Assembly (NCBI RefSeq): GCF_024362785.1
Contig: NZ_CP093301.1
Location: 3,038,001-3,102,000, forward strand
DNA from: Evansella sp. LMS18
GTDB taxonomy: Bacteria > Bacillota > Bacilli > Bacillales > Salisediminibacteriaceae
Length of the DNA stretch: 64,000 bases
Reading direction: 5' to 3'
Shown here: positions 1 to 64,000 of the stretch, one piece after another
Position numbering within the stretch: position 1 is the first letter of the stretch
Layout: the number at the start of each line of letters is the position of its first letter
Notes under the pieces: generated by a model
What the model was told of the DNA's origin: nothing
Databases searched by the model: none
The model's input: the letters and a program-made list of their open reading frames with translations, nothing else
Made by a program: the position numbers and the translations under genes

Positions 1-78
1 CTCAGAAGGATTTCCCATGAAAGTAACGCATGGGTCAGAGAAGCCCTGGGTGCGAGAAGGAACATTTCGGCTGTCTGA
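1..78 (+). CDS. paaA: Phenylacetyl-CoA epoxidase subunit A, C-terminal tail (partial)
   Basis: The window opens inside a reading frame that ends with TGA at 76-78. The last residues read RRISHESNAWVREALG followed by ARRNISAV, which resembles the end of PaaA, the catalytic di-iron subunit of the ring 1,2-phenylacetyl-CoA epoxidase. Only 25 codons are visible, so the call rests mainly on position: paaB, paaC and paaD follow directly in the usual order. No catalytic residue is in view. Confidence 0.75.
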   Translation, partial: LRRISHESNAWVREALGARRNISAV

Positions 79-104
79 TAAAAAATAGCGAAGGAGGGAG
101 AAGC

Positions 105-467
105 ATGGATACTAACAGAGAAAATATCGATTTGTTTTATGAGGAGTTTGTTGTTTTCAGTAAAAAAAATCCAAACGGACATATGACGGAGCAGTATACC
201 TTACTGGCTCCAAACGCGGAACTGGCACTGATGATGGCGCAGGAAAACTTTATGAGACGAGAACCTGTCAGTGACTTATGGGTGGTTAAGCGTTCGGATA
301 TTACAGCGGTGAAACCGGAGGACAGGGAAATGCTGTTCCGTCTTGATAATAAAGATTACCGTAATACAAAGGGATACGGCTATCTTAAGAAAAAATGGCG
401 TGAAAAAGAACAGGAAATGTTTGATGAAAAAGAGATACTCTCCTGGGCTAAGGGGGTTGGAAAATGA
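105..467 (+). CDS. paaB: Phenylacetyl-CoA epoxidase subunit PaaB
   Basis: A 120-residue PaaB protein, the small structural subunit that bridges PaaA-PaaC units in the multicomponent oxygenase that epoxidises phenylacetyl-CoA. The family signature is visible in the N-terminal half (YEEFVVFSKKN, then HMTEQYTLLAPNAELALMMA) and the middle (VSDLWVVKRSDI). Length fits the family. The frame is open upstream to 30, but the ATG at 105 is chosen because AAGGAGGG lies at 91-98 with good spacing and the protein then starts like PaaB. The stop overlaps the paaC start (ATGA), which indicates translational coupling. Confidence 0.93.
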   Translation: MDTNRENIDLFYEEFVVFSKKNPNGHMTEQYTLLAPNAELALMMAQENFMRREPVSDLWVVKRSDITAVKPEDREMLFRLDNKDYRNTKGYGYLKKKWREKEQEMFDEKEILSWAKGVGK

Positions 468-1285
468 GTATCAAATCAGCTGGGGAAATAACTGATCAGA
501 CATATAAAAAAGTGCTGGCTGAATTGCTTTATCAGCTGGGGGACGATGATTTTGTACTGTCTTTCAGGGGCTCCGAGTGGCTGGGGCTCTGCCCGCATAT
601 TGAAGAAGATGTAGCTTATTCTTCTATTACCCAAAATACAATGGGGCACGCCACTATGTATTATAAACTCCTTGAGGAACTTGGCGAAGGCACGGCAGAC
701 GAACTTGCCCACGCCAGGCCAAAAGAGGAGAGAAAGAATGCAGTCATCCTGGAAGAAAAAAACGGCGAAGGCGGATATATGGATGAACCGCGGTATGACT
801 GGGCTTTCACCGTAGTCAGAAATTACCTTTATGAGGCTGCGAAAAAAGTCAGGCTCGATTCATTAAAGCAATCATCCTACAGCCCGCTTGCTAATGTTGC
901 AAAGAGTATAAGCAGAGAGCAATATTTCCATCTCAAGCACTGGGAAGTATGGTTTACTCAGCTTCTGTCGAGTACACCAGAAGCTGCTGAAAGAATGAAT
1001 ATCCAGGTTGAAAGGGTATGGCAGGACTTCGGAGATGTCTTATCACTTGGGCCATCAGGGGAAAAAATGACAGAATTCAAGCTGATTGGGGACGAGAAAA
1101 CGTTAGCCGAACAATGGACTAAACAGGTTGAGGCTTCATTTGAAAAAGCAGGGGCAAAAATACCGGAGGGAGCTACCGGGTCAGTATCAGGGAACGGAAG
1201 AGAAGGATTTCATACCGATGATCTTACTCAGGCCCTTGACACTCTTGGAGAAGTTTATAATCTTGACCGTGCTGCCACCTGGTAA
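464..1285 (+). CDS. paaC: Phenylacetyl-CoA epoxidase subunit PaaC
   Basis: A 273-residue ferritin-like protein of the PaaC family, the structural subunit that pairs with PaaA and supports substrate binding but lacks the di-iron site. Family segments include ELLYQLGDDDFVLSFRGSEW near residue 20 and DDVAYSSITQNTMGHA-like sequence near 50 (here EEDVAYSSITQNTMGHA). The late segment EGFHTDDLTQALDTLGEV is typical of the C-terminus. It overlaps paaB by four bases, so the two are co-translated. Length is normal for the family. Confidence 0.93.
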   Translation: MSIKSAGEITDQTYKKVLAELLYQLGDDDFVLSFRGSEWLGLCPHIEEDVAYSSITQNTMGHATMYYKLLEELGEGTADELAHARPKEERKNAVILEEKNGEGGYMDEPRYDWAFTVVRNYLYEAAKKVRLDSLKQSSYSPLANVAKSISREQYFHLKHWEVWFTQLLSSTPEAAERMNIQVERVWQDFGDVLSLGPSGEKMTEFKLIGDEKTLAEQWTKQVEASFEKAGAKIPEGATGSVSGNGREGFHTDDLTQALDTLGEVYNLDRAATW

Positions 1286-1319
1286 ACCCAGTGCCGCAGT
1301 ATAAAGCGAGGTGGAAGAT

Positions 1320-1823
1320 ATGCAGCATGAAGTACAGCAGGTAAGAGAAGAGATTCTTGAAGCTCTTAAAGAGGTGAAGGACCCGGAAATCCCGTCTGTC
1401 AGTGTCGTCGAGCTTGGTATGTTTTACGATGCACAAATTGAAAATGGCAAGGTTATCGTTATTAAGATGCTCCCTACATTTACTGGGTGTCCGGCCCTGG
1501 ATATTATCAGCAGGGATATCCGATTAGCAGTCCAGAGTAAGATCAGCTGGGCCGAAGAAGTCAAAGTAGAATTTGTATTCGACGAAAACTGGACGACAGA
1601 AAGAATTAGTGAAGAAGGAAGACAGAAGCTGAAAGAGTATGGAATCGCTCCGCCTCCTGTCAAACATAAGGAGGGCGACCCGTGGCATGTGGACTGCCCA
1701 TATTGCGGGTCCACCTATACGACAATGGAGAATATTTTCGGCCCGGCAGCGTGCAGAAGCATTCTTTACTGCCGTTCATGCAAGAATCCTTTTGAAGCTA
1801 TGAAACCAGTATCAAATATTTAA
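1320..1823 (+). CDS. paaD: PaaD, Fe-S/metal-insertion factor for the epoxidase
   Basis: A 167-residue protein with an N-terminal MIP18/DUF59 domain (EALKEVKDPEIPSVSVVELG, then LPTFTGCPALDIISRDI) and a C-terminal zinc-ribbon-like part with two Cys pairs (CPYCGSTYTT and CRSILYCRSCKNPFE). PaaD is needed for phenylacetate epoxidase function and is thought to help metal-centre assembly. A GTG at 1311 is possible, but the GAGGTGG at 1307-1313 is placed correctly for the ATG at 1320, so that start is preferred. It sits 34 bases after paaC in the same operon. Confidence 0.9.
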   Translation: MQHEVQQVREEILEALKEVKDPEIPSVSVVELGMFYDAQIENGKVIVIKMLPTFTGCPALDIISRDIRLAVQSKISWAEEVKVEFVFDENWTTERISEEGRQKLKEYGIAPPPVKHKEGDPWHVDCPYCGSTYTTMENIFGPAACRSILYCRSCKNPFEAMKPVSNI

Positions 1824-1843
1824 AAACAGAGAGGAAGATTTAA

Positions 1844-2149
1844 ATGGTAAAATTCACTGCATTATACAAAAAACCGGAAAATCCTGCAGCATTTGATGAA
1901 CACTACTTCAACGTTCATGCTCCTCTTACAGAAAAAATCCCTGGCCTCCGTAAGATGGAAGTAACAAAAATCGTCGGCTCGCCGATGGGGGAAACAGACT
2001 ATTATCTTCAGTGCGACATGTATTATGACAGCATGGACGCATACAAGGAAGCTATGAAAACAGATGAAGCTAAAGCTTCCGGAAAAGACTTGATGAAGTT
2101 TGCCGGAGGCCTTGTAACTCTGTTAATTGGTGAAGAAGTAAATGGGTAA
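1844..2149 (+). CDS. EthD-family small protein
   Basis: A 101-residue EthD-type ferredoxin-like fold protein: the start VKFTALYKKPENPAAFDEHY and the following HAPLTEKIPGLRKMEV match the family pattern (two-strand core with FxxHYxxxHxPL). EthD proteins act as small accessory proteins in oxidative catabolic operons; their exact chemistry is often unknown. GAGAGGAAG precedes the ATG. It lies between paaD and the first crotonase and overlaps the latter by eight bases, so it is clearly part of the paa operon. A role in handling a reactive intermediate is inference only. Confidence 0.82.
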   Translation: MVKFTALYKKPENPAAFDEHYFNVHAPLTEKIPGLRKMEVTKIVGSPMGETDYYLQCDMYYDSMDAYKEAMKTDEAKASGKDLMKFAGGLVTLLIGEEVNG

Positions 2150-2918
2150 CTATGAACATATTAAAACACGGGTCGAAGAAGCGACTGGAATCATCGAGCT
2201 TCATCGGCCTGATATTTTGAACGCTCTTAATCGGAAGATGGTTGACGAGATTGTGCAAGCGCTCGAACATTATGACCAGAGTGAAGATATAAGAGTAATT
2301 GTAATTACGGGAAGCCAGAAGGTTTTTGCCGCAGGAGCGGATATTGATGAAATGTCAGATGACACCCCGGTATCAATGGAACTCCGTAACCAGTTCGCTG
2401 TATGGGACAGAATCTCCCTTGTGAAAAAACCTGTCATTGCTGCAGTCAATGGGTATGCTCTTGGAGGAGCCTTTGAACTCGTCCTGAATTGTGACCTTAT
2501 TTTTGCCGGTGAGACAGCGAAATTTGGTTTTCCTGAAATTAACCTGGGAGTAATGCCCGGGGCAGGAGGCACTCAGCGGCTGACGAAAACAATGGGCAAA
2601 GCAAAAGCGCTTGAATGGCTCTGGACCGGTGAGCATATGAGTGCGAAAGAGGCCCATAACTACGGGGTTATAAACAAGGTAGTCGCTCCAGAAATACTAA
2701 TGGATGAAGTGCTGAAATATACTGCTAAGCTCAGCAGACAGGCTCCACTCTCAGTGAGGCTGATCAAGGAAGCGGTCAATAAAGTAACTGACTCCACCCT
2801 GGAAGAAGGCTTGTTGCTTGAACGAAAGAATTTCTACCTTCTCTTCGGGTCAGAAGACCAAAAGGAAGGCATGAAGGCGTTTATCGAGAAACGAAAACCT
2901 GATTTCAAAGGGAAATAA
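2142..2918 (+). CDS. Enoyl-CoA hydratase (crotonase), PaaF-like
   Basis: A 258-residue crotonase. Both catalytic glutamates of true hydratases are present: one in GGAFEL (after VNGYALGGAFEL) and one in FPEINLGVMPGAGGTQRL. In this cluster it probably hydrates 2,3-dehydroadipyl-CoA (PaaF role), but a second hydratase at 7522 could do the same job, so the symbol is left open. The start codon lies inside the end of the EthD gene (ATGGGTAA), with GGTGA upstream. Length is standard for the family. Confidence 0.85.
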   Translation: MGNYEHIKTRVEEATGIIELHRPDILNALNRKMVDEIVQALEHYDQSEDIRVIVITGSQKVFAAGADIDEMSDDTPVSMELRNQFAVWDRISLVKKPVIAAVNGYALGGAFELVLNCDLIFAGETAKFGFPEINLGVMPGAGGTQRLTKTMGKAKALEWLWTGEHMSAKEAHNYGVINKVVAPEILMDEVLKYTAKLSRQAPLSVRLIKEAVNKVTDSTLEEGLLLERKNFYLLFGSEDQKEGMKAFIEKRKPDFKGK

Positions 2919-2945
2919 ACTGCCTTACGGTTAAAAGGAGTGCTT

Positions 2946-3719
2946 ATGTACAATACAATTACTTATAAAATTGAAAATAATGTTGCCTGGCTGACATTAA
3001 ACCGTCCTGATAAGCTGAATGCTTTTACGGAAGAAATGAATAAAGAAGTAACGAAGGCCCTTAATACAGCTGATAAGGCCAGCGACGTCCGCTGTATTGT
3101 TATCACAGGATCAGGAAGAGCATTCTGTGCAGGAGAAGATTTGGCTGGTGTGGATGAAAACACGGACCACGCTGAATTTTTAAGGAAAAGGTACAACCCT
3201 ATGGTTCAGAAAATTGCCTCTATTGAGAAACCTGTGGTAGCCGGAGTCAATGGTGTAGCGGCAGGAGCCGGGATGAGCCTTACGTTGGCATGTGATTTCC
3301 GTATCGCTTCTGAAAAAGCAAGCTTTGTGGAAGCATTCATTCATATTGGCTTAATTCCTGATTCCGGAAGTCTTTATTACCTTCCAAGACTTGTAGGGCA
3401 CGCAAAAGCGATGGAACTGGCTGTATTAGGGGAAAAGATCAGTGCAGCTGATGCAAAAGAACTTGGTTTAGTCACGAAGACTGTGTCAGCGGATAATTTC
3501 GAAGCAGAATTAAAGGACTTTTCCGAAAGGCTTGCAAAAATGCCTACGAAAGCAGTGGGCTTAATTAAGCGGTACATGTATGCAAGCTGGACAGGAACCC
3601 TCCCGGAAGTTCTGGAAAAGGAAGCATATGGCCAGAGAACAGCAGGCCTTACGGAAGATCATCAGGAAGGGTTAAAGTCTTTCGGGGAAAAAAGAAGGCC
3701 GGAATTTACCGGGCGTTAG
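2946..3719 (+). CDS. paaG: Ring 1,2-epoxyphenylacetyl-CoA isomerase (PaaG-type crotonase)
   Basis: A 257-residue crotonase that departs from hydratases in the active site. The first Glu is replaced (AAGAGMSLTLACDF) and the second motif is HIGLIPDSGSLYYLPRLVG, with the Asp expected as catalytic base in PaaG. The family converts the ring epoxide to oxepin-CoA, and also moves double bonds later in the pathway. GTG at 2940 is in frame, but AAGGAG at 2935-2940 serves the ATG at 2946. It follows the PaaF-like gene by 27 bases. Confidence 0.88.
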   Translation: MYNTITYKIENNVAWLTLNRPDKLNAFTEEMNKEVTKALNTADKASDVRCIVITGSGRAFCAGEDLAGVDENTDHAEFLRKRYNPMVQKIASIEKPVVAGVNGVAAGAGMSLTLACDFRIASEKASFVEAFIHIGLIPDSGSLYYLPRLVGHAKAMELAVLGEKISAADAKELGLVTKTVSADNFEAELKDFSERLAKMPTKAVGLIKRYMYASWTGTLPEVLEKEAYGQRTAGLTEDHQEGLKSFGEKRRPEFTGR

Positions 3720-3773
3720 AAACTGTGGACTGTTTAGAAGAAAACCAAGATAACTACAAAGGAGCGGGATAGA

Positions 3774-5300
3774 ATGGCACAAGCAACTGGACAAAAGAAA
3801 CCTGTAATGGAAGCGAAGGAAGTAAAGCGTGATTTCTACCAGTTTGTCATTAACGGAGAGCGTACGGACAGCAGCTCCGGCGAAACTTTTACAACATATA
3901 ACCCAGCGACGGGAGAAGCCTTGGCAGAAGTGGCAAAAGCTACGAGAGAAGATGCAGAGCGTGCTGTGCAGGCAGCGAGAAACGCTTTTGAAAAAGGAAA
4001 GTGGAAGCGCTACCCTGTTGGGAAAAGGGCCCGTGTACTTAACAAAATTGCTTCGATTATGAGATCCAGATTCAATGAGCTTGTTGAGCTTGAAGTACTT
4101 AACAGCGGAAAGTCATTATCCGCTGCTCAGGGGCAGGTTATGCAGTCAATTGAAGATTTTGAGTTTTACGCAGGTGCGATTGTAGGACATCGCGGAAAAG
4201 TGAATAACGTTCCAGGCGGATTCTTTAACTATTCCCAAAATGAGCCGGTTGGTGTCTGCGCACAGATTATTCCATGGAACTACCCGATGATGATGGCGGC
4301 GTGGAAAGTCGCTCCTGCAATTGCAACTGGCTGTTCCGTTGTCCTTAAGCCTGCAAGCCTGACACCACTTACCGCAATTGTACTGACAGAAATCTGCCAC
4401 GAAGCGGGAGTTCCTGAAGGAGTAGTGAATATTGTCCCAGGATCAGGAGCTGTTGTAGGTGACTACCTTGTGGAACATCCGGAAGTAGACAAAGTGGCAT
4501 TTACTGGTTCTACACCTGTCGGAAAAGACATCATGGGGAAAGCTTCAAAAACTTTGAAACGTATTACCCTGGAGCTTGGAGGCAAATCACCAAACCTTGT
4601 ATTTGATGATGCAGACCTCGATGCTGCTGTAGCAGGTTCTTTATTCGGGATTTTTTACAATACAGGCCAGTCATGTGAAGCCCGCTCCCGTTTATATGTG
4701 CAGGAAGGCATCTATGATGAGTTTATGGAAAAATTCGTTGAAAAAACAAAAGCCCTGAAGCTTGGCGATCCATTAAACAAGGAAACTCATCTTGGAGCGA
4801 TTATCAGCAATGACCAGCTGGAGATAATTGATTCTTACGTCCAGTCAGCTAAAGAAGAGGGTGCCACCATCCTGGAGGGCGGTAAACGACTGGATATTGA
4901 AGGATTTGAAAACGGCCACTGGTACGCACCAACAATCATTACCGATGTTACACCTGATATGAAGGCTGTAAGAGAAGAAATTTTCGGTCCGGTTGTTGTA
5001 GTGCAGAAATTCAGCGATGAAAAAGAAGCTGTTAAACAGGCCAACGACACAGAATACGGGCTTGGCTCAGCTGTATGGACTACTGACCATGGCAGAGCAA
5101 AGCGTGTAGCTGATCAAATAAGAGCAGGTATCGTTATGGTTAACTGCCCGTTCTCCGCATTTCCGGGAACGCCTTTCGGGGGCTATAAGCAATCTGGTTT
5201 CGGCCGTGAATTAAGCATTGAAACACTTGACTTATATACAGAAGAAAAGAGCGTTCTCTCTTATCATGGCAGCCGGCCGCTCAACCCGTTCGGGGTTTAA
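3774..5300 (+). CDS. NAD(P)-dependent aldehyde dehydrogenase of the paa cluster
   Basis: A 508-residue ALDH-superfamily enzyme with the full catalytic set: Asn169 in PWNYP, Lys192 in LKPAS, Glu267 in LELGGKSPN and Cys301 in NTGQSCEARSR, then the C-terminal FGGYKQSGFGRE. In classical paa clusters, ring opening of oxepin-CoA uses PaaZ, a fusion of an ALDH with a MaoC-type hydratase of roughly 680 residues. This protein is only the ALDH half. It may oxidise the ring-opened semialdehyde or phenylacetaldehyde; the sequence alone does not decide. It is followed by a hairpin at 5321-5345. Confidence 0.85.
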   Translation: MAQATGQKKPVMEAKEVKRDFYQFVINGERTDSSSGETFTTYNPATGEALAEVAKATREDAERAVQAARNAFEKGKWKRYPVGKRARVLNKIASIMRSRFNELVELEVLNSGKSLSAAQGQVMQSIEDFEFYAGAIVGHRGKVNNVPGGFFNYSQNEPVGVCAQIIPWNYPMMMAAWKVAPAIATGCSVVLKPASLTPLTAIVLTEICHEAGVPEGVVNIVPGSGAVVGDYLVEHPEVDKVAFTGSTPVGKDIMGKASKTLKRITLELGGKSPNLVFDDADLDAAVAGSLFGIFYNTGQSCEARSRLYVQEGIYDEFMEKFVEKTKALKLGDPLNKETHLGAIISNDQLEIIDSYVQSAKEEGATILEGGKRLDIEGFENGHWYAPTIITDVTPDMKAVREEIFGPVVVVQKFSDEKEAVKQANDTEYGLGSAVWTTDHGRAKRVADQIRAGIVMVNCPFSAFPGTPFGGYKQSGFGRELSIETLDLYTEEKSVLSYHGSRPLNPFGV

Positions 5301-5320
5301 ACTCCGGCAAAACCGAGGGC

Positions 5321-5345
5321 AAGCCCTGGCATCGTGCCAGGGCTT
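5321..5345 (+). terminator. Hairpin after the ALDH gene
   Basis: Perfect 10-bp inverted repeat (AAGCCCTGGC, loop ATCGT, GCCAGGGCTT) in the 115-base gap between the ALDH and the 3-hydroxyacyl-CoA dehydrogenase genes. There is no long T run, so it may be an mRNA-processing or attenuation element rather than a full terminator. Confidence 0.55.
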
Positions 5346-5415
5346 TGCATGCCTTCGGACTATGCATTGTGAATTTTCGTCAAAGTATACAAGTTAACAG
5401 ACCGGGGTGATAAGA

Positions 5416-6276
5416 ATGATTAATCAGATTACTGTAATAGGCGCAGGCGTAATGGGCCGGGGGATTGCATACGTGGCAGCGGCAGGCGGCTATCGTACAG
5501 TCCTTGCGGATATTAATGAGAAAACTCTTGAGAGCGCGCAAAATGAGATTAACTCGATTTTCGTCAAAGGGATAGAACGGAACAAAATTTCCAAAGAAAA
5601 AGCCGAGTCAGCTCAGGCTTCTTTAAGTTTTACCACCAGCCTTGAAGAAGCTGTGGTAAATGCAGATCTTGTAATTGAAGCAGTACCTGAAAAACAGGAA
5701 ATTAAACAAAGCGTCTTTGAAACAATGGATAAACATGCTCCTGAAAATTGCTATTTTGCCACAAATACTTCAACAATGAGTCCCACAGAAATTGGGTCTT
5801 ACACAACCAAACCGGAAATGGTAATCGCCATGCATTTCTTTAATCCGGTGCATAAAATGCCTCTTATAGAAATTGTCCGGGGCCTTGAAACTTCCGATGA
5901 AACAGTCCAGGTGATAAATGAGGTATCTGAGAGGATGGGGAAAGAAACGGTTGTTGTAAATGAATTTCCTGGGTTTGTAACGAGCCGCATAAGTGCAATG
6001 GTTGGAAACGAAGCCTTTTATATGCTCCAGGAAGGCGTAGGAACCCCTGAAGAAATAGACAAAGCGATAAAGCTTGGCCTTAATTATCCAATGGGACCAT
6101 TCGAACTTGGCGATTTAGTCGGACTCGATGCGAGACTCAACAACTTAAAGTATCTTCATAAAACGCTTGGTGAAAAATTCCGCCCTTGCCCGCTCCTTGA
6201 GAAATATGTAAAGGCAGGCCGGCTGGGCCGTAAAACCGGCAGGGGTGTATACGACTATACGAAAGAAACGGTATAA
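5416..6276 (+). CDS. paaH: 3-hydroxyacyl-CoA dehydrogenase (PaaH-like)
   Basis: A 286-residue NAD-dependent 3-hydroxyacyl-CoA / 3-hydroxybutyryl-CoA dehydrogenase. The Rossmann motif is at the N-terminus (ITVIGAGVMGRGIAYVAA), the catalytic His is in AMHFFNPVHKMPLIEIV, and the C-terminal domain has NYPMGPFELGDLVGLD and GRLGRKTGRGVYDY. In the paa pathway it oxidises 3-hydroxyadipyl-CoA. A GTG at 5407 is in frame; GGGGTGA at 5404-5410 points to the ATG at 5416. It starts the second half of the cluster and is followed by the thiolase after 20 bases. Confidence 0.88.
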   Translation: MINQITVIGAGVMGRGIAYVAAAGGYRTVLADINEKTLESAQNEINSIFVKGIERNKISKEKAESAQASLSFTTSLEEAVVNADLVIEAVPEKQEIKQSVFETMDKHAPENCYFATNTSTMSPTEIGSYTTKPEMVIAMHFFNPVHKMPLIEIVRGLETSDETVQVINEVSERMGKETVVVNEFPGFVTSRISAMVGNEAFYMLQEGVGTPEEIDKAIKLGLNYPMGPFELGDLVGLDARLNNLKYLHKTLGEKFRPCPLLEKYVKAGRLGRKTGRGVYDYTKETV

Positions 6277-6296
6277 CCGGAGGAGAGGGAAGGCAT

Positions 6297-7502
6297 ATGC
6301 TTAAAGAAACTGTAATTGTTGATGCAGTAAGAACCCCTATCGGGAGATATAAAGGGAAATTAAAAACGATCCGCCCTGATGATTTAGGAAGCATAGTTAT
6401 TAAAGCCTTGCTTGAAAGAAATCCCGGACTGGATCCATCTGAAATTGAGGACGTGGTCCTTGGGAATGCCAATGGAGCAGGGGAAGACAATCGGAATGTG
6501 GCAAGAATGTCTGCACTTCTGGCAGGCCTGCCTGTGGAAGCAGGCGGGACAACAATAAACCGCCTGTGCGGATCAGGGCTGGATGCAGTTACATATGCTG
6601 CACGAGCCATTGCTGTCGGGCACGGAGACATCTATATTGCCGGAGGAACAGAAAGCATGACGAGAGCTCCACTTGTCACGGGAAAACCAGAGTCTGAGTT
6701 CCCACGGGGAGACATGCGTTTATACGATACAACTATCGGATGGAGATTTGTGAATCCTTTAATGGAAGAAATGTATGGCACGGATTCCATGCCTCAGACA
6801 GCGGAAAACGTTGCTGAACAGTTCGGCATTTCAAGAGAGGAACAGGATCGATTCGCCTATCAGAGCCAGCAGCGGGCTAAAGAGGCAATGGAAGCAGGGC
6901 GATTTAAGGAAGAGATTGTCCCGGTTCCGGTAAAAGACAGAAAAGGCAATATCTCATTTGTCGAGGCGGATGAACATCCACGTCCTGAAACAAGTCTGGA
7001 AAAACTGGGTAAACTCCGGCCGCTGTTCGAAGGAGGTACGGTGACAGCAGGAAACGCTTCAGGTGTGAATGACGGTGCTTCTGCATTATTACTTATGAGT
7101 GCTGAAAAGGCAAAGGAGCTTGGGCTTAAACCTCTGGCGAAATTTGTTACGGCAGCTGTGGCAGGTCTTGAACCGCGGATTATGGGCATTGGCCCAATTT
7201 TTGCCACAAGAAAAGCTTTGCATAGGGCAAACCTTTCAACGAAAGACATTGGGCTCGTGGAATTGAATGAAGCGTTTGCTTCCCAGTCCCTTGAATGTAT
7301 GAAACAACTGGAACTTAATGAAGACATAGTGAATGTTAACGGAGGGTCAATCGCATTCGGCCATCCTTTGGGAGCCAGCGGAGCAAGAATTTTAACAACC
7401 CTTATATACGAGATGAAGAAAAGAGATGTTGAATACGGCCTGGCAACAATGTGCATAGGTGTGGGCCAGGGGATTGCAGCGGTCATACAGAACACAGAAT
7501 AA
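6297..7502 (+). CDS. paaJ: Acetyl-CoA acyltransferase / 3-oxoadipyl-CoA thiolase
   Basis: A 401-residue thiolase. The nucleophilic Cys is Cys91 in NRLCGSGLDAV, the catalytic His is in GGSIAFGHPLGASGAR, and the second Cys is in CIGVGQGIA. Family members cleave 3-oxoacyl-CoA to acetyl-CoA and a shorter acyl-CoA; in this context 3-oxoadipyl-CoA to succinyl-CoA and acetyl-CoA is the expected step. GGAGGAGAGG precedes the ATG. The symbol is assigned from context; substrate preference cannot be read from sequence. Confidence 0.85.
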   Translation: MLKETVIVDAVRTPIGRYKGKLKTIRPDDLGSIVIKALLERNPGLDPSEIEDVVLGNANGAGEDNRNVARMSALLAGLPVEAGGTTINRLCGSGLDAVTYAARAIAVGHGDIYIAGGTESMTRAPLVTGKPESEFPRGDMRLYDTTIGWRFVNPLMEEMYGTDSMPQTAENVAEQFGISREEQDRFAYQSQQRAKEAMEAGRFKEEIVPVPVKDRKGNISFVEADEHPRPETSLEKLGKLRPLFEGGTVTAGNASGVNDGASALLLMSAEKAKELGLKPLAKFVTAAVAGLEPRIMGIGPIFATRKALHRANLSTKDIGLVELNEAFASQSLECMKQLELNEDIVNVNGGSIAFGHPLGASGARILTTLIYEMKKRDVEYGLATMCIGVGQGIAAVIQNTE

Positions 7503-7521
7503 TATACTGGAAGTGATTTTT

Positions 7522-8298
7522 ATGGAGAAAGTCTTATACAGTAAAGAAGGCCATATTGCTTATATAACTTTAAACCGTGAAGAGCAGCTCAACTGCTTTG
7601 ATTATGAGACATTAGAAACACTTGGTAGCATTGTGGAAAAAGTCCACTTAGATAAAGAAGTCCGGGCAGTCATATTCACCGGAGCAGGAGAAAAAGCCTT
7701 CAGTGCAGGGGCGGACCTGAAAGAAAGAAAAAAATTAAACGATTCTGAAGTAAGAAGAAATGTAAAGGCGATCAGGGATGTCTTCACTGCTGTTGAAAAC
7801 CTGCCGCAGCCTACGATCGCGGCCATAAATGGTTATGCTTTTGGCGGTGGTTTCGAACTGGCACTTGCCTGTGATTTCAGAATAGCGGCAACTGAAGCTA
7901 AAATGGGTCTGACAGAAGTTAGCTGGGCGATTATCCCCGGAGCCGGGGGCACCCAGCGCCTTCCAAGGCTGATCGGGCTTTCTAAAGCAATGGAGCTGAT
8001 ACTGACGGCAGAAAGAATAACCGCCCAGGAGGCTTTGGAGCTAGGGATTTTAAATTATCTGGCAGGAAAAGATGAACTGCTGGCGGAGTGTGAAAAGCTG
8101 GCTGCCAGGATTACAAAAAATGGCCCTCTTGCAGTACAGCAGGCTAAATATGCGGTGCTGCAGGGATCCAATGTAGATTTGCAGACAGGGCTGGCTCTGG
8201 AAGCGAAGGCTTATGAAGTAATCATCCCAACAAAAGACAGAGTTGAAGCACTAAAGGCTTTTTCAGAAAAGAGAGCTCCTGAATTTAAAGGAGAATAG
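7522..8298 (+). CDS. Enoyl-CoA hydratase (crotonase), last gene of the paa operon
   Basis: A 258-residue crotonase with both hydratase glutamates (GGGFELALACDF and GLTEVSWAIIPGAGGTQRL). It may share the hydration step with the crotonase at 2142 or act on another acyl-CoA. The frame is open upstream into the thiolase gene, but the ATG at 7522 with GGAAGTGA at 7509-7516 gives a normal N-terminus (EKVLYSKEGHIAYITLNR). The gene ends 13 bases before the promoter of the next gene. Confidence 0.85.
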   Translation: MEKVLYSKEGHIAYITLNREEQLNCFDYETLETLGSIVEKVHLDKEVRAVIFTGAGEKAFSAGADLKERKKLNDSEVRRNVKAIRDVFTAVENLPQPTIAAINGYAFGGGFELALACDFRIAATEAKMGLTEVSWAIIPGAGGTQRLPRLIGLSKAMELILTAERITAQEALELGILNYLAGKDELLAECEKLAARITKNGPLAVQQAKYAVLQGSNVDLQTGLALEAKAYEVIIPTKDRVEALKAFSEKRAPEFKGE

Positions 8299-8311
8299 AC
8301 ATTTCCCCGAT

Positions 8312-8339
8312 TTGTCAATCAGTGTTAATTTGGTATAAT
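8312..8339 (+). promoter_or_regulatory. Sigma-A-type promoter for paaX
   Basis: TTGTCA at 8312-8317 and TATAAT at 8334-8339 are separated by 16 bases. It lies between the end of the paa genes and paaX, so the repressor gene has its own promoter. Confidence 0.75.
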
Positions 8340-8367
8340 AAGGCATAGGAATAAGGAATACCGAGAA

Positions 8368-8391
8368 TACAGGGCCAGAGACAGCCCTGTA
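8368..8391 (+). terminator. Stem-loop in the paaX leader
   Basis: TACAGGGC (8368-8375) pairs with GCCCTGTA (8384-8391) over an 8-base loop, followed by AATTTTCTC. It lies downstream of the paaX promoter, so it could end read-through from the paa operon, attenuate paaX, or overlap an operator. The T run is short. Confidence 0.45.
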
Positions 8392-8454
8392 ATTTTCTCA
8401 TTATAAACCCTTTAATTCAGAAAATCACGGATACAGAAGGTTGTGTGCAGAAGG

Positions 8455-9348
8455 ATGGAAAATACGCTGAATACCCGGTCAATGATATTCACACTTTTTG
8501 GGGATTATATCCGCCATTATGGAAATGAAATATGGATAGGGAGTTTAATAAGAGTTTTGCAGGAGTTCGGGCATAATGAACAATCAGTCAGAGCCGCAAT
8601 CTCCAGGATGAACAAGCAAGGCTGGATTGCCTCAGAAAAGAGAGGGAACAAAAGCTATTACTCTCTTACTGAAATGGGCAAGGAACGGATAGAAGAAGCA
8701 GCAGAAAGAATCTATAAAATCAAACCACATTCCTGGGATGGGAAATGGCGGATCTTAATGTATACAATTCCCGAAACAAAACGCAGCATCCGGGATGAAC
8801 TGAGGCAGGAGCTGATATGGAGCGGCTTCGGTTCCCTTTCCAACAGTACCTGGATCTCGCCAAACAAACTGGAAAAGCAAGTGTACACACTTATAGACAA
8901 ATATAAAATACATGACTTCGTTAATTTCTTCGTATCCGACTATAAAGGGCCTGGTGAACCTGAAGGCCTCGTTCAGAACTGCTGGAACATCGATGAGATT
9001 AATGAAAAGTACGAACACTTTATCAGGGATTACAGCCAGAAATATGTCATTGCGAAAAATAAAATTGATAAGGGAGAAATGACCGACGGACAATGTTTTG
9101 TGGAAAGAACTATCCTGGTGCACGAGTACCGTAAATTTTTGTTCATCGATCCAGGTCTTCCAGGTGAACTTCTCCCGGAAAAATGGCTGGGGGACTCCGC
9201 CGCAAGTTTATTTTCCGATTATTATGTTACACTCGCTGAGCCTGCGAACAGCTTTTTTGAAGGTATTTTTAAAGAAGGAAATGAAATGGCGAATATCAGT
9301 AAAGATTATGACATTCTGGACCACCCTTTTATCGCAAATAACCAGTAA
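8455..9348 (+). CDS. paaX: PaaX-family transcriptional repressor
   Basis: A 297-residue PaaX-type regulator. The N-terminal winged helix has the family pattern SMIFTLFGDYIRHYGNEIW then NEQSVRAAISRMNKQGW; the central part has WDGKWRILMYTIPETKRS and the C-terminal part LVHEYRKFLFIDPGLPGELLP. PaaX proteins repress paa genes and are released by phenylacetyl-CoA. ATG 8455 is chosen because the conserved part begins soon after; a GTG at 8443 with GAAGG just upstream is an alternative start. It is downstream of the genes it is likely to control, in the same orientation. Confidence 0.9.
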   Translation: MENTLNTRSMIFTLFGDYIRHYGNEIWIGSLIRVLQEFGHNEQSVRAAISRMNKQGWIASEKRGNKSYYSLTEMGKERIEEAAERIYKIKPHSWDGKWRILMYTIPETKRSIRDELRQELIWSGFGSLSNSTWISPNKLEKQVYTLIDKYKIHDFVNFFVSDYKGPGEPEGLVQNCWNIDEINEKYEHFIRDYSQKYVIAKNKIDKGEMTDGQCFVERTILVHEYRKFLFIDPGLPGELLPEKWLGDSAASLFSDYYVTLAEPANSFFEGIFKEGNEMANISKDYDILDHPFIANNQ

Positions 9349-9379
9349 AAAGCTGTCTTCGGCCGAAGACAGCTTTTAT
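9348..9379 (+). terminator. Rho-independent terminator of paaX
   Basis: A near-perfect palindrome of 15 bases per arm (AAAAGCTGTCTTCGG / CCGAAGACAGCTTTT) that overlaps the paaX stop codon and is followed by TATTTC. Confidence 0.85.
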
Positions 9380-9380
9380 T

Positions 9381-9512
9381 TCACTTTAAGAAAGTATAAA
9401 ATTTTAGCAGGGAAGTTGATTCGGCGCAGAGAAAATTTTCAGGCCTAAAGTGTAAGCGCAACTACGCCTCTGCCTTCGCCTTAAGGCTCGCCAATCGGCG
9501 AGTTTTCTTTAT
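9381..9512 (+). repeat. Dispersed repeat family A, copy A1
   Basis: About 132 bp beginning TCACTTTAAGAAAGT and ending with the hairpin CTCGCCAATCGGCGAG plus TTTTCTTTAT. Near-identical copies are at 62381-62513 and, interrupted, at 37318-37672. Shared inner segments include GCAACTACGCCTCTG and the AAAATTTT-rich block. The terminal hairpin looks like a rho-independent terminator. It lies between paaX and the convergent carbonic anhydrase gene. Confidence 0.85.
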
Positions 9513-9572
9513 GAGTCGAAGAATCGGTCCTTTCTCAGCCAGGAACTGCCGATTGAAAAAACAAAACTGCTC

Positions 9573-10091
9573 CTACTTTCCGCCAAGCTCTTTTAGATAT
9601 TTCTGTCCCTTTTCATGGTAACTGCTGATTGTCAGTTCGATAAGTTTTATATCATCATCATTCAATTCCCGGATGACCTTACCCGGGGATCCCATAACCA
9701 TTGTCCGCGGCGGAATTTTTTTACCTGGAGGAATCAGTGTATTGGCTCCGATAAATGCATATTCACCTATCTCCGCACCATCGAGAACGGTAGCTCCCAT
9801 GCCTATCAAAGCTCCCTTTCTCACGGTACAGCCGTGAAGAATAACATTATGTCCAATTGATACTTCATCTTCCAGTACCAGAGGAAACTCTTCATAGTTA
9901 TGAAGGGTAGAATTGTCCTGCACGTTGCACCGCTCGCCAATTCGGATCGGTGCTTCATCTCCTCTGATCACCGTGTTAAACCATATACTCGATTCTTCTC
10001 CAATGGTCACATCACCGATTATATGTACGCCTGGAGCGGTGAAAACATTATTCGGAACATTCGGATATTTTTCGTCGTAAGGGTAAAGCAT
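9573..10091 (-). CDS. Gamma carbonic anhydrase-family protein (left-handed beta-helix)
   Basis: A 172-residue hexapeptide-repeat protein. The family metal-site region is visible: WFNTVIRGDEAPIRIGERCN, then NSTLHNYE and SIGHNVILHGC, which supply the three His expected for the metal site. The end VMGSPGKVIRELND is typical of the YtoA/YrdA group. These trimeric proteins resemble gamma carbonic anhydrases, but most bacterial members have unproved activity. GAGGAGGTCC lies upstream of the ATG at 10091. It is divergent from the FMN oxidoreductase gene with 65 bases between them. Confidence 0.88.
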   Translation of the reverse strand: MLYPYDEKYPNVPNNVFTAPGVHIIGDVTIGEESSIWFNTVIRGDEAPIRIGERCNVQDNSTLHNYEEFPLVLEDEVSIGHNVILHGCTVRKGALIGMGATVLDGAEIGEYAFIGANTLIPPGKKIPPRTMVMGSPGKVIRELNDDDIKLIELTISSYHEKGQKYLKELGGK

Positions 10092-10156
10092 TGCTGGACC
10101 TCCTCATTTAATTAGGTTAAAATAAGTATAACATTTTTTCTGCGGCAGGTGATATT

Positions 10157-11110
10157 TTGAATATACTTTGTGAGGAATTATCCATTACATATCCAATTAT
10201 ACAAGGAGGAATGGGAAATGTGAGCAATGCTCCTTTAACTGGAGCTATTTCACAGGCTGGTGCCCTTGGCACTCTAGGAGCCGGAACAATGGCTCCGGAT
10301 AAATTAGAAAGTCTAATACTGGACGTCAAGAAAATAACTGACAAGCCTTTTTGCATTAATATTCCTATCACTGTTCAGCCCTATTTAAAAGAAGTTGTGC
10401 AGCTTGTGGAAAAGCACAGTATCCCTGTTGTCTCCCTCTCAGCAGGAAATCCTGCGAGACTGGCAAAGCATTTTAAAGACCAGGGGGTAAAAGTAATCTG
10501 TGTCGTAGCTTCAGTGAGACAGGCACAAAAAGCGGAACAGGCTGGAGCGGACGTGATTGTTGGCGAAGGGTATGAAGCTGCTGGGATCAATTCGAATTTT
10601 GAAACAACCACTCTGACTTTAATACCCCAGCTTGTGAAAGCAGTCTCTGTTCCAGTAGCTGCAGCGGGAGGAATCGGAGACGGGGGAGGACTGGCAGCGA
10701 TGCTTTCCCTCGGGGCACATGGAGTCCAGATGGGTACCCGCTTTATTGCAACAGAGGAGGCCCTTGTACATAAAGACTATAAACGACTTATTGTAGAAGC
10801 GACCGATACGGACACAGTGGTGGTTGGCCGTACCGTCGGGAGGATTCGAAGGCTTCTCAATACAGAGTATGCGAAAAAACTGGCTGAAAAAGAGAAGAGT
10901 GGAGTTACAGCAGAAGAATTTGGTGAATTGACGAATGAAGACCGGCATATTTCCGGTGCCATACAGGGGAATTTAGCAGATGGCCACTTAAACAGCGGAC
11001 AGATAGCAGGGATAGTCGATGACCTTCCTCCTGTTTCAGAGCTCATCAGGAGAATGATGGGTGAAGCCGAAGAGGCAGCAAAGGGTTTGTCTTCAAAGTT
11101 AGGATTATGA
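10157..11110 (+). CDS. Nitronate monooxygenase / FabK-like FMN oxidoreductase
   Basis: A 317-residue TIM-barrel flavoprotein of the 2-nitropropane dioxygenase / enoyl-ACP reductase II superfamily. Visible motifs are PIIQGGMGNVSNAPL near residue 13, VIVGEGYEAAG, and the phosphate-binding VPVAAAGGIGDGGGLAA followed by GAHGVQMGTRFIAT. The active-site His typical of strict nitronate monooxygenases (GHE motif) is not seen; GEGYEAAG replaces it, so FabK-like or another activity is possible. The start is a TTG at 10157 with AGGTGA upstream. It may be co-transcribed with the thioesterase 45 bases downstream. Confidence 0.8.
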   Translation: MNILCEELSITYPIIQGGMGNVSNAPLTGAISQAGALGTLGAGTMAPDKLESLILDVKKITDKPFCINIPITVQPYLKEVVQLVEKHSIPVVSLSAGNPARLAKHFKDQGVKVICVVASVRQAQKAEQAGADVIVGEGYEAAGINSNFETTTLTLIPQLVKAVSVPVAAAGGIGDGGGLAAMLSLGAHGVQMGTRFIATEEALVHKDYKRLIVEATDTDTVVVGRTVGRIRRLLNTEYAKKLAEKEKSGVTAEEFGELTNEDRHISGAIQGNLADGHLNSGQIAGIVDDLPPVSELIRRMMGEAEEAAKGLSSKLGL

Positions 11111-11155
11111 TAAGTTGCTTCATGAGTACCTAAATATAATTGCGGAGGTCAAATA

Positions 11156-11584
11156 ATGAATCAAACATTTAAGGCTAACGAATTAGTGACGGTAGTGACG
11201 GAAAACAGAAAGCCCCCAAATTGCGATATTACATTGAATATCCAGCCTGTTAAGGCAGAGAACGGGATTGCAGAAGCAGTATGGCAGGTTGATGAAAAAT
11301 TTATTAATGGGGTAGGAGTGGCTATGGGAGGCTATGTCGCTTCGGCTGCAGATATAACTATGGCTTACGCCGTCTCCTCTTTATTGGAAAGCAGCGAATC
11401 TTTTTTTTCAATTAACCTGCAGACAACCTTCCATAAACCAGTAGCAGTTGGTGAAGCTGTGGTTGAAGCAAAGGTTGAAAAGAAGGGGCGGAAAGTAGCA
11501 TATTTAATAGCAGAAGTTAAGCAGAATGGGAAACTGGCAGCAACCGTTCATTCTTCTGTGATGATTATTAATAATGAAGAATAA
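11156..11584 (+). CDS. PaaI-type hotdog thioesterase
   Basis: A 142-residue hotdog-fold protein. The segment FINGVGVAMGGYVASAADITMAYA matches the PaaI/YdiI pattern HGGxxxxLAD-like, but the usual His-Gly-Gly is replaced by AMGG. PaaI thioesterases hydrolyse acyl-CoA thioesters, and phenylacetate pathways use one to free CoA from dead-end products. It lies 2 kb beyond paaX, so a link to the pathway is plausible but not shown. GGAGGTC precedes the ATG. Confidence 0.8.
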   Translation: MNQTFKANELVTVVTENRKPPNCDITLNIQPVKAENGIAEAVWQVDEKFINGVGVAMGGYVASAADITMAYAVSSLLESSESFFSINLQTTFHKPVAVGEAVVEAKVEKKGRKVAYLIAEVKQNGKLAATVHSSVMIINNEE

Positions 11585-11683
11585 TTGCTGATAAAGAAAT
11601 TAAAGGATGGAAAAAACTACAAGCAAACAAAATGAATTTTGCTGTCAATTAAACAATATACTTATTTAGAGACAGTGTTTATG

Positions 11684-11713
11684 TTGACAAAAAACGTAAG
11701 CCTTTTGTATACT
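11684..11713 (+). promoter_or_regulatory. perR promoter
   Basis: TTGACA at 11684-11689 and TATACT at 11708-11713 with an 18-base spacer, about 50 bases upstream of the perR start. Confidence 0.8.
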
Positions 11714-11715
11714 AA

Positions 11716-11730
11716 TTATAAAGATTATAA
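11716..11730 (+). promoter_or_regulatory. Per box (PerR operator)
   Basis: TTATAAAGATTATAA differs at one position from the Bacillus Per box consensus TTATAATNATTATAA. It sits directly after the -10 element of the perR promoter, where bound PerR would block transcription, so perR is probably autoregulated. Confidence 0.85.
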
Positions 11731-11762
11731 TGTAAGAATGTTTTTCGGAAGAGGTGAAGCAA

Positions 11763-12200
11763 ATGGAAAACCATCGACTTCAAGAAGCATTACATTCTTT
11801 AAAAAGCACCAAAGTTCGAATGACGCCACAGCGCCATGCAATACTGGAGTATTTATTCAGTGTGGAGGTTCATCCTACGGCTGATGAAATATACAAAGCG
11901 CTTGAAGGGAAATTCCCTAATATGAGTGTGGCGACTGTATATAATAATCTTCGTGTCTTTAAAGAAGTCGGTCTGGTTAGAGAATTGACATATGGCGACT
12001 CTTCCAGCAGATTCGACAGTAATACTTCTGATCATTATCATGTAATCTGTGATGACTGCGGAAAGATTGTAGATTTCCATTATCCGGGATTAGACGAAGT
12101 GGAAACACTTGCGGAACATGTGACTAATTTTAAAGTCCGTGACCACCGTATGGAAATATACGGCCTGTGTCCGTCATGCCAGAAACAACATCAACATTAA
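11763..12200 (+). CDS. perR: Peroxide-stress repressor PerR (Fur family)
   Basis: A 145-residue Fur-family protein that fits PerR. The winged helix includes [27 protein letters not shown] and [20 protein letters not shown]. The metal-sensing part has [21 protein letters not shown] and the second Cys pair is CPSC near the end. PerR uses Fe or Mn and is inactivated when peroxide oxidises its His ligands. GTG 11754 is in frame, but AGAGGTGA at 11749-11756 serves the ATG at 11763. The perR-ygzB-ygxA-rrn order is the one known in B. subtilis. Confidence 0.95.
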
Positions 12201-12232
12201 GAGAAGCGGGGATTACCAGCTTCTTTTTTTTT
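12201..12232 (+). terminator. perR terminator
   Basis: GAAGC and GCTTC arms around an 11-base loop, followed by nine or more T residues. Confidence 0.75.
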
Positions 12233-12258
12233 GTATTTTAAGAAGGTGATTTAAAGCA

Positions 12259-12290
12259 TAAAAAAAACCTAACCAGAACAGGCTGGTTAG
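12259..12290 (-). terminator. ygzB terminator
   Basis: On the minus strand the 8-bp stem CTAACCAG/CTGGTTAG (12269-12290) is followed by a run of T residues, right after the ygzB stop. Confidence 0.75.
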
Positions 12291-12303
12291 ATTTTCAGGT
12301 TAT

Positions 12304-12654
12304 TTATTTGCTTTTCTTATTATAGCTTTCGTCAAACTCTTTTCCTTCCAGTGACTTATCTAAAGTTAATGGTTCGTCGCAGTACATACATGCATCCACT
12401 CTTCCGAGCATTTTTGTCTGTTTACCACAGTTTGGACACTGAACCTGAACGGTCTTTGAAGAAAGCATTCCAATCCAGAAGTAAATAACCGTACTTGCAA
12501 TAATAGCCAGAAAACCAAGAAGCATAAATGCAGTCACAAGAAATGGACTTTGCTGAAAGAACAAACCAATATACATAATTGCTATTCCGGCGAAAATCAG
12601 CACCAGAGCAAAGGTTCTGATTTTATTAATTTTATTTGAATATTTAATTCCCAT
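12304..12654 (-). CDS. ygzB: UPF0295 membrane protein YgzB
   Basis: A 116-residue protein of the YgzB family: the start [19 protein letters not shown], two transmembrane segments (about residues 15-33 and 42-62), then a zinc-ribbon-like part with [12 protein letters not shown] and CMYC, ending [13 protein letters not shown]. Function is unknown. The ATG at 12654 is preferred to an upstream start at 12687 because AGGAGG lies directly in front of it and the family begins here. Its convergent position beside perR is conserved in Bacillus. Confidence 0.9.
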
Positions 12655-12818
12655 AGTAAACAACCTCCTAACTTGAAAGTATAGCATAAATTTTTCGAAT
12701 GACCATCATCTTTGTTCAACTAATTAGGAGGTTTTTTTTTAGCTTCGTCGAACATGTAAATAGACAGTAAAAATAAAGCAGGCAACAACAATAAGATAAC
12801 TGCAGGAGGAGTCACTAA

Positions 12819-13712
12819 ATGGATGATTTGTTGCGTCAGCTCTACCAGGACCGGACCAGCGCAGAATATACACTTGGTATTATCGCTGTAAACAGCAGAA
12901 ATAAACTGGATTCAACTACTGATTATTTTGACGTAGTTCTTCTTATAATTGTAGAAGACTCAACACCCCCCTGGGAGGTTAAACATTATACATATAATGA
13001 GCAGAAAATAGCCATGCATATTGTCAGCACAAATCAATTGTACAACTGGCTGTTAACCAGCTCAAACAGAAAAGTTGTCGACTGGCTGATGAATGGCAGA
13101 GTAATTTTTGACAGAAACGAGTATACAATTAATTTCAGAAAACAGCTGCTTGAATTCCCGGCGGAAGAGAGAAGGATAAGAACCGGTGTGGAGTTTGCAA
13201 AATTAATACGGCGTTTTACAGATGGCAAAGCTTTGTTCCATCAAGGTCATATGCTTGATGCATATAATCAGATCGTCCATGCACTCCATCATCTTGCCAG
13301 ACTCTCAGTTATTGAGCATGGTTTTTATCCTGAAGTAACCGTCTGGGAGCAAGTTAGAAATATTGAACCGGAAATATATAAACTCTATGCTGAATTGGTA
13401 AAAGGGAACGAATCTATCGAGAAAAAACTGGAACTGCTCCTGATTGCTAATGAATTCGGGCTGATGACGAAAACAAAACTCGGCAGCGCACATCTTTTTG
13501 ATCTGTTGAAAACAAAAGAAACCCCGTGGTCTATAGAAGAAATTAAACAGCAACTGAGCATTAACGACTATTCCCTCGATTTGACGATTATGCTGGAGTA
13601 TCTTGTGGAAAAAGGTTATGTGGATGTAATAAAGGAAGAAACTAAAGGAAAAGAAATCTTTCATCGAAAGTATATACTAAACCAGCATGGTTATAATAAG
13701 GAAGAAAAATAG
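12819..13712 (+). CDS. ygxA: Nucleotidyltransferase-like protein YgxA
   Basis: A 297-residue protein matching YgxA, which is located upstream of rrnD in B. subtilis. The N-terminal half looks like a nucleotidyltransferase fold (YTLGIIAVNSRNK, then YFDVVLLIIVED), followed by a helical part and a winged-helix-like C-terminus (IEEIKQQLSINDYSLDLT). Catalytic residues of active nucleotidyltransferases are not obvious, and the function is not known. GCAGGAGGAG precedes the ATG. Transcription enters the rrn leader region only after a terminator. Confidence 0.88.
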   Translation: MDDLLRQLYQDRTSAEYTLGIIAVNSRNKLDSTTDYFDVVLLIIVEDSTPPWEVKHYTYNEQKIAMHIVSTNQLYNWLLTSSNRKVVDWLMNGRVIFDRNEYTINFRKQLLEFPAEERRIRTGVEFAKLIRRFTDGKALFHQGHMLDAYNQIVHALHHLARLSVIEHGFYPEVTVWEQVRNIEPEIYKLYAELVKGNESIEKKLELLLIANEFGLMTKTKLGSAHLFDLLKTKETPWSIEEIKQQLSINDYSLDLTIMLEYLVEKGYVDVIKEETKGKEIFHRKYILNQHGYNKEEK

Positions 13713-13792
13713 ACAATACAGGCTGACTGCCTGTTGCGCTAAATCGAATTGATTTGATTTGCGGTTCAGGCAGGAAACATTTATTTGCTTTA

Positions 13793-13833
13793 GCAGGCAT
13801 AGTAGTATGCCTGCATATTTAATTTTTTTTAAA
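13793..13833 (+). terminator. ygxA terminator
   Basis: GCAGGCATA and TATGCCTGC form a 9-bp stem with a GTAG loop, followed by a T-rich tract. Confidence 0.75.
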
Positions 13834-13841
13834 ACCAAGGG

Positions 13842-13870
13842 TTGCTTTTTGTTATGAATAATGTTAAATT
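13842..13870 (+). promoter_or_regulatory. rrn promoter P1
   Basis: TTGCTT (13842-13847), 17-base spacer, TAAATT (13865-13870). It is followed by a GTCGCC block that is also found after P2. Confidence 0.65.
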
Positions 13871-13928
13871 ATTAAATGTCGCCGCAACAAAGCGACAGAG
13901 CAAGCGAAAAACAAATCGAAAAAAGTTG

Positions 13929-13957
13929 TTGACTTTTGGTAGTGTAAGTGATAAGAT
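13929..13957 (+). promoter_or_regulatory. rrn promoter P2
   Basis: TTGACT (13929-13934), 17-base spacer, TAAGAT (13952-13957), then AATAAAG; the likely initiating base is G, as expected for growth-rate-controlled Bacillus rrn promoters. Tandem P1/P2 is the usual arrangement. Confidence 0.75.
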
Positions 13958-14105
13958 AATAAAGTCGCCAAAAACGACAGCAAAACATTTTGACCTTTGA
14001 AAACTAAACAAAAAGCCAAGCGAAGTGGGATATTTTAAATATCCCGTCAATCGAAAGAGTAATCTTTCAAATTAAATGATGTCAGAGACATCAAACTCGT
14101 TTCAA

Positions 14106-15675
<1,570 letters not shown>

Positions 15676-15921
15676 AAGGAGCTTAAAAGGCTCATACCTT
15701 TTTATAGCTTCGCTTGGTACTTTTTGTTTAGTTTTGAGAGGTCATACTCTCAAAAAATGATTTTCCTCTTTACAGAGGAAGGTTATTCTTTTGCCCTTTG
15801 AAAACTGGATAACGATTAACTGATTGATGATCACCGGTTGTTATAATTAAAAGTGCAAACTTTTAACGAGTACAACCGAGTGTCTTAGATAAGGCTGAAT
15901 GTAGACGCCATTTTTTAACAT
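15676..15921 (+). other. 16S-23S spacer without tRNA genes
   Basis: A 246-base internal spacer. It contains TTTGCCCTTTGAAAACTGG, the boxA-like antitermination sequence usual in Bacillus rrn spacers; a related GACCTTTGAAAACTAAAC is in the leader before 16S. No tRNA-Ile or tRNA-Ala is present, so this is the tRNA-free class of spacer. Confidence 0.85.
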
Positions 15922-18856
<2,935 letters not shown>

Positions 18857-18929
18857 TTTGTCTTACTAAGCAAGATTATCAATCAGAAAAGTTATCCAGT
18901 TTTGAGAGGGCAACCTTTCAACTTCATAG

Positions 18930-19046
18930 TCCAGTGACGATAGCGAAGAGGCCACACCCGTTCCCATGCCGAACACGGTAGTTAAGCTCTTCAGCGCCGA
19001 TGGTAGTTGGGGGCTCTCCCCCTGTGAGAGTAGGACGTCGCTGGGC
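18930..19046 (+). rRNA. rrf: 5S ribosomal RNA
   Basis: About 117 bases. Helix I is visible as CCAGTGACG (18931-18939) pairing with CGTCGCTGG (19036-19044); the inner GATAGCGAAGAGGCCACACC and CCGAACACGGTAGTTAAGC are typical of 5S. Confidence 0.96.
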
Positions 19047-19054
19047 CTTTTTAT

Positions 19055-19129
19055 TCCACAGTAGCTCAGTGGTAGAGCAATCGGCTGTTAACCGATCGGT
19101 CGTAGGTTCGAGTCCTACCTGTGGAGCCA
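19055..19129 (+). tRNA. tRNA-Asn (GTT)
   Basis: Cloverleaf with acceptor TCCACAG/CTGTGGA, anticodon GTT and encoded CCA. First of 16 tRNAs after 5S, in the B. subtilis rrnD order. Confidence 0.97.
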
Positions 19130-19132
19130 TAT

Positions 19133-19226
19133 GGAGAGCTGTCCGAGTGGCCGAAGGAGCACGATTGGAAATCGTGTAGGCGGTTATGAAGCCGTCTCGA
19201 GGGTTCAAATCCCTCGCTCTCCGCCA
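19133..19226 (+). tRNA. tRNA-Ser (GGA)
   Basis: Acceptor GGAGAGC/GCTCTCC, anticodon GGA, long variable arm, encoded CCA. Confidence 0.97.
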
Positions 19227-19245
19227 TATTATTTTTACTTAATCT

Positions 19246-19320
19246 GGCCCGTTGGTCAAGTGGTTAAGACACCGCCCTTTCACGGCGGTAACACGGGTTC
19301 GAATCCCGTACGGGTCACCA
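19246..19320 (+). tRNA. tRNA-Glu (TTC)
   Basis: Acceptor GGCCCGT with ACGGGTC (one G-T pair), anticodon TTC, encoded CCA. Confidence 0.97.
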
Positions 19321-19327
19321 CATATAT

Positions 19328-19403
19328 GGAGGATTAGCTCAGTTGGGAGAGCACCTGCCTTACAAGCAGGGGGTCGGCGGTTCGAGCCCGTCATCCTCCA
19401 CCA
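19328..19403 (+). tRNA. tRNA-Val (TAC)
   Basis: Acceptor GGAGGAT/ATCCTCC, anticodon TAC, encoded CCA. Followed by the D1 element instead of directly by tRNA-fMet. Confidence 0.97.
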
Positions 19404-19417
19404 TTAAAGAACTAATT

Positions 19418-19558
19418 ATATCGTCGCGGGGTGGAGCAACGAGCAGCACATCATCGAATAATCTTCGAGTTGTCTCGACGCATTCACATCGAAGCGATAC
19501 TGTCAGAGGAAGAGACAGTCAAAAAGGCTTCCTGAAACAAGCATCATCCGAAACTTTC
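19418..19558 (+). repeat. tRNA-associated element D1 with truncated tRNA-fMet 5' copy
   Basis: Bases 19418-19438 duplicate exactly the 21 bases at 19559-19579: seven upstream bases plus the first 14 of tRNA-fMet. The 120 bases between (19439-19558) are not tRNA. They begin ACGAGCA and carry CGAGTTGTCTCGACG at 19466-19480 and CAGAGGAAGAGACA at 19504-19517. TGTCTC of the first core can pair with GAGACA of the second around a small hairpin (ATCG-AAG-CGAT). An element with the same two cores and spacing is at tRNA-Gly (30538-30692). No reading frame of note. Confidence 0.8.
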
Positions 19559-19565
19559 ATATCGT

Positions 19566-19642
<77 letters not shown>

Positions 19643-19649
19643 AACCGTA

Positions 19650-19725
19650 AACTTCTTCGAATAAACTCCATTGTAGGTTTTGCGACGAGTAACCGCAGGA
19701 GCAAATAACCTGATGGAGAGAAGTT
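19650..19725 (+). repeat. Structured repeat E, copy E1
   Basis: Nested inverted repeat after tRNA-fMet: AACTTC/GAAGTT outside, then ACTCCAT/ATGGAG, AGGTT/AACCT and TTTGC/GCAAA. The apical part TTGCGACGAGTAACCGCAGG (from 19680) recurs with one change at 32863 upstream of yhbB. Predicted to fold as a long hairpin in the tRNA precursor. Confidence 0.65.
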
Positions 19726-19742
19726 AATTATATGTTTCACCT

Positions 19743-19818
19743 GGTCCCGTGGTGTAGCGGTTAACATGCCTGCCTGTCACGCAGGAGATCGCGGGTTCGA
19801 TTCCCGTCGGGACCGCCA
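19743..19818 (+). tRNA. tRNA-Asp (GTC)
   Basis: Acceptor GGTCCCG/CGGGACC, anticodon GTC, encoded CCA. Confidence 0.97.
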
Positions 19819-19845
19819 TTTTTTTTATTCATCAAACTATTCTAA

Positions 19846-19921
<76 letters not shown>

Positions 19922-19933
19922 CTTTAACCTCTT

Positions 19934-20009
<76 letters not shown>

Positions 20010-20070
20010 TTACTTAATAAATTCCTTGACTAATTTAATTTTATTTTGTAACATAATAATTGTCTCTCTT

Positions 20071-20155
20071 GGAGGGGTAGCGAAGTGGCTAAACGCGGCG
20101 GACTGTAAATCCGCTCCCTCAGGGTTCGGCGGTTCGAATCCGTCCCCCTCCACCA
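20071..20155 (+). tRNA. tRNA-Tyr (GTA)
   Basis: Acceptor GGAGGGG/CCCCTCC, anticodon GTA, long variable arm, encoded CCA. Confidence 0.97.
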
Positions 20156-20184
20156 TTATCTTTTAATCTGCCGTTTTTTAATAC

Positions 20185-20258
20185 AGGGGCATAGTTTAAC
20201 GGTAGAACAGAGGTCTCCAAAACCTCCAGTGTGGGTTCGATTCCTACTGCCCCTGCCA
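20185..20258 (+). tRNA. tRNA-Trp (CCA)
   Basis: Acceptor AGGGGCA/TGCCCCT, anticodon CCA, encoded CCA end. Confidence 0.97.
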
Positions 20259-20274
20259 GTTTATTTTTCAGTAT

Positions 20275-20351
20275 GGCGGTTGTGGCGAAGTGGTTAACGC
20301 ACCGGATTGTGGTTCCGGCATTCGTGGGTTCGATTCCCATCAGCCGCCCCA
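20275..20351 (+). tRNA. tRNA-His (GTG)
   Basis: Anticodon GTG; encoded extra G at position -1 (20275) opposite C73; acceptor GCGGTTG/CAGCCGC; encoded CCA. Confidence 0.97.
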
Positions 20352-20363
20352 GTTAAATAACGA

Positions 20364-20438
20364 TGGGCTATAGCCAAGCGGTAAGGCACCGGATTTTGAT
20401 TCCGTGATTCGCAGGTTCGAATCCTGCTAGCCCAGCCA
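20364..20438 (+). tRNA. tRNA-Gln (TTG)
   Basis: Acceptor TGGGCTA/TAGCCCA, anticodon TTG, encoded CCA. Confidence 0.97.
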
Positions 20439-20446
20439 TTTACCGA

Positions 20447-20521
20447 GCGGGAGTAGTTCAGTGGTAGAACACCACCTTGCCAAGGTGGGGGTCGCGAGTT
20501 CGAATCTCGTCTTCCGCTCCA
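20447..20521 (+). tRNA. tRNA-Gly (GCC)
   Basis: Acceptor GCGGGAG/CTTCCGC, anticodon GCC, encoded CCA. Confidence 0.97.
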
Positions 20522-20533
20522 TTTTTTATTTTC

Positions 20534-20608
20534 GGCGGCATAGCCAAGTGGTAAGGCACGGGTCTGCAAAACCCTTATGCACCGGTTCGAATCCGGTTGC
20601 CGCCTCCA
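20534..20608 (+). tRNA. tRNA-Cys (GCA)
   Basis: Acceptor GGCGGCA/TGCCGCC, anticodon GCA, encoded CCA. Confidence 0.97.
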
Positions 20609-20628
20609 ATTTTATATTTATTAGTCCT

Positions 20629-20717
20629 GCCGGGGTGGTGGAATTGGCAGACACACAGGACTTAAAATCCTGCGGTAGGTGACTACCGTGCCGGTTCAAG
20701 TCCGGCCCTCGGCACCA
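20629..20717 (+). tRNA. tRNA-Leu (TAA)
   Basis: Acceptor GCCGGGG/CCTCGGC, anticodon TAA, long variable arm, encoded CCA. Confidence 0.97.
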
Positions 20718-20748
20718 TTTTATACTAATTGAATCTTAAATTTAGCTT

Positions 20749-20834
20749 GCCGAAGTGGTGGAATGGCAGACACGGTAGACTCAAAATCTACTGCCTTCAC
20801 GGGCGTGCCGGTTCAAGTCCGGCCTTCGGTACCA
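20749..20834 (+). tRNA. tRNA-Leu (CAA)
   Basis: Acceptor GCCGAAG/CTTCGGT, anticodon CAA, long variable arm, encoded CCA. Last tRNA of the operon. Confidence 0.97.
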
Positions 20835-20847
20835 ATATACATATTTT

Positions 20848-20878
20848 AAGACTCCTCATTTATTGAGGAGTCTTTTTT
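20848..20878 (+). terminator. rrn-tRNA operon terminator
   Basis: AAGACTCCTCA / TGAGGAGTCTT stem with a short loop and a run of six T residues. Confidence 0.9.
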
Positions 20879-21103
20879 GCATCTATAATAATTCCGCTGT
20901 TACAGTCATAAATCTTTTTTTTACTTATGAAAATTAAATTTCTAAGGAAATACGCCTTAAGTCTTATAAAATAATAGTCTCCCGACGGAAGTGGCTGACT
21001 ATTGGATTAAGTATGCTTGAAAAGAATTAAAAAAAATTCTAAAAAGCAGGAAACCATTTTGCATTCAAAGCGTAAGTATCAAAGGTGCTTATAAGAGAGG
21101 TAT

Positions 21104-24100
21104 GTGGAGGGAGATGTATTTAAATTGTTAAGATTGCTGCTTGAAAGGAAGATTGCTGTAGGTCTGATGGTTGTGCTTATTTTTATGGTGGGAGTATTTT
21201 CAATTAATAAACTGGATAAGGAATTACTTCCATCGATTGATTTTGACTTGGTCATGATCAGTGTAAATGCGGGAAATATGCCTGTATCGGAAGTAGAAGA
21301 AAGAGTAACCGGACCACTGGAGGATATGCTGGACCAGACGGACGGAGTAAAATCGTTCCAATCCTCTTCTATGGTTGGGAGCAGTTCGGTTTTTGTTGAA
21401 ATTGAAGAGGGCCGTCTGAATGATGTAAAAGGTTTAATTGAAGCTGGCTCAAGCAGCCTGGAAAGCCAGATCAACGGGGTCAATTTTATTCATGTTACCC
21501 CTATGAGTACTGACCAGGGGTATGAATTTTTCATGGAGATTTCAGGCGGGTCCATGGAAGAGATGAGTGAGTTTGCCCGTAATGTAGTTGAACCAAGAAT
21601 TGAGAGCCTCTCTTCTGTCCGGGATGTGCAGTTGAGCGGTCTCGAAGAAAAAGAATATATTATTGAATTCGATCTGGAAAAATTAAACGACAACGGCCTG
21701 GATATCACTCAGACAGCCGGACTGCTGCAGCAATCGAATCTTGATACAACCCTGGGTGAATTAAATGCTGAAGAAAAAAATACATCAGTCAGATGGGATA
21801 CAGCATTTTCATCGGCAGAGCAAATTGAAGAGACTAAAATCCCTTCAGCAGCTGGCCCGGTTACCCTGAAGGACATTGCAAAAATAAATGTAGAGACTAA
21901 CCAAAATTCCTCCGCGGCCTGGAAGGACGGAAGCCGTGATTTTATATTTGTAGAAATAGGCAGAGCCGACGGTTATACACAGCTCGAAATGGCTGAAGAG
22001 ATCCGTATGGAAGTCGGAGATATTAAAGAATCCGGCCTAAATTTTTCGTTTAATGAAATTGTAAATCAGGCAGACTACGTTAGTTCTTCCCTTGATGGGG
22101 TTTCCCAAAACATCCTTATTGGAAGCATTCTTGCCCTGCTTACATTAATAGTGTTTTTAAGGAATTTACGGGCTACCTCAATTATTGGGCTATCTATTCC
22201 TGTATCCATATTGCTGACATTTGCTGTCATGTGGATGTTTGGGTACAGCCTGAATATGTTAACGTTAATAGGACTGGGCCTTGGAATTGGAATGATGGTT
22301 GATGCCTCGATTGTCATACTCGAATCAATCTACCGGAAAAAAGAACAAGGTTATACAGGCACAGAAGCTGTAACTAAAGGTGTTAAAGAAGTAGCTGGGG
22401 CTGTAATTGCATCCATGCTTACCACAGTGGTGGTTTTTGTGCCTGTAGGACTGTTTGGGGGAGATTTCGGAGTCTTTATTCTGATTTTAAGCGTCGTAGT
22501 AGTTATCACGTTAGTAAGCTCAGTTGTAGTATCGTTTACGCTTATCCCAGCTCTCTCGGAAAACTTTCTCAAATTGAGGAAAAAAGACAGAACCCTGAAA
22601 AAACAGGGCAGGATTACTGAGCTTTACGGAAGTTTGATCAGCTGGCTAAGTGGAAAAAAACGCCGCCGATATAGTCTCATTTTAATGTTCTTCCTTGTAT
22701 TTGGCGCATCTGTTGCGTTAACGGCCAAAGTACCGATTACTTTGATGCCAGATGTGTATGACAGATACTTTGAAACTGGTGTGGCATTTGAAGATGGCCT
22801 GACTCCATCAGAACGGGAGGAAATAGTGAAAGCAGCACATGAAAAGCTGTCTTCTATCCCGGATGTGGAAACAACTATCTTTATTGACGACCCGCAATAT
22901 TTACTGACTCTCGTTAATATGACCAAGGGAGATGACATAACTACTCCACAGGAAGAAGTTAATACAGCGATAAATGAAGCTCTCCGGGAACTGGAGGAAG
23001 AATATCCAGTAGCAGGGTCAGGTATGATAATGGGCCCTATGGGGGGAGCACCGGTACAACTGATGGTAAAAGGAGACAGCCTTGCTGAGATTGAAGAATT
23101 AAGCGGGAAATTGACAACCGAACTCCGAGAAGTTGAAGGACTGGTGAATGTTGGCACTTCTGTGGAAAATACTACCGAAGAGCTGCAATTTGTTTTTGAC
23201 GAGAAAACGCTTGAGGAAGATGGCCTGACAACAATGGATATTTTCGGACAGCTGCAGGGCTCTTTTTCACCAATACCAATTGGGGAAGCTGCTGTGAGTG
23301 ATGAAATAATACCGGTAATGGCAAAAACTAACAAAGTTATTGACAGTGAGGACGCGTTGGCAGACTTTGAAGTTCTAAGCAGTGCCGGTCTCAATCCATT
23401 ATCCGATTATATGAGTCTTGAACGGATAAGTATGCCGGTTAAAATTGATCGTGATAATGGAGAAAGGTATGTAACAGTCTCCGGTGAAATCGAGGGCCGT
23501 GATCTTGGTTCGGTTTCCAGGGATGTACAAAGTGTACTAAGAAACTTTGATGTTCCCTCCGGATATACAGTAGCAATGGCAGGTGATCTCGAGGCACAGC
23601 AGGAGATGATTATGGATTTGCTTGTTGTAGTGGGGATATCTATTTTCCTCGTATATTTAGTTATGGCCGTTCAGTTTAACAGCCTGTCTCATCCGATTAT
23701 AGTAATGTCCATAATCCCAATGACTCTTATAGGAGCGATTCTCGCTCTCCTCATTACTCAGAGGGAACTAAGTGTTATATCCGCGCTCGGGGTGCTGATG
23801 CTGATTGGTATAGTGCTGAATAATGCCATTCTGTTAATCGACCGGGCTAAGCAGCTTAGAAAGGAAGGATTAAATGCGGCCGAAGCAGTTAAAGAAGCTG
23901 GTAAGAACCGCCTCCGTCCAATATTTATGACTACGTTAACAACTGTTGGAGGGATGCTCCCGCTTGCTTTAGCTACTGGCAGCGGCAGTGCTTATCAGGC
24001 GCCTCTCGCTACAATTATAATTGGCGGGTTGTTATTCGCCACCCTGATAACGCTAGTGTTGATTCCTTCTGTTTATATGCTGTTTGAAGATATAGGGAAC

Positions 24101-24166
24101 GGCGTAAGGAAGCTTTTTAGGCGGAAGGATAAAAAGAAAGATGAGAATGTAATTGACGTGGCATAG
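21104..24166 (+). CDS. swrC: RND-family efflux transporter (SwrC/YerP-like)
   Basis: A 1,020-residue RND transporter. Twelve transmembrane segments are expected; the first is at about residues 14-35, and two large extracytoplasmic loops follow TM1 and TM7. Family motifs include LGLGIGMMVDASIVILESIYR in TM4 (the proton-relay Asp region) and GIVLNNAILLIDRAKQLR in TM10. In B. subtilis SwrC confers surfactin resistance and supports swarming; the substrate here is not known. Start is a GTG at 21104 with AGAGAGGT just upstream; a TTG at 21125 is an alternative. It is followed by its own terminator, so it appears monocistronic. Confidence 0.88.
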   Translation: MEGDVFKLLRLLLERKIAVGLMVVLIFMVGVFSINKLDKELLPSIDFDLVMISVNAGNMPVSEVEERVTGPLEDMLDQTDGVKSFQSSSMVGSSSVFVEIEEGRLNDVKGLIEAGSSSLESQINGVNFIHVTPMSTDQGYEFFMEISGGSMEEMSEFARNVVEPRIESLSSVRDVQLSGLEEKEYIIEFDLEKLNDNGLDITQTAGLLQQSNLDTTLGELNAEEKNTSVRWDTAFSSAEQIEETKIPSAAGPVTLKDIAKINVETNQNSSAAWKDGSRDFIFVEIGRADGYTQLEMAEEIRMEVGDIKESGLNFSFNEIVNQADYVSSSLDGVSQNILIGSILALLTLIVFLRNLRATSIIGLSIPVSILLTFAVMWMFGYSLNMLTLIGLGLGIGMMVDASIVILESIYRKKEQGYTGTEAVTKGVKEVAGAVIASMLTTVVVFVPVGLFGGDFGVFILILSVVVVITLVSSVVVSFTLIPALSENFLKLRKKDRTLKKQGRITELYGSLISWLSGKKRRRYSLILMFFLVFGASVALTAKVPITLMPDVYDRYFETGVAFEDGLTPSEREEIVKAAHEKLSSIPDVETTIFIDDPQYLLTLVNMTKGDDITTPQEEVNTAINEALRELEEEYPVAGSGMIMGPMGGAPVQLMVKGDSLAEIEELSGKLTTELREVEGLVNVGTSVENTTEELQFVFDEKTLEEDGLTTMDIFGQLQGSFSPIPIGEAAVSDEIIPVMAKTNKVIDSEDALADFEVLSSAGLNPLSDYMSLERISMPVKIDRDNGERYVTVSGEIEGRDLGSVSRDVQSVLRNFDVPSGYTVAMAGDLEAQQEMIMDLLVVVGISIFLVYLVMAVQFNSLSHPIIVMSIIPMTLIGAILALLITQRELSVISALGVLMLIGIVLNNAILLIDRAKQLRKEGLNAAEAVKEAGKNRLRPIFMTTLTTVGGMLPLALATGSGSAYQAPLATIIIGGLLFATLITLVLIPSVYMLFEDIGNGVRKLFRRKDKKKDENVIDVA

Positions 24167-24175
24167 TAAAAATAC

Positions 24176-24206
24176 AAACTTCCTGTCAGCTGACAGGAGG
24201 TTTGTT
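24176..24206 (+). terminator. swrC terminator
   Basis: Symmetrical hairpin around TTCCTGTCAGCTGACAGGAG with AAAC/GTTT outer pairs, followed by GTTCTTG. Confidence 0.8.
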
Positions 24207-24293
24207 CTTGTCAGTCTGTAATTTTTAAATAATTTGATTTATTGTGTTACATAGAATTATACTTATAACTGGAAACTAATTTAATAACAATTC

Positions 24294-24374
24294 GGCTAGG
24301 GGAGCATGGAAATGCTGAGAGATGGAATATCGACCCTTTGAACCTGATCTGGGTAACACCAGCGTAGGGAAGTG
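24294..24374 (+). promoter_or_regulatory. TPP riboswitch (THI element)
   Basis: The conserved core is clear: CTAGGGGAGC at the 5' side, GCTGAGA, then CCCTTTGAACCTGATCTGGG and AACACCAGCGTAGGGAA. These match the thiamine-pyrophosphate aptamer. It precedes a transcription terminator and tenA, so binding of TPP should shut off the gene. Confidence 0.95.
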
Positions 24375-24411
24375 GAATCGCATAATTATGGCCATTTTAT
24401 GGTCAATGCTG

Positions 24412-24446
24412 AACCCATTTCCTCTTTGCAGGTAAATGGGTTTTTG
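24412..24446 (+). terminator. Expression-platform terminator of the TPP riboswitch
   Basis: AACCCATTT (24412-24420) pairs with AAATGGGTT (24434-24442) followed by a T run. It lies between aptamer and tenA, the arrangement for riboswitch-controlled premature termination. Confidence 0.88.
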
Positions 24447-24537
24447 TGTTTTTCTCCCCCTGATCAGAGAGGTGATGTAATTCTGAAGGTTTTTCATGTT
24501 TACTTTTCACAATGTTGATTTAGAAAGGGGAAATAAA

Positions 24538-25215
24538 ATGAGCACTTTATTTACAGATCGATTATGGAATCGGGTGGAGCCAATTTGGAATACCTATCTG
24601 GAACACCCATTTGTAAAAGGACTTGGTGAGGGATGGCTGGAAAAGGACAAATTCAGGCATTGGATGAAACAGGATTATGTTTACTTAATTGAATACTGCA
24701 GGCTGTTTGCCTTAGGAAGTGCAAAAGCGCAGGATCTTGAAACAATGACAGTATTTGCAAAGCTTCTCCATGGCACTCTTGATATAGAAATGGATCTTCA
24801 TCGCCAGTATGCCGCTCAATTCGATATTTCTCCTGAGGAGCTTGAAGCTACTGAGGCAGGATCGACTACTACAGCATATACGAGCTATATGCTTAACGTA
24901 TCGCAGCGTGGCGGGGTTGAAAATGTAATAGCATCCGTTCTCACGTGCGCATGGAGCTATAATTTTATCGGTAAAGAGCTGGCAAAATGGCCTGGAGCAA
25001 CGGAACATGAATTTTACGGCCACTGGGTGAAAATGTATTCTTCTGATGAATTCACTGAGCTGGCAGAAGACTGTAAGAACCTGATGAATGAAATAGCAAA
25101 GGGTAAACCAGAAAGGGAATTAGCAGAGCTGGAAGAAATAGTAGTCAAAACCAGTTTATTTGAGTATATGTTCTGGGACATGGCTGAAAATAAAGAAGAC
25201 TGGCCAGTTAAGTGA
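24538..25215 (+). CDS. tenA: Thiaminase II TenA (aminopyrimidine aminohydrolase)
   Basis: A 225-residue TenA protein that hydrolyses amino-aminomethyl-methylpyrimidine in salvage of degraded thiamine. The active-site residues can be placed: Asp46 in MKQDYVYL, Cys137 in SVLTCAWSYNFIG, and Glu209 near the end in SLFEYMFWDMAE. An upstream in-frame ATG at 24496 exists, but AAAGGGGA at 24523-24530 and the family N-terminus select 24538. Alone behind a TPP riboswitch: no other thiamine gene lies next to it, and a terminator follows, so it forms a one-gene salvage unit. Confidence 0.95.
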   Translation: MSTLFTDRLWNRVEPIWNTYLEHPFVKGLGEGWLEKDKFRHWMKQDYVYLIEYCRLFALGSAKAQDLETMTVFAKLLHGTLDIEMDLHRQYAAQFDISPEELEATEAGSTTTAYTSYMLNVSQRGGVENVIASVLTCAWSYNFIGKELAKWPGATEHEFYGHWVKMYSSDEFTELAEDCKNLMNEIAKGKPERELAELEEIVVKTSLFEYMFWDMAENKEDWPVK

Positions 25216-25263
25216 TATAAACTGGAGAATATTATCAAAGGATCTTTTACTGACATGTAAAAA

Positions 25264-25305
25264 AAACAACCACCTGTTAAATAGCACGAGGTGGTTGTTT
25301 TTTTG
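25264..25305. terminator. Bidirectional terminator between tenA and the LDT gene
   Basis: AACAACCACCT / AGGTGGTTGTT stem with A run before and T run after; works for both convergent genes. Confidence 0.85.
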
Positions 25306-25313
25306 CACATTAA

Positions 25314-26306
25314 TTACTTAAGTTTTCCAAGCGTCTTCGGACCTGCAATTCCATCAGGAGTCAATTTGTTATCCCGCTGAAACTTTTTAACCGCAGCTAC
25401 GGTGTTAGGGCCGTATTTCCCGTCCACTCCCTTCGTGTTATAACCAAGCTTAGTAAGCTTGCTCTGAAGATCTTTGACAGCCGAGCCGCTGCTGCCTGAC
25501 CTCAGAGTCGTAGTTTTCGAAGGGGTGGTTGTGGTACCTGAGGGCTTCTTTTTACCTTTAAGTTTTTCTTCTATCAAGTTTTTGGTCTTGGCACCTGCAA
25601 TGCCATCCACCGTTAATTTATTGTCTTTCTGAAATTTCTTTACTGCTGATGCGGTACCTGGCCCAAACACTCCGTCTATTCCATTAGGGTTATAACCAAG
25701 TGTGTTGAGGTTTCTTTGAAGCTCTTTTACACTTTCTCCTATGCTTCCTTGTTTCAGAGTGCCTCCGCTTTGGCTGGCTGAAGGACCGCCGCTCACTTTG
25801 AACCCGTTAGATTTTGCGATAGATTCAAATGAGCTCGAAGAAGTTGTAATAACTAGTGGAGTGTTCACCTTTACTTTATCAAAAAGCCACCGTACTTCCT
25901 CGTTATGCATCCTCACACATCCAGCGCTTGCATAGGTGCCAATTGATGCTGGATTGTTGTTTCCATGAATAGCATAAGTATTTCCGTTCGTTCCTCTTGC
26001 ATTAAATCCAAGCCACCTGTTTCCCAGTGGGTTCCTTGGGTCTCCCCCTGGAATATTTTCTTTGTAGTAAGGCCGGTTGACGATTCTGTTGACAATTTTG
26101 AACTTACCTTCAGGAGTCAAATTCTGGCTCCTGCCGGTTGCTACCTGAAATGAGCGGACAAACTTCCCGTTTTCATAAAAGGCGAGCTGGTTGTTAGATT
26201 TGTTGATGATAATTAATTGATCGTTGGCTGCGGAGACGGAGGGAAGAGACCACGATAAGACCAGGAAGACAACTAAAAAACAGGATAAAATTTTTTTCAA
26301 AGCCAT
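25314..26306 (-). CDS. L,D-transpeptidase with two peptidoglycan-binding domains (copy 1)
   Basis: A 330-residue secreted protein. An N-terminal signal peptide (LKKILSCFLVVFLVLSW, cleavage near VSA-AND at about residue 26) is followed by a YkuD catalytic domain with YAIHGNNNPASIG and the Cys motif SAGCVRMHNEEV, then two PG_binding_1 repeats (about residues 180-237 and 268-330, each ending DGIAG). Such enzymes make 3-3 cross-links or attach proteins in the wall. The upstream ATG at 26360 is rejected because GGAAAGAAGG serves the ATG at 26306. A close paralogue lies just upstream on the same strand. Confidence 0.92.
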   Translation of the reverse strand: MALKKILSCFLVVFLVLSWSLPSVSAANDQLIIINKSNNQLAFYENGKFVRSFQVATGRSQNLTPEGKFKIVNRIVNRPYYKENIPGGDPRNPLGNRWLGFNARGTNGNTYAIHGNNNPASIGTYASAGCVRMHNEEVRWLFDKVKVNTPLVITTSSSSFESIAKSNGFKVSGGPSASQSGGTLKQGSIGESVKELQRNLNTLGYNPNGIDGVFGPGTASAVKKFQKDNKLTVDGIAGAKTKNLIEEKLKGKKKPSGTTTTPSKTTTLRSGSSGSAVKDLQSKLTKLGYNTKGVDGKYGPNTVAAVKKFQRDNKLTPDGIAGPKTLGKLK

Positions 26307-26458
26307 TCCTTCTTTCCTTTTATAATCACCCTCCATGTATATGTACGACAGCTTGGCCAATTTCTAATTTAAAGCAAAAGTGTTCGCACATTTTTTACAG
26401 GAAATAAAAGAATGGCAATGAAGGTGCAGATAAAGACCGGGTAGTGGAACAGTAATGG

Positions 26459-26542
26459 TTTATCCCGATGTAACCGTCCGTAAAACTCCCGCCTCAAAAC
26501 AGGAGTGGAAGCGAAGAGGTTTAGGCGGGAGATAACGGACGC
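26459..26542 (+). repeat. Dispersed repeat family C, copy C1 (palindromic)
   Basis: Starts TTTATCCCGATGTAACCGTC. The arms CGTCCGT + CTCCCGCCT (left) pair with AGGCGGGAG + ACGGACG (right), so the whole unit is a long hairpin with a loop of about 28 bases. A left half with the same sequence occurs at 63281-63338. Confidence 0.75.
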
Positions 26543-26559
26543 TAACATTCCGATTAGTT

Positions 26560-26607
26560 CAACTCTCAATCAGCGGGGATGAATAAAACCCCCACTGATT
26601 GAGAGTT
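26560..26607. terminator. Long hairpin between the two LDT genes
   Basis: AACTCTCAATCAG and CTGATTGAGAGTT flank an inner GGGG/CCCC part. It has 13 outer base pairs and lies between the two genes; no strong T run, so it may be an mRNA-stability or bidirectional terminator structure. Confidence 0.55.
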
Positions 26608-26621
26608 CACTTTATTGCATT

Positions 26622-26648
26622 GAAAAAAAAATCCACCAAAGTGGTGGG
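26622..26648 (-). terminator. Terminator of LDT copy 2
   Basis: On the minus strand CCCACCACTTTGGTGGA is followed by nine T residues, directly after the stop codon. Confidence 0.8.
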
Positions 26649-27632
26649 TTATTTGCTGTAGAGTTTTTTCTGTGTAGCAGGCCCTGCTATGCCATCAGTT
26701 TTCAATTTATTATCCTTCTGAAATTTCTGAACGGCTGCTTTAGTTGCAGGACCGAATTTCCCATCGACCCCTTTAGTGCTATAACCAAGGGAAGTAAGTT
26801 TTTGCTGTAAATCTTTAACTTGCTGGCCTTTACTGCCTGTTTTTAAAGTGCTGTATTTTGTGGCAGATTCAGCAGCTGGTTTTTTGGCAGTCTTACTTTC
26901 TATTAAACTCAGTGTTTTTGAACCGGCAACACCATCGGCTTTCAATTTATTGTCCCTCTGGAACTTCTGGACTGCCGCCTTAGTATTAGGCCCGAATGTT
27001 CCATCTGTCCCTTTTGTGCTATATCCAAGAGATGTTAAGTTCTTCTGCAGTTCCTTAACAGCTTCACCCTTGCTGCCTGTTTTTAAAGTGGCAGATTTTG
27101 TTTGTTGTTTTGAAGGCTCTGTTACTTTATAGCCATTCTTTTTCGCAATTGTATCAAAGGAATCTTTTGTGGAAACTATCACAACGGGAGAATTCATTTT
27201 CACTTTGTCATACAGCCATTTTACTTCCTCATTATGCATTCTGACACAGCCGTTACTGGCATAAGTGCCTATGGAAGAAGGGTTGTTGTTGCCATGGATA
27301 GCATAAGTGTTACCGTTAGTACCTTTCGCATTGAAACCAATCCATCGCGCACCAAGGGGATTACGAGGATCGCCGCCAGGTATGTTCTGTTTATAATAAG
27401 GTCTGTTCTTTACTTTATTAACTACTTTAAACTTTCCCTCGGGTGTTAACTTAGTAGTTTTACCGGTAGCAACACTGAATGTTTTTACCAGCTTATTATT
27501 TTCATAGAATGCAAGTTCATTGTTCGCTTTGTTAATAATAATAAGCTGATCATTTGAAGCTGCAGCCGCTGCCGGAGCAAACCAGAGAAATAGCAACAAA
27601 CCAATGAAAGACAATGCCCACAATTTTTTCAT
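26649..27632 (-). CDS. L,D-transpeptidase with two peptidoglycan-binding domains (copy 2)
   Basis: A 327-residue paralogue of the preceding gene with the same order: signal peptide (KKLWALSFIGLLLFLWF, cleavage near AAA-ASN), YkuD domain with YAIHGNNNPSSIG and SNGCVRMHNEEV containing the catalytic Cys, then two PG_binding_1 domains. The two proteins share long identical stretches, so this is a tandem duplication. Two adjacent ATGs are possible (27635 and 27632); GGGGAG spacing favours the second. Each copy has its own terminator, so they are likely separate transcription units. Confidence 0.92.
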   Translation of the reverse strand: MKKLWALSFIGLLLFLWFAPAAAAASNDQLIIINKANNELAFYENNKLVKTFSVATGKTTKLTPEGKFKVVNKVKNRPYYKQNIPGGDPRNPLGARWIGFNAKGTNGNTYAIHGNNNPSSIGTYASNGCVRMHNEEVKWLYDKVKMNSPVVIVSTKDSFDTIAKKNGYKVTEPSKQQTKSATLKTGSKGEAVKELQKNLTSLGYSTKGTDGTFGPNTKAAVQKFQRDNKLKADGVAGSKTLSLIESKTAKKPAAESATKYSTLKTGSKGQQVKDLQQKLTSLGYSTKGVDGKFGPATKAAVQKFQKDNKLKTDGIAGPATQKKLYSK

Positions 27633-27979
27633 CATTAACTCCCCATTTCTATTTTTGTTTATATAACGAAAAATATTAAAGCCAGGTTGCAAAAGGGACA
27701 TTGATTTTATTTGAGTTTTCTTTATGGCTTATGAAGAAAGGGGATTCAAAGATTATGTTTAGTTCTTTAAAAAGAACTCTTAAGTTCATTATATAACAAA
27801 TGGCAGAATATTCAATATAGTAAAATAGGGAAATGTGGCACAAATATGAAACTTATGAACATTTTTTTGTGTCAATACCAGACGCTATGTATGGAGTGTG
27901 AGTCCATTGTTGTAATAATTGGGCAGGGGGTTTAACCACTTGCACATATGGGAAACGAATATTAAATCAATTAAATAAT

Positions 27980-28115
27980 GGTTCTGTTAAAAAGCAATTC
28001 ATTGTTATGTAATTATGTTGACCGAAGACCTGGCTCAGCTGTAAAAATGAGGGGCATTTTCAAGGTCCGGCATTTTGAGGCTGTCAGGAAGTCAACAAAT
28101 GGAGTTAACAGAACC
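27980..28115. mobile_element. Possible MITE with GGTTCTGTTAA inverted ends
   Basis: A 136-bp stretch bounded by GGTTCTGTTAA (27980-27990) and its exact inverse TTAACAGAACC (28105-28115). The ends resemble those of IS6-family insertion sequences (GGTTCTGTTGC). The flanks contain AAATCAAT on both sides but not as an exact adjacent duplication. No reading frame inside. This sits in the 511-base gap 27633-28143, where nothing else was recognised. Confidence 0.4.
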
Positions 28116-28143
28116 AAATCAATAATAGGGAGGACGTATTGAT

Positions 28144-28212
28144 ATGTTAAGAACTATTTTAATGATCGTTGGTGCAATCGTAGTAATTAGTTTAATTCTT
28201 TCTTTACTGTAA
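28144..28212 (+). CDS. 22-residue single-span membrane peptide
   Basis: ATG at 28144 after AGGGAGG encodes MLRTILMIVGAIVVISLILS plus LL, a peptide that is almost entirely one hydrophobic segment with one Arg at the start. Many Bacillus spore or stress genes are of this size, but no family could be named. The strong ribosome site and clean stop support expression; function is unknown. Confidence 0.5.
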   Translation: MLRTILMIVGAIVVISLILSLL

Positions 28213-28310
28213 AAAGCAAGTAAGAAGGAAATTTATGCAGCTGCCTTTTCCGGGCAGCTAAGAGGGTAACTTCAGCTGTCGGATAGAGGACTTACAGGAG
28301 GTGCTTGGAT

Positions 28311-28472
28311 ATGAGCAATGAAAATGCCAGAGAAACTGAAAAGAAACAAGAAGACTCCATTGAACAAAAGAAAAAGAAAGAGCACTCCGAAGATATCTCA
28401 CCTCAAAGAGGAGAAAAGGGCTCTAATCCCGGGGAACATACTTCTGAGAAAAACCCTGATGATTTTGATTAA
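28311..28472 (+). CDS. 53-residue highly charged hypothetical protein
   Basis: ATG at 28311 preceded by AGGAGGTG at 28296-28303 with seven-base spacing. The product is very hydrophilic (SNENARETEKKQEDSIEQK, a KKKK run at residues 20-23, ending NPDDFD), probably disordered, with no Cys or Trp. Of unknown function. It lies between the 22-residue peptide gene and the convergent SASP-like gene, in a region of small genes. Confidence 0.6.
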   Translation: MSNENARETEKKQEDSIEQKKKKEHSEDISPQRGEKGSNPGEHTSEKNPDDFD

Positions 28473-28533
28473 TTGCAGAGGGGCCCAAAACCCGGGTTCT
28501 CGTATATATTAAGAGAGATTAATAAAGACTGAG

Positions 28534-28564
28534 AAGAGGACCATCGGCATTCGATGGTCCTCTA
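28534..28564. terminator. Hairpin between convergent small genes
   Basis: GAGGACCATCG / CGATGGTCCTC, 11-bp stem with a GCATT loop. No T run on the plus strand; may serve both genes. Confidence 0.6.
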
Positions 28565-28582
28565 CAAGGTTAAGTAAAGATA

Positions 28583-28768
28583 TTAGTTGTTGTTGTTTCT
28601 GTTATTTCTGTTGTTTCTGTTGTTTCTGTTGTTGTTTGCAGCATTTTCACTTGCAAATTCAGTACTTACATTGTCCAGGTTTAATTCCTGGCTGTTGCCA
28701 GCTGCCGCGTTGTTGTCTGCTCTGTTGTTGCGGTTATTACGGTTATTTCGTTCATTTTGTCTGCTCAT
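28583..28768 (-). CDS. Gamma-type SASP-like protein rich in Asn-Arg repeats
   Basis: A 61-residue protein with three parts: an N-terminal Asn/Arg-rich stretch (NERNNRNNRNNR), a centre containing TEFASE at residues 36-41, and a C-terminal NNRNNRNNRNNRNNNN tail. TEFASE is the site cut by the germination protease GPR in gamma-type small acid-soluble spore proteins (SspE). SspE usually has Gln/Asn-rich repeats; here Asn-Asn-Arg is used instead, making the protein basic. GGAGGTG precedes the ATG at 28768. Assignment to the SASP group rests on the motif and composition. Confidence 0.6.
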   Translation of the reverse strand: MSRQNERNNRNNRNNRADNNAAAGNSQELNLDNVSTEFASENAANNNRNNRNNRNNRNNNN

Positions 28769-28863
28769 AATTTTCACCTCCCTAATGATAATTTCTCCAA
28801 AAGGTTTTTTTTCATACGTGAATTAAACAGAGGTTTTACATACAGACTGTTGTTTCAAACGTC

Positions 28864-28894
28864 AAAAAAAGGTTCCCGTTCGGGAACCTTTTTT
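28864..28894. terminator. Bidirectional terminator after the SDR gene
   Basis: AAAAAAGGTTCCCG / CGGGAACCTTTTTT, a tight hairpin with A and T tracts. Confidence 0.85.
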
Positions 28895-28901
28895 AATATT
28901 T

Positions 28902-29780
28902 TTATCCATTGACTATATCGCCGCCGTTGATATGAATCACCTGGCCGGATACATAAGAAGAGTCGCCTGAAGCGAGATATACATACGCAGGAGCAAGTTC
29001 CGCCGGTTGTCCTGGACGTCCCATTGGGCTGTTTAGTCCAAACTCTTCTACGTTTTCAGAAGGGAAGGAAGAAGGTATTAATGGTGTCCAGATTGGTCCC
29101 GGAGCTACCGCATTTACCCTGATCCCTTTAGATACGATGTTCTGGGAAAGAGAACGAGTCAGTGCTACAAGAGCGCCTTTTGTAGCAGCATAATCCATCA
29201 GAACTGGCATTCCTTTGTAATGAACTACAGAAACAGTATTTATAATAGTGCTGCCTTCTTTTAGATGAGGCATGGCAGCTTTAATAAAATGAAATGCTGA
29301 GAAGATATTTGTTTTAAAAGTCCTTTCCATCTGCTCTGTAGAAATATCCTCAATTTTTTCCTGATAATGCTGTTCAGCAGCATTGTTAACTAATGTATCT
29401 AATTTTCCGTACTGGTCAATTGTTTTTTGAACTGCTTCCTGACAAAAGGACTCCTCGCCAACATCCCCTGAAAGGAGCAGGCATTCGCTGTCATACTTTT
29501 CAACCTCTGACTTTGTTTTCTCAGCATCTTCATGCTCGTCCTTATATACTATGGCTAACTTTGCTCCTTCTTTTGCGAAAGCGATTGCGGCAGCGCGTCC
29601 AATGCCACTGTCTCCGCCAGTTAGCAGGACTACTTTACCTTTCAGCTTTCCGCTTCCTTTATAATCAGGGTCGTCATAAATAGGTTCCGGATTCATTTCA
29701 TTTTCAAAACCAGGCTGTCGCTCCTGCTCCTGGGCAGGCTGGCCATCCTTCTGTCTGTTTTTAATTTTATCGTATTCCAT
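28902..29780 (-). CDS. SDR-family oxidoreductase (YhdF/general-stress type)
   Basis: A 292-residue short-chain dehydrogenase. The N-terminal extension (about 45 residues, rich in Gln, Glu and Pro) is typical of the stress-linked group that includes YhdF and YdaD. Nucleotide binding is VVLLTGGDSGIGRAAAIA; the catalytic Ser is in TVSVVHYKG and Tyr-x-x-x-Lys in MDYAATKGALVAL. Substrate unknown. ATG 29780 is favoured over 29810 by GATGAGG spacing. A sigma-B-like promoter lies upstream on the minus strand. Confidence 0.88.
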   Translation of the reverse strand: MEYDKIKNRQKDGQPAQEQERQPGFENEMNPEPIYDDPDYKGSGKLKGKVVLLTGGDSGIGRAAAIAFAKEGAKLAIVYKDEHEDAEKTKSEVEKYDSECLLLSGDVGEESFCQEAVQKTIDQYGKLDTLVNNAAEQHYQEKIEDISTEQMERTFKTNIFSAFHFIKAAMPHLKEGSTIINTVSVVHYKGMPVLMDYAATKGALVALTRSLSQNIVSKGIRVNAVAPGPIWTPLIPSSFPSENVEEFGLNSPMGRPGQPAELAPAYVYLASGDSSYVSGQVIHINGGDIVNG

Positions 29781-29837
29781 TACTGCCTCATCCTCCTTAA
29801 AAAATCTCATAGTTTATATTGCCTTATTTAGTTTTGA

Positions 29838-29863
29838 ATAACCAATCTTCAGAGGATTTAAAC
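29838..29863 (-). promoter_or_regulatory. Sigma-B-like promoter of the SDR gene
   Basis: Read on the minus strand: GTTTAA, 14 bases, GGTTAT; one change from the B. subtilis sigma-B consensus (GTTTAA, 12-15, GGGTAT). Confidence 0.55.
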
Positions 29864-29878
29864 CAAAACTGTGATGGC

Positions 29879-29904
29879 GTTTAAAAATTTTTTCTAACGG
29901 GTAG
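29879..29904 (+). promoter_or_regulatory. Sigma-B-like promoter of the DUF2188 gene
   Basis: GTTTAA (29879-29884), 14 bases, GGGTAG (29899-29904), a close match to sigma-B promoters. It lies 37 bases before the DUF2188 start. Confidence 0.65.
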
Positions 29905-29940
29905 AGCCACATTAAACAGTCAAAAAAGAGGTGAGCAATC

Positions 29941-30150
29941 ATGAGGGAATATACAGTGAGAGCAGAAAAAACTGGTGAGAGTGTCGACCATTGGTATGTT
30001 AAAATAGAAAACACCGCGCCTACTTCTTCATTTGATAAACTGGACGACGCAATCGCGGAAGGAAAAAAGCTGGCGGAAGAAAATAAACCAAGCCGTTTAG
30101 TGGTCTATAATCACTTGCATGAAATCGTTGACGAGCATGTTTATAAATAA
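29941..30150 (+). CDS. DUF2188 small protein
   Basis: A 69-residue DUF2188 protein: REYTVRAEKTGE, then WYVKIENT, AIAEGKKLAEENKPSRLVVY and the end HEIVDEHVYK, a compact beta-alpha fold also found in many general-stress small proteins. Function unknown. GAGGTGA precedes the ATG, and a sigma-B-like promoter is placed upstream. A terminator follows at once, so the gene stands alone. Confidence 0.85.
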   Translation: MREYTVRAEKTGESVDHWYVKIENTAPTSSFDKLDDAIAEGKKLAEENKPSRLVVYNHLHEIVDEHVYK

Positions 30151-30161
30151 TTGAATACAAG

Positions 30162-30193
30162 ATGACCGTTCAGTTCAGAACGGTCATTTTTTC
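30162..30193 (+). terminator. DUF2188 gene terminator
   Basis: ATGACCGTT / AACGGTCAT stem followed by TTTTTT. Confidence 0.85.
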
Positions 30194-30291
30194 TTCCAGG
30201 CATTAATAATTGTTTTTTATATATAATTCCCGGGAAATAAACAAAATAAGAAATGTGTGGATTAGCCAACTAAAAGAATGGCGGTGAAAAG

Positions 30292-30375
30292 ATGTTAATT
30301 CGTTTATTTAAGAAATATGTTATGTACAGGCTATTCAGAGGACTGATGAGAAGAGTGACGAGAGGCAGAAGATAA
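30292..30375 (+). CDS. Possible 27-residue Arg-rich peptide
   Basis: ATG at 30292 after GGCGGTGAAAAG encodes LIRLFKKYVMYRLFRGLMR followed by RVTRGRR, a very basic, partly amphipathic peptide. A hairpin (30401-30432) lies 25 bases downstream. No family is recognised. It is short enough to be chance. Confidence 0.3.
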   Translation: MLIRLFKKYVMYRLFRGLMRRVTRGRR

Positions 30376-30400
30376 ATGTGTATGAATAATACAGGGACTG

Positions 30401-30432
30401 AAGGGGTCTGGCGCTGATTGTCCAGACCCCTT
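30401..30432 (+). terminator. Strong hairpin before the tRNA-Gly promoter
   Basis: AAGGGGTCTGG / CCAGACCCCTT, 11-bp stem, 10-base loop. There is no T run after it. Confidence 0.5.
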
Positions 30433-30473
30433 AGTACCGCAAGCAGATCTTGAGGTCTTCTTTCCTGCTTCAT

Positions 30474-30502
30474 TTGACAATCGGGCTTTCACCTTGTAAA
30501 AT
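30474..30502 (+). promoter_or_regulatory. tRNA-Gly promoter
   Basis: TTGACA (30474-30479), 17-base spacer, TAAAAT (30497-30502). It points to the truncated tRNA copy at 30546; the full tRNA starts 155 bases further on. Confidence 0.8.
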
Positions 30503-30537
30503 AAATACCATAAATCAACTGCCATGCGGCTGTTTAG

Positions 30538-30692
30538 AAAATCATGCGGGTGTAGTTTAGTGGTAAAACCTCAGCCACGAGCAAAGCATCCATGCAACAG
30601 CAGCGAGTTGTCTCGACGTATGCGCTTCAGAGCATAAGCTTGCAGAGGAAGAGACATGTCCGGTCGTGGAAAGCAGCCGAAGTCTCCACAAA
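30538..30692 (+). repeat. tRNA-associated element D2 with truncated tRNA-Gly 5' copy
   Basis: Bases 30538-30576 duplicate exactly 30693-30731: eight upstream bases plus the first 31 of tRNA-Gly. The 116 bases between begin ACGAGCA and carry CGAGTTGTCTCGACG (30604-30618) and CAGAGGAAGAGACA (30643-30656), the same cores as D1, 27 bases from the element start and 39 bases apart (38 in D1). The segment between cores differs but again forms a hairpin (TATGC/GCATA). TGTCTC pairs with GAGACA across it. Confidence 0.8.
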
Positions 30693-30700
30693 AAAATCAT

Positions 30701-30774
30701 GCGGGTGTAGTTTAGTGGTAAAACCTCAGCCTTCCAAGCTGATGTCGTGGGTTCGATTCCCATCACCCGCTCCA
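30701..30774 (+). tRNA. tRNA-Gly (TCC)
   Basis: Acceptor GCGGGTG/CACCCGC, anticodon TCC, encoded CCA. A single-gene unit separated from its promoter by the D2 element. Confidence 0.97.
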
Positions 30775-30798
30775 TTTTAATTAAATACCATACAGATA

Positions 30799-30838
30799 AT
30801 AAAAGTAGTGGTCCTGCAGGGAGTCGCTGCTTTTTTAA
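30799..30838 (+). terminator. Putative tRNA-Gly terminator
   Basis: Imperfect stem AAGTAGTGGTCC / GGGAGTCGCTGCTT followed by TTTTT, 25 bases after the tRNA. Confidence 0.5.
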
Positions 30839-30941
30839 TGTTTATATACGGTGATAAAATATAATACGACAGGGATCAGGTGTTAGACCTTATAGTAAAT
30901 GCTCGTATTGAATGGCAGTAAAAAGAAAGAAGGTGATTCCA

Positions 30942-32084
30942 GTGGCAAATGCCCAATTGAAAGAAGATATCATTGCATATAGTAAGCTTATAGGGATTGA
31001 TAAGATTGGCTTTGCTTCCGCGGATCCCTTCGTCTCATTGAAATCCAGGCTTGAGACACAGCAGGAATTAGGCTATCAGTCAGGTTTTGAAAAAGGCACG
31101 ATCCAGGAGCGTACAGAGCCCCAGCAGACTCTTCCTGAGGCAAAATCCATTATTTCCATTGCGCTTGCCTATCCATCTAAATTAAAAAACGCTCCCCGTT
31201 CAAAAAAAGGGGAGCGAAGAGGCTTGTTCTGCCGCGCCTCCTGGGGAGAGGACTATCATCATATTCTCAGGAGAAAACTGAAGATGCTTGAAGAATTTAT
31301 AGCAGAAAAAGTTCCTGGTGAGAAATGCGTTTCTATGGTTGATACAGGGGAGCTTTCTGACCGGGCAGTGGCAGAAAGGGCAGGGATAGGCTGGAGTGGG
31401 AAAAACTGTGCCATCATTACTCCGGAATTCGGCTCGTATGTTTATCTTGGCGAAATGATTACAACCCTGGATGTCCCGCCTGATATTCCTCTTGAAGACC
31501 AGTGCGGAACATGCAATAAATGTGTTGAAGCGTGCCCAACCGGAGCTTTAGTGCAGGGCGGGCAGCTTGATTCAAATAAATGCATTGCATTTTTAACACA
31601 AACAAAAGATTTTCTCCCTGAACAATACAGACAGAAATTGGGGAACAGATTATATGGTTGTGATACGTGCCAGGTAGTATGCCCTGTGAACAAGGGGAAG
31701 GACACCCATCACCATCCGGAGATGGAACCGGACCCCGAGGTGGTAAAACCTAAACTGATTCCGCTCCTTAAAATCAGTAACCGGGAGTTTAAAGAAAAGT
31801 TTGGTCCGATTTCAGGATCGTGGAGAGGGAAAAAGCCAATACAGAGGAACGCGATAATTGCTCTAGCCCACTTTAAAGAAGAAGATGCTGTCCCTGAGCT
31901 TTATGATTTGTTAGAGGCTGATCCAAGGCCGGTTATCCGGGGAACTGCTGCATGGGCTATAGGGAAAATTGGCGCTAAAGAGTCGTACAGTATGCTGATG
32001 AAGGCGAAAGAAAGAGAAAAAGATAAAAATGTCCAGATAGAAATAGAAAAAGGACTGGAAATGCTTGATAACAGCCTCATATGA
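30942..32084 (+). CDS. queG: Epoxyqueuosine reductase QueG
   Basis: A 380-residue cobalamin-dependent epoxyqueuosine reductase, the last step in queuosine biosynthesis on tRNA. The catalytic Asp region is VDTGELSDRAVAERAGIGWS; the two 4Fe-4S motifs are CGTCNKCVEACPTGAL and CDTCQVVCPVNKG. A C-terminal HEAT-like part follows (about residues 300-375). A GTG at 30942 with GAAGGTGA upstream is preferred; the ATG at 30912 lacks a ribosome site and would add ten basic residues. B. subtilis yhbA is in the same order with yhbB and cspR. Confidence 0.93.
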   Translation: MANAQLKEDIIAYSKLIGIDKIGFASADPFVSLKSRLETQQELGYQSGFEKGTIQERTEPQQTLPEAKSIISIALAYPSKLKNAPRSKKGERRGLFCRASWGEDYHHILRRKLKMLEEFIAEKVPGEKCVSMVDTGELSDRAVAERAGIGWSGKNCAIITPEFGSYVYLGEMITTLDVPPDIPLEDQCGTCNKCVEACPTGALVQGGQLDSNKCIAFLTQTKDFLPEQYRQKLGNRLYGCDTCQVVCPVNKGKDTHHHPEMEPDPEVVKPKLIPLLKISNREFKEKFGPISGSWRGKKPIQRNAIIALAHFKEEDAVPELYDLLEADPRPVIRGTAAWAIGKIGAKESYSMLMKAKEREKDKNVQIEIEKGLEMLDNSLI

Positions 32085-32150
32085 GGATGGAAACAGCAGG
32101 AGAGGTAAAGTAGTATAGTAGCAAAGGCTTGACTGAAAGCGGGGTTAGGA

Positions 32151-32681
32151 ATGTTAAAAAAACCATTCATCTATTATGCTGAAATGGACAGTCCAATTGG
32201 AAAGTTAACGGTAGGGAAATCAGAAAAAGGAATCTGCTTTGTTGAATTTGGTAGTTTTGAAGAGACAAAGTCACTGATTGAGAAATGGCTCCAGTCAAAG
32301 CTGATGAATGTAAAACTTGAGGAAGAACCTGAACAGCTGCGTGAGGCAGCAGGTCAAATTAACGAGTACTTCTCAGGAAAGCGAAGAGATTTCGATCTTC
32401 CCCTTGATCTGAGAGGAACGCAATTTCAGAATTTAGTATGGAACCAGGTGAAAACTATACCATACGGGGAGACCAGGTCTTATAAGCACATTGCCATGGA
32501 AATAGGGGCTCCTAAAGCAGTCCGAGCCATCGGAGGAGCTAATAACCAGAATCCTGTCCCACTTATTATTCCGTGCCATCGGGTTATTGGAAGCAATGGA
32601 TCCATGGTAGGCTACGGCGGAGGGCTGGATAAGAAAGTGCAGCTTCTTACGCTGGAAGGGGCAATCGAAAAAATATCATAA
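32151..32681 (+). CDS. ogt: Methylated-DNA-protein-cysteine methyltransferase (Ogt)
   Basis: A 176-residue O6-alkylguanine-DNA alkyltransferase. The acceptor Cys is in IPCHRVIGSNG and the helix-turn-helix with the Arg finger is YKHIAMEIGAPKAVRAIGGA. It repairs alkylated guanine by suicide transfer of the alkyl group to this Cys. The N-terminal domain (MDSPIGKLTVGKSEKG) is of the Ogt type. It lies between queG and yhbB and is followed by an imperfect terminator. Confidence 0.92.
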   Translation: MLKKPFIYYAEMDSPIGKLTVGKSEKGICFVEFGSFEETKSLIEKWLQSKLMNVKLEEEPEQLREAAGQINEYFSGKRRDFDLPLDLRGTQFQNLVWNQVKTIPYGETRSYKHIAMEIGAPKAVRAIGGANNQNPVPLIIPCHRVIGSNGSMVGYGGGLDKKVQLLTLEGAIEKIS

Positions 32682-32696
32682 ATATAAATGACATTT

Positions 32697-32748
32697 AAAC
32701 TGTCTTCTGCTGTTAAGTAAGTATTAACAAACGGAGGCAGTTTTTTTA
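32697..32748 (+). terminator. ogt terminator
   Basis: AAACTGTCTTC pairs with GGAGGCAGTTT (two G-T pairs) around a long loop, then seven T residues. Confidence 0.6.
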
Positions 32749-32790
32749 TTTGTTTAGAAAATTATAAAAGTTTAATTCTGTGGATAAACC

Positions 32791-32975
32791 GTCCAGCTCC
32801 AGCGCTTACGAGCTCGAGGTCACTTCAGGGAGGCTACTACCTGAAGTGGCATCTATGCTGCCTTGCGACGAGTAATCGCAGGAGCACTTGAAGCCAAAAA
32901 AAAGCGGCTTCTGTCAAGGACCTTCCAGTGCTTGTCGCTCGTGAACAAAGCGCTTGCGCTTTTGTTCTTTGGCAG
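32791..32975 (+). repeat. Structured repeat E, copy E2 (complex element)
   Basis: About 185 bp. It begins GTCCAGCTCCAGCGCTTACG, similar to a dispersed intergenic repeat seen in many Bacillus genomes, followed by the stem CACTTCAGG/CCTGAAGTG, the E core TTGCGACGAGTAATCGCAGG at 32863, and the stem CAAAGCGC/GCGCTTTTG. Fills the 369-base gap between ogt and yhbB. An open frame across it (32863-33054) is made of repeat sequence and is not called. Confidence 0.65.
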
Positions 32976-33050
32976 AAACCTGAAAGAAATTATTCATCAA
33001 TTCTCCTCGGGAGCGAATAAAGTGTATAAAGAGGCGGGGGGAATGAAAAA

Positions 33051-33965
33051 GTGATTAACCAGTTAAAAAGGCATGTTGAAAACCTTCATAAATGCTATGT
33101 GAGCGCGGAAAATGAAGCTGGATTTATCAGAGAGGACGAAAAAGAAGCTCTAAGAAGAAAACAGGAGAGATTAAGAAGCAGCAAGGCTGAAATAGTGAAA
33201 AACATTGTAGATGGACGAATTATTACAGAAAGGTCGATAGAAGGAAAAACGATTATTGATTATGGGATTAAAATGCAGAATGTTATTCGCAGGGGGAAGC
33301 AGCTGCATATTGAAGAACAGGTCCAGGTCAGGCGTGCGGTTACTGAGGGCGGGAAAATAATCGATGATTATGTTTTGTACCGAGAAGGAGTGGGTGAAGG
33401 AGAAAACGAGGAGGGGGAGAGAAACGGCAGCCCATATTTACCGTTTGAAGGAACCAGGAGGTCTTCACCCGCCTACAGCTATGACAGGCTGGCGGTCGTC
33501 CGATATGCAGAGCGGTGGTGGAATGACTATAATCCTGCCTATAAAGTTTTTGAAAACAATTGTACGAATTATGTATCACAATGCCTAATGGCTGGGGGAG
33601 CCCCGATGTGGGGCATTCCTCAAAGAACAAAAGGCTGGTGGTACCGTAATAATAACTGGAGTTTCAGCTGGTCTGTTGCCCATGCACTGAGGTGGTATCT
33701 GAGCGGAGCAAAGGAAGGCCTCCAGGCTATAGAAGTTGAACGTCCGGAAGATCTGCTTAATGGAGACCTTATTTGTTATGATTTCAATGGTGATGGCCGC
33801 TGGCAGCATACCACAGTCGTAACAGCTAAGGATGAAGAAAATATGCCGCTGGTAAATGCCCAGACGACAAACAGCAGAATGAGATACTGGGCATATGAAG
33901 ATTCCACTGCATGGACTCCAGAAATCAAGTATAAATTCTTCCATATAATTGACCGGGATTTTTAA
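33051..33965 (+). CDS. yhbB: Amidase-domain protein YhbB
   Basis: A 304-residue protein of the YhbB family. The N-terminal two-thirds is charged and without clear domain; the C-terminal half is an amidase-6 type domain with YDRLAVVRYAERWWNDYNP, then ENNCTNYVSQCLMAGG (putative Cys nucleophile), and LICYDFNGDGRWQHTTVVTA carrying the His. These domains are proposed to cut peptidoglycan or related amide bonds. No signal peptide is seen. The start is a GTG at 33051 with GGGGGA upstream. Neighbours match yhbA-yhbB-cspR in B. subtilis. Confidence 0.85.
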   Translation: MINQLKRHVENLHKCYVSAENEAGFIREDEKEALRRKQERLRSSKAEIVKNIVDGRIITERSIEGKTIIDYGIKMQNVIRRGKQLHIEEQVQVRRAVTEGGKIIDDYVLYREGVGEGENEEGERNGSPYLPFEGTRRSSPAYSYDRLAVVRYAERWWNDYNPAYKVFENNCTNYVSQCLMAGGAPMWGIPQRTKGWWYRNNNWSFSWSVAHALRWYLSGAKEGLQAIEVERPEDLLNGDLICYDFNGDGRWQHTTVVTAKDEENMPLVNAQTTNSRMRYWAYEDSTAWTPEIKYKFFHIIDRDF

Positions 33966-34066
33966 CAGATAATAATCCCCTTGTTACTCTGTTTCACTCC
34001 AGGACTTCACTAGCGGCAGAAACTATAGTATTCTTAATATGCTAACTTTATTATTAGAAAGAATGG

Positions 34067-34600
34067 ATGCCAAAAATGAGACCCTGTAATATTGTGTTAA
34101 AATTATCAGCTGCAGTTTTTTTTCTGTTATTAACTGGCTGTTCAAGTTCCGATATGACATTTAATCAGGCAGTCAGGGAACTCCCATTTCCGGTTTTGCT
34201 CCCTGATGATCTTCCGGAAGGCTGGGAGATTGCAGAAACAGTTTACGATGAAGAACTTCTTGTAGTCAGTTATGATACAGGGGACGGGGGCAGGATTGAA
34301 TTAGTGCAGGACCAAAACATCCAGGGACTGGAACTGTATACGCTAAGGAACTATATTATTTCCGGGAGCACAAGCCAGGACCTGATAGAAAGTGGTATAA
34401 CCATTCAGGAATTTTCTGATTTTATTGGTGAACTCATTTCCTTTGACGAACCAGTGCCAACGATACAGTATACTTTTGTAAAAAAGAAAAACCTCTTTGG
34501 TTCTCTGGAAAATATACCTGTGTATCAGGTGATTGGAAAAGAAGCTACCTTGGGGGATATCAGGAAATTCACTGAAAGGCTGGAGGCTGTTCCACAATGA
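34067..34600 (+). CDS. Hypothetical lipoprotein
   Basis: A 177-residue protein with a type II signal peptide: VLKLSAAVFFLLLTGC, where Cys25 of LLTGC is the lipidation site. The mature part begins SSSDMTFNQAVRELPFPVLL and has the look of DUF4367-like secreted proteins (LPEGWEIAETVYDEELLVVS), but the family is not certain. ATGs at 34067 and 34076 are both possible. It lies between yhbB and trmL and is not part of the block in B. subtilis. Confidence 0.75.
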   Translation: MPKMRPCNIVLKLSAAVFFLLLTGCSSSDMTFNQAVRELPFPVLLPDDLPEGWEIAETVYDEELLVVSYDTGDGGRIELVQDQNIQGLELYTLRNYIISGSTSQDLIESGITIQEFSDFIGELISFDEPVPTIQYTFVKKKNLFGSLENIPVYQVIGKEATLGDIRKFTERLEAVPQ

Positions 34601-34692
34601 TTGCCGGGAAGCCTTCTTTTTCTTTTTCCGGGCATAATAAAGTATAGTAAAGTAATGATATAGTTTAATTAAATTTTGAGGTGAAATTGACA

Positions 34693-35166
34693 GTGGGATT
34701 GCATATTGTACTACATGAACCTGAAATACCTGCTAATACAGGAAATATAGCAAGAACTTGCGCCGGCACCAATACTTCTCTCCATTTAATACATCCGCTG
34801 GGGTTTTCGACTGATGATCGTATGCTTAAACGAGCCGGTTGTGATTACTGGCCTAATGTAAATATCAGCCATTATGACAATATTAATGAACTTTTTGATA
34901 AGTTTCCCCAAGGTGAATTCTTCTTTATAGAGACGATAGGGGAAAAATACTACCACGAATTTGATTACAGTATGACTGAAAAAGATTACTTTTTTGTATT
35001 TGGAAAGGAAACGAAGGGTCTTCCTGCTGAGCTGACGGAGGCGAACAAGGACAGATGCTTCCGTATACCTCAGACAGATAAAATCAGGTCGTTAAATTTA
35101 TCAAATACTGCTGCTATTATTGTTTATGAAGCATTAAGGCAGCAGCAGTTCGGTGATTTAACTTGA
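34693..35166 (+). CDS. trmL: tRNA (cytidine(34)-2'-O)-methyltransferase TrmL
   Basis: A 157-residue SPOUT methyltransferase (CspR). The protein begins GLHIVLHEPEIPANTGNIAR, the family start, and has the knot motifs FVFGKETKGLPAEL and RCFRIPQTDKIRSLNLSNTA. It methylates the wobble ribose of tRNA-Leu. A GTG at 34681 and a TTG at 34687 are in frame, but GAGGTGA at 34677-34683 and the family N-terminus favour GTG 34693. A terminator follows. Confidence 0.92.
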   Translation: MGLHIVLHEPEIPANTGNIARTCAGTNTSLHLIHPLGFSTDDRMLKRAGCDYWPNVNISHYDNINELFDKFPQGEFFFIETIGEKYYHEFDYSMTEKDYFFVFGKETKGLPAELTEANKDRCFRIPQTDKIRSLNLSNTAAIIVYEALRQQQFGDLT

Positions 35167-35190
35167 TATTTTTATTCTGCTTCATGGCAA

Positions 35191-35220
35191 AAACGGGCGC
35201 ACAAAGCGCCCGCTTTTTTA
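35191..35220 (+). terminator. trmL terminator
   Basis: CGGGCGC / GCGCCCG stem, ACAAA loop, then CTTTTTT. Confidence 0.88.
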
Positions 35221-35223
35221 ATA

Positions 35224-36525
35224 TTATCTGGCGTGTTCCTTTTCAAGGGGGAAAGATGCTGTTTGCTTTGAGGGCGCAGGTGGACAATATTTATTCAGGA
35301 AATGCAGGATTGCCCTCCATGCTTTTTCACCTTCTGAGCAAGTCTCCATTACTCCGGACCCATCTGCTCCCCAAGGAGCTTCCATAAAGTATTTATAAGG
35401 AAGAAATGGCAGGACAAGCTGATGGCCGGAGCATTCCAGGGAAATATGTTTTGATGGAAACTTAAATGAATGCTGTGCCAGGCGTTCGGTCATTTCCTGG
35501 CTCATTTGAAAAGAAGGCCAGTAATTATCATTTTTGCTGCTGATCAGCAACAGTGGACCATTTATATTTTCTGCAGGAATAGCAGCGGCTGTTCCGCCGG
35601 TTTTTTTATTTTTTTCAAGAGCACGGAAATAAAGCTGCTCCCAATCCGATTCACGGCCTGTAATCAGGCTGAAGTATCTTTTACATTTATCGCCAAAGGA
35701 GAATCCGGCATAGGGTACTGGCTCTCCCTGTACTATTACTGGAGAGTTATTGCCCAGAACTTGTTCCGGCTTCTGAAAAATATGGCTGGATGGATTTACA
35801 GCAATGACGCCTTTAACTTTGTGATTTTTTGCAGCGGTAAAAAGAGCCAGAGTTCCGCTATGGGAAGAACCATAAATAAATATACTGCTGGCGTCAGAAT
35901 AACGGTGTGTTTCGAGCCAGTCGACAGCTCTGTGCAGAGTTTCAATCCGAATAGCAGACCCTTGCCTCTTCCCATTTTCCTCATTCAAGGTAAGACTTAG
36001 TGCCCCCCACCCGTGGGAAGCCAGCATAGCCGCGATTAATTGTGGCGGCAGTGATTCATCAGGCTGGCCAAGGACGATCAGGCAAGGAAGGTTTGTTTCT
36101 CCTTCCGGGCAAAAAAATTCCCCGTAAATCCCATCCCCTTCATATTTTTCATGTAACAGATTGTCCTCTCTCGCAAGCCGTATAACTTCCCTATTAAAAG
36201 AAGTTCCGCTGGATTTACCTGTTATTTTAAAATAAAGCTGTGTTGTGTTTGAACTGTAAGCAGGTGCAGAAGAAGCATCTGTATCAACTTCTGGACTAAG
36301 TTTCCAAAGCAGGCGTGTCAATTCGTTTACATCACCCTTTTTTTCTCCTATAATAACTTTTCCGCTGCTGTCCGCGAAAGTACACATATTGGCTGACCAG
36401 ACACTGTTTTTTGCATGATTCATGGAAACTTTTATATTTACTGGTTCATCAGGGAGAAAACCTTCGGCATGAAGGCTCAACTGCTCATCGATCAGGCCGA
36501 TATCCGGGTAAAGGAAGCATCTCAT
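35224..36525 (-). CDS. BAAT-type acyl-CoA thioesterase/acyltransferase
   Basis: A 433-residue protein of the bile acid-CoA:amino acid N-acyltransferase / acyl-CoA thioesterase family. An N-terminal beta domain (LYPDIGLIDEQLSLHAEGFL) precedes an alpha/beta-hydrolase. The nucleophile elbow is FIYGSSHSGTLALF (usually GxSxGG), the acid is in LLLISSKNDNYWPS and the His in SGHQLVLPFLPY. The Gly after the x is Ser here. Substrate in bacteria is unknown. ATG 36525 is preferred to an upstream frame because AAGGTGGGAT precedes it. Confidence 0.82.
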   Translation of the reverse strand: MRCFLYPDIGLIDEQLSLHAEGFLPDEPVNIKVSMNHAKNSVWSANMCTFADSSGKVIIGEKKGDVNELTRLLWKLSPEVDTDASSAPAYSSNTTQLYFKITGKSSGTSFNREVIRLAREDNLLHEKYEGDGIYGEFFCPEGETNLPCLIVLGQPDESLPPQLIAAMLASHGWGALSLTLNEENGKRQGSAIRIETLHRAVDWLETHRYSDASSIFIYGSSHSGTLALFTAAKNHKVKGVIAVNPSSHIFQKPEQVLGNNSPVIVQGEPVPYAGFSFGDKCKRYFSLITGRESDWEQLYFRALEKNKKTGGTAAAIPAENINGPLLLISSKNDNYWPSFQMSQEMTERLAQHSFKFPSKHISLECSGHQLVLPFLPYKYFMEAPWGADGSGVMETCSEGEKAWRAILHFLNKYCPPAPSKQTASFPLEKEHAR

Positions 36526-36654
36526 TTGTATCCCACCTTGTTCTTTTGTCCTTATACACTTATTCGGACAGGCAAAAAATAGGACTGTTTTTTTATAGTT
36601 GTTTGTAGGATCATGAATCAAGAAGGAATCAGGCGGAGGGAAGTGAAGAAAATT

Positions 36655-36693
36655 AAAAAAGCTGCTTGTCCGTTATTCCGGCAAAGCAGCTTT
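36655..36693 (-). terminator. Terminator of the 29-residue peptide gene
   Basis: On the minus strand AAGCTGCTT / AAGCAGCTT stem followed by TTTTTAATTTT. Confidence 0.75.
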
Positions 36694-36698
36694 CTCAA

Positions 36699-36788
36699 TT
36701 AATTTTTGTGAGGGTTATCGTTGTATCCTGCTGTGAGGATAGCTGCCATAAAGGCCACACAAACCCCAAGGATTAAAAGTAAGTTCAT
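36699..36788 (-). CDS. 29-residue membrane peptide
   Basis: On the minus strand AAAGGAGGAATTTTG precedes an ATG that encodes NLLLILGVCVAFMAAILTAG then YNDNPHKN: one hydrophobic segment with a short polar tail. The perfect ribosome site and the terminator directly after the stop make it a convincing small gene. No family name can be given. Confidence 0.65.
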   Translation of the reverse strand: MNLLLILGVCVAFMAAILTAGYNDNPHKN

Positions 36789-36961
36789 CAAAATTCCTCC
36801 TTTGATGTGCTCTATTATCAAATATACCACGTTTTATTTTATAAGGAAAGACTCACGTTTAAGGTAGAGCTTCTCCCGAACAATCATTTACATATATTGC
36901 CCATTCTAATTTAAAACATTGCTCTATTGTCGTATAATGCATATAAGGAGAGTGATATGTG

Positions 36962-37267
36962 ATGTACGTAGTAATTAATGAATTGCATGTGCCGAAAGAA
37001 GGCCGGGAAGCTGTAGCTGGCCGGTTTGGAGAAAGCGCGGAAAAGATGAAAAACACTCCAGGCTGCCTGGATTTTATGTTTTTGAATCCTGAAGATGAAA
37101 GTAACTACCAGCTCGTTTACACGAAATGGGAGTCAAAGGAAGCTTATGAGGCATGGTTAAATAGTGACCAGTTCAAAGCGGCTCATAAAAAACGCCGTGC
37201 TGAGAGTAAAGAGGATACGGCTTCAGGTAACCAGCTTTATACATATGAAGCCGTTCATCATCTGTAA
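36962..37267 (+). CDS. Antibiotic-biosynthesis-monooxygenase domain protein (HmoA-like)
   Basis: A 101-residue ABM-fold protein similar to the heme-degrading monooxygenases HmoA/IsdG: YVVINELHVPKEGREAVAGRF, GCLDFMFLNPED, and the C-terminal YTKWESKEAYEAWLNSDQFK. The Asn and Trp positions of that fold can be seen, but heme activity needs proof. GTG 36959 or ATG 36962; AAGGAG lies upstream. Alone on its strand, it is followed by repeat elements. Confidence 0.78.
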   Translation: MYVVINELHVPKEGREAVAGRFGESAEKMKNTPGCLDFMFLNPEDESNYQLVYTKWESKEAYEAWLNSDQFKAAHKKRRAESKEDTASGNQLYTYEAVHHL

Positions 37268-37317
37268 AACTGTACAGATACCGGGGCAGCGAATCTAAAC
37301 CTGTTCGCTGCTTATTT

Positions 37318-37672
37318 TTCACTTTAAAAAATTATAAAATTCTTTGCATTATGAAAAGACGAACATTACTTTTCGATTGCAGCGTAAGACGGCGACTCTG
37401 GCGGGAAAAGTATGAAAAGCTGAAAATCCAATTTTGACGGCGTTCAGCCGTCAAAAATTAGTTGAAGCCGTGCCCGCAGAACGTGTCCGTCTGTAGCGTA
37501 AATCGAACTAACATTGTAAGATAATGTTAGTATTAATGATGAAAATCTTGAATTATGAAATTGATTCAGAGAAGTTGATTCGGCGCAGAGAAAATTTTTA
37601 GGGCCAAAGTATAAGTTCAACTACGCCTCTGTCTTCGCCATAGGGCTCGCCAATTGGCGAGTTTTCTTTATT
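37318..37672 (+). repeat. Family A repeat copy A2, interrupted by a family B element
   Basis: The left piece (37318-37341, TCACTTTAAAAAATTATAAA) and the right piece (37571-37672, from AAGTTGATTCGGCGCAGAG to the CTCGCCAATTGGCGAG hairpin and TTTTCTTTATT) are the two parts of one A element. They are split by the B1 element. Compare A1, where the two parts are joined. Confidence 0.75.
37342..37570 (+). repeat. Dispersed repeat family B, copy B1
   Basis: About 229 bp, from CTTTGCATTATG to AAATTGATTCAG. It contains near-inverted arms (TTCGATTGCAGCGTAAGACG against CCGTCTGTAGCGTAAATCGA) and a central hairpin TTTTGACGGC/GCCGTCAAAA. It is colinear with B2 at 52344-52575 over its full length. No reading frame. 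Confidence 0.8.
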
Positions 37673-37713
37673 TCTGTATCGGTTATACAGATTATTTTAC
37701 ACAGGAGCTTATT

Positions 37714-38271
37714 ATGCAAAATACATATTTAACGAGCCATTTTCCGCTCATTTCGTTAATCTTGTTCAGTCTCTCACTGGCGGTATATTCTGAAAGACTG
37801 TTAGTAGGATATTTGACTGAAATTGGTTTGTACAGCGGTATGATTGAGTTTTTTTCTGAGCAGGGGATTCATCTTACATTGCTTTTTTTACTCTGGTTGT
37901 TCTTTTTTATGGTTTTTTCCGCATTAAAGTTGATTGCGGATACAGTTAATGAGCTTTCCCTTTTATTCTTTTCCCAGGATGCAGAAGGGACAGACCTGAA
38001 AAGTCTTCGGGGAGGAAGCTGGATATTCCTGGCTGGGGGGATCCTTTCCGTTGTTACTGTATTTTACCCAATCTTATTTGCGGCGATATTTATTTTGTCC
38101 TGTTTTACTTATTTTGTGTTCTTTGTTTATAAAGTAAGCAATTCACTGACAACCCCCGGGCTTGCCGGTCTGGTGTTTTTTCATATATTTTTCTGGTTTT
38201 CCTTCGGGCTGGCTGTGATTTATGCACTCTTAAAAGTATATAACAGTATTATCGCCAGTCTTCCTATATGA
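37714..38271 (+). CDS. yufK: YufK-family membrane protein (DUF5366)
   Basis: A 185-residue integral membrane protein of the YufK family: MQNTYLTSHFPLISLILFSL at the start, ALKLIADTVNELSLLFFSQD in the middle, then further membrane segments, in all about five. Function unknown. The frame is open upstream through the A2 repeat, but the ATG at 37714 after ACAGGAG fits the family start. In B. subtilis yufK is next to nupNOPQ; here it is 20 kb away. Confidence 0.85.
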   Translation: MQNTYLTSHFPLISLILFSLSLAVYSERLLVGYLTEIGLYSGMIEFFSEQGIHLTLLFLLWLFFFMVFSALKLIADTVNELSLLFFSQDAEGTDLKSLRGGSWIFLAGGILSVVTVFYPILFAAIFILSCFTYFVFFVYKVSNSLTTPGLAGLVFFHIFFWFSFGLAVIYALLKVYNSIIASLPI

Positions 38272-38278
38272 ATTTTTA

Positions 38279-38323
38279 AAAGGGGGTTTCACCATAAAGC
38301 TGGGTTATAGGTGATCCCCCCTT
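38279..38323. terminator. Bidirectional terminator, yufK and PBP genes
   Basis: AAGGGGG + TCACC pairs with GGTGA + CCCCCTT across about 20 bases between two convergent genes. Confidence 0.65.
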
Positions 38324-38327
38324 CTGA

Positions 38328-40202
38328 TTATTGGCTGATTTTTTGTGCTTCCATCATAATTTGTTTCCATATGTGGAGATGTGACTGACGATTGCCGGAA
38401 GGGACTGGAGCGGGTGTGTCATAGCCAACCCAGACCCCTGAAGTATACGTATTCGAGGAACCGATAAACCAGAGGTCATAGTAATTATTCGTTGTCCCGG
38501 TTTTTCCTCCGATCAACCCCTGTGCAGAAAATGCTGCCTGCCGCCCAGTCCCTGAGGTGATTGTTTTATTCATCATTTTATTGATCTCCCCGGCTGTCTC
38601 CGGACTCCAGACTTCTTTATTTCCAGTACCCCATTCATAGAGTGTATTTCCATTAAGGTCTGTTACTTTCCGGATACCCCGTGGAGCCTTGTATACTCCA
38701 TCATTGGCAAAGGCGGTATAAGCCTGGGCCATTTCCAGTACTGAGACGCCATTCCCGAGCCCCCCAAGCGCCGCAGGAAGGGCAGGTTCATTATTATCCA
38801 GATAAGTGAAGTCAAATCCTCTCATGTAAGAAAAGGCTGTCTCGGGGCTGATGGTATCCATCATTCTTACAGCCGCTGTGTTATATGAATTCATGAAGGC
38901 TGTTTCCATCGCGACTCTTCCATATACACCGCCCCCTGCATTTTTCGGATTGTACCCGTTTTTACTGAACGGGGAGGCATCAATAATGTCCTTCGACTTC
39001 AGTCCTGTTTCCTCAATAAACGGGGCAAACACAAGAAGGGGCTTTAGGGAAGATCCTGGCTGTCTGTATGACTGAAATCCCCTGTGAAAATCAAATTTCT
39101 TATAATCTGTCCCTCCGGTTATGGCTGCTGTTTCATTTTCTGTATGATCAATGATAACTGCCGCCGCCTGAAGAGAGCCACCCGTATTTTGCTTCACGAT
39201 TTTCGCAGCCTGATCCTGCAAATCAGGATTGAGAGCTGTTTCAATAATTACTCCCTGATTTAAGATTGTTTTTGTTCGCTCTTTAAGCTTTTGCTCTGTC
39301 TTTTGCTTTTCCTCACCAGACGCTGCATTTCTCAATTGTGCTGAAAAGCCTTCCTTTTCACTGATAAGCTGTTCAAGTTCATGGTGTATATAGGTTACAT
39401 AATCCGGATAACGATCTGTCTTCTCCTGAAGACTGAGGACTATTTCTTCTTCCAGGGCATTATCGAACTCTTCCCTGGTTATCCGGTCTGTTTCAAGCAT
39501 TTTTTGCAAGATCCATTCTTTTCTTTCATGGGTTCTTTCACTGTATTTTAAAGGATTGTAACGTTCAGGGCTGTTAGGGACAGAACTGAGAAAAGCGGCT
39601 TGCGCTAAAGAAAGCTCTTCTGCAGGTTTGCTGAAATAGTATCTGCTTGCAGCCTCAATCCCATATATACCGTTATGAAAATAAACGGCGTTTACATACA
39701 ATTCAATAACCTGCTCCTTGGATAATTTCTTTTCTAGCTGGTAGGCGTATAAAAGCTCGGTTAATTTTCTTTCATAAGTTTTCTCTCCGGATAAATACAC
39801 ATTTCGGACAAGCTGCTGTGTTATCGTACTTCCTCCCTGGGAGGTACTCTCGCTCTGGTAATTGACGATAAAGGCCCTGGCAATCCCGGCAAGGTCAAAG
39901 CCTTTATGCTCATAGAATGACTGGTCTTCCGCAGAAAGGAATGCACCTTTTACATTTTCCGGTATCTGCTCATAGGTAAGGTTGATCCTGTTGACAGGTC
40001 CGTAGATCTCCGAAACTATGTCACCGTTTTTATCCACGATATAACTGTTCTGCTCAAGCTGAACAGACTTTAAATCTATGTTTTCCTCCAGTACATCGCC
40101 AAGAGGGCGAGCTTCGGAAAACTCTTTTGCTGCTCCGAATACCAAAATTGAAAAAATAACGATAAAAGCAAGTATTACCAGGTTTCCAGTCACTGCACGC
40201 AT
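38328..40202 (-). CDS. Class A penicillin-binding protein (bifunctional)
   Basis: A 624-residue class A PBP. After one N-terminal membrane span (LVILAFIVIFSILVFGA) come the transglycosylase domain (SAEDQSFYEHKGFD with the catalytic Glu, then GGSTITQQLVRN) and the transpeptidase domain with SxxK in RQPGSSLKPLL, SxN in NSYNTAAVRM, and KTG in GKTGTTNNYYDLW. It polymerises and cross-links peptidoglycan. ATG 40202 is chosen; an in-frame TTG at 40220 lacks a ribosome site. It may belong to the PbpF/PbpG group, some of which act in spore formation; this cannot be decided here. Confidence 0.92.
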   Translation of the reverse strand: MRAVTGNLVILAFIVIFSILVFGAAKEFSEARPLGDVLEENIDLKSVQLEQNSYIVDKNGDIVSEIYGPVNRINLTYEQIPENVKGAFLSAEDQSFYEHKGFDLAGIARAFIVNYQSESTSQGGSTITQQLVRNVYLSGEKTYERKLTELLYAYQLEKKLSKEQVIELYVNAVYFHNGIYGIEAASRYYFSKPAEELSLAQAAFLSSVPNSPERYNPLKYSERTHERKEWILQKMLETDRITREEFDNALEEEIVLSLQEKTDRYPDYVTYIHHELEQLISEKEGFSAQLRNAASGEEKQKTEQKLKERTKTILNQGVIIETALNPDLQDQAAKIVKQNTGGSLQAAAVIIDHTENETAAITGGTDYKKFDFHRGFQSYRQPGSSLKPLLVFAPFIEETGLKSKDIIDASPFSKNGYNPKNAGGGVYGRVAMETAFMNSYNTAAVRMMDTISPETAFSYMRGFDFTYLDNNEPALPAALGGLGNGVSVLEMAQAYTAFANDGVYKAPRGIRKVTDLNGNTLYEWGTGNKEVWSPETAGEINKMMNKTITSGTGRQAAFSAQGLIGGKTGTTNNYYDLWFIGSSNTYTSGVWVGYDTPAPVPSGNRQSHLHIWKQIMMEAQKISQ

Positions 40203-40381
40203 GGATGTCCCAACTTTCAAAAAATGTATGTCGAATTATCTATTATTTTACTTAAAAACATCAGAGATTGGAAAGAGTTTTCAATTTCTCAGAACAAACA
40301 GGCCGAATCATCCTCTGGGTGAATGCATAAGATGAACCATGGATGTCTATTGGCATTGCTTGGTGTTGAGAGGAGGAGACT

Positions 40382-42277
40382 ATGGATATATTAAATAAAA
40401 TTCAACAGCACCGGGAAGAAGAGGAAGGCCTGAAATGGGAAGGGACATTCGCTGACTATCTGGAAATTTTGCGTGAGCGGCCGGAAGTTGCCCAGACTGC
40501 CCATGCAAGGATTTATAACATGATTAAAGATGCAGGTGTAGAAGAAAAGGGCGGCAAGAAACGGTATCGCTTTTTTGAAGATCAGATTTTTGGCCTGGAA
40601 GATTCGCTGGAAAGACTTGTAGAGGAATATTTCCATTCCGCGGCGAGACGTTTAGATGTCAAAAAGAGGATCTTACTGTTAATGGGGCCGGTGAGCGGCG
40701 GTAAGTCAACGATTGTTACTATGCTTAAGCGTGGGCTGGAGAAGTACTCCCGGACAGATCAGGGAGCGGTTTATGCGATTAAAGGCTGCCCTATGCATGA
40801 GGATCCCCTTCATCTTATCCCCCAGCATTTACGGGATGACTTTTATCAGGAATATGGTGTAAGGGTCGAAGGGAATTTATCACCTCTTAATATGATGAGG
40901 CTTGAACAGGAATACGGCGGCAGAATAGAAGATGTGCTTGTGGAAAGAATTGTGTTATCAGAAGACAGGCGTGTAGGGGTTGGTACTTTCAGCCCGTCAG
41001 ACCCTAAATCACAGGATATTGCTGATCTTACCGGAAGCATCGACTTTTCTACTATTGCGGAGTACGGATCGGAATCGGACCCGAGGGCGTACCGGTTTGA
41101 CGGAGAGCTTAACAAAGCAAACAGAGGTCTCATGGAATTCCAGGAAATGCTTAAATGTGATGAAAAGTTTCTCTGGCATCTTCTCTCCCTGACCCAGGAA
41201 GGTAATTTTAAAGCTGGAAGGTTCGCCTTAATTTCAGCTGATGAAATGATCGTGGCGCATACTAACGAAGCGGAATATAAATCATTTATTGCCAACAAGA
41301 AAAATGAAGCCCTCCATTCCCGTATTATCGTAATGCCAATTCCTTATAATTTAAAAGTAAGTGAAGAGGAACGTATCTATGAGAAAATGATTAAGGAAAG
41401 TGATATTGGAGACGTCCATATTGCCCCGCATGCCCTGAAAATCGCTGCTATTTTTACCGTGCTTACGAGACTCAAGGAATCAAAGAAAAATGGTGTGGAC
41501 GCACTGAAGAAATTAAAGCTTTACGATGGGCAGAGTGTGGAAGGTTTTAACGCCCAGGACGTTGAGGAGCTCAAAAAAGAGTTCTCAGATGAAGGAATGG
41601 ACGGTATAGACCCAAGATATGTAATCAACAGAATTTCATCAGCAATCATCAGAAAAGACCTTTCTGCAATTAATGCTCTTGATGTTCTGCGGTCCATTAA
41701 GGACGGGCTTGGCCAGCATGCATCCATTTCCAAGGAAGATAAAGAACGCTATCTTAACTTCATTTCCACAGCACGGAAAGAGTATGATGAAATTGCTAAA
41801 AAAGAAGTGCAGAAGGCATTTGTTTATTCCTATGAAGAGTCGGCGAAAACGCTTATGGATAACTACCTTGATAATGTTGAAGCTTACTGTAACAAAAATA
41901 AACTGAGAGACCCTCTTACTGGAGAAGAGATGAATCCGGATGAAAAGCTTATGCGTTCCATTGAGGAACAAATAGGCATTTCCGAGAATGCGAAAAAAGC
42001 ATTCCGGGAAGAAATTCTGATTCGTATCTCCGCCTACGCGAGAAAAGGGAAGAAATTTGATTATAATTCACATGAGCGCCTCCGTGAGGCAATCCAGAAA
42101 AAGCTGTTTGCCGATCTAAAAGATGTGGTAAAGATTACTACATCAACAAAAATACCGGATGAGAATCAGCTGAAGAAGATTAATAATGTTATAGAAAGAC
42201 TCATCAATGAACACGGGTATAATTCTGTTTCCGCAAACGACCTGCTTCGGTACGTAGGCAGTTTGCTGAACCGGTAG
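40382..42277 (+). CDS. prkA: PrkA serine protein kinase / AAA+ protease-like protein
   Basis: A 631-residue PrkA protein. The P-loop is LLLMGPVSGGKST at about residues 98-110 and the C-terminal PrkA domain follows. In B. subtilis it is made in the mother cell during sporulation and is linked to sigma-K; it also pairs functionally with YhbH and SpoVR in other bacteria. GAGGAGGAG precedes the ATG. In B. subtilis yhbH is the next gene; here a signal peptidase gene and repeats come between. Confidence 0.95.
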   Translation: MDILNKIQQHREEEEGLKWEGTFADYLEILRERPEVAQTAHARIYNMIKDAGVEEKGGKKRYRFFEDQIFGLEDSLERLVEEYFHSAARRLDVKKRILLLMGPVSGGKSTIVTMLKRGLEKYSRTDQGAVYAIKGCPMHEDPLHLIPQHLRDDFYQEYGVRVEGNLSPLNMMRLEQEYGGRIEDVLVERIVLSEDRRVGVGTFSPSDPKSQDIADLTGSIDFSTIAEYGSESDPRAYRFDGELNKANRGLMEFQEMLKCDEKFLWHLLSLTQEGNFKAGRFALISADEMIVAHTNEAEYKSFIANKKNEALHSRIIVMPIPYNLKVSEEERIYEKMIKESDIGDVHIAPHALKIAAIFTVLTRLKESKKNGVDALKKLKLYDGQSVEGFNAQDVEELKKEFSDEGMDGIDPRYVINRISSAIIRKDLSAINALDVLRSIKDGLGQHASISKEDKERYLNFISTARKEYDEIAKKEVQKAFVYSYEESAKTLMDNYLDNVEAYCNKNKLRDPLTGEEMNPDEKLMRSIEEQIGISENAKKAFREEILIRISAYARKGKKFDYNSHERLREAIQKKLFADLKDVVKITTSTKIPDENQLKKINNVIERLINEHGYNSVSANDLLRYVGSLLNR

Positions 42278-42312
42278 TTATTCTGTTCAGGATGGCCTGG
42301 GGAAATAATTGT

Positions 42313-42359
42313 AAAACACCCTGCTGGGAGAAATACCATACCAGCCAGGGTGTTTTTTT
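42313..42359 (+). terminator. prkA terminator
   Basis: AAAACACCCTGCTGG pairs with CCAGCCAGGGTGTTTT, loop about 17 bases, then TTT. Confidence 0.8.
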
Positions 42360-42579
42360 GTATTCTCAATTAGTTTTTTTAATTAATAATATTTTAAACC
42401 TGTTTTTTATTATTTTTATAAAGGAATATTGTAATATAAGCTTTTATCAGATTACAGGAGCTTTACAAACCATGTTATCAAATTATAATGGTTTAAAATA
42501 GTGGGCGTGTGGCAATACAATTAATGAATAGTTTTTCATTCAGGAAGCTTAATTGGAAGCTAATAATGGAGGAGACAAC

Positions 42580-43176
42580 ATGAAAACAATAGAAACCAGT
42601 GAAAATAAGGAGCACGCACAAAAGTCAGTCTGGAAGCGGGAGCTGTGGAGCTGGGTAAAAACAATAGCTGTTGTCGTTTTGATTGTACTATTTGTAAGAT
42701 CATATTTATTTACTAATTATATAGTTTACGGGCAGTCGATGATGCCGACGATCCAGGACGGAGAACGGATAATCGTTAACAAGATTGGCTACGACATAAA
42801 CGGCGGCCCTGAGCGGTTTGACCTTGTAATCTTTCATGCAGATGAGGAGACGGATTATATAAAACGGATTATCGGGCTGCCAGGAGACCATATTGCATAT
42901 GAGGATGATGTATTGTACGTAAATGGGGAGCCATATGAAGAACCTTTCCTTGACGGTTATAAAGAGGAATATGGAAAAGTACCGTTTACAGAAGATTTTA
43001 CGCTTGAGGAACTGACAAATGAAGAGGTCGTTCCTGAAGGACAAGTCTTTGTACTGGGCGACAACCGAAGGAACAGCCTGGACAGCCGCCAAATTGGTTT
43101 TATAGATAAGGAAACCCTTGTTGGAAAAGCTAATTTATCGTACTGGCCGCCAGACAATTTCCGTGTTTTCCAGTAG
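42580..43176 (+). CDS. Signal peptidase I (type I, S26 family)
   Basis: A 198-residue signal peptidase I of the Bacillus SipS/SipT type. After a cytoplasmic N-terminus and one membrane span (about residues 27-44), the catalytic Ser53 is in GQSMMPTI and Lys95 in YIKRIIGLPGD; the box E GDNRRNSLDSRQIG is present. It removes signal peptides of exported proteins. GGAGGAGA serves the ATG at 42580 rather than an upstream TTG. Confidence 0.93.
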   Translation: MKTIETSENKEHAQKSVWKRELWSWVKTIAVVVLIVLFVRSYLFTNYIVYGQSMMPTIQDGERIIVNKIGYDINGGPERFDLVIFHADEETDYIKRIIGLPGDHIAYEDDVLYVNGEPYEEPFLDGYKEEYGKVPFTEDFTLEELTNEEVVPEGQVFVLGDNRRNSLDSRQIGFIDKETLVGKANLSYWPPDNFRVFQ

Positions 43177-43306
43177 TGTACAGACAGGCAGGACAGACAG
43201 GACAGGCAGGCGGGACAGTTGAGGAAGCACCGCGTTTTGTAATAAGGGGTTTAGTTTTAGGTGTTTCTCTTTAAAATGTGTGGAAATGAAAGCTGAATTC
43301 ATAAGT

Positions 43307-43332
43307 AAAACTCGCCAATTGGCGAGTTTTTT
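43307..43332 (+). terminator. Terminator with family A type hairpin
   Basis: AAAACTCGCCAATTGGCGAG followed by TTTTTTTAT. The same CTCGCCAAT(T/C)GGCGAG palindrome ends each family A repeat, so this may be the last remnant of one. It lies 131 bases after the signal peptidase gene. Confidence 0.75.
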
Positions 43333-43339
43333 TATTAAA

Positions 43340-43441
43340 TGAATCAATTTCTTAATTCAAGCTTTTTATCATTATTACGAACATTATCTTAAAATGTTAC
43401 TTTGTTGTTCGATTTACGCTTCAGACGGACGCGTTCTGCAT
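43340..43441 (-). repeat. Family B, inverted partial copy B3
   Basis: Reverse complement of the right half of B: minus strand reads GCAGAACGCGTCCGTCTGAA, then GCGTAAATCGAACAACAAAG, TTAAGATAATGTTCG and AATTAAGAAATTGATTCAT. The left half with the central hairpin is missing. Confidence 0.75.
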
Positions 43442-43973
43442 TCAGCAAAAGTAATTTAACCGGATATTTTCCGTTTATATGCCGATGGGAGCTCATTTCA
43501 CTCTGATATAAGGGGAGGTTTTCCGGTTATGAAGAGCAAAACCTCCCATTTTCGGTTTCTTCGAGTTAATAGGCGTAATCTCTCCGGCTAATTAAGCAGT
43601 TTTTAAACTTTATTACGAATTAAGCGGAAAGTTTCCGTCTATTTACTAATTTGGAGGCTTAACCTGCCCCTCAGCAAATAAACGCAACCCCACTTGAACT
43701 GGAGACCTGGAGACGGGAATCAACAGATTTTTATCCACCAGTCCATAAAGCTTAATAAATTTGCACTTTCAAGAGCACCCGAAAGCTTGTCCTGTCCAAT
43801 ATAGAGAATATGCCTGGTTAATTATCAGATTTTTTAGTCAACTTAAAGAATCTCTCGCATAGGATAGAGTAAGCTTCTATTTAAATTTTACTAAGTCCAG
43901 ACGTACAGCGTCTCATCGAAAATAGTATATGTCGCTTTTGTAAAAGTGTGAACAAAATTAAGGAGGGGAAAAA

Positions 43974-45140
43974 ATGAAAGGCATTGCAGGTAAGAATTTC
44001 GTTGTCTCTCAGGAGAACTGGTCCCTCCACCGAAAAGGATACCAAGATCAGCAGCGTCACCAGGAAAAGGTTCAGGAAGCTATTAACAAGAACCTCCCAG
44101 ACCTTGTTAGTGAAGAAAACATTATTATGTCCAATGGTCGTGACGTTATAAAAATTCCAATTCGCTCTCTCGATGAATACAAAATACGTTATAACTATGA
44201 GAAAAACAAACATGTTGGCCAGGGGTCTGGGGATAGTGAGATAGGTGATGTAGTTGCGCGGGATGGAACTCCTGAAAAAGGGGCCGGTAAAGGGGAAGGA
44301 GCAGGCAATCAGCCTGGCGAGGATTATTATGAAGCTGAGGTGTCACTGGCAGAACTGGAAAACCTCCTGTTTCAGGAGCTGGAACTGCCGAATCTTAAGG
44401 AAAAAGAAGAAGATAATATTGTAATTGAAAACATTGAATTTAATGATATTCGTAAAAAAGGCCTGATGGGGAATATCGATAAACGGCGGACGATTTTAGA
44501 AGCGATTAAGCGAAATGCGCTGAGTGGAAAACCAGGAGTGGCACCGATTTACAACGATGATCTCAGATTTAAGACATGGGAAGAAAAAACCAAGCCTGAA
44601 TCTAAGGCTGTTGTACTCGCTATGATGGATACTTCTGGCTCTATGGGCCGGTGGGAAAAATTTATGGCGAGAAGTTATTTCTTCTGGATGACACGTTTCC
44701 TGAGGACAAAATATGAAACAGTGGAAATTGAATTTATCGCACATCATACGGAGGCAAAAGTTGTTTCAGAGGAAGACTTCTTTATGAAGGGAGAGAGTGG
44801 AGGTACAATCTGCTCTTCCGCATACAGAAAGGCCCTCGAACTCATTGACAGTAAATATCCGCCATCCAGATATAATGTATATCCATTTCATTTTTCTGAT
44901 GGGGATAATTTAACTTCGGATAATCAAAGATGTCTTGCACTGGTGAGAGAGCTTATGGATTTATCCAGCATGTTCGGTTACGGGGAAGTAAATCAGTATA
45001 ACCGTCCTTCCACATTAATGAGTGCGTACAAAAACATTAAAGATGAGCGCTTCAGGCACTATATCCTTCGGGAAAAAGCAGATGTATACCGTTCGCTAAA
45101 GTGGTTTTTCCGAAAAGAAGAAGAAACTATCATTCATTAA
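43974..45140 (+). CDS. yhbH: Sporulation protein YhbH (UPF0229)
   Basis: A 388-residue YhbH family protein with a VWA-like domain in its C-terminal half ([20 protein letters not shown], where DxSxS binds metal). The N-terminal part ([20 protein letters not shown]) is typical. It works with PrkA and SpoVR-like proteins and is needed for full sporulation in B. subtilis. AAGGAGGGG precedes the ATG. It ends before a strong terminator. Confidence 0.93.
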
Positions 45141-45151
45141 CATGTTCACGA

Positions 45152-45185
45152 AATTGTGCGGGGTCTGGCCCCGCACAATTTTCTT
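45152..45185 (+). terminator. yhbH terminator
   Basis: AATTGTGCGGGG / CCCCGCACAATT, 12-bp stem with a TCTGG loop, then TTCTT. The core TTGTGCGGGGTCTGGCCCCG is repeated at the next terminator (46099-46130). Confidence 0.9.
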
Positions 45186-45328
45186 GTGTGGTGTAAAGAA
45201 ACTCTGGAGGGGATGGTACGCATCATATGGAGCTGGGTATAAAGGGCGGTGGTAAGTGGCGGAAATGTGAGGAAATGTTACAAAATCCAGCAACTTGGGT
45301 AACCTCTCAGTGAAGGAGGTGATTCCTG

Positions 45329-46069
45329 GTGGACTGGCTTGTAATTGGTGCTTCAGTGCTCCTTGCGGTAGTTCATCTCACTGTAGGAAGAATTCATTTC
45401 ATTGAGCATATCCCAAGAAGCCGATTTTTATCTATCGCAGGCGGCATTTCAGTTGCGTATGTTTTCCTGCACATTCTTCCTGAGCTGGAAGAACATCAGG
45501 AAACTGTGGCACAGGAGCTAACGGCAGGGATCTTCAACTACCTCGCCCATCATGTATACGTTACTGCATTACTAGGATTAATCATTTTTTATAGCGTAGA
45601 AAAATACGTGAAGAAATCACATAAAGCAAATAAAGAAGCTTCCGGAGAAAGTTCTCCGCTCATAGAAGCTTTCTGGAACCATGTTGCATTGTTTTTCTTC
45701 TATAACGCATTAATTGGTTATTTACTTGTTTACCAGTCTGATGATGGATGGCTGGGTATGTTATTGTTTGTCATTGTGATGGCTCTGCACTTTCTGGTTA
45801 CTGACTTTGGCCTTAGATTTCATCATGAAGAGACTTATGACAAGTACGGACGCTGGGTTCTCTCTGTAGCTATTATTATTGGAGCTGCTGCAGGAAGCTT
45901 TGCAATCATTCCGGAGGAAGTTTTTGCTTTAGTATTTGCTTTCTTGTCAGGGGCCATCATTCTCAACGTATTAAAGGAGGAGCTGCCTGACGAACGGGAA
46001 AGCAGTCTTGGCGCCTTTGTCTCCGGAGCGGCAGGTTATATCGTATTACTGCAGCTCCTGTTACTATGA
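45329..46069 (+). CDS. ZIP-transporter-like membrane protein
   Basis: A 246-residue integral membrane protein with about seven hydrophobic segments. The patterns FIEHIPRSRFLSIAGGISVA with FLHILPELEEHQ near residue 50 and HFLVTDFGLRFHHEETYDKY in the second half resemble ZIP-family metal transporters, including His in membrane-facing positions. Substrate is not known. Start GTG at 45329 with AAGGAGGTG upstream. It stands alone between two terminators. Confidence 0.65.
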   Translation: MDWLVIGASVLLAVVHLTVGRIHFIEHIPRSRFLSIAGGISVAYVFLHILPELEEHQETVAQELTAGIFNYLAHHVYVTALLGLIIFYSVEKYVKKSHKANKEASGESSPLIEAFWNHVALFFFYNALIGYLLVYQSDDGWLGMLLFVIVMALHFLVTDFGLRFHHEETYDKYGRWVLSVAIIIGAAAGSFAIIPEEVFALVFAFLSGAIILNVLKEELPDERESSLGAFVSGAAGYIVLLQLLLL

Positions 46070-46098
46070 TTTCTGATAGAAAACAATAGGTTTAGAGA

Positions 46099-46130
46099 AA
46101 TTGTGCGGGGTCTGGCCCCGTACTTTTTTT
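46099..46130 (+). terminator. Terminator of the ZIP-like gene
   Basis: GTGCGGGG/CCCCGTAC stem with a TCTGG loop, then seven T residues. Shares its core sequence with the yhbH terminator. Confidence 0.85.
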
Positions 46131-46228
46131 GTTTATTTTGGAACCACAGCCATACTTTCTTCCTGTTTTTTTGTACATGTACAGAAAGAGCAGCTATTGC
46201 TGCTTCTGTACAGGAGGAGGAAGTAAGG

Positions 46229-47008
46229 ATGAAATTTGAAACGATGCCAGGATTAAAGGATATCAGACAGCAGTTAAGAAAACACACTCACAAAAATTAC
46301 GCTAAACAGAACCTCAGCAGGATTCAATTCATTACACTCCATCACAGCGGTACAACTTCCGGCGATGCTTTCTCTTTTGTGGATTATCATGTCCGGCATC
46401 ATGGCTGGCCGGGAATTGGCTATCATTTTGTCATTACAAAAACAGGTATTGTACAATGGACAAACAGCCTGGAGACAGTCAGTTATCATACTGGCGGAAG
46501 AAACAGTGGAAACATAGGAATATGCCTCACAGGAGCAGGCGAATTTACTTCGAGCCAGTTTGAAGCTATGAACAGACTCCTCGTTTTGTTAACCGGCCAA
46601 TTCCAGATTCCAGTAAGAAATGTACTGGGCCACAATGAACATCCAGGGCAGCAGACCATCTGCCCCGGCATGAATATGGCTGCTGTGAGAACTGGCCTTT
46701 ATCAGCAAAAGAGCAGATCGACTGCGACTGAAAACAGTAAAAATGAGCAAGCTTCCACGATTCTGAAAGAATTTAATGGTATTTTTCGAAGAGGGATGAA
46801 GGGGGCGAAAATAAGGGATCTCCAAAATTTACTCGTCCTTGCAGGAGAAAGGCTTCCTAAATATGGGGATGATGGTATTTACGGACTGGAAACAGAAGCC
46901 GCAGTGAGAAGCTTTCAGAGAAAACACGGACTGAGTAATGACGGGATTGCCGGTCCGAAAACACTTACTATGCTTGCACGAATCATCGGGCAAAGCACCC
47001 CTTTTTAG
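46229..47008 (+). CDS. N-acetylmuramoyl-L-alanine amidase with peptidoglycan-binding domain
   Basis: A 259-residue protein: an amidase_2/PGRP domain (FITLHHSGTTSG with the first zinc His, GIGYHFVITKTG, then VLGHNEHPGQQTICPG with the second zinc His and Cys) and a C-terminal PG_binding_1 repeat (RDLQNLLVLAGERLP, ending DGIAGPKTLTML). It cuts the amide between MurNAc and the stem peptide. GGAGGAGG at 46213-46220 selects the ATG at 46229. No signal peptide is present, as in phage or mother-cell lytic enzymes. A stem-loop in the leader ends next to the ribosome site. Confidence 0.9.
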   Translation: MKFETMPGLKDIRQQLRKHTHKNYAKQNLSRIQFITLHHSGTTSGDAFSFVDYHVRHHGWPGIGYHFVITKTGIVQWTNSLETVSYHTGGRNSGNIGICLTGAGEFTSSQFEAMNRLLVLLTGQFQIPVRNVLGHNEHPGQQTICPGMNMAAVRTGLYQQKSRSTATENSKNEQASTILKEFNGIFRRGMKGAKIRDLQNLLVLAGERLPKYGDDGIYGLETEAAVRSFQRKHGLSNDGIAGPKTLTMLARIIGQSTPF

Positions 47009-47068
47009 CAGAATAATCTCTCTTTTCACAACAATTTCAAAGATAAGCCTTTATTATTCCTGAATTTG

Positions 47069-47077
47069 TGGTATAAT
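47069..47077 (+). promoter_or_regulatory. Extended -10 promoter of typA
   Basis: TGGTATAAT at 47069-47077 (extended -10). A matching -35 is weak. About 42 bases upstream of the ATG. Confidence 0.55.
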
Positions 47078-47118
47078 AATACAGTTGTTCATCCGACTCT
47101 TAAGGAGAGATTTACAGA

Positions 47119-48954
47119 ATGAAAATTCGTGAAGATATAAGAAATATTGCGATTATTGCACACGTAGACCATGGTAAGACTACCTTAGTAGATAAATTGC
47201 TGCATCAGTCAGGAACATTTCGTACAAATGAACAGGTAGCAGAACGGGCGATGGATTCCAACGACCTTGAAAAAGAGCGTGGAATTACAATCCTTGCTAA
47301 GAATACTGCGATCAATTATGGAGAGAAGCGCATTAACATCATGGATACTCCTGGACACGCCGACTTCGGCGGGGAAGTGGAGCGTATCATGAAAATGGTT
47401 GACGGTGTACTTCTCGTTGTCGACGCTTATGAAGGCACAATGCCCCAGACAAGATTCGTACTGAAAAAAGCGCTTGAGCAAAAGCTTACGCCAATTGTTG
47501 TTGTAAATAAAATCGACCGTGATTTTGCAAGACCGGAAGAAGTTGTCGACGAAGTAATCGACTTGTTTATCGATCTTGGCGCTGAAGAAGACCAGCTGGA
47601 TTTCCCTGTAGTTTATGCATCTGCAATCAACGGAACTGCCAGCGTAGACCCTTCAAAGCAGGACGAAGATATGTCGGCGCTTTTCGATTCTATCATCGAG
47701 AACATTCCGGCACCTGCAGATAACAGTGAAGAGCCGCTTCAGTTCCAGATTACCCTTCTTGATTACAATGACTACCTTGGAAGAATTGGTGTCGGCCGTG
47801 TCTTCCGCGGCACTATCAAAGTAGGCCAGCAGGTAGCGTTAATGAAAATCGACGGTTCCGTAAAGCAGTTCAGGGTTACAAAGCTGTTCGGCTTCCTCGG
47901 CCTTAAAAGGATTGAAATCGAAGAGGCAAAAGCAGGGGACATCATTGCTGTTTCCGGTATGGAAGAAATTAACGTAGGGGAAACAGTCTGTCCTACAGAC
48001 AATCAGGATCCTCTTCCGATTTTAAGAATTGACGAACCTACTCTGCAGATGACTTTCCTTGTTAACAACAGTCCGTTTGCCGGAAGAGAAGGGAAATATA
48101 TTACGAGCAGAAAAATCGAAGAACGTCTTCGTACCGAACTGGAAACAGACGTTAGTTTGAAAGTAGAAAACACATCATCTCCTGATGTATGGACTGTATC
48201 AGGAAGAGGAGAGCTCCATCTTTCTATCCTTATTGAAAATATGAGACGGGAAGGGTACGAGCTGCAGGTTTCCAAACCGGAAGTTATCGTTCGTGAAATT
48301 GACGGCGTGAGATGTGAACCTGTGGAACGCGTTCAGATTGATGTGCCGGAGGAATATACTGGTGCTGTCATGGAATCTCTTGGTGCGAGAAAAGGCGAAA
48401 TGCTCAACATGACTAACCATGGGACAGGCCAGGTTCGTCTTGAATTTATGGTACCTGCACGCGGGCTGATTGGTTATTCAACTGAATTCCTGACTCAGAC
48501 AAGAGGTTACGGCATCATTAACCATTCCTTTGACAGCTATCAGCCAATGGCAGAAGGCCAGGTTGGCGGCAGAAGACAAGGTGTAATGGTATCTATGGAA
48601 AATGGTAAAGCAACTCAATACGGTATCATGCAGGTTGAAGACCGGGGAACCATTTTTGTAGACCCAGGTACAGAAATTTACTCCGGAATGATCGTAGGGG
48701 AGCATACCCGGGAAAATGATATTACTGTCAATATCACTAAGCTTAAGCAGATGACAAATATGCGTTCTGCTACGAAAGAACAGACAGTTACAATGAAAAA
48801 ACCGAGAATAATGACTCTTGAAGAAGCTCTGGAATATCTGAATGAAGATGAGTATTGCGAAGTGACTCCTGAGTCCATCCGTCTCCGTAAGAAGATTCTT
48901 GATAAAAATGAACGGGAAAGACTTCTTAAGAAAAAGAAATACGCAAACCAGTAA
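47119..48954 (+). CDS. typA: Translational GTPase TypA/BipA
   Basis: A 611-residue ribosome-associated GTPase of the EF-G-like superfamily. G motifs: [28 protein letters not shown] and VVVNKIDRD. Domains follow in the family order (GTPase, beta-barrel from about residue 205, two alpha/beta domains, C-terminal TypA domain). It assists ribosome assembly and growth at low temperature or stress. TAAGGAGAG precedes the ATG. Length is normal. Confidence 0.97.
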
Positions 48955-48992
48955 TAAGCAGCAAAAAAGAGGCGTGGGATAAAAATCTCATT

Positions 48993-49032
48993 AAAAAAGG
49001 TTCCAATCATAATATGATTGGAACCTTTTTTT
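48993..49032 (+). terminator. typA terminator
   Basis: AAAAAAGGTTCCAATCAT / ATGATTGGAACCTTTTTT stem of over 15 bp with T run. Confidence 0.92.
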
Positions 49033-49086
49033 GCGCAAAACAAAAGATAATGAGCTGAACATTGCACTTACCGAACCGTTTGTATC

Positions 49087-49329
49087 CTATTTTTCCACGG
49101 TTTTTCTGTTGAAAAGCCCAAGAAAATAGCTGACAGACCTATAAATGGAGAATAATAATAAACATGTGATTAACGACCCGGACATGTATCCTGCTGAAAA
49201 GAATGCGGGTCTGAACCACTCTTCATTTCTTCCTACGAGGATACCAACAATAATGGAAACAGCAAATATGGAAAACACAATTACATACTCAATTTTCTGC
49301 TCTCTGCTAAGATTCTTCAGATTGAACAT
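49087..49329 (-). CDS. 80-residue two-span membrane protein
   Basis: MFNLKNLSREQKIEYVIVFS then two hydrophobic segments (about residues 14-34 and 46-66) and a basic tail FNRKTVEK. AGGAGGG lies eight bases before the ATG. No known family can be named; it is convergent with typA. Confidence 0.7.
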   Translation of the reverse strand: MFNLKNLSREQKIEYVIVFSIFAVSIIVGILVGRNEEWFRPAFFSAGYMSGSLITCLLLFSIYRSVSYFLGLFNRKTVEK

Positions 49330-49591
49330 TAATCAATCCCTCCTGTCCTGAAAAACGTCTCCTATTATTAATTATAAGCTGTAGCACTTGCCCTTGCAAT
49401 TACATCGTTCAGAACGAAACATTCTGGTTATTTTATATATTCTGAGTTCCTGATTGACCACTCATCTTTTCAGGAATTATTATTATATTATATGAGTCTC
49501 CCCATTGCTCAGAATTATCAATGTAACTTTAAATATAGTGTGTTGATGAGCTCTGACAGGAGTTTATTATCAATACAGAGGAGTGATTTCT

Positions 49592-50473
49592 TTGAAGGAA
49601 AACCAGCCATTAGTTGCCACGTTTTCAATTATAGGCTACGATCCTGTAACAAAAGAAACAGGAATAGCAGTACAGTCAAAGTTTTTAAGTGTAGGGGCGG
49701 TTGTGCCCTGGGCTGAAGCAGGTGCAGGAGCGGTGGCAACCCAGTCATTCGCGAATACAAGCTTCGGGCCAAGAGGCCTGGATTATCTTAAGGAAGGCAA
49801 GTCACCTGAGGAAGTTATTGAACTTCTCGTTGAAAATGATGAAGATAAGGGTCTCCGCCAGTTTGCAGTAATGGATGCAGATGGAAAGACTGCTGCGTTT
49901 ACAGGGGAAGCCTGCTATGACTGGGCAGGTCACATTCAAGGTACATATTGTTCCGCGCAGGGGAATATTCTCGTTGGCGAGGAAACCGTCCAGTCTATGG
50001 TATCCGCATTTGAGAAGACAGAAGGAACTTTAGCTGAACGTCTCCTCGAGGCACTTGACCAGGGACAGCAGGCAGGAGGAGATTCACGAGGGAAACAGTC
50101 CGCCGCCCTGTTTATCGTCCAGGAAGAAGGAGGGTACGGGGGCTATAATGACAGGAAATACGATCTCCGTGTTGATGACCACCCGGAGCCGATTAAAGAA
50201 CTGAAGAGGCTATATCACCTGCATCAGCTGTACTTCAGCAGACCACAGGAAAGTGAATTACTTGATATGGAAGGAGAAGTTCTCCAGGATGTGCAGAATT
50301 GCCTTATACATGAAGGGCTCCTTGAGAAAAAACAGGACAGCTACAATAATACGGTCAAAGAAAGCCTGAAATCATACTATATGCAGGAAAATTTTGAAGA
50401 GCGCTGGCGTGAGGACGATAAGATGGATCCGTATGTGCTTCAGTTCTTGAAAAGTAAACAGAGGAACAGTTAA
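49592..50473 (+). CDS. DUF1028 (Ntn-hydrolase-like) protein
   Basis: A 293-residue DUF1028 protein. The conserved N-terminal part is ATFSIIGYDPVTKETGIAVQ, then VGAVVPWAEAGAGAVATQSF and FTGEACYDWAGHIQG. The family resembles Ntn hydrolases, but catalytic function has not been proved and it appears with catabolic genes of different kinds. A GTG at 49583 is possible; GAGGAG at 49578-49583 fits the TTG at 49592. The C-terminal 60 residues are charged and may form a helical tail. Alone between non-coding regions. Confidence 0.85.
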   Translation: MKENQPLVATFSIIGYDPVTKETGIAVQSKFLSVGAVVPWAEAGAGAVATQSFANTSFGPRGLDYLKEGKSPEEVIELLVENDEDKGLRQFAVMDADGKTAAFTGEACYDWAGHIQGTYCSAQGNILVGEETVQSMVSAFEKTEGTLAERLLEALDQGQQAGGDSRGKQSAALFIVQEEGGYGGYNDRKYDLRVDDHPEPIKELKRLYHLHQLYFSRPQESELLDMEGEVLQDVQNCLIHEGLLEKKQDSYNNTVKESLKSYYMQENFEERWREDDKMDPYVLQFLKSKQRNS

Positions 50474-50970
50474 ATCCAGTTAAAGGAAGCTTCAACGGAT
50501 TTACTTCAGAGGACAGACAAACCATCCGCATGCAATTTTACAGCAGGAATGGCATGTTTCTTGTTCAAATTCAGTCGTCGATTAAGTTACCAAAAAGAAA
50601 CAGCAAAGAGAATCTCATTAAACAAGCCCCTGCAGATCTCCAGGATAACTGCAGGGGCATTGGAGTTTTAATAAGTAAATTTGCTGAAGTTCCTGGTTAA
50701 GAAGTATTACTGTCCGGCGAGTTTTTAGCTTACGGCTAATTTAGTGTGAGTCTGGGCCTTTTATGTACACTATGTATGAGTAATTGACTAACAGTTCTCC
50801 TTTATGGTTATATATGTTTACGTTAGGCTTTGGTTTTAAGATTGGTGGCGGCCTTTACGGGTTTCTTTCCGGCCTTAACATTAAGGGAATTATTTACTTG
50901 AGGGGCGATACGTCAGAAAGGGCGACGGAAGTTACCAGACAGGTAAACAACCGGACAGGGGGGATGAAAA
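50474..50970. other. Intergenic region after the DUF1028 gene
   Basis: About 500 bases. Contains one hairpin (50626-50658). A frame from a TTG at 50784 to 50996 has no ribosome site and is not called. Nothing else recognised. Confidence 0.6.
50626..50658 (+). terminator. GC-rich hairpin downstream of the DUF1028 gene
   Basis: GCCCCTGCAG / CTGCAGGGGC, 10-bp stem with 13-base loop. T run is weak (ATTGGAGTTTT). Confidence 0.6.
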
Positions 50971-51510
50971 GTGAAACGGCTGAACATTTATCTTAGTGTT
51001 ATTGCTTTATTAGTGTTATTATCGGCATGCAATCCTGAAAATGATATAGATGAAGCAAACGCAGAGCGGTCCCCGGTAATATCTGAGACGGAAGCGGGAG
51101 ATTTTACGGTTAGGCTCGTTTCCGAGCGTGGTTACTACAAGCAGGATGAACAAATAAGGATTGGTGCACAAATAAAATATACAGGGGACGAGGAAGAAAT
51201 ACATATAACTCATGCCGATTCCCCGTTTGTATTTGAAATTCGTGAAGTTACCAGGGGAATCGATATTCCTGCGGGGGCAGAAAATGATTCCGGAGAAACA
51301 ACACTTATTCGTGAAACCTGGCATAGGGAAACATACAGCAAAAGGATGGCAAACGATTTTAACGAAAACGATTTTTTAACAGAGTTTTATTCTCATGACG
51401 GATTTCCAAGCGGAGAATACGAAATAGAGCTTAACACTGAATTTTATACTGCTGAAGAAGAAAGACAACGGCATCATTATTATACCAGTATTATGATACA
51501 GGTTGAGTAA
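50971..51510 (+). CDS. Hypothetical lipoprotein
   Basis: A 179-residue protein with a lipoprotein signal (LNIYLSVIALLVLLSAC, Cys20 in LSAC). The mature part has a beta-rich look with DFTVRLVSERGYYKQDEQIR and the end YEIELNTEFYTAEEER; this resembles intracellular-protease-inhibitor-like or Ig-like folds but is not assigned. GTG start at 50971 with GGGGGG upstream. It is 21 bases before sfsA and probably co-transcribed. Confidence 0.75.
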   Translation: MKRLNIYLSVIALLVLLSACNPENDIDEANAERSPVISETEAGDFTVRLVSERGYYKQDEQIRIGAQIKYTGDEEEIHITHADSPFVFEIREVTRGIDIPAGAENDSGETTLIRETWHRETYSKRMANDFNENDFLTEFYSHDGFPSGEYEIELNTEFYTAEEERQRHHYYTSIMIQVE

Positions 51511-51531
51511 GCAGTACGAAAGGGGCAAGGG

Positions 51532-52263
51532 ATGAGTACGTTCACATCATTTCCTGAAAGTCTGATTAAATCAACGTTTATTGAGAGACCAAACCGCTTC
51601 ATAGTCAAATGCCGTATTGAGGAATCAAATGAACTGGCTGAAGCCCATCTTCCTGACCCTGGTAGATTACTTGAGCTGTTGATTCCTGGTACGGTTATTT
51701 ATCTAAGCAAATCGAATAACCCAAAAAGAAAAACGAAGTATTCGGCAGTTATTATTGAACGGGAGGATGGGTCAGGATTTGTATCAGTAAACACAATCAT
51801 GCCCAATAAACTTGCGGAACTGGCAGTAAAACACCGTGCAGTGGACAGTCTTAAAGACTGGAACTATATACGCTCCGAATTCACCAAAGGAAATTCGCGG
51901 TGGGATATGCTCCTTTCCTCAGCCGATGGCCGGCAAATGGCGGTGGAGGTAAAAGGGGTCAGCCTGGCAGCAGAAGAAAAAGGCTTTTTTCCTGATGCTG
52001 TTACGAAGCGGGGGGCGAAGCATGTACGGGAACTTGCTGAAATAACCCTGGAGGAGAACTGGGAGAGCGCCCTCATTTTTGTTACTCAGAGGAGTGATAT
52101 TACTTCAGTATCACCAGCTGAGCATATAGACCCTGAATTTGCCGCGGCTCTTGCGGCAGCCGAAAAAGCAGGTGTCCATCTTCTGGGCTTGAGAAGTGAA
52201 GTGACTCTTCAAGGTATGGAAATTGTGGAAGAAATACCTGTCTATTCCAAATCATCTCGGTAA
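51532..52263 (+). CDS. sfsA: DNA/RNA nuclease SfsA homologue
   Basis: A 243-residue SfsA protein: an N-terminal OB-like part (RFIVKCRIEESNELAEAHLP, DPGRLLELL) and a C-terminal PD-(D/E)xK nuclease-like part with SRWDMLLSSADGRQMAVEVK and GFFPDAVTKRGAKHVREL. E. coli SfsA was first described as a sugar-fermentation stimulation protein and later shown to be a nuclease. AAGGGGCAAGG precedes the ATG. Confidence 0.92.
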   Translation: MSTFTSFPESLIKSTFIERPNRFIVKCRIEESNELAEAHLPDPGRLLELLIPGTVIYLSKSNNPKRKTKYSAVIIEREDGSGFVSVNTIMPNKLAELAVKHRAVDSLKDWNYIRSEFTKGNSRWDMLLSSADGRQMAVEVKGVSLAAEEKGFFPDAVTKRGAKHVRELAEITLEENWESALIFVTQRSDITSVSPAEHIDPEFAAALAAAEKAGVHLLGLRSEVTLQGMEIVEEIPVYSKSSR

Positions 52264-52343
52264 GATTAATCGGAAATGGAAATCAATAAAGGAAAAAGCC
52301 TGGTTTTAATAGAAATAGTTAATAATGTGAATTCATATATAGA

Positions 52344-52575
52344 CTTTGTATAAATAAGACGAATATTTCTTTTCGATTGTAGCGTAAGACGGCGACTCTT
52401 TCGGGAAAAGCATGAAAAGCTGAAAATCCATTTTTGACGGCGTTCAGCCGTCAAAAATTAGTTGAAGCCGTGCCCGAAGAACGCGTCCGTCTGAAGCGTA
52501 AATCGAGCAACAAAGTAACCTTTTAAGATAATGTTCGTATTAAATGTGAAAATCTTGAATTTTTAAATTGATTCA
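52344..52575 (+). repeat. Family B repeat, copy B2
   Basis: About 232 bp, from CTTTGTATAAATAAGACGAA to AAATTGATTCA. It matches B1 across its length with point changes: GCGTAAGACGGCGACTCT, the TTTTTGACGGC/GCCGTCAAAAA hairpin and GTCCGTCTGAAGCGTAAATC are shared. Fills most of the gap between sfsA and the EamA gene. Confidence 0.85.
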
Positions 52576-52641
52576 CGTACCTATAGCCAGTTCCGTCAGG
52601 GCCAGAGTTGCGGCATAGAAACATAAAAGGCTGGGCTTCCT

Positions 52642-53502
52642 ATGCAAAGAGAATTATTTTATGTACATATAGCTGTTCTTTTATTCGGTTTGTCAGGTTT
52701 ATTTGCAAACTGGATTCTGCTCCCTGCTCCTGCCATAGTGTTAGGGAGGGTATTTTTTGCTGCGTTTTTTCTGTTTCTTGTCCTCCTTATTCTGAAGAAA
52801 AAAATTCTGCTGCCATCATTAAAGGCTTATTTTCCTTTTCTATTATTAGGGGCAGTGCTTGCTGTCCATTGGGGCAGTTTTTTTCATGCTATCCAGCTTT
52901 CCTCCGTAGCGGTTGGCCTAGTTACTTTCGCCACCTTTCCTATATTCGCGAGCTTTCTTGAACCAATTTTCTTTAAAGAAAAGTTCAATGGCAAAAGTGT
53001 CATTTTTGCTGCGGTAACTTTCACAGGAGTGCTGTTCATCATTCCTGATTTTGATCTCAGGAACGAATATACACAAGGGGCAGCCTGGGGGCTTATATCG
53101 GCGGTAACATTCGCTTTTTTATCCATATTAAACCGGGCTTTTGTGAGAAATCATTCCAGCCTTGTTATCGGCTTTTACCAGAACTTTTTTGCCTTCTTTT
53201 GTCTCGTCCCTTTCCTGCCTCTGTTAATGCAGCAGATTTCTCTTTATAATCTCTCTATGCTCCTGTTGTTAGGCATTTTATTCACAGGGATTGCCCATGT
53301 TGTTTTTATCCAGGGATTGACGCAGTTAAATGTAAGAACTGCAAGCATTATTGCATCCCTGGAACCAGTTTATGGAATTGCTGCAGCAGCCGTCATTTTT
53401 TTCGAAGTTCCTGTGCTGAGGGAGTGGATCGGTATACTTTTAATTTTGAGCTGTGCCATGTTCGTTTCCTTTCGTAAGGTTACTTCGGAACATCCGGAGT
53501 AA
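52642..53502 (+). CDS. EamA/DMT-family transporter
   Basis: A 286-residue ten-span membrane protein with two EamA halves. The first half shows FGLSGLFANWILLPAPAIVL and the typical LLLGAVLAVHWGSFFHAIQL; the second repeats it with ASIIASLEPVYGIAAAAVIF. DMT-family exporters move metabolites of many sorts; the substrate is not known. The ATG at 52642 has only a weak ribosome site (AAAGGCTGGG). The gene stands alone. Confidence 0.85.
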   Translation: MQRELFYVHIAVLLFGLSGLFANWILLPAPAIVLGRVFFAAFFLFLVLLILKKKILLPSLKAYFPFLLLGAVLAVHWGSFFHAIQLSSVAVGLVTFATFPIFASFLEPIFFKEKFNGKSVIFAAVTFTGVLFIIPDFDLRNEYTQGAAWGLISAVTFAFLSILNRAFVRNHSSLVIGFYQNFFAFFCLVPFLPLLMQQISLYNLSMLLLLGILFTGIAHVVFIQGLTQLNVRTASIIASLEPVYGIAAAAVIFFEVPVLREWIGILLILSCAMFVSFRKVTSEHPE

Positions 53503-53590
53503 AAAACTGCCATGCTGTATTAAGACAGACTCTGCCCTCCATATATATAAGCAATATATATTACAAGCTTAATGCTGGAGGGTGATTGTA

Positions 53591-54487
53591 TTGTTCATGC
53601 GAATAAACAAGCTTCCTGTTAATCTTCCTGCCCCAAAAAAACCTGATTCCGACGGAGCCTCGTTGGTTCAGGAGCTGCTCGGCGGTCAATACGGCGAGAT
53701 GTCCCTCTTACACAACTATCTTTTCCAGTCGTTCAATTTCCGCAATAAGCAGAAGTTCAGACCTTTTTATGAGCTAGTCTCCAGCATGGCAGCTGAGGAA
53801 CTTAGCCATACAGAGCTGGTATCCAATACGATTAATCTCATGCTCACAGGTACTACCTTCCCGGGGGACCCTGACGTGACTCCTATGAAGGAGGGGAAGG
53901 ATAAACGGAACACTCAGCACTTCATCGCGGCTGGGCAGACGGCAATGCCTGTTGATTCCATGGGAAAGGCGTGGAGTGGAGAAAATGTATTCAACAGTGG
54001 AAATCTTGTTCTTGATTTCCTTCATAACTTTTATCGTGAATGGGGAGCGAGGATACGTAAAATGCGAATCTATGAAATGACTGACCATCCTGCTGCACGG
54101 GAAATGATCGGCTATCTCCTCGTTCGATCCGAAGTCCATATACTGGCATTCAGTAAAGCTCTTGAAATAATGACGGGCGCGGAATTAAATAAATTACTGC
54201 CTGTTCCGGACATTGATACCAAGAAGTTTTCTGCAACGGAAAAATATGGTGCTGAGGGTGTCCACAGGAAGCTTTATACTTACAGTGCACAGAACTATAC
54301 GGAACTGGCGAAGATCTGGAAAGGGCGGCATCCAGGAGACGGCGGCAGGCTGGAAGTAATTCCGGGTACGCCAGAAGGAGTAGCAGTACCGGATCTCGAT
54401 GAAACACCTGAAGCGTTTGCCCCTGGAATATCCCATGAAAATTTCAGGGAAATTGCAATGCGCCTTATGCGTTCGTCAGAAATATAA
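53591..54487 (+). CDS. Manganese catalase family protein
   Basis: A 298-residue Mn-catalase-type ferritin-like protein. Metal ligands of the four-helix bundle can be placed: Glu36 in GGQYGEMSLLHNY, Glu69-Glu70 and His73 in MAAEELSHTEL, and later Glu and His in REWGARIRKMRIYEMTD and LLVRSEVHILAF. It decomposes hydrogen peroxide. The start is most likely a TTG at 53591 (then FMRINKLPVN), six bases after GGAGGGTGA; a GTG at 53582 or ATG at 53597 are alternatives. In Bacillus such proteins also occur in the spore coat (CotJC-type). Confidence 0.82.
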   Translation: MFMRINKLPVNLPAPKKPDSDGASLVQELLGGQYGEMSLLHNYLFQSFNFRNKQKFRPFYELVSSMAAEELSHTELVSNTINLMLTGTTFPGDPDVTPMKEGKDKRNTQHFIAAGQTAMPVDSMGKAWSGENVFNSGNLVLDFLHNFYREWGARIRKMRIYEMTDHPAAREMIGYLLVRSEVHILAFSKALEIMTGAELNKLLPVPDIDTKKFSATEKYGAEGVHRKLYTYSAQNYTELAKIWKGRHPGDGGRLEVIPGTPEGVAVPDLDETPEAFAPGISHENFREIAMRLMRSSEI

Positions 54488-54592
54488 TCTTTTGAACTTG
54501 TATTCTTCTTGTTTATTAATTAAGTAATCCGTACAATGAAATAATCAGCACTTTCAGAAAAAAATAAAACTGAGATGTACCAGGTGATATTA

Positions 54593-55678
54593 ATGTGGAT
54601 GAATGAAGCAGTTGTATGGATTCTAGTAATATTTATGTTTATCGGAGCGATTGATAAAATAACAGGAAACAAACGAGGGTATGGAAAAGCGTTTGAGGAC
54701 GGTTTTATGGCAATGGGGCCTCTTGCTCTGTCCATGATAGGAATCATTACTGTTTCACCTGTTCTTGCGGAATTACTCAGGCCGTCAGTCACACCTCTCT
54801 TTACAGCAATTGGGGCAGATCCTGCCATGTTTGCAGGTATACTTCTTGCAATTGATATGGGAGGGTACCCGCTAGCGATGGAGCTTGCTGAAACAGAAAT
54901 GGCAGGCCTTTTCGCTGGAATCATAATTTCCACGTTAATTGGCCCGGTATTCGTGTTTACTATTCCGGTAGCGCTTAGTTTAATACAAAAACAGGACGAA
55001 GCCATTTTTGCCAGAGGTATTCTGATCGGTTTAACTACAGTCCCTTTCGGCGCCTTCGCAGGGGGGCTTCTTGCAGGTTTCCCAGCCTCGTTCCTGCTGT
55101 TTCAGCTGATTCCTGTAGTTTTATTTTCTGTGTTTATAATCGCGGGCCTTATATTTATCCCACAGTTAATGATCAAAGGATTCGTTCTGTTTGGTAAAGG
55201 AATCGTAGTGTTAATTACGATATCCCTGGCATTCAGTATTATTGAAACGCTAACAGGCTTTACAGTAATCCCCGGAATGCTTCCTTTATCGGAAGGGGTA
55301 TATATAGTAGGGGTAATTGCTATTACTCTGGCAGGGGCTTTTCCATTGGTGCATTTCTTAAAGAAGGTACTGTCAAGGGTGTTGTCCCCATTGGGAGACA
55401 GGTTAAACATGAATGAGAATGCGCTTATTGGTCTCGTCTCATCTCTTGCTCACAGTATACCAATGTTTAAAATGCTCCATACGATGGATGAAAAGGGAAA
55501 GCTGGTTAATATCGCTTTTGCAGTTAGCGGAGCTTTCGTACTTGGGGGGCATCTCGGTTTTACAGCGTCGGTGGAAGCGGAAATGCTTATACCAATGATG
55601 GCGGGAAAGATTATTGCAGGGGCGGCAGCCGGGGCAGCTGCATACTATGCAGGCAGCAAGTTAAAGAAAACTCGCTGA
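54593..55678 (+). CDS. eutH: Ethanolamine permease EutH
   Basis: A 361-residue integral membrane protein matching EutH, the putative ethanolamine carrier: NEAVVWILVIFMFIGAIDKI at the start, then SMIGIITVSPVLAELLRP, AIDMGGYPLAMEL and late HSIPMFKMLHTMDEKGK. About ten or eleven membrane segments. An ATG at 54575 is in frame, but AGGTGA fits the ATG at 54593. No other eut gene is near, so it is an orphan. The last residues LKKTR and the stop codon lie in a remnant of repeat family A (55661-55687). Confidence 0.9.
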   Translation: MWMNEAVVWILVIFMFIGAIDKITGNKRGYGKAFEDGFMAMGPLALSMIGIITVSPVLAELLRPSVTPLFTAIGADPAMFAGILLAIDMGGYPLAMELAETEMAGLFAGIIISTLIGPVFVFTIPVALSLIQKQDEAIFARGILIGLTTVPFGAFAGGLLAGFPASFLLFQLIPVVLFSVFIIAGLIFIPQLMIKGFVLFGKGIVVLITISLAFSIIETLTGFTVIPGMLPLSEGVYIVGVIAITLAGAFPLVHFLKKVLSRVLSPLGDRLNMNENALIGLVSSLAHSIPMFKMLHTMDEKGKLVNIAFAVSGAFVLGGHLGFTASVEAEMLIPMMAGKIIAGAAAGAAAYYAGSKLKKTR

Positions 55679-55687
55679 TTGGCGAAC
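55661..55687 (-). repeat. Family A terminal fragment at the 3' end of eutH
   Basis: Minus strand reads GGTTCGCCAATCAGCGAG then TTTTCTTTAA, matching the family A end (GCTCGCCAATCGGCGAG then TTTTCTTTAT) at 24 of 27 positions. It supplies the last codons and the stop of eutH. Confidence 0.55.
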
Positions 55688-55703
55688 CACTTTCTTATAA
55701 TGT

Positions 55704-55745
55704 AAAAAAGTTATGGCCATCCCAAGGGGATGGCCATAACTTTTT
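55704..55745. terminator. Bidirectional terminator between eutH and the regulator
   Basis: AAAAAGTTATGGCCATCC / GGATGGCCATAACTTTTT, about 18-bp stem between convergent genes. Confidence 0.92.
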
Positions 55746-55756
55746 ATACAGGATAA

Positions 55757-56647
55757 TTATACATTTTCAGTTTCTGTGATTATATCTTGTATTTCTTTTT
55801 CAGCAAAAGCTTTAGAAGTTTCATTGCCTGTTATCTCAAAAATAGTAATTGCCTTTTTTAAGTATTCAATTGCCATATGAGTCCTTCCCAGGCACCGGGA
55901 GGAGTACGAGTACTGGTAATAAAACTCCCCGAATAAATAAAAAGATCTGGACTCCCTGCACAGAGTGATTCCTTCCTGGCATACCTCTGCGGCCTCCTGA
56001 ATTTTATCTGCGTTGTTAAGAGTCAGTGCCATGTTATACAGAAGCCTGATCTGTATTTGATAATTTTGGATACGGGTGAGTTTCTGATAGCCTGAGCGGC
56101 ATTTTTCATAACAGGAGAATGCCTCGTCAAACATCCGTCTTTCTCCGTATATATTCCCGAGTGATATAAGTATTTGAAGCTGGGTTTCGGTAAGATGTAT
56201 ATCAGGCTCGTATATTTTCAGTGCCTTCTCCAGGAGGCTTACGGCCTTATGGAAGTTGTTGTTGACATAAAACTCAACTAATCCTTCATGCCATTGGAAA
56301 AATTGCCAGTAGGGCGGTTTTCTCATTAAAGGGTTTTGTCTCTCTGCATCGAGAATGAGGGCCGCTTCTTTATAATTTTTATCTTCAATAAATTTTCTGA
56401 GGAGAGAAAATGTTTCTTCAATATAATTAAGCTTGGATGTTTTTTTAACTTCAAAAAAGAAATTTAAGTCGACTCCAAGCCTTTCGGATATGCGGAACAG
56501 AGTGTCTGCACTCGGCACTGTAATATTACGTTCTATTCGGCTGATTTCTGCCTGGGTACATATGCCCTCAGCCAAATCTGCCTGTGACATTCCGTCAGTC
56601 TTCCGCAGCAGCCTGATCATTTCCCCGGCCTGTATACGTTCGTCCAT
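55757..56647 (-). CDS. HTH-TPR transcriptional regulator of the RRNPP type
   Basis: A 296-residue protein with an N-terminal Xre-type HTH (IRLLRKTDGMSQADLAEGIC, then AEISRIERN) and a C-terminal stretch of about five TPR-like repeats, the architecture of RRNPP peptide-sensing regulators such as PlcR, NprR and Rgg. In this family a small exported peptide is usually encoded just after the regulator; no such gene was seen on either side. The conserved repeat features are visible in YKEAALILDAERQNPL and AFSCYEKCRSGYQKL. The target is unknown. Confidence 0.8.
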   Translation of the reverse strand: MDERIQAGEMIRLLRKTDGMSQADLAEGICTQAEISRIERNITVPSADTLFRISERLGVDLNFFFEVKKTSKLNYIEETFSLLRKFIEDKNYKEAALILDAERQNPLMRKPPYWQFFQWHEGLVEFYVNNNFHKAVSLLEKALKIYEPDIHLTETQLQILISLGNIYGERRMFDEAFSCYEKCRSGYQKLTRIQNYQIQIRLLYNMALTLNNADKIQEAAEVCQEGITLCRESRSFYLFGEFYYQYSYSSRCLGRTHMAIEYLKKAITIFEITGNETSKAFAEKEIQDIITETENV

Positions 56648-56708
56648 AGTGTTTCCTCCTGAAATTCACCTATGTATCCATAGTACCACAAAAGAGAAAT
56701 CAGAAAAG

Positions 56709-56735
56709 AAAAAACTCCGTAAAAACGGAGTTTTT
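56709..56735. terminator. Hairpin terminator upstream of the regulator gene
   Basis: AAAAAACTCCGT / ACGGAGTTTTT around AAAA. On the minus strand it separates the 88-residue gene from the regulator. Confidence 0.8.
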
Positions 56736-56798
56736 GTCAAATTCCAGTGTCTCCCTCGGTTTATCTTGTTTTTTCACCTTGAGAGGAAAAATATATAA

Positions 56799-57065
56799 TT
56801 ACTCTTCAACAGGTTTTCGTTTTTGGAGACGATTATTTTTATTAAGCCATGAAGAGTTTTCCCTGGCGGGTGCAGATGAATTCTGTTCACCAGTATCCTG
56901 GGGGGCCGCTGATGAAGTGATTTCAAGCTTTAGTTTTTCAGCTTTACTCTTATGTTTCTCCATTTTCTTTTCGTGCCGTGAAGCTCCGTAATAATATAAT
57001 TTTATATGGTGCCAGTTATACATGAAATTATGGTAACGGAGCCTCAGCTTGGGATTTTTGACCAT
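56799..57065 (-). CDS. 88-residue hypothetical protein
   Basis: MVKNPKLRLRYHNFMYNWHH then IKLYYYGASRHEKKMEKHKS, a basic N-terminal half rich in Tyr, His, Lys and Arg, followed by a Ser/Ala/Pro-rich, probably disordered tail. GGAGGAGGTC precedes the ATG, so it looks real. No family recognised. It lies upstream of the RRNPP regulator on the same strand but is separated from it by a terminator. Confidence 0.65.
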   Translation of the reverse strand: MVKNPKLRLRYHNFMYNWHHIKLYYYGASRHEKKMEKHKSKAEKLKLEITSSAAPQDTGEQNSSAPARENSSWLNKNNRLQKRKPVEE

Positions 57066-57555
57066 TTTTGACCTCCTCCAAACGGCTTGTGGTTAACTTA
57101 ATATTTCCATACCCTTTCTGAATCATTACGAAACTGTTTCAAAGATGACAGTGATATTCTGACAATAATGCCAGGAGAAATACCTCATGAAAATGGTATG
57201 CTTCGAATCAGGTTCCATGACTTCATGGATGTGTTTCCTTCATGCAATGTTTAATAAGTTAAATATGTTAATAGAAATATCATAATTTTGGTTAAAAAAT
57301 AGTTTCTTCCAAACACATTTAATGATATATTATATTCGATTCTAGAATTGTGGGCAGATTAATGGCATACTCAATAAGTTGTCTGACATCGTACGAGTGC
57401 AGCTGTTATTTTGTAAACGTTTTAGATGAATTATTATGTCCTGATGTGTCATAATAATGGCAGTACTGCCAGCTGTTTTGTTCACGTCCGCGTAAAATTG
57501 ACGGACGGAATGCGCAGTGGCGAAAAGATATTTTATAACAAGGGGGATTTGTATT
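57066..57555. other. Intergenic region upstream of nupN
   Basis: About 490 AT-rich bases. No purine-type riboswitch or other known aptamer was recognised. An open frame of 32 codons at 57187-57285 has a fair ribosome site but no other support. The nupN promoter must lie in the right part. Confidence 0.55.
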
Positions 57556-58689
57556 ATGAAGAAAAGATTTATGACGCTTCTGACCAGTGTACTGGCAGCA
57601 GGAACGCTGCTGGCTGCGTGTGGCGAGGGTAACAACAATGAAGGCGACACAACACCTGTAGGCGGCAACAATAACAACGACAATAACAATAACGGGGAAG
57701 AAGTAACCCAGGAAGAAGACGGCGACTTCTCTGCAAGAATGGTTACTGATGTTGGCGGAGTGGACGACAGATCTTTTAACGAATCAGCATGGGACGGGCT
57801 CCAGGAGTTTGGAGCTGACTATGACGTAGAAGTTGACTATATTCAGTCTTCAGATGCCTCCGACTATGCACCTAACTTAAACCGATTAGCGAGGGACAAT
57901 ACTTCTATTTCTTTCGCAATTGGATTTTTAATGGAAGATGATATTCGTGAAGTAGCTCAGCGTCATGAGGATCTGAACTTTGCAATCGTAGATACAGTAG
58001 TAACTGACGACGATGGAAACACTCTTCCTAACCTTGCAAACATTACATTTGCAGAACATGAAGGTTCTTTCCTTGTAGGGGTTGTTGCAGGCCTCCAGAC
58101 AGAAAATGACCATGTTGGTTTCATCGGCGGAGTGGAAAGCCCGCTTATTAAAAAGTTCGAAAACGGCTTTAAAGCAGGAGTTCTTTCTGTAAACCCTGAC
58201 GCAGAAATAAGTATCCAGTATGCCCAGGATTTCAACGATGCTTCCCGGGGCCAGCAAATCGCTGACACTATGTATGGTAATGGTGCGGATGTAATCTACC
58301 ATGCAGCTGGCGGAACTGGTAACGGAGTATTCACAGAAGCAATCGACCGTGCACGTAATGGAGAAAATGTTTGGGTAATCGGTGTAGACCAGGATCAGCA
58401 TGCACAAGGGCAGTGGGATGATGGCAACGTAACACTCACTTCCATGGTTAAGCGTGTGGACCAGGCTGTATACCAGGTGTCTGAAATGACAATGGAAGGA
58501 AACTTCCCTGGCGGAGATATTCTTGAATTCGGACTCGAAGATCAAGGTGTGGGCATCGCGGAAACTACTGATAATGTAGAACAGGAAAGCCTTGACGCTG
58601 TAGAAGATTATAAACAGCAGATCCTGGACGGAGATATCGAAGTTCCACAGACAGACGAAGAGTTTGAGGAGTTCGAAGCATCACTTTAA
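57556..58689 (+). CDS. nupN: BMP-family nucleoside-binding lipoprotein NupN
   Basis: A 377-residue substrate-binding lipoprotein of the BMP/Med family. The lipobox is LLAAC after TLLTSVLAAGT; a linker of Asn, Asp and Gly follows (NNNNDNNNNG), then the periplasmic-binding fold with RMVTDVGGVDDRSFNESAWD and VDQDQHAQGQWDDGNVTLTS. It captures nucleosides for the ABC transporter encoded downstream. An in-frame ATG at 57517 is rejected because AAGGGGG serves the ATG at 57556. Confidence 0.93.
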   Translation: MKKRFMTLLTSVLAAGTLLAACGEGNNNEGDTTPVGGNNNNDNNNNGEEVTQEEDGDFSARMVTDVGGVDDRSFNESAWDGLQEFGADYDVEVDYIQSSDASDYAPNLNRLARDNTSISFAIGFLMEDDIREVAQRHEDLNFAIVDTVVTDDDGNTLPNLANITFAEHEGSFLVGVVAGLQTENDHVGFIGGVESPLIKKFENGFKAGVLSVNPDAEISIQYAQDFNDASRGQQIADTMYGNGADVIYHAAGGTGNGVFTEAIDRARNGENVWVIGVDQDQHAQGQWDDGNVTLTSMVKRVDQAVYQVSEMTMEGNFPGGDILEFGLEDQGVGIAETTDNVEQESLDAVEDYKQQILDGDIEVPQTDEEFEEFEASL

Positions 58690-58724
58690 TTGAAACAAGA
58701 TGGTTCCTTTAAATATGACATCAG

Positions 58725-58751
58725 CAAAGGCTAGTGATTCACTAGCCTTTG
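58725..58751 (+). terminator. Hairpin between nupN and nupO
   Basis: CAAAGGCTAGTGA / TTCACTAGCCTTTG, 12-bp stem with almost no loop, then TTGG. Lies 35 bases after nupN; only a short T stretch, so it may be a leaky terminator that makes more binding protein than transporter. Confidence 0.7.
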
Positions 58752-58778
58752 TTGGTGAGTTTGTTAGGAGTGTTCACA

Positions 58779-60308
58779 TTGGAATACGTAATCGAGATGA
58801 ATAATATTCGTAAAGAGTTTCCCGGTATCGTTGCCAATGACAATATTACGTTACAAGTCAAACAAGGCGAAATTCATGCCTTACTAGGAGAAAATGGAGC
58901 TGGGAAATCAACATTAATGAACGTCTTGTTCGGTTTGTACCAACCCGAAAAAGGTGAGATCAAGGTTAGAGGAGAAAAGGTTGAAATCACAGACCCTAAT
59001 GTAGCTAACGATCTTGGTATCGGCATGGTGCATCAGCACTTTATGCTTATTGAAAAATTCACAGTAACTGAAAATATCATACTTGGCAGTGAACCATTAA
59101 AAGGGACCTCTATTGACATACGTAAAGCAGAAAAAGAAGTTCAGGAAATTTCCGACCGATACGGTTTGCGGGTAGATCCAAAAGCGAAAATTGAAGATAT
59201 CTCCGTAGGAATGCAGCAGCGTGTGGAGATTCTGAAAACTTTATACCGGGGAGCCGAAATTTTAATTTTTGATGAACCGACAGCAGCACTTACCCCTCAG
59301 GAAATCAAAGAACTTATTAATATTATGAAAAGCCTTATCAAAGAAGGTAAGTCGATTATCTTAATTACACATAAACTTAAAGAAATTATGGCAGTCTGTG
59401 ACCGCTGTACAGTAATCCGCAGAGGAAAAGGGATCGGCACCGTAAATGTCGCTGATACAAATGAAAGCAAGCTTGCAGCAATGATGGTCGGCCGGGAAGT
59501 AAGCTTTGAAGTGGAAAAAACGGATGCAGCTCCAGGGGAAACTGTCCTTTCGATTAAAGATCTGGAAGTTCAGGACATCAGAGGGGTTAAAGCCCTGAAT
59601 AAGCTGAATCTTGATGTTAAAGCCGGTGAAGTGGTTGGTGTAGCCGGGGTTGAAGGAAATGGACAGACAGAACTGATTGAAGCAATAACAGGGCTCCGGG
59701 AATCATCCGGAGGGACGATCACCCTGAGCGGTACAGACATTACCAAATTCAAACCGAGAAAAGTAACGGAGTCAGGTATCGGGCATATTCCTCAGGACAG
59801 GCATAAGCACGGACTTGTGCTTGATTTTACGATCGGTGAAAATATACTGCTCCAGACATATTACCAGGATCCGTATTCCCGGTCCGGTGTTTTAAACTAC
59901 CAGAAAATGTATGATAAAGCACGTAAATTGATAGAAGAGTATGACGTCCGTACTCCAAATGAAAGAACACCGGCAAGGGCGCTTTCAGGCGGTAACCAGC
60001 AGAAAGCTATTATAGCCCGTGAAGTGGACAGGTCCCCGGATTTACTTGTAGCTGCTCAGCCTACAAGGGGTCTGGATGTGGGAGCTATTGAGTTTATTCA
60101 CAGAAAGCTCATAGAAGAGAGGGATAAAGGACGTGGTGTTCTCCTTATCTCCCTCGAATTAGATGAAGTTTTAAACGTTAGTGACCGTATCGCAGTTATC
60201 TATGAAGGTGAAATTGTGGCCATTGTGAATGCCAAAGAAACGAACGAACAGGAGCTTGGTTTATTAATGGCTGGCGGTACGCGGGAAGCAGGTGAAAAGC
60301 ATGAGTGA
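58779..60308 (+). CDS. nupO: Nucleoside ABC transporter ATP-binding protein NupO
   Basis: A 509-residue protein with two ATPase domains. First: Walker A GENGAGKST, signature ISVGMQQRVEI, Walker B LIFDEPTAALT. Second: degenerate Walker A GVEGNGQTEL, signature ALSGGNQQKAI, Walker B LLVAAQPTRGLD. This matches the carbohydrate/nucleoside subgroup (YufO/NupO). Start at TTG 58779 with AGGAGTG upstream gives the family N-terminus EYVIEMNNIRKEFPGIVAND; nearer upstream starts would add residues not found in relatives. Overlaps nupP by eight bases. Confidence 0.95.
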   Translation: MEYVIEMNNIRKEFPGIVANDNITLQVKQGEIHALLGENGAGKSTLMNVLFGLYQPEKGEIKVRGEKVEITDPNVANDLGIGMVHQHFMLIEKFTVTENIILGSEPLKGTSIDIRKAEKEVQEISDRYGLRVDPKAKIEDISVGMQQRVEILKTLYRGAEILIFDEPTAALTPQEIKELINIMKSLIKEGKSIILITHKLKEIMAVCDRCTVIRRGKGIGTVNVADTNESKLAAMMVGREVSFEVEKTDAAPGETVLSIKDLEVQDIRGVKALNKLNLDVKAGEVVGVAGVEGNGQTELIEAITGLRESSGGTITLSGTDITKFKPRKVTESGIGHIPQDRHKHGLVLDFTIGENILLQTYYQDPYSRSGVLNYQKMYDKARKLIEEYDVRTPNERTPARALSGGNQQKAIIAREVDRSPDLLVAAQPTRGLDVGAIEFIHRKLIEERDKGRGVLLISLELDEVLNVSDRIAVIYEGEIVAIVNAKETNEQELGLLMAGGTREAGEKHE

Positions 60309-61371
60309 CAATCAGAAAAAGACAAAACAGGTTCTCACTGGCCTTGCAATCCCTTTGATTGCTATTGCGTTTGGCTTTCTTGCAGGTGCTGTCATAATGC
60401 TTCTGAGCGGTAATAATCCAATTACAGGCTACACTGCTCTTATACAGGGTGTTGTGGGCGACAGGTATTATTTTGGGGAGACATTGCAGAGAATGACTCC
60501 TCTCATCTTTTCCGGTCTTGCAGTTGCCTTCGCTTTTCGTACCGGACTCTTAAACATTGGTGTAGAGGGACAGCTGATTGTAGGCTGGCTTGCCGCAGTA
60601 TATGTAGGGGTGGCTATGGATGCTCCCATGGTCGTTCATCTCCCGCTCGCAATTCTTGCTGGTGCAATAGCCGGAGGGCTCTGGGGCTTTGTCCCAGGTA
60701 TCTTAAAAGCAAGGTTCCAGGTGCACGAAGTAATTGTCACTATTATGATGAACTATGTTGCACTGCATGTAAGTAACAGCATTATTCGTTCCTATCTCCT
60801 TGCTTCAGGGCAGCGGACAGATTTCATTAACAGCAGTGCTTCCCTTGAGTCTGAGTTTTTATCCTCTTTAACGGATTTTTCCAGGCTCCACTGGGGATTC
60901 TTCATTGCTATTGCCGCTGCAGTTTTCATGTGGTTTTACCTTTGGAAAACTTCCAAGGGATTTGAACTTCGGGCAGTAGGATATAATAAGCATGCTTCTT
61001 CATATGCGGGAATGAATGTTAATACTAATATTGTTTTATCAATGGTTATATCAGGCGCTTTCGCAGGAATCGGGGGAGCTATGGTCGGACTCGGTACTTA
61101 CCAGTATGCAAATATCCTTCCTTCCTTTACTAACCTTGGTTTCGATGGAATAGCCGTTGCACTGCTCGGTGCAAGCACTTCTATCGGGATTATACTATCT
61201 GCCTTCCTGTTTGGTGGTTTAAAAGAAGGTGCCAGCAACATGCAGGCGGCAGCCGGAGTAGCTCCGGAACTGGTTGAGATTATCATCGCCTTAATTATCT
61301 TCTTTGTAGCTTCAAGTTATTTGATCCGCTGGATAATGACAAGACTGCAAAGCAATAAGGAGGGGAAATAA
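60301..61371 (+). CDS. nupP: Nucleoside ABC transporter permease NupP
   Basis: A 356-residue BPD_transp_2-family permease with about nine membrane segments. Family parts: NPITGYTALIQGVVGDRYYF, then LIFSGLAVAFAFRTGLLNIG and GQLIVGWLAAVYVG, and the loop YAGMNVNTNIVLSMVISGAF. An in-frame GTG at 60292 is less likely than the ATG at 60301, which has AGGTGAA upstream and overlaps nupO. Confidence 0.94.
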   Translation: MSDNQKKTKQVLTGLAIPLIAIAFGFLAGAVIMLLSGNNPITGYTALIQGVVGDRYYFGETLQRMTPLIFSGLAVAFAFRTGLLNIGVEGQLIVGWLAAVYVGVAMDAPMVVHLPLAILAGAIAGGLWGFVPGILKARFQVHEVIVTIMMNYVALHVSNSIIRSYLLASGQRTDFINSSASLESEFLSSLTDFSRLHWGFFIAIAAAVFMWFYLWKTSKGFELRAVGYNKHASSYAGMNVNTNIVLSMVISGAFAGIGGAMVGLGTYQYANILPSFTNLGFDGIAVALLGASTSIGIILSAFLFGGLKEGASNMQAAAGVAPELVEIIIALIIFFVASSYLIRWIMTRLQSNKEGK

Positions 61372-62334
61372 ATGGACATATTATCGATTTTATACACCAT
61401 TGTTCCAGCCGCATTAATTGCAGCTACTCCCCTTCTGTTTACTGCTTTAGGAGGTCTTTTCAGTGAACGGTCCGGGATAGTAAACATTGGCCTCGAAGGT
61501 TTAATGGTAATAGGGGCGTTCAGCGGGATCCTGGCTACGCTATGGTTTGAGACCCTTGGTATGGGAGCAGCCTCTCCATGGCTGGCTTTGCTTGTTGCTA
61601 TGGCAGTGGGCGCAGTGTTTTCTTTATTCCATGCTGTTGCCTCCATCACATTACGTGCTGACCAGATTGTAAGTGGTGTTGCTTTGAACTTTTTAGCAGT
61701 CGGGTTGTCTGTATTCCTCGTAAGGGAGATTTTCGACCGGGGACAGACAGACTACATCTCTGCTCGTATATTCAGGATAAATGTTCCTTTCCTGAGTGAT
61801 ATTCCTGTACTGGGACCTATGTTTTTCAGCCGAATATACGTGACTACCTACATCGCTTTTATTCTTGCGGTAATTGTCTGGTATGTAGTATTTAAAACGC
61901 CGTTCGGCCTGCGCCTCCGTTCTGTTGGTGAACATCCGATGGCAGCTGATACAATGGGAATTAAAGTAAACAGGATGCGGTATATCGCAGTGATGCTGAG
62001 TGGAGCTTTCGGTGGTATTGGCGGAGCTGTTTTCGCAATTACTACTGCCGGAAACTTTGCTGGAAACACAATAGTTGGACAAGGATTTATGGCCCTGGCC
62101 GCACTGATCTTCGGTAAATGGCATCCATTTGGTGTTATGGGAGCAGCGTTATTCTTTGGTCTGGCGCAGGCATTAAGTATTTCCGCCCAGCAGATTCCAG
62201 CATTAGCACAGATACCTCAGGTATATATGTTAATTCTTCCTTATGTTCTGACTATCCTGGCGCTTGCAGGCTTTGTTGGAAAAGCGGAAGGACCAAAAGC
62301 GATTGGTAAGCCATACGAAAAAGGCAGCCGGTAA
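61372..62334 (+). CDS. nupQ: Nucleoside ABC transporter permease NupQ
   Basis: A 320-residue permease paralogous to NupP with segments LGGLFSERSGIVNIGLEGLM, SGAFGGIGGAVFAITTAGNF and LAALIFGKWHPFGVMGAALF. NupP and NupQ would form the heterodimeric channel used with NupO and NupN for uptake of purine and pyrimidine nucleosides. It starts directly after the nupP stop and is preceded by AAGGAGGGG. Confidence 0.95.
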   Translation: MDILSILYTIVPAALIAATPLLFTALGGLFSERSGIVNIGLEGLMVIGAFSGILATLWFETLGMGAASPWLALLVAMAVGAVFSLFHAVASITLRADQIVSGVALNFLAVGLSVFLVREIFDRGQTDYISARIFRINVPFLSDIPVLGPMFFSRIYVTTYIAFILAVIVWYVVFKTPFGLRLRSVGEHPMAADTMGIKVNRMRYIAVMLSGAFGGIGGAVFAITTAGNFAGNTIVGQGFMALAALIFGKWHPFGVMGAALFFGLAQALSISAQQIPALAQIPQVYMLILPYVLTILALAGFVGKAEGPKAIGKPYEKGSR

Positions 62335-62347
62335 ATTAATTTATTAT

Positions 62348-62378
62348 GAGCACTCCTGCAGCAGCGGGAGTGCTTTAA
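62348..62378 (+). terminator. nup operon terminator
   Basis: AGCACTCC / GGAGTGCT stem with 10-base loop (CTGC...GCGG adds pairs), then TTTAAT. Confidence 0.8.
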
Positions 62379-62380
62379 TA

Positions 62381-62513
62381 TCACTTTAAGAAAGTTTAAA
62401 ATTTTAGCGAAGAAGAGGATTCGACGCAGTGAAAATTTTTAGGGCTAAAGTATAAGTGCAACTACGCCTCTGTCTTCGCTTTTAAGGCTCGCCAATCGGC
62501 GAGTTTTCTTTAT
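62381..62513 (+). repeat. Family A repeat, copy A3
   Basis: 133 bp from TCACTTTAAGAAAGTTTAAA to the hairpin CTCGCCAATCGGCGAG and TTTTCTTTAT. Highly similar to A1; lies directly after the nup terminator. Confidence 0.88.
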
Positions 62514-62586
62514 TGCACTGCTTCCAGCTTTGCAGTAGTCTTAAAGGCAGCAATAACGCTCTATACGGGGAAAGCGGGGAAAACAG

Positions 62587-63274
62587 GTGGGTGAGCTGAT
62601 CGGACCTTTTTATGATAAGAAAATTATATGCAGCCTGTGCGGTAATGCTTTTACTTCAAAGAAAATACGGTCTCGTGCAATCAGGGTGGAGAAGGCAGAA
62701 AGTGATTTCTGTCTTCAACATAAAGACAGTACTTTAAACCCGGTTTTATACGAGATATACGTTTGTCCGGAATGCGGGTTTGCATTTAATGAGCAGTTTG
62801 ATGATAATTTGAGTGCTGAAGCTGAAGAGGTGTTTCGCTTAAAAATATCTTCTAACTGGAAAAAACAGTCCTACGGTGAAGAACGAAGTTATGAGGAGGC
62901 GGCGAAAACATTAAAGCTGGCACTGTTGTCAGCAGAGCAGACGGTGCAGACGCCGGTTGTAAAAGCAGGTCTTTGTCTGCGGTTAAGCTGGCTTTACAGA
63001 TACATGGAAAACGAAAAAGAAGAGGCCAGGTTCCAGAGGCATGCCCGTAGTTTTTACGAAGTTTCATATACAGAAGGGGATTTTAAAAACAAAAGTATGA
63101 CGGAAATAACTGTTCTGTATCTCATAGGTGAATTAAGCCGAAGAGTTGGTGATAAGAAAGGTGCAGGCAGGGAGATACTTTTCAAAAGTAATTCAGCATA
63201 AGGACAGTGGCCGTGAGTCCTCAATTACTGAAAAAGCCAGAGAACAATGGTTTAAATTGAGGCGTGGAAATTAA
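62587..63274 (+). pseudogene. DUF2225 protein gene with a frameshift near the 3' end
   Basis: Frame 1 (GTG 62587 to TAA 63199-63201, 204 residues) has the DUF2225 start (GPFYDKKIICSLCGNAFTSK, CPECGFAFNEQF) and ends ...RRVGDKKGAGREILFKSNSA. In the +1 frame the sequence goes on from about 63173 to a stop at 63272-63274: RYFSKVIQHKDSGRESSITE then KAREQWFKLRRGN, which is the family C-terminus. One extra base in GCAGGCAGG (about 63161-63172) explains this. The two pairs of Cys in the N-terminal part suggest zinc binding; function unknown. Truncation or a sequencing error are both possible. Confidence 0.7.
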
Positions 63275-63280
63275 TTTTGT

Positions 63281-63338
63281 TTTATCCTGATGTAATCGTC
63301 CGTAAAACTCCCGCCTCAAAACATGGATGGAAGAGAAA
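63281..63338 (+). repeat. Family C repeat, partial copy C2
   Basis: TTTATCCTGATGTAATCGTC followed by CGTAAAACTCCCGCCTCAAA matches C1 (26459) with two changes over about 45 bases; the right palindromic arm is missing. Confidence 0.7.
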
Positions 63339-63428
63339 CAAATTGATGTTGCATTTCCGTCTCCAGCATATTAAATTAAAACTTGTACGAAAATATAGAG
63401 ATATGAACGAGTGAAAGGGTGATCCGTA

Positions 63429-64000
63429 TTGTCTCCTTTAGATATGTCAAAGTTTGAAAAAAAGGTCATCATTCGTAATATACGTGAAGATGATATAGAT
63501 AAAATTATTGAATTGTCTAAACTAAGTTTTCCTAAGATGGATCCCTGGAAAAGAAGCCAGCTGATGAGCCATATTGAAGTTTTTCCAGAGGGCCAGTTTT
63601 GTGTAGAAGTAGAGGGGGAAATTATCGGTTCCTGCTCCAGTCTGATTATTAACTTTGAAGAGTATGACGACCAGCATACGTGGGATGAGATAACAGATGA
63701 AGGATATATCACGAACCATGATCCTGAAGGTTATAATCTGTATGGGATTGAAGTAGCAGTACACCCTGAATACAGGAGAATGAAGATAGGACGCCGCCTG
63801 TATGAAGCAAGGAAAGATCTTGCCCGCAGGCTTAACCTGAAAAGCATTATAATCGGTGGAAGGATACCTAATTATAATAAGCATGCCGATAAGCTGACAC
63901 CGAGAGAATATGTTGAGGAAGTTACTCTCCATAATATATTCGACCCTGTTCTTACCTTCCAGATCATGAATGGCTTTACCCTGAAGCGGGTTAATAAAAA
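63429..64000 (+). CDS. GNAT acetyltransferase, N-terminal part (YhcX-like; partial)
   Basis: The frame runs off the right end (190 codons seen). TTG 63429 is preceded by AAGGGTGA; an ATG at 63444 is an alternative. The protein is a GNAT domain: VIIRNIREDDIDKIIELSK, IEVAVHPEYRRMKIGRRLYE (acetyl-CoA loop pattern) and IIIGGRIPNYNKHADKL. In Bacillus this N-terminal type is joined to a carbon-nitrogen hydrolase (YhcX), which would lie beyond the window; that joining is inference. Confidence 0.75.
   Translation, partial: MSPLDMSKFEKKVIIRNIREDDIDKIIELSKLSFPKMDPWKRSQLMSHIEVFPEGQFCVEVEGEIIGSCSSLIINFEEYDDQHTWDEITDEGYITNHDPEGYNLYGIEVAVHPEYRRMKIGRRLYEARKDLARRLNLKSIIIGGRIPNYNKHADKLTPREYVEEVTLHNIFDPVLTFQIMNGFTLKRVNK

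What the first reader, a model, noticed from the sequence alone, without database searches (positions are those of the whole stretch)
30538..30774. Same element at a single tRNA-Gly, now separating the gene from its promoter
A 39-bp exact copy of the tRNA-Gly 5' end (30538-30576 = 30693-30731) and a 116-bp insert lie between a good promoter (30474-30502) and the full tRNA. The promoter is at the normal distance from the truncated copy, which indicates the original gene started there. The precursor would hold a half tRNA that could mis-attract RNase P.
Basis: partly seen in the sequence, partly recalled or inferred. Interest (0 to 1): 0.68.

Follow-up and report, generated by a model that had tools for sequence, protein, structure and literature searches.

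The report
Small mobile element invading tRNA genes
A folded, 80-letter DNA element sits inside a broken copy of the start of a glycine tRNA gene, with an intact gene just behind it; related copies sit the same way at many other tRNA genes in about half of the related bacteria that were sampled, and how it moves is not known.

Summary
In detail: 30538-30576 repeats exactly at 30693-30731 with 116 bp between, and the only promoter-like site lies upstream of the truncated copy. It is not a local oddity. An 80-nt element E (30577-30656) has at least 95 model matches in this Evansella-like genome and occurs in 56 of 120 sampled genomes of the order. At tRNA genes it sits sense-oriented at a fixed point of a broken 5' copy X (31 nt in Gly, 14 in most Met, 17 in Ala, Val, Asn and half of Lys), followed by 1-5 nt of the tRNA's continuation, a tail resembling the leader, and the intact tRNA. 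A sister species has the empty tRNA-Met site: leader-X-Y, where the window has X-[E-tail-X]-Y. Units occur 0-5 times in tandem. Four base pairs of E covary; its two ends pair with adjacent bases of one internal strand. In a thinly supported tree copies group by host lineage more than by tRNA, so E has spread among tRNA genes. I read it as a small mobile element, mobiliser unknown, whose insertion leaves the tRNA whole. No Rfam family matches and my paper searches found no description. A regulatory role is not excluded. RNase P poisoning is untested.

The parts
30474..30502 (+). promoter-like site, TTGACA-17-TAAAAT
   Evidence: only plus-strand site in 30380-30900
30522..30537 (+). 16-nt segment absent from sister genome G003; resembles a collapsed earlier copy of the tRNA-Gly start (inference)
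   Evidence: comparison of leaders printed
30538..30545 (+). leader copy 1 (8 nt, repeated at 30693-30700)
30546..30576 (+). X1: truncated copy of the first 31 nt of tRNA-Gly(TCC)
30577..30656 (+). element E (80 nt): P1 30577-30582 with 30603-30608 (tandem G.A inside), P2 30609-30614 with 30651-30656
   Evidence: alignment and covariation
30657..30692 (+). tail between E and the leader copy
30693..30700 (+). leader copy 2
30701..30774 (+). intact tRNA-Gly(TCC); X2 = 30701-30731
19425..19438 (+). X1 of the tRNA-Met site (14 nt; with 7 nt of leader 19418-19424)
19439..19517 (+). second copy of E (79 nt)
19518..19565 (+). tail and leader copy before the intact tRNA-Met
19566..19642 (+). intact tRNA-Met(CAT), initiator type by its sequence (recalled)

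Best explanation
E is a small, non-coding, structured mobile element. SHOWN by comparison: a core of about 80 nt with fixed ends sits at a fixed point of a 5' tRNA copy, sense-oriented; behind it come a few nt of the tRNA's continuation, a tail resembling the tRNA leader, and an intact tRNA whose 5' part repeats the interrupted one; sister species differ by the presence of one whole unit; unit number varies from 0 to 5; two pairs of P1/P2 covary among the window genome's copies and four across lineages. INFERRED: E inserts in the tRNA 5' region behind an AG-containing motif; the event or its repair duplicates leader + 5' tRNA, so the tRNA behind it stays whole and the insertion is nearly harmless; the tRNA is still made from the old promoter as a longer precursor cut by RNase P; units multiply and vanish by recombination between the repeated X segments and pass between paralogous tRNA genes by gene conversion. 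The mobiliser is unknown. Because the first base of E pairs with the last base of the P1 3' strand and the last base of E with the very next base, an internal strand holds both ends together, which would suit excision as a circle or recognition as folded single-stranded DNA or RNA.
For: At least 95 matches in this genome, 29 of 40 relatives, own genome included, 56 of 120 order genomes. 94 of 107 copies found before an intact same-strand tRNA have the partial copy, 69 of 94 exact. All 105 partial 5' tRNA copies (11 nt or more, within 330 bp) found before 754 tRNA contexts carry an insert (80 by pattern, 25 by my reading of the printed flanks), none is bare. Empty site in the sister species. 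A further element (E1) lies inside an already broken Lys copy in L010 and L036 without target duplication, while L042 and L122 lack it at the same place. The tree follows host family (27 changes for 20 states) more than tRNA (37 changes for 10 states); a clade of 23 copies (95/80), all from G280 and G035, spans Lys, Thr, Gly, Phe, Met and Asn. Covariation. Same strand as the nearest tRNA in 116, opposite in 1, no tRNA within 400 bp in 60 of 177 copies.
Against: No mobilising protein found; 10 RAYT-like loci carry no E nearby. Gain versus loss in the sister comparison is not settled: G002 has E at the tRNA-Met of a cluster with the same gene order, so G003 may have lost a unit. No active movement was seen. 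MFE folding does not find P1/P2 (z from -1.03 to 0.23), and of the five measures two do not exceed shuffles. Tree support is thin (81 columns, 20 of 90 inner branches starred, bootstrap not settled). The duplicated leader varies from none to 24 nt (my reading) and in L122 is absent. X is kept closer to the tRNA than the leader is, which a neutral relic would not need.
Confidence: 0.7

Rival explanations
1. E is a host-useful RNA element in tRNA precursors: X-E in the leader controls transcription, processing or stability of the downstream tRNA, and is kept by selection.
For: Covarying helices kept over many lineages; X stays 97.7% identical to the tRNA (45 mismatches in 1954 nt) while the leader match falls from 0.85 to about 0.45; almost strict sense orientation.
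Against: Patchy: 5 of 14 queG-linked tRNA-Gly loci are empty in the stretch read and 64 of 120 order genomes have no match at E 0.001 (stricter filters); 49 copies of G000 in the set have no same-strand tRNA within 320 bp downstream; copies at different tRNAs of one lineage group together; no promoter- or terminator-like site in it.
Confidence: 0.15
2. No dedicated mobility: E arose once, spreads only by homologous recombination and gene conversion between tRNA 5' ends, plus tandem slippage.
For: Near-identical tandem units (5 in G006); in L122 the unit sits 4 nt behind tRNA-Thr without a copy of that leader, as gene conversion would leave it; X repeats suit unequal exchange.
Against: Copies at non-tRNA places with the same E ends; E1 inserted inside a broken copy without duplication; transfer between different tRNA species needs a new X each time.
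Confidence: 0.1
3. A decayed tandem pair of full tRNA genes, the first one broken by chance.
For: The first 1-5 nt behind E match the tRNA continuation (0.83, 0.63, 0.45, 0.45, 0.43; shifted controls 0.20-0.32).
Against: The rest of the tail scores against its own tRNA 3' part as against other tRNAs (11.3 against 10.9, sd 2.35, n = 68); the same core sits at tRNAs of many kinds; the sister empty site has one tRNA.
Confidence: 0.05

Closest known systems
Small dispersed repeats (SDR) of filamentous cyanobacteria (Elhai et al. 2008; paper not held; features recalled; cited in PMC3116915, passage seen)
   Same: Very small, non-coding, folded repeats; insertion without target duplication is recalled for SDRs and seen here for E1
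   Different: SDRs are recalled as 21-27 nt; E is about 80 nt, favours tRNA genes and is tied to a duplicated tRNA 5' part
REP/REPIN elements with RAYT transposases (PMC3116915, passages seen)
   Same: Small structured repeats; some intergenic copies here form inverted pairs
   Different: None of 10 RAYT-like loci looked at has a credible E (one match at 10.6 bits, E 0.67); G035 has 16 matches of E and no Y1 transposase match
MITEs such as bcr1 of the Bacillus cereus group (recalled; paper not held)
   Same: Short non-coding repeat in tens of copies
   Different: No inverted repeat at the ends of the insert; the duplication (39 and 21 bp in the window) includes a gene part
Group I introns in bacterial tRNA genes (PMC3984707, passages seen)
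   Same: Insert in tRNA genes, also near the anticodon
   Different: No Rfam match of E; the tRNA does not run on across E but is repeated behind it; a likely group I intron sits in tRNA-Arg of the same genome
Genomic islands integrated at tRNA genes (recalled)
   Same: A copy of part of the tRNA restores the gene
   Different: Islands restore the 3' part and carry an integrase (recalled); here the 5' part is restored and the 116-bp insert is far too short for one
Bhal-1 family of B. halodurans, 74 bp, 36 copies (PMC2267715, passages seen)
   Same: Similar size, folded repeat, same group of bacteria
   Different: Its sequence is not in the passages seen; my model finds 7 copies in one H. halodurans genome, so identity is open

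Membership tests
Small dispersed repeats (SDR) | size of about 21-27 nt (recalled) | tested here: not met
   E is 74-83 nt in the 94 tRNA-linked copies with X
Small dispersed repeats (SDR) | precise insertion without target duplication (recalled) | tested here: inconclusive
   true for E1 in L010/L036 against L042/L122; units at intact tRNAs come with a duplicated X
MITE | terminal inverted repeats | tested here: not met
   one search lists no inverted pair at the ends of the insert
REP/RAYT | repeat flanks a Y1 RAYT gene | tested here: not met
   10 RAYT-like loci from 6 genomes: no credible match
REP/RAYT | carrier genomes encode a Y1 transposase | tested here: not met
   G014, G017, G035 and G038 have E and no PF01797 match; all 14 genomes with 36 or more E matches do have long Y1 proteins
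Group I intron | match to the group I model | tested here: not met
   no RF00028 match at the Gly site up to E 10 or in 13 loci with copies up to E 1
Group I intron | both exons flank the insert | tested here: not met
   only 1-5 nt of 3' continuation behind E
Group I intron | self-splicing | not testable with these tools
   needs RNA work
tRNA-integrated island | integrase gene and restored 3' end (recalled) | tested here: not met
   the insert is 116 bp; the 5' part is repeated
Known Rfam family | match above gathering score | tested here: not met
   Searches (window, gathering; E-value mode) list no family above its gathering score at a copy of E

The most novel reading that the evidence does not exclude
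A new class of mobile element for which tRNA genes are the home: a folded core of about 80 nt whose internal strand splints its own two ends, inserted at fixed points of tRNA genes by an unknown enzyme acting on single-stranded DNA or RNA, and made tolerable because each insertion regenerates the 5' part of the tRNA. In high-copy genomes the core has escaped into intergenic repeats.
Probability: 0.3. Interest if true: 0.85.

Novelty: new variant of a known kind. Interest (0 to 1): 0.72.

Why it matters
tRNA genes are among the most constrained sequences in a genome, yet here small elements seem to enter them repeatedly in one order of bacteria and leave them working. If movement is confirmed, it adds a route by which mobile DNA tolerates essential targets (repeat the 5' part instead of splicing or restoring the 3' end), gives a natural assay of tandem-unit gain and loss, and warns that tRNA leaders in these bacteria can hold unannotated inserts of up to several hundred bp. 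The covarying ends make a concrete, testable prediction about the excised form.

Tried and rejected
Rfam: no family for E. MFE folding of single copies, RNA and DNA, gave z between -1.03 and 0.23 and not P1/P2; P1/P2 rest on covariation only. RNAalifold found P2 but not P1. RAYT as mobiliser: all 14 genomes with 36 or more matches have long Y1 matches and so do 10 of the other 25 (my reading of its list), but the 10 loci looked at carry no E. Phages: no match; viral contigs: no exact pattern match. Plasmids: 45 records, 20 listed; 18 of the 20 cover 40% of the query in two pieces, as the tRNA start alone would; two Anoxybacillus amylolyticus plasmids cover 95% at 72-73%. An empty site for the main intergenic copy type was not found in the own genome. 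Decayed 3' half of the tRNA as origin of the tail: rejected. Wobble argument for DNA rather than RNA: U.G is about 5 of 424 weighted cells at the four covarying pairs, close to C.A at about 3; suggestive, not used as proof. Literature: searches listed no paper that I recognised as describing this arrangement; most subscription papers are not held.

Bias to know: copies were found by a script that asks for at least 5 of 6 P2 pairs (wobble allowed), so P2 percentages there and are conditional; A1 was picked by conserved letters without asking for pairing, and one of 50 rows was dropped as spurious before it was built. The 94 of 107 count uses a score cut-off for the partial copy. In one search only 150 of 2104 candidates were scored, and only 110 per genome, so high counts are lower bounds. 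In low-copy genomes not every match was fetched, and stretches of G280, G035, G205, G226 and G244 were picked around matches in tRNA clusters. The last line was cut at wrong coordinates and not used.

Full report
1. The observation. The 39-nt repeat, the 116-bp insert, the intact tRNA-Gly(TCC) and the promoter are all as described. The repeat is 8 nt of leader plus tRNA nt 1-31. The tRNA-Met site in the window has the same make-up with a 21-nt repeat and a related insert.

2. A repeat family. The unit has 54 blastn matches in this genome, 5 of them only the tRNA start. An alignment of 49 copies gave a covariance model with 95 matches here (a lower bound: 150 of 2104 candidates scored), and matches in 29 of 40 relatives, own genome included, and in 56 of 120 genomes and 37 of 74 genera of the order (stricter filters). 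In a class-wide draw it hits 7 of 249 genomes, all seven in the same order (stricter filters). The eight other same-genus genomes have 48 to 110 matches, with 110 candidates scored per genome; most genomes outside the genus have few or none. In the loci fetched from lower-copy genomes, 76 of 78 copies lie within 400 bp of a tRNA on the same strand and 2 have none there. The nearest relative, G003, has a contig of the same length as Evansella clarkii DSM 8720, so the host is, by inference, an Evansella-like bacterium. I searched 18 of the 80 listed loci with the model: all 11 from Bacillus-like genera have E (among them Geobacillus thermocatenulatus, Shouchella clausii, Halalkalibacterium halodurans and A. 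pseudofirmus OF4); of 7 from unrelated groups, 6 have none and one MAG contig labelled Bacteroidia has it, possibly mis-binned. Halobacillus, Cytobacillus and others rest on the pattern alone.

3. Anatomy. E starts ACGAGC and ends GAGACA or a covarying variant, 74-83 nt in the 94 tRNA-linked copies with X. Left of it stands X, the start of the tRNA behind it: 31 nt in all 21 Gly cases, 14 in 16 of 20 Met cases, 17 in all Ala, Val and Asn cases and 9 of 18 Lys cases, several lengths in the rest of Lys, Phe and Thr. 69 of 94 X copies are exact; 45 mismatches in 1954 nt. Right of E, 1-5 nt match the tRNA's next bases (0.83, 0.63, 0.45, 0.45, 0.43, then 0.20-0.36; shifted controls 0.20-0.32). The tail does not resemble the rest of the tRNA (11.3 against 10.9) but does resemble the leader upstream of X (34.2 against 14.4; n = 68 last units). 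That likeness may come from target duplication or from eroded earlier units; I cannot separate the two. From the start of E to the end of the second X the last units measure 120-177 bp.

4. No bare partial copies. Before 754 distinct tRNA contexts in the loci at hand, 105 partial 5' copies of at least 11 exact nt were found within 330 bp; 80 have E by pattern and the other 25, read by eye, carry divergent or decayed E or another core (CGATCGA type), so none is bare. Duplication and insert go together.

5. Dynamics. At the tRNA-Gly beside queG, 14 loci could be read: 9 occupied (L144 judged from the end of its contig, L154 without X) and 5 empty in the stretch read; occupied ones carry 1 or 2 full units, some with remnants, and L150 a third E without X. 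The sister genome G003 has two units where the window has one plus a 16-nt segment that looks like a collapsed X. At tRNA-Met, G003 has leader-X-Y where the window has X-[E-tail-X]-Y, a 141-bp difference with clean ends. G002 has E at the tRNA-Met of a cluster with the same gene order, so G003 may have lost a unit by recombination between the 21-nt repeats; the same cluster of G002 has E at tRNA-Val, where the window has only a 7-bp spacer. G006 has five near-identical units in tandem before a tRNA-Met. In G000, two tRNA-Lys loci have a further element between GAGCCATTAGCT and CAGTT of the broken copy, and two Lys loci lack it with the two parts joined: a precise insertion without duplication. 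In L122 the broken Lys copy starts 4 nt behind tRNA-Thr and the tail does not copy that spacer, as gene conversion from another Lys locus would leave it.

6. Spread among tRNAs. In a tree of 94 copies (81 columns, thinly supported, bootstrap not settled), the tRNA label needs 37 changes for 10 states and the host-family label 27 for 20 states; the shuffles shown need 62-65 and 53-56. A clade of 23 copies (95/80), all from G280 and G035, covers six tRNA species. So copies moved between tRNA genes within lineages.

7. Structure. On A1 the strongest covarying column pairs are 9-40 (C-G, A-U, G-C) and 45-87 (C-G, U-A). Of five measures, three exceed all 500 shuffles and two do not (pairs with change on both sides 245/500, further types 322/500). 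On 172 distinct copies the top four pairs are three in P2 and one in P1, each 98-99% standard pairs by weight. P1 holds a tandem G.A. The first base of E pairs with the last base of the P1 3' strand and the last base of E with the next base, so one internal strand splints both ends. This geometry is read from the alignment; single-sequence folding does not find it.

8. How it most likely works. See the best explanation: shown and inferred steps are marked there. The promoter's -10 lies 43 nt before X1 and 198 nt before the intact tRNA, so the tRNA most likely comes from a longer precursor (inference; needs RNA data). The genome has at least four other tRNA-Gly(TCC) genes (L009, L010, L026, L027), so this locus is not the only source.

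9. Known systems. Membership tests fail for MITE, REP/RAYT, group I intron and tRNA island, and for SDR on size. It works most like a small structured insertion of the SDR kind, with tRNA genes as preferred sites and target repetition as a new feature. I found no description in the searched library; absence there proves little.

Noticed in passing
window 19643-19742: The 100-bp spacer between tRNA-Met and tRNA-Asp is 1 bp in the sister genome G003. It reads as a long stem-loop with the short hairpin TTGCGACGAGTAACCGCAGGAGCA (19680-19703) in its loop.
   Followed up: partly
L104, L106-L115, L117, L121: The same short hairpin is inserted once or several times in tandem inside the P2 loop of intergenic E copies: a second, smaller repeat nested in the first.
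   Followed up: partly
L013, L014, L018, L040, L119: Intergenic E copies form divergent inverted pairs 8-40 bp apart (coordinates), like REPINs.
   Followed up: partly
L095, L099, L234, L320: A different core (CGATCGA...) sits behind TAGAGCA, in L095, L099 and L234 in partial Phe, Thr and Asn copies: a second family with the same architecture.
   Followed up: partly
L002 about 940-1220 (minus strand): tRNA-Arg(TCT) of this genome has both halves around a likely group I intron (RF00028, 30.8 bits, below the gathering score), and E sits in a broken Arg copy just upstream.
   Followed up: partly
plasmids NZ_CP015439.1 and NZ_CP015440.1: Anoxybacillus amylolyticus plasmids match 95% of the unit plus tRNA-Gly start at 72-73% identity.
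   Followed up: no
L205: In G244 two elements seem to interrupt one tRNA-Phe copy at two points, with the tRNA sequence running on between them.
   Followed up: partly
window 24288-24387: TPP riboswitch, unrelated.
   Followed up: no
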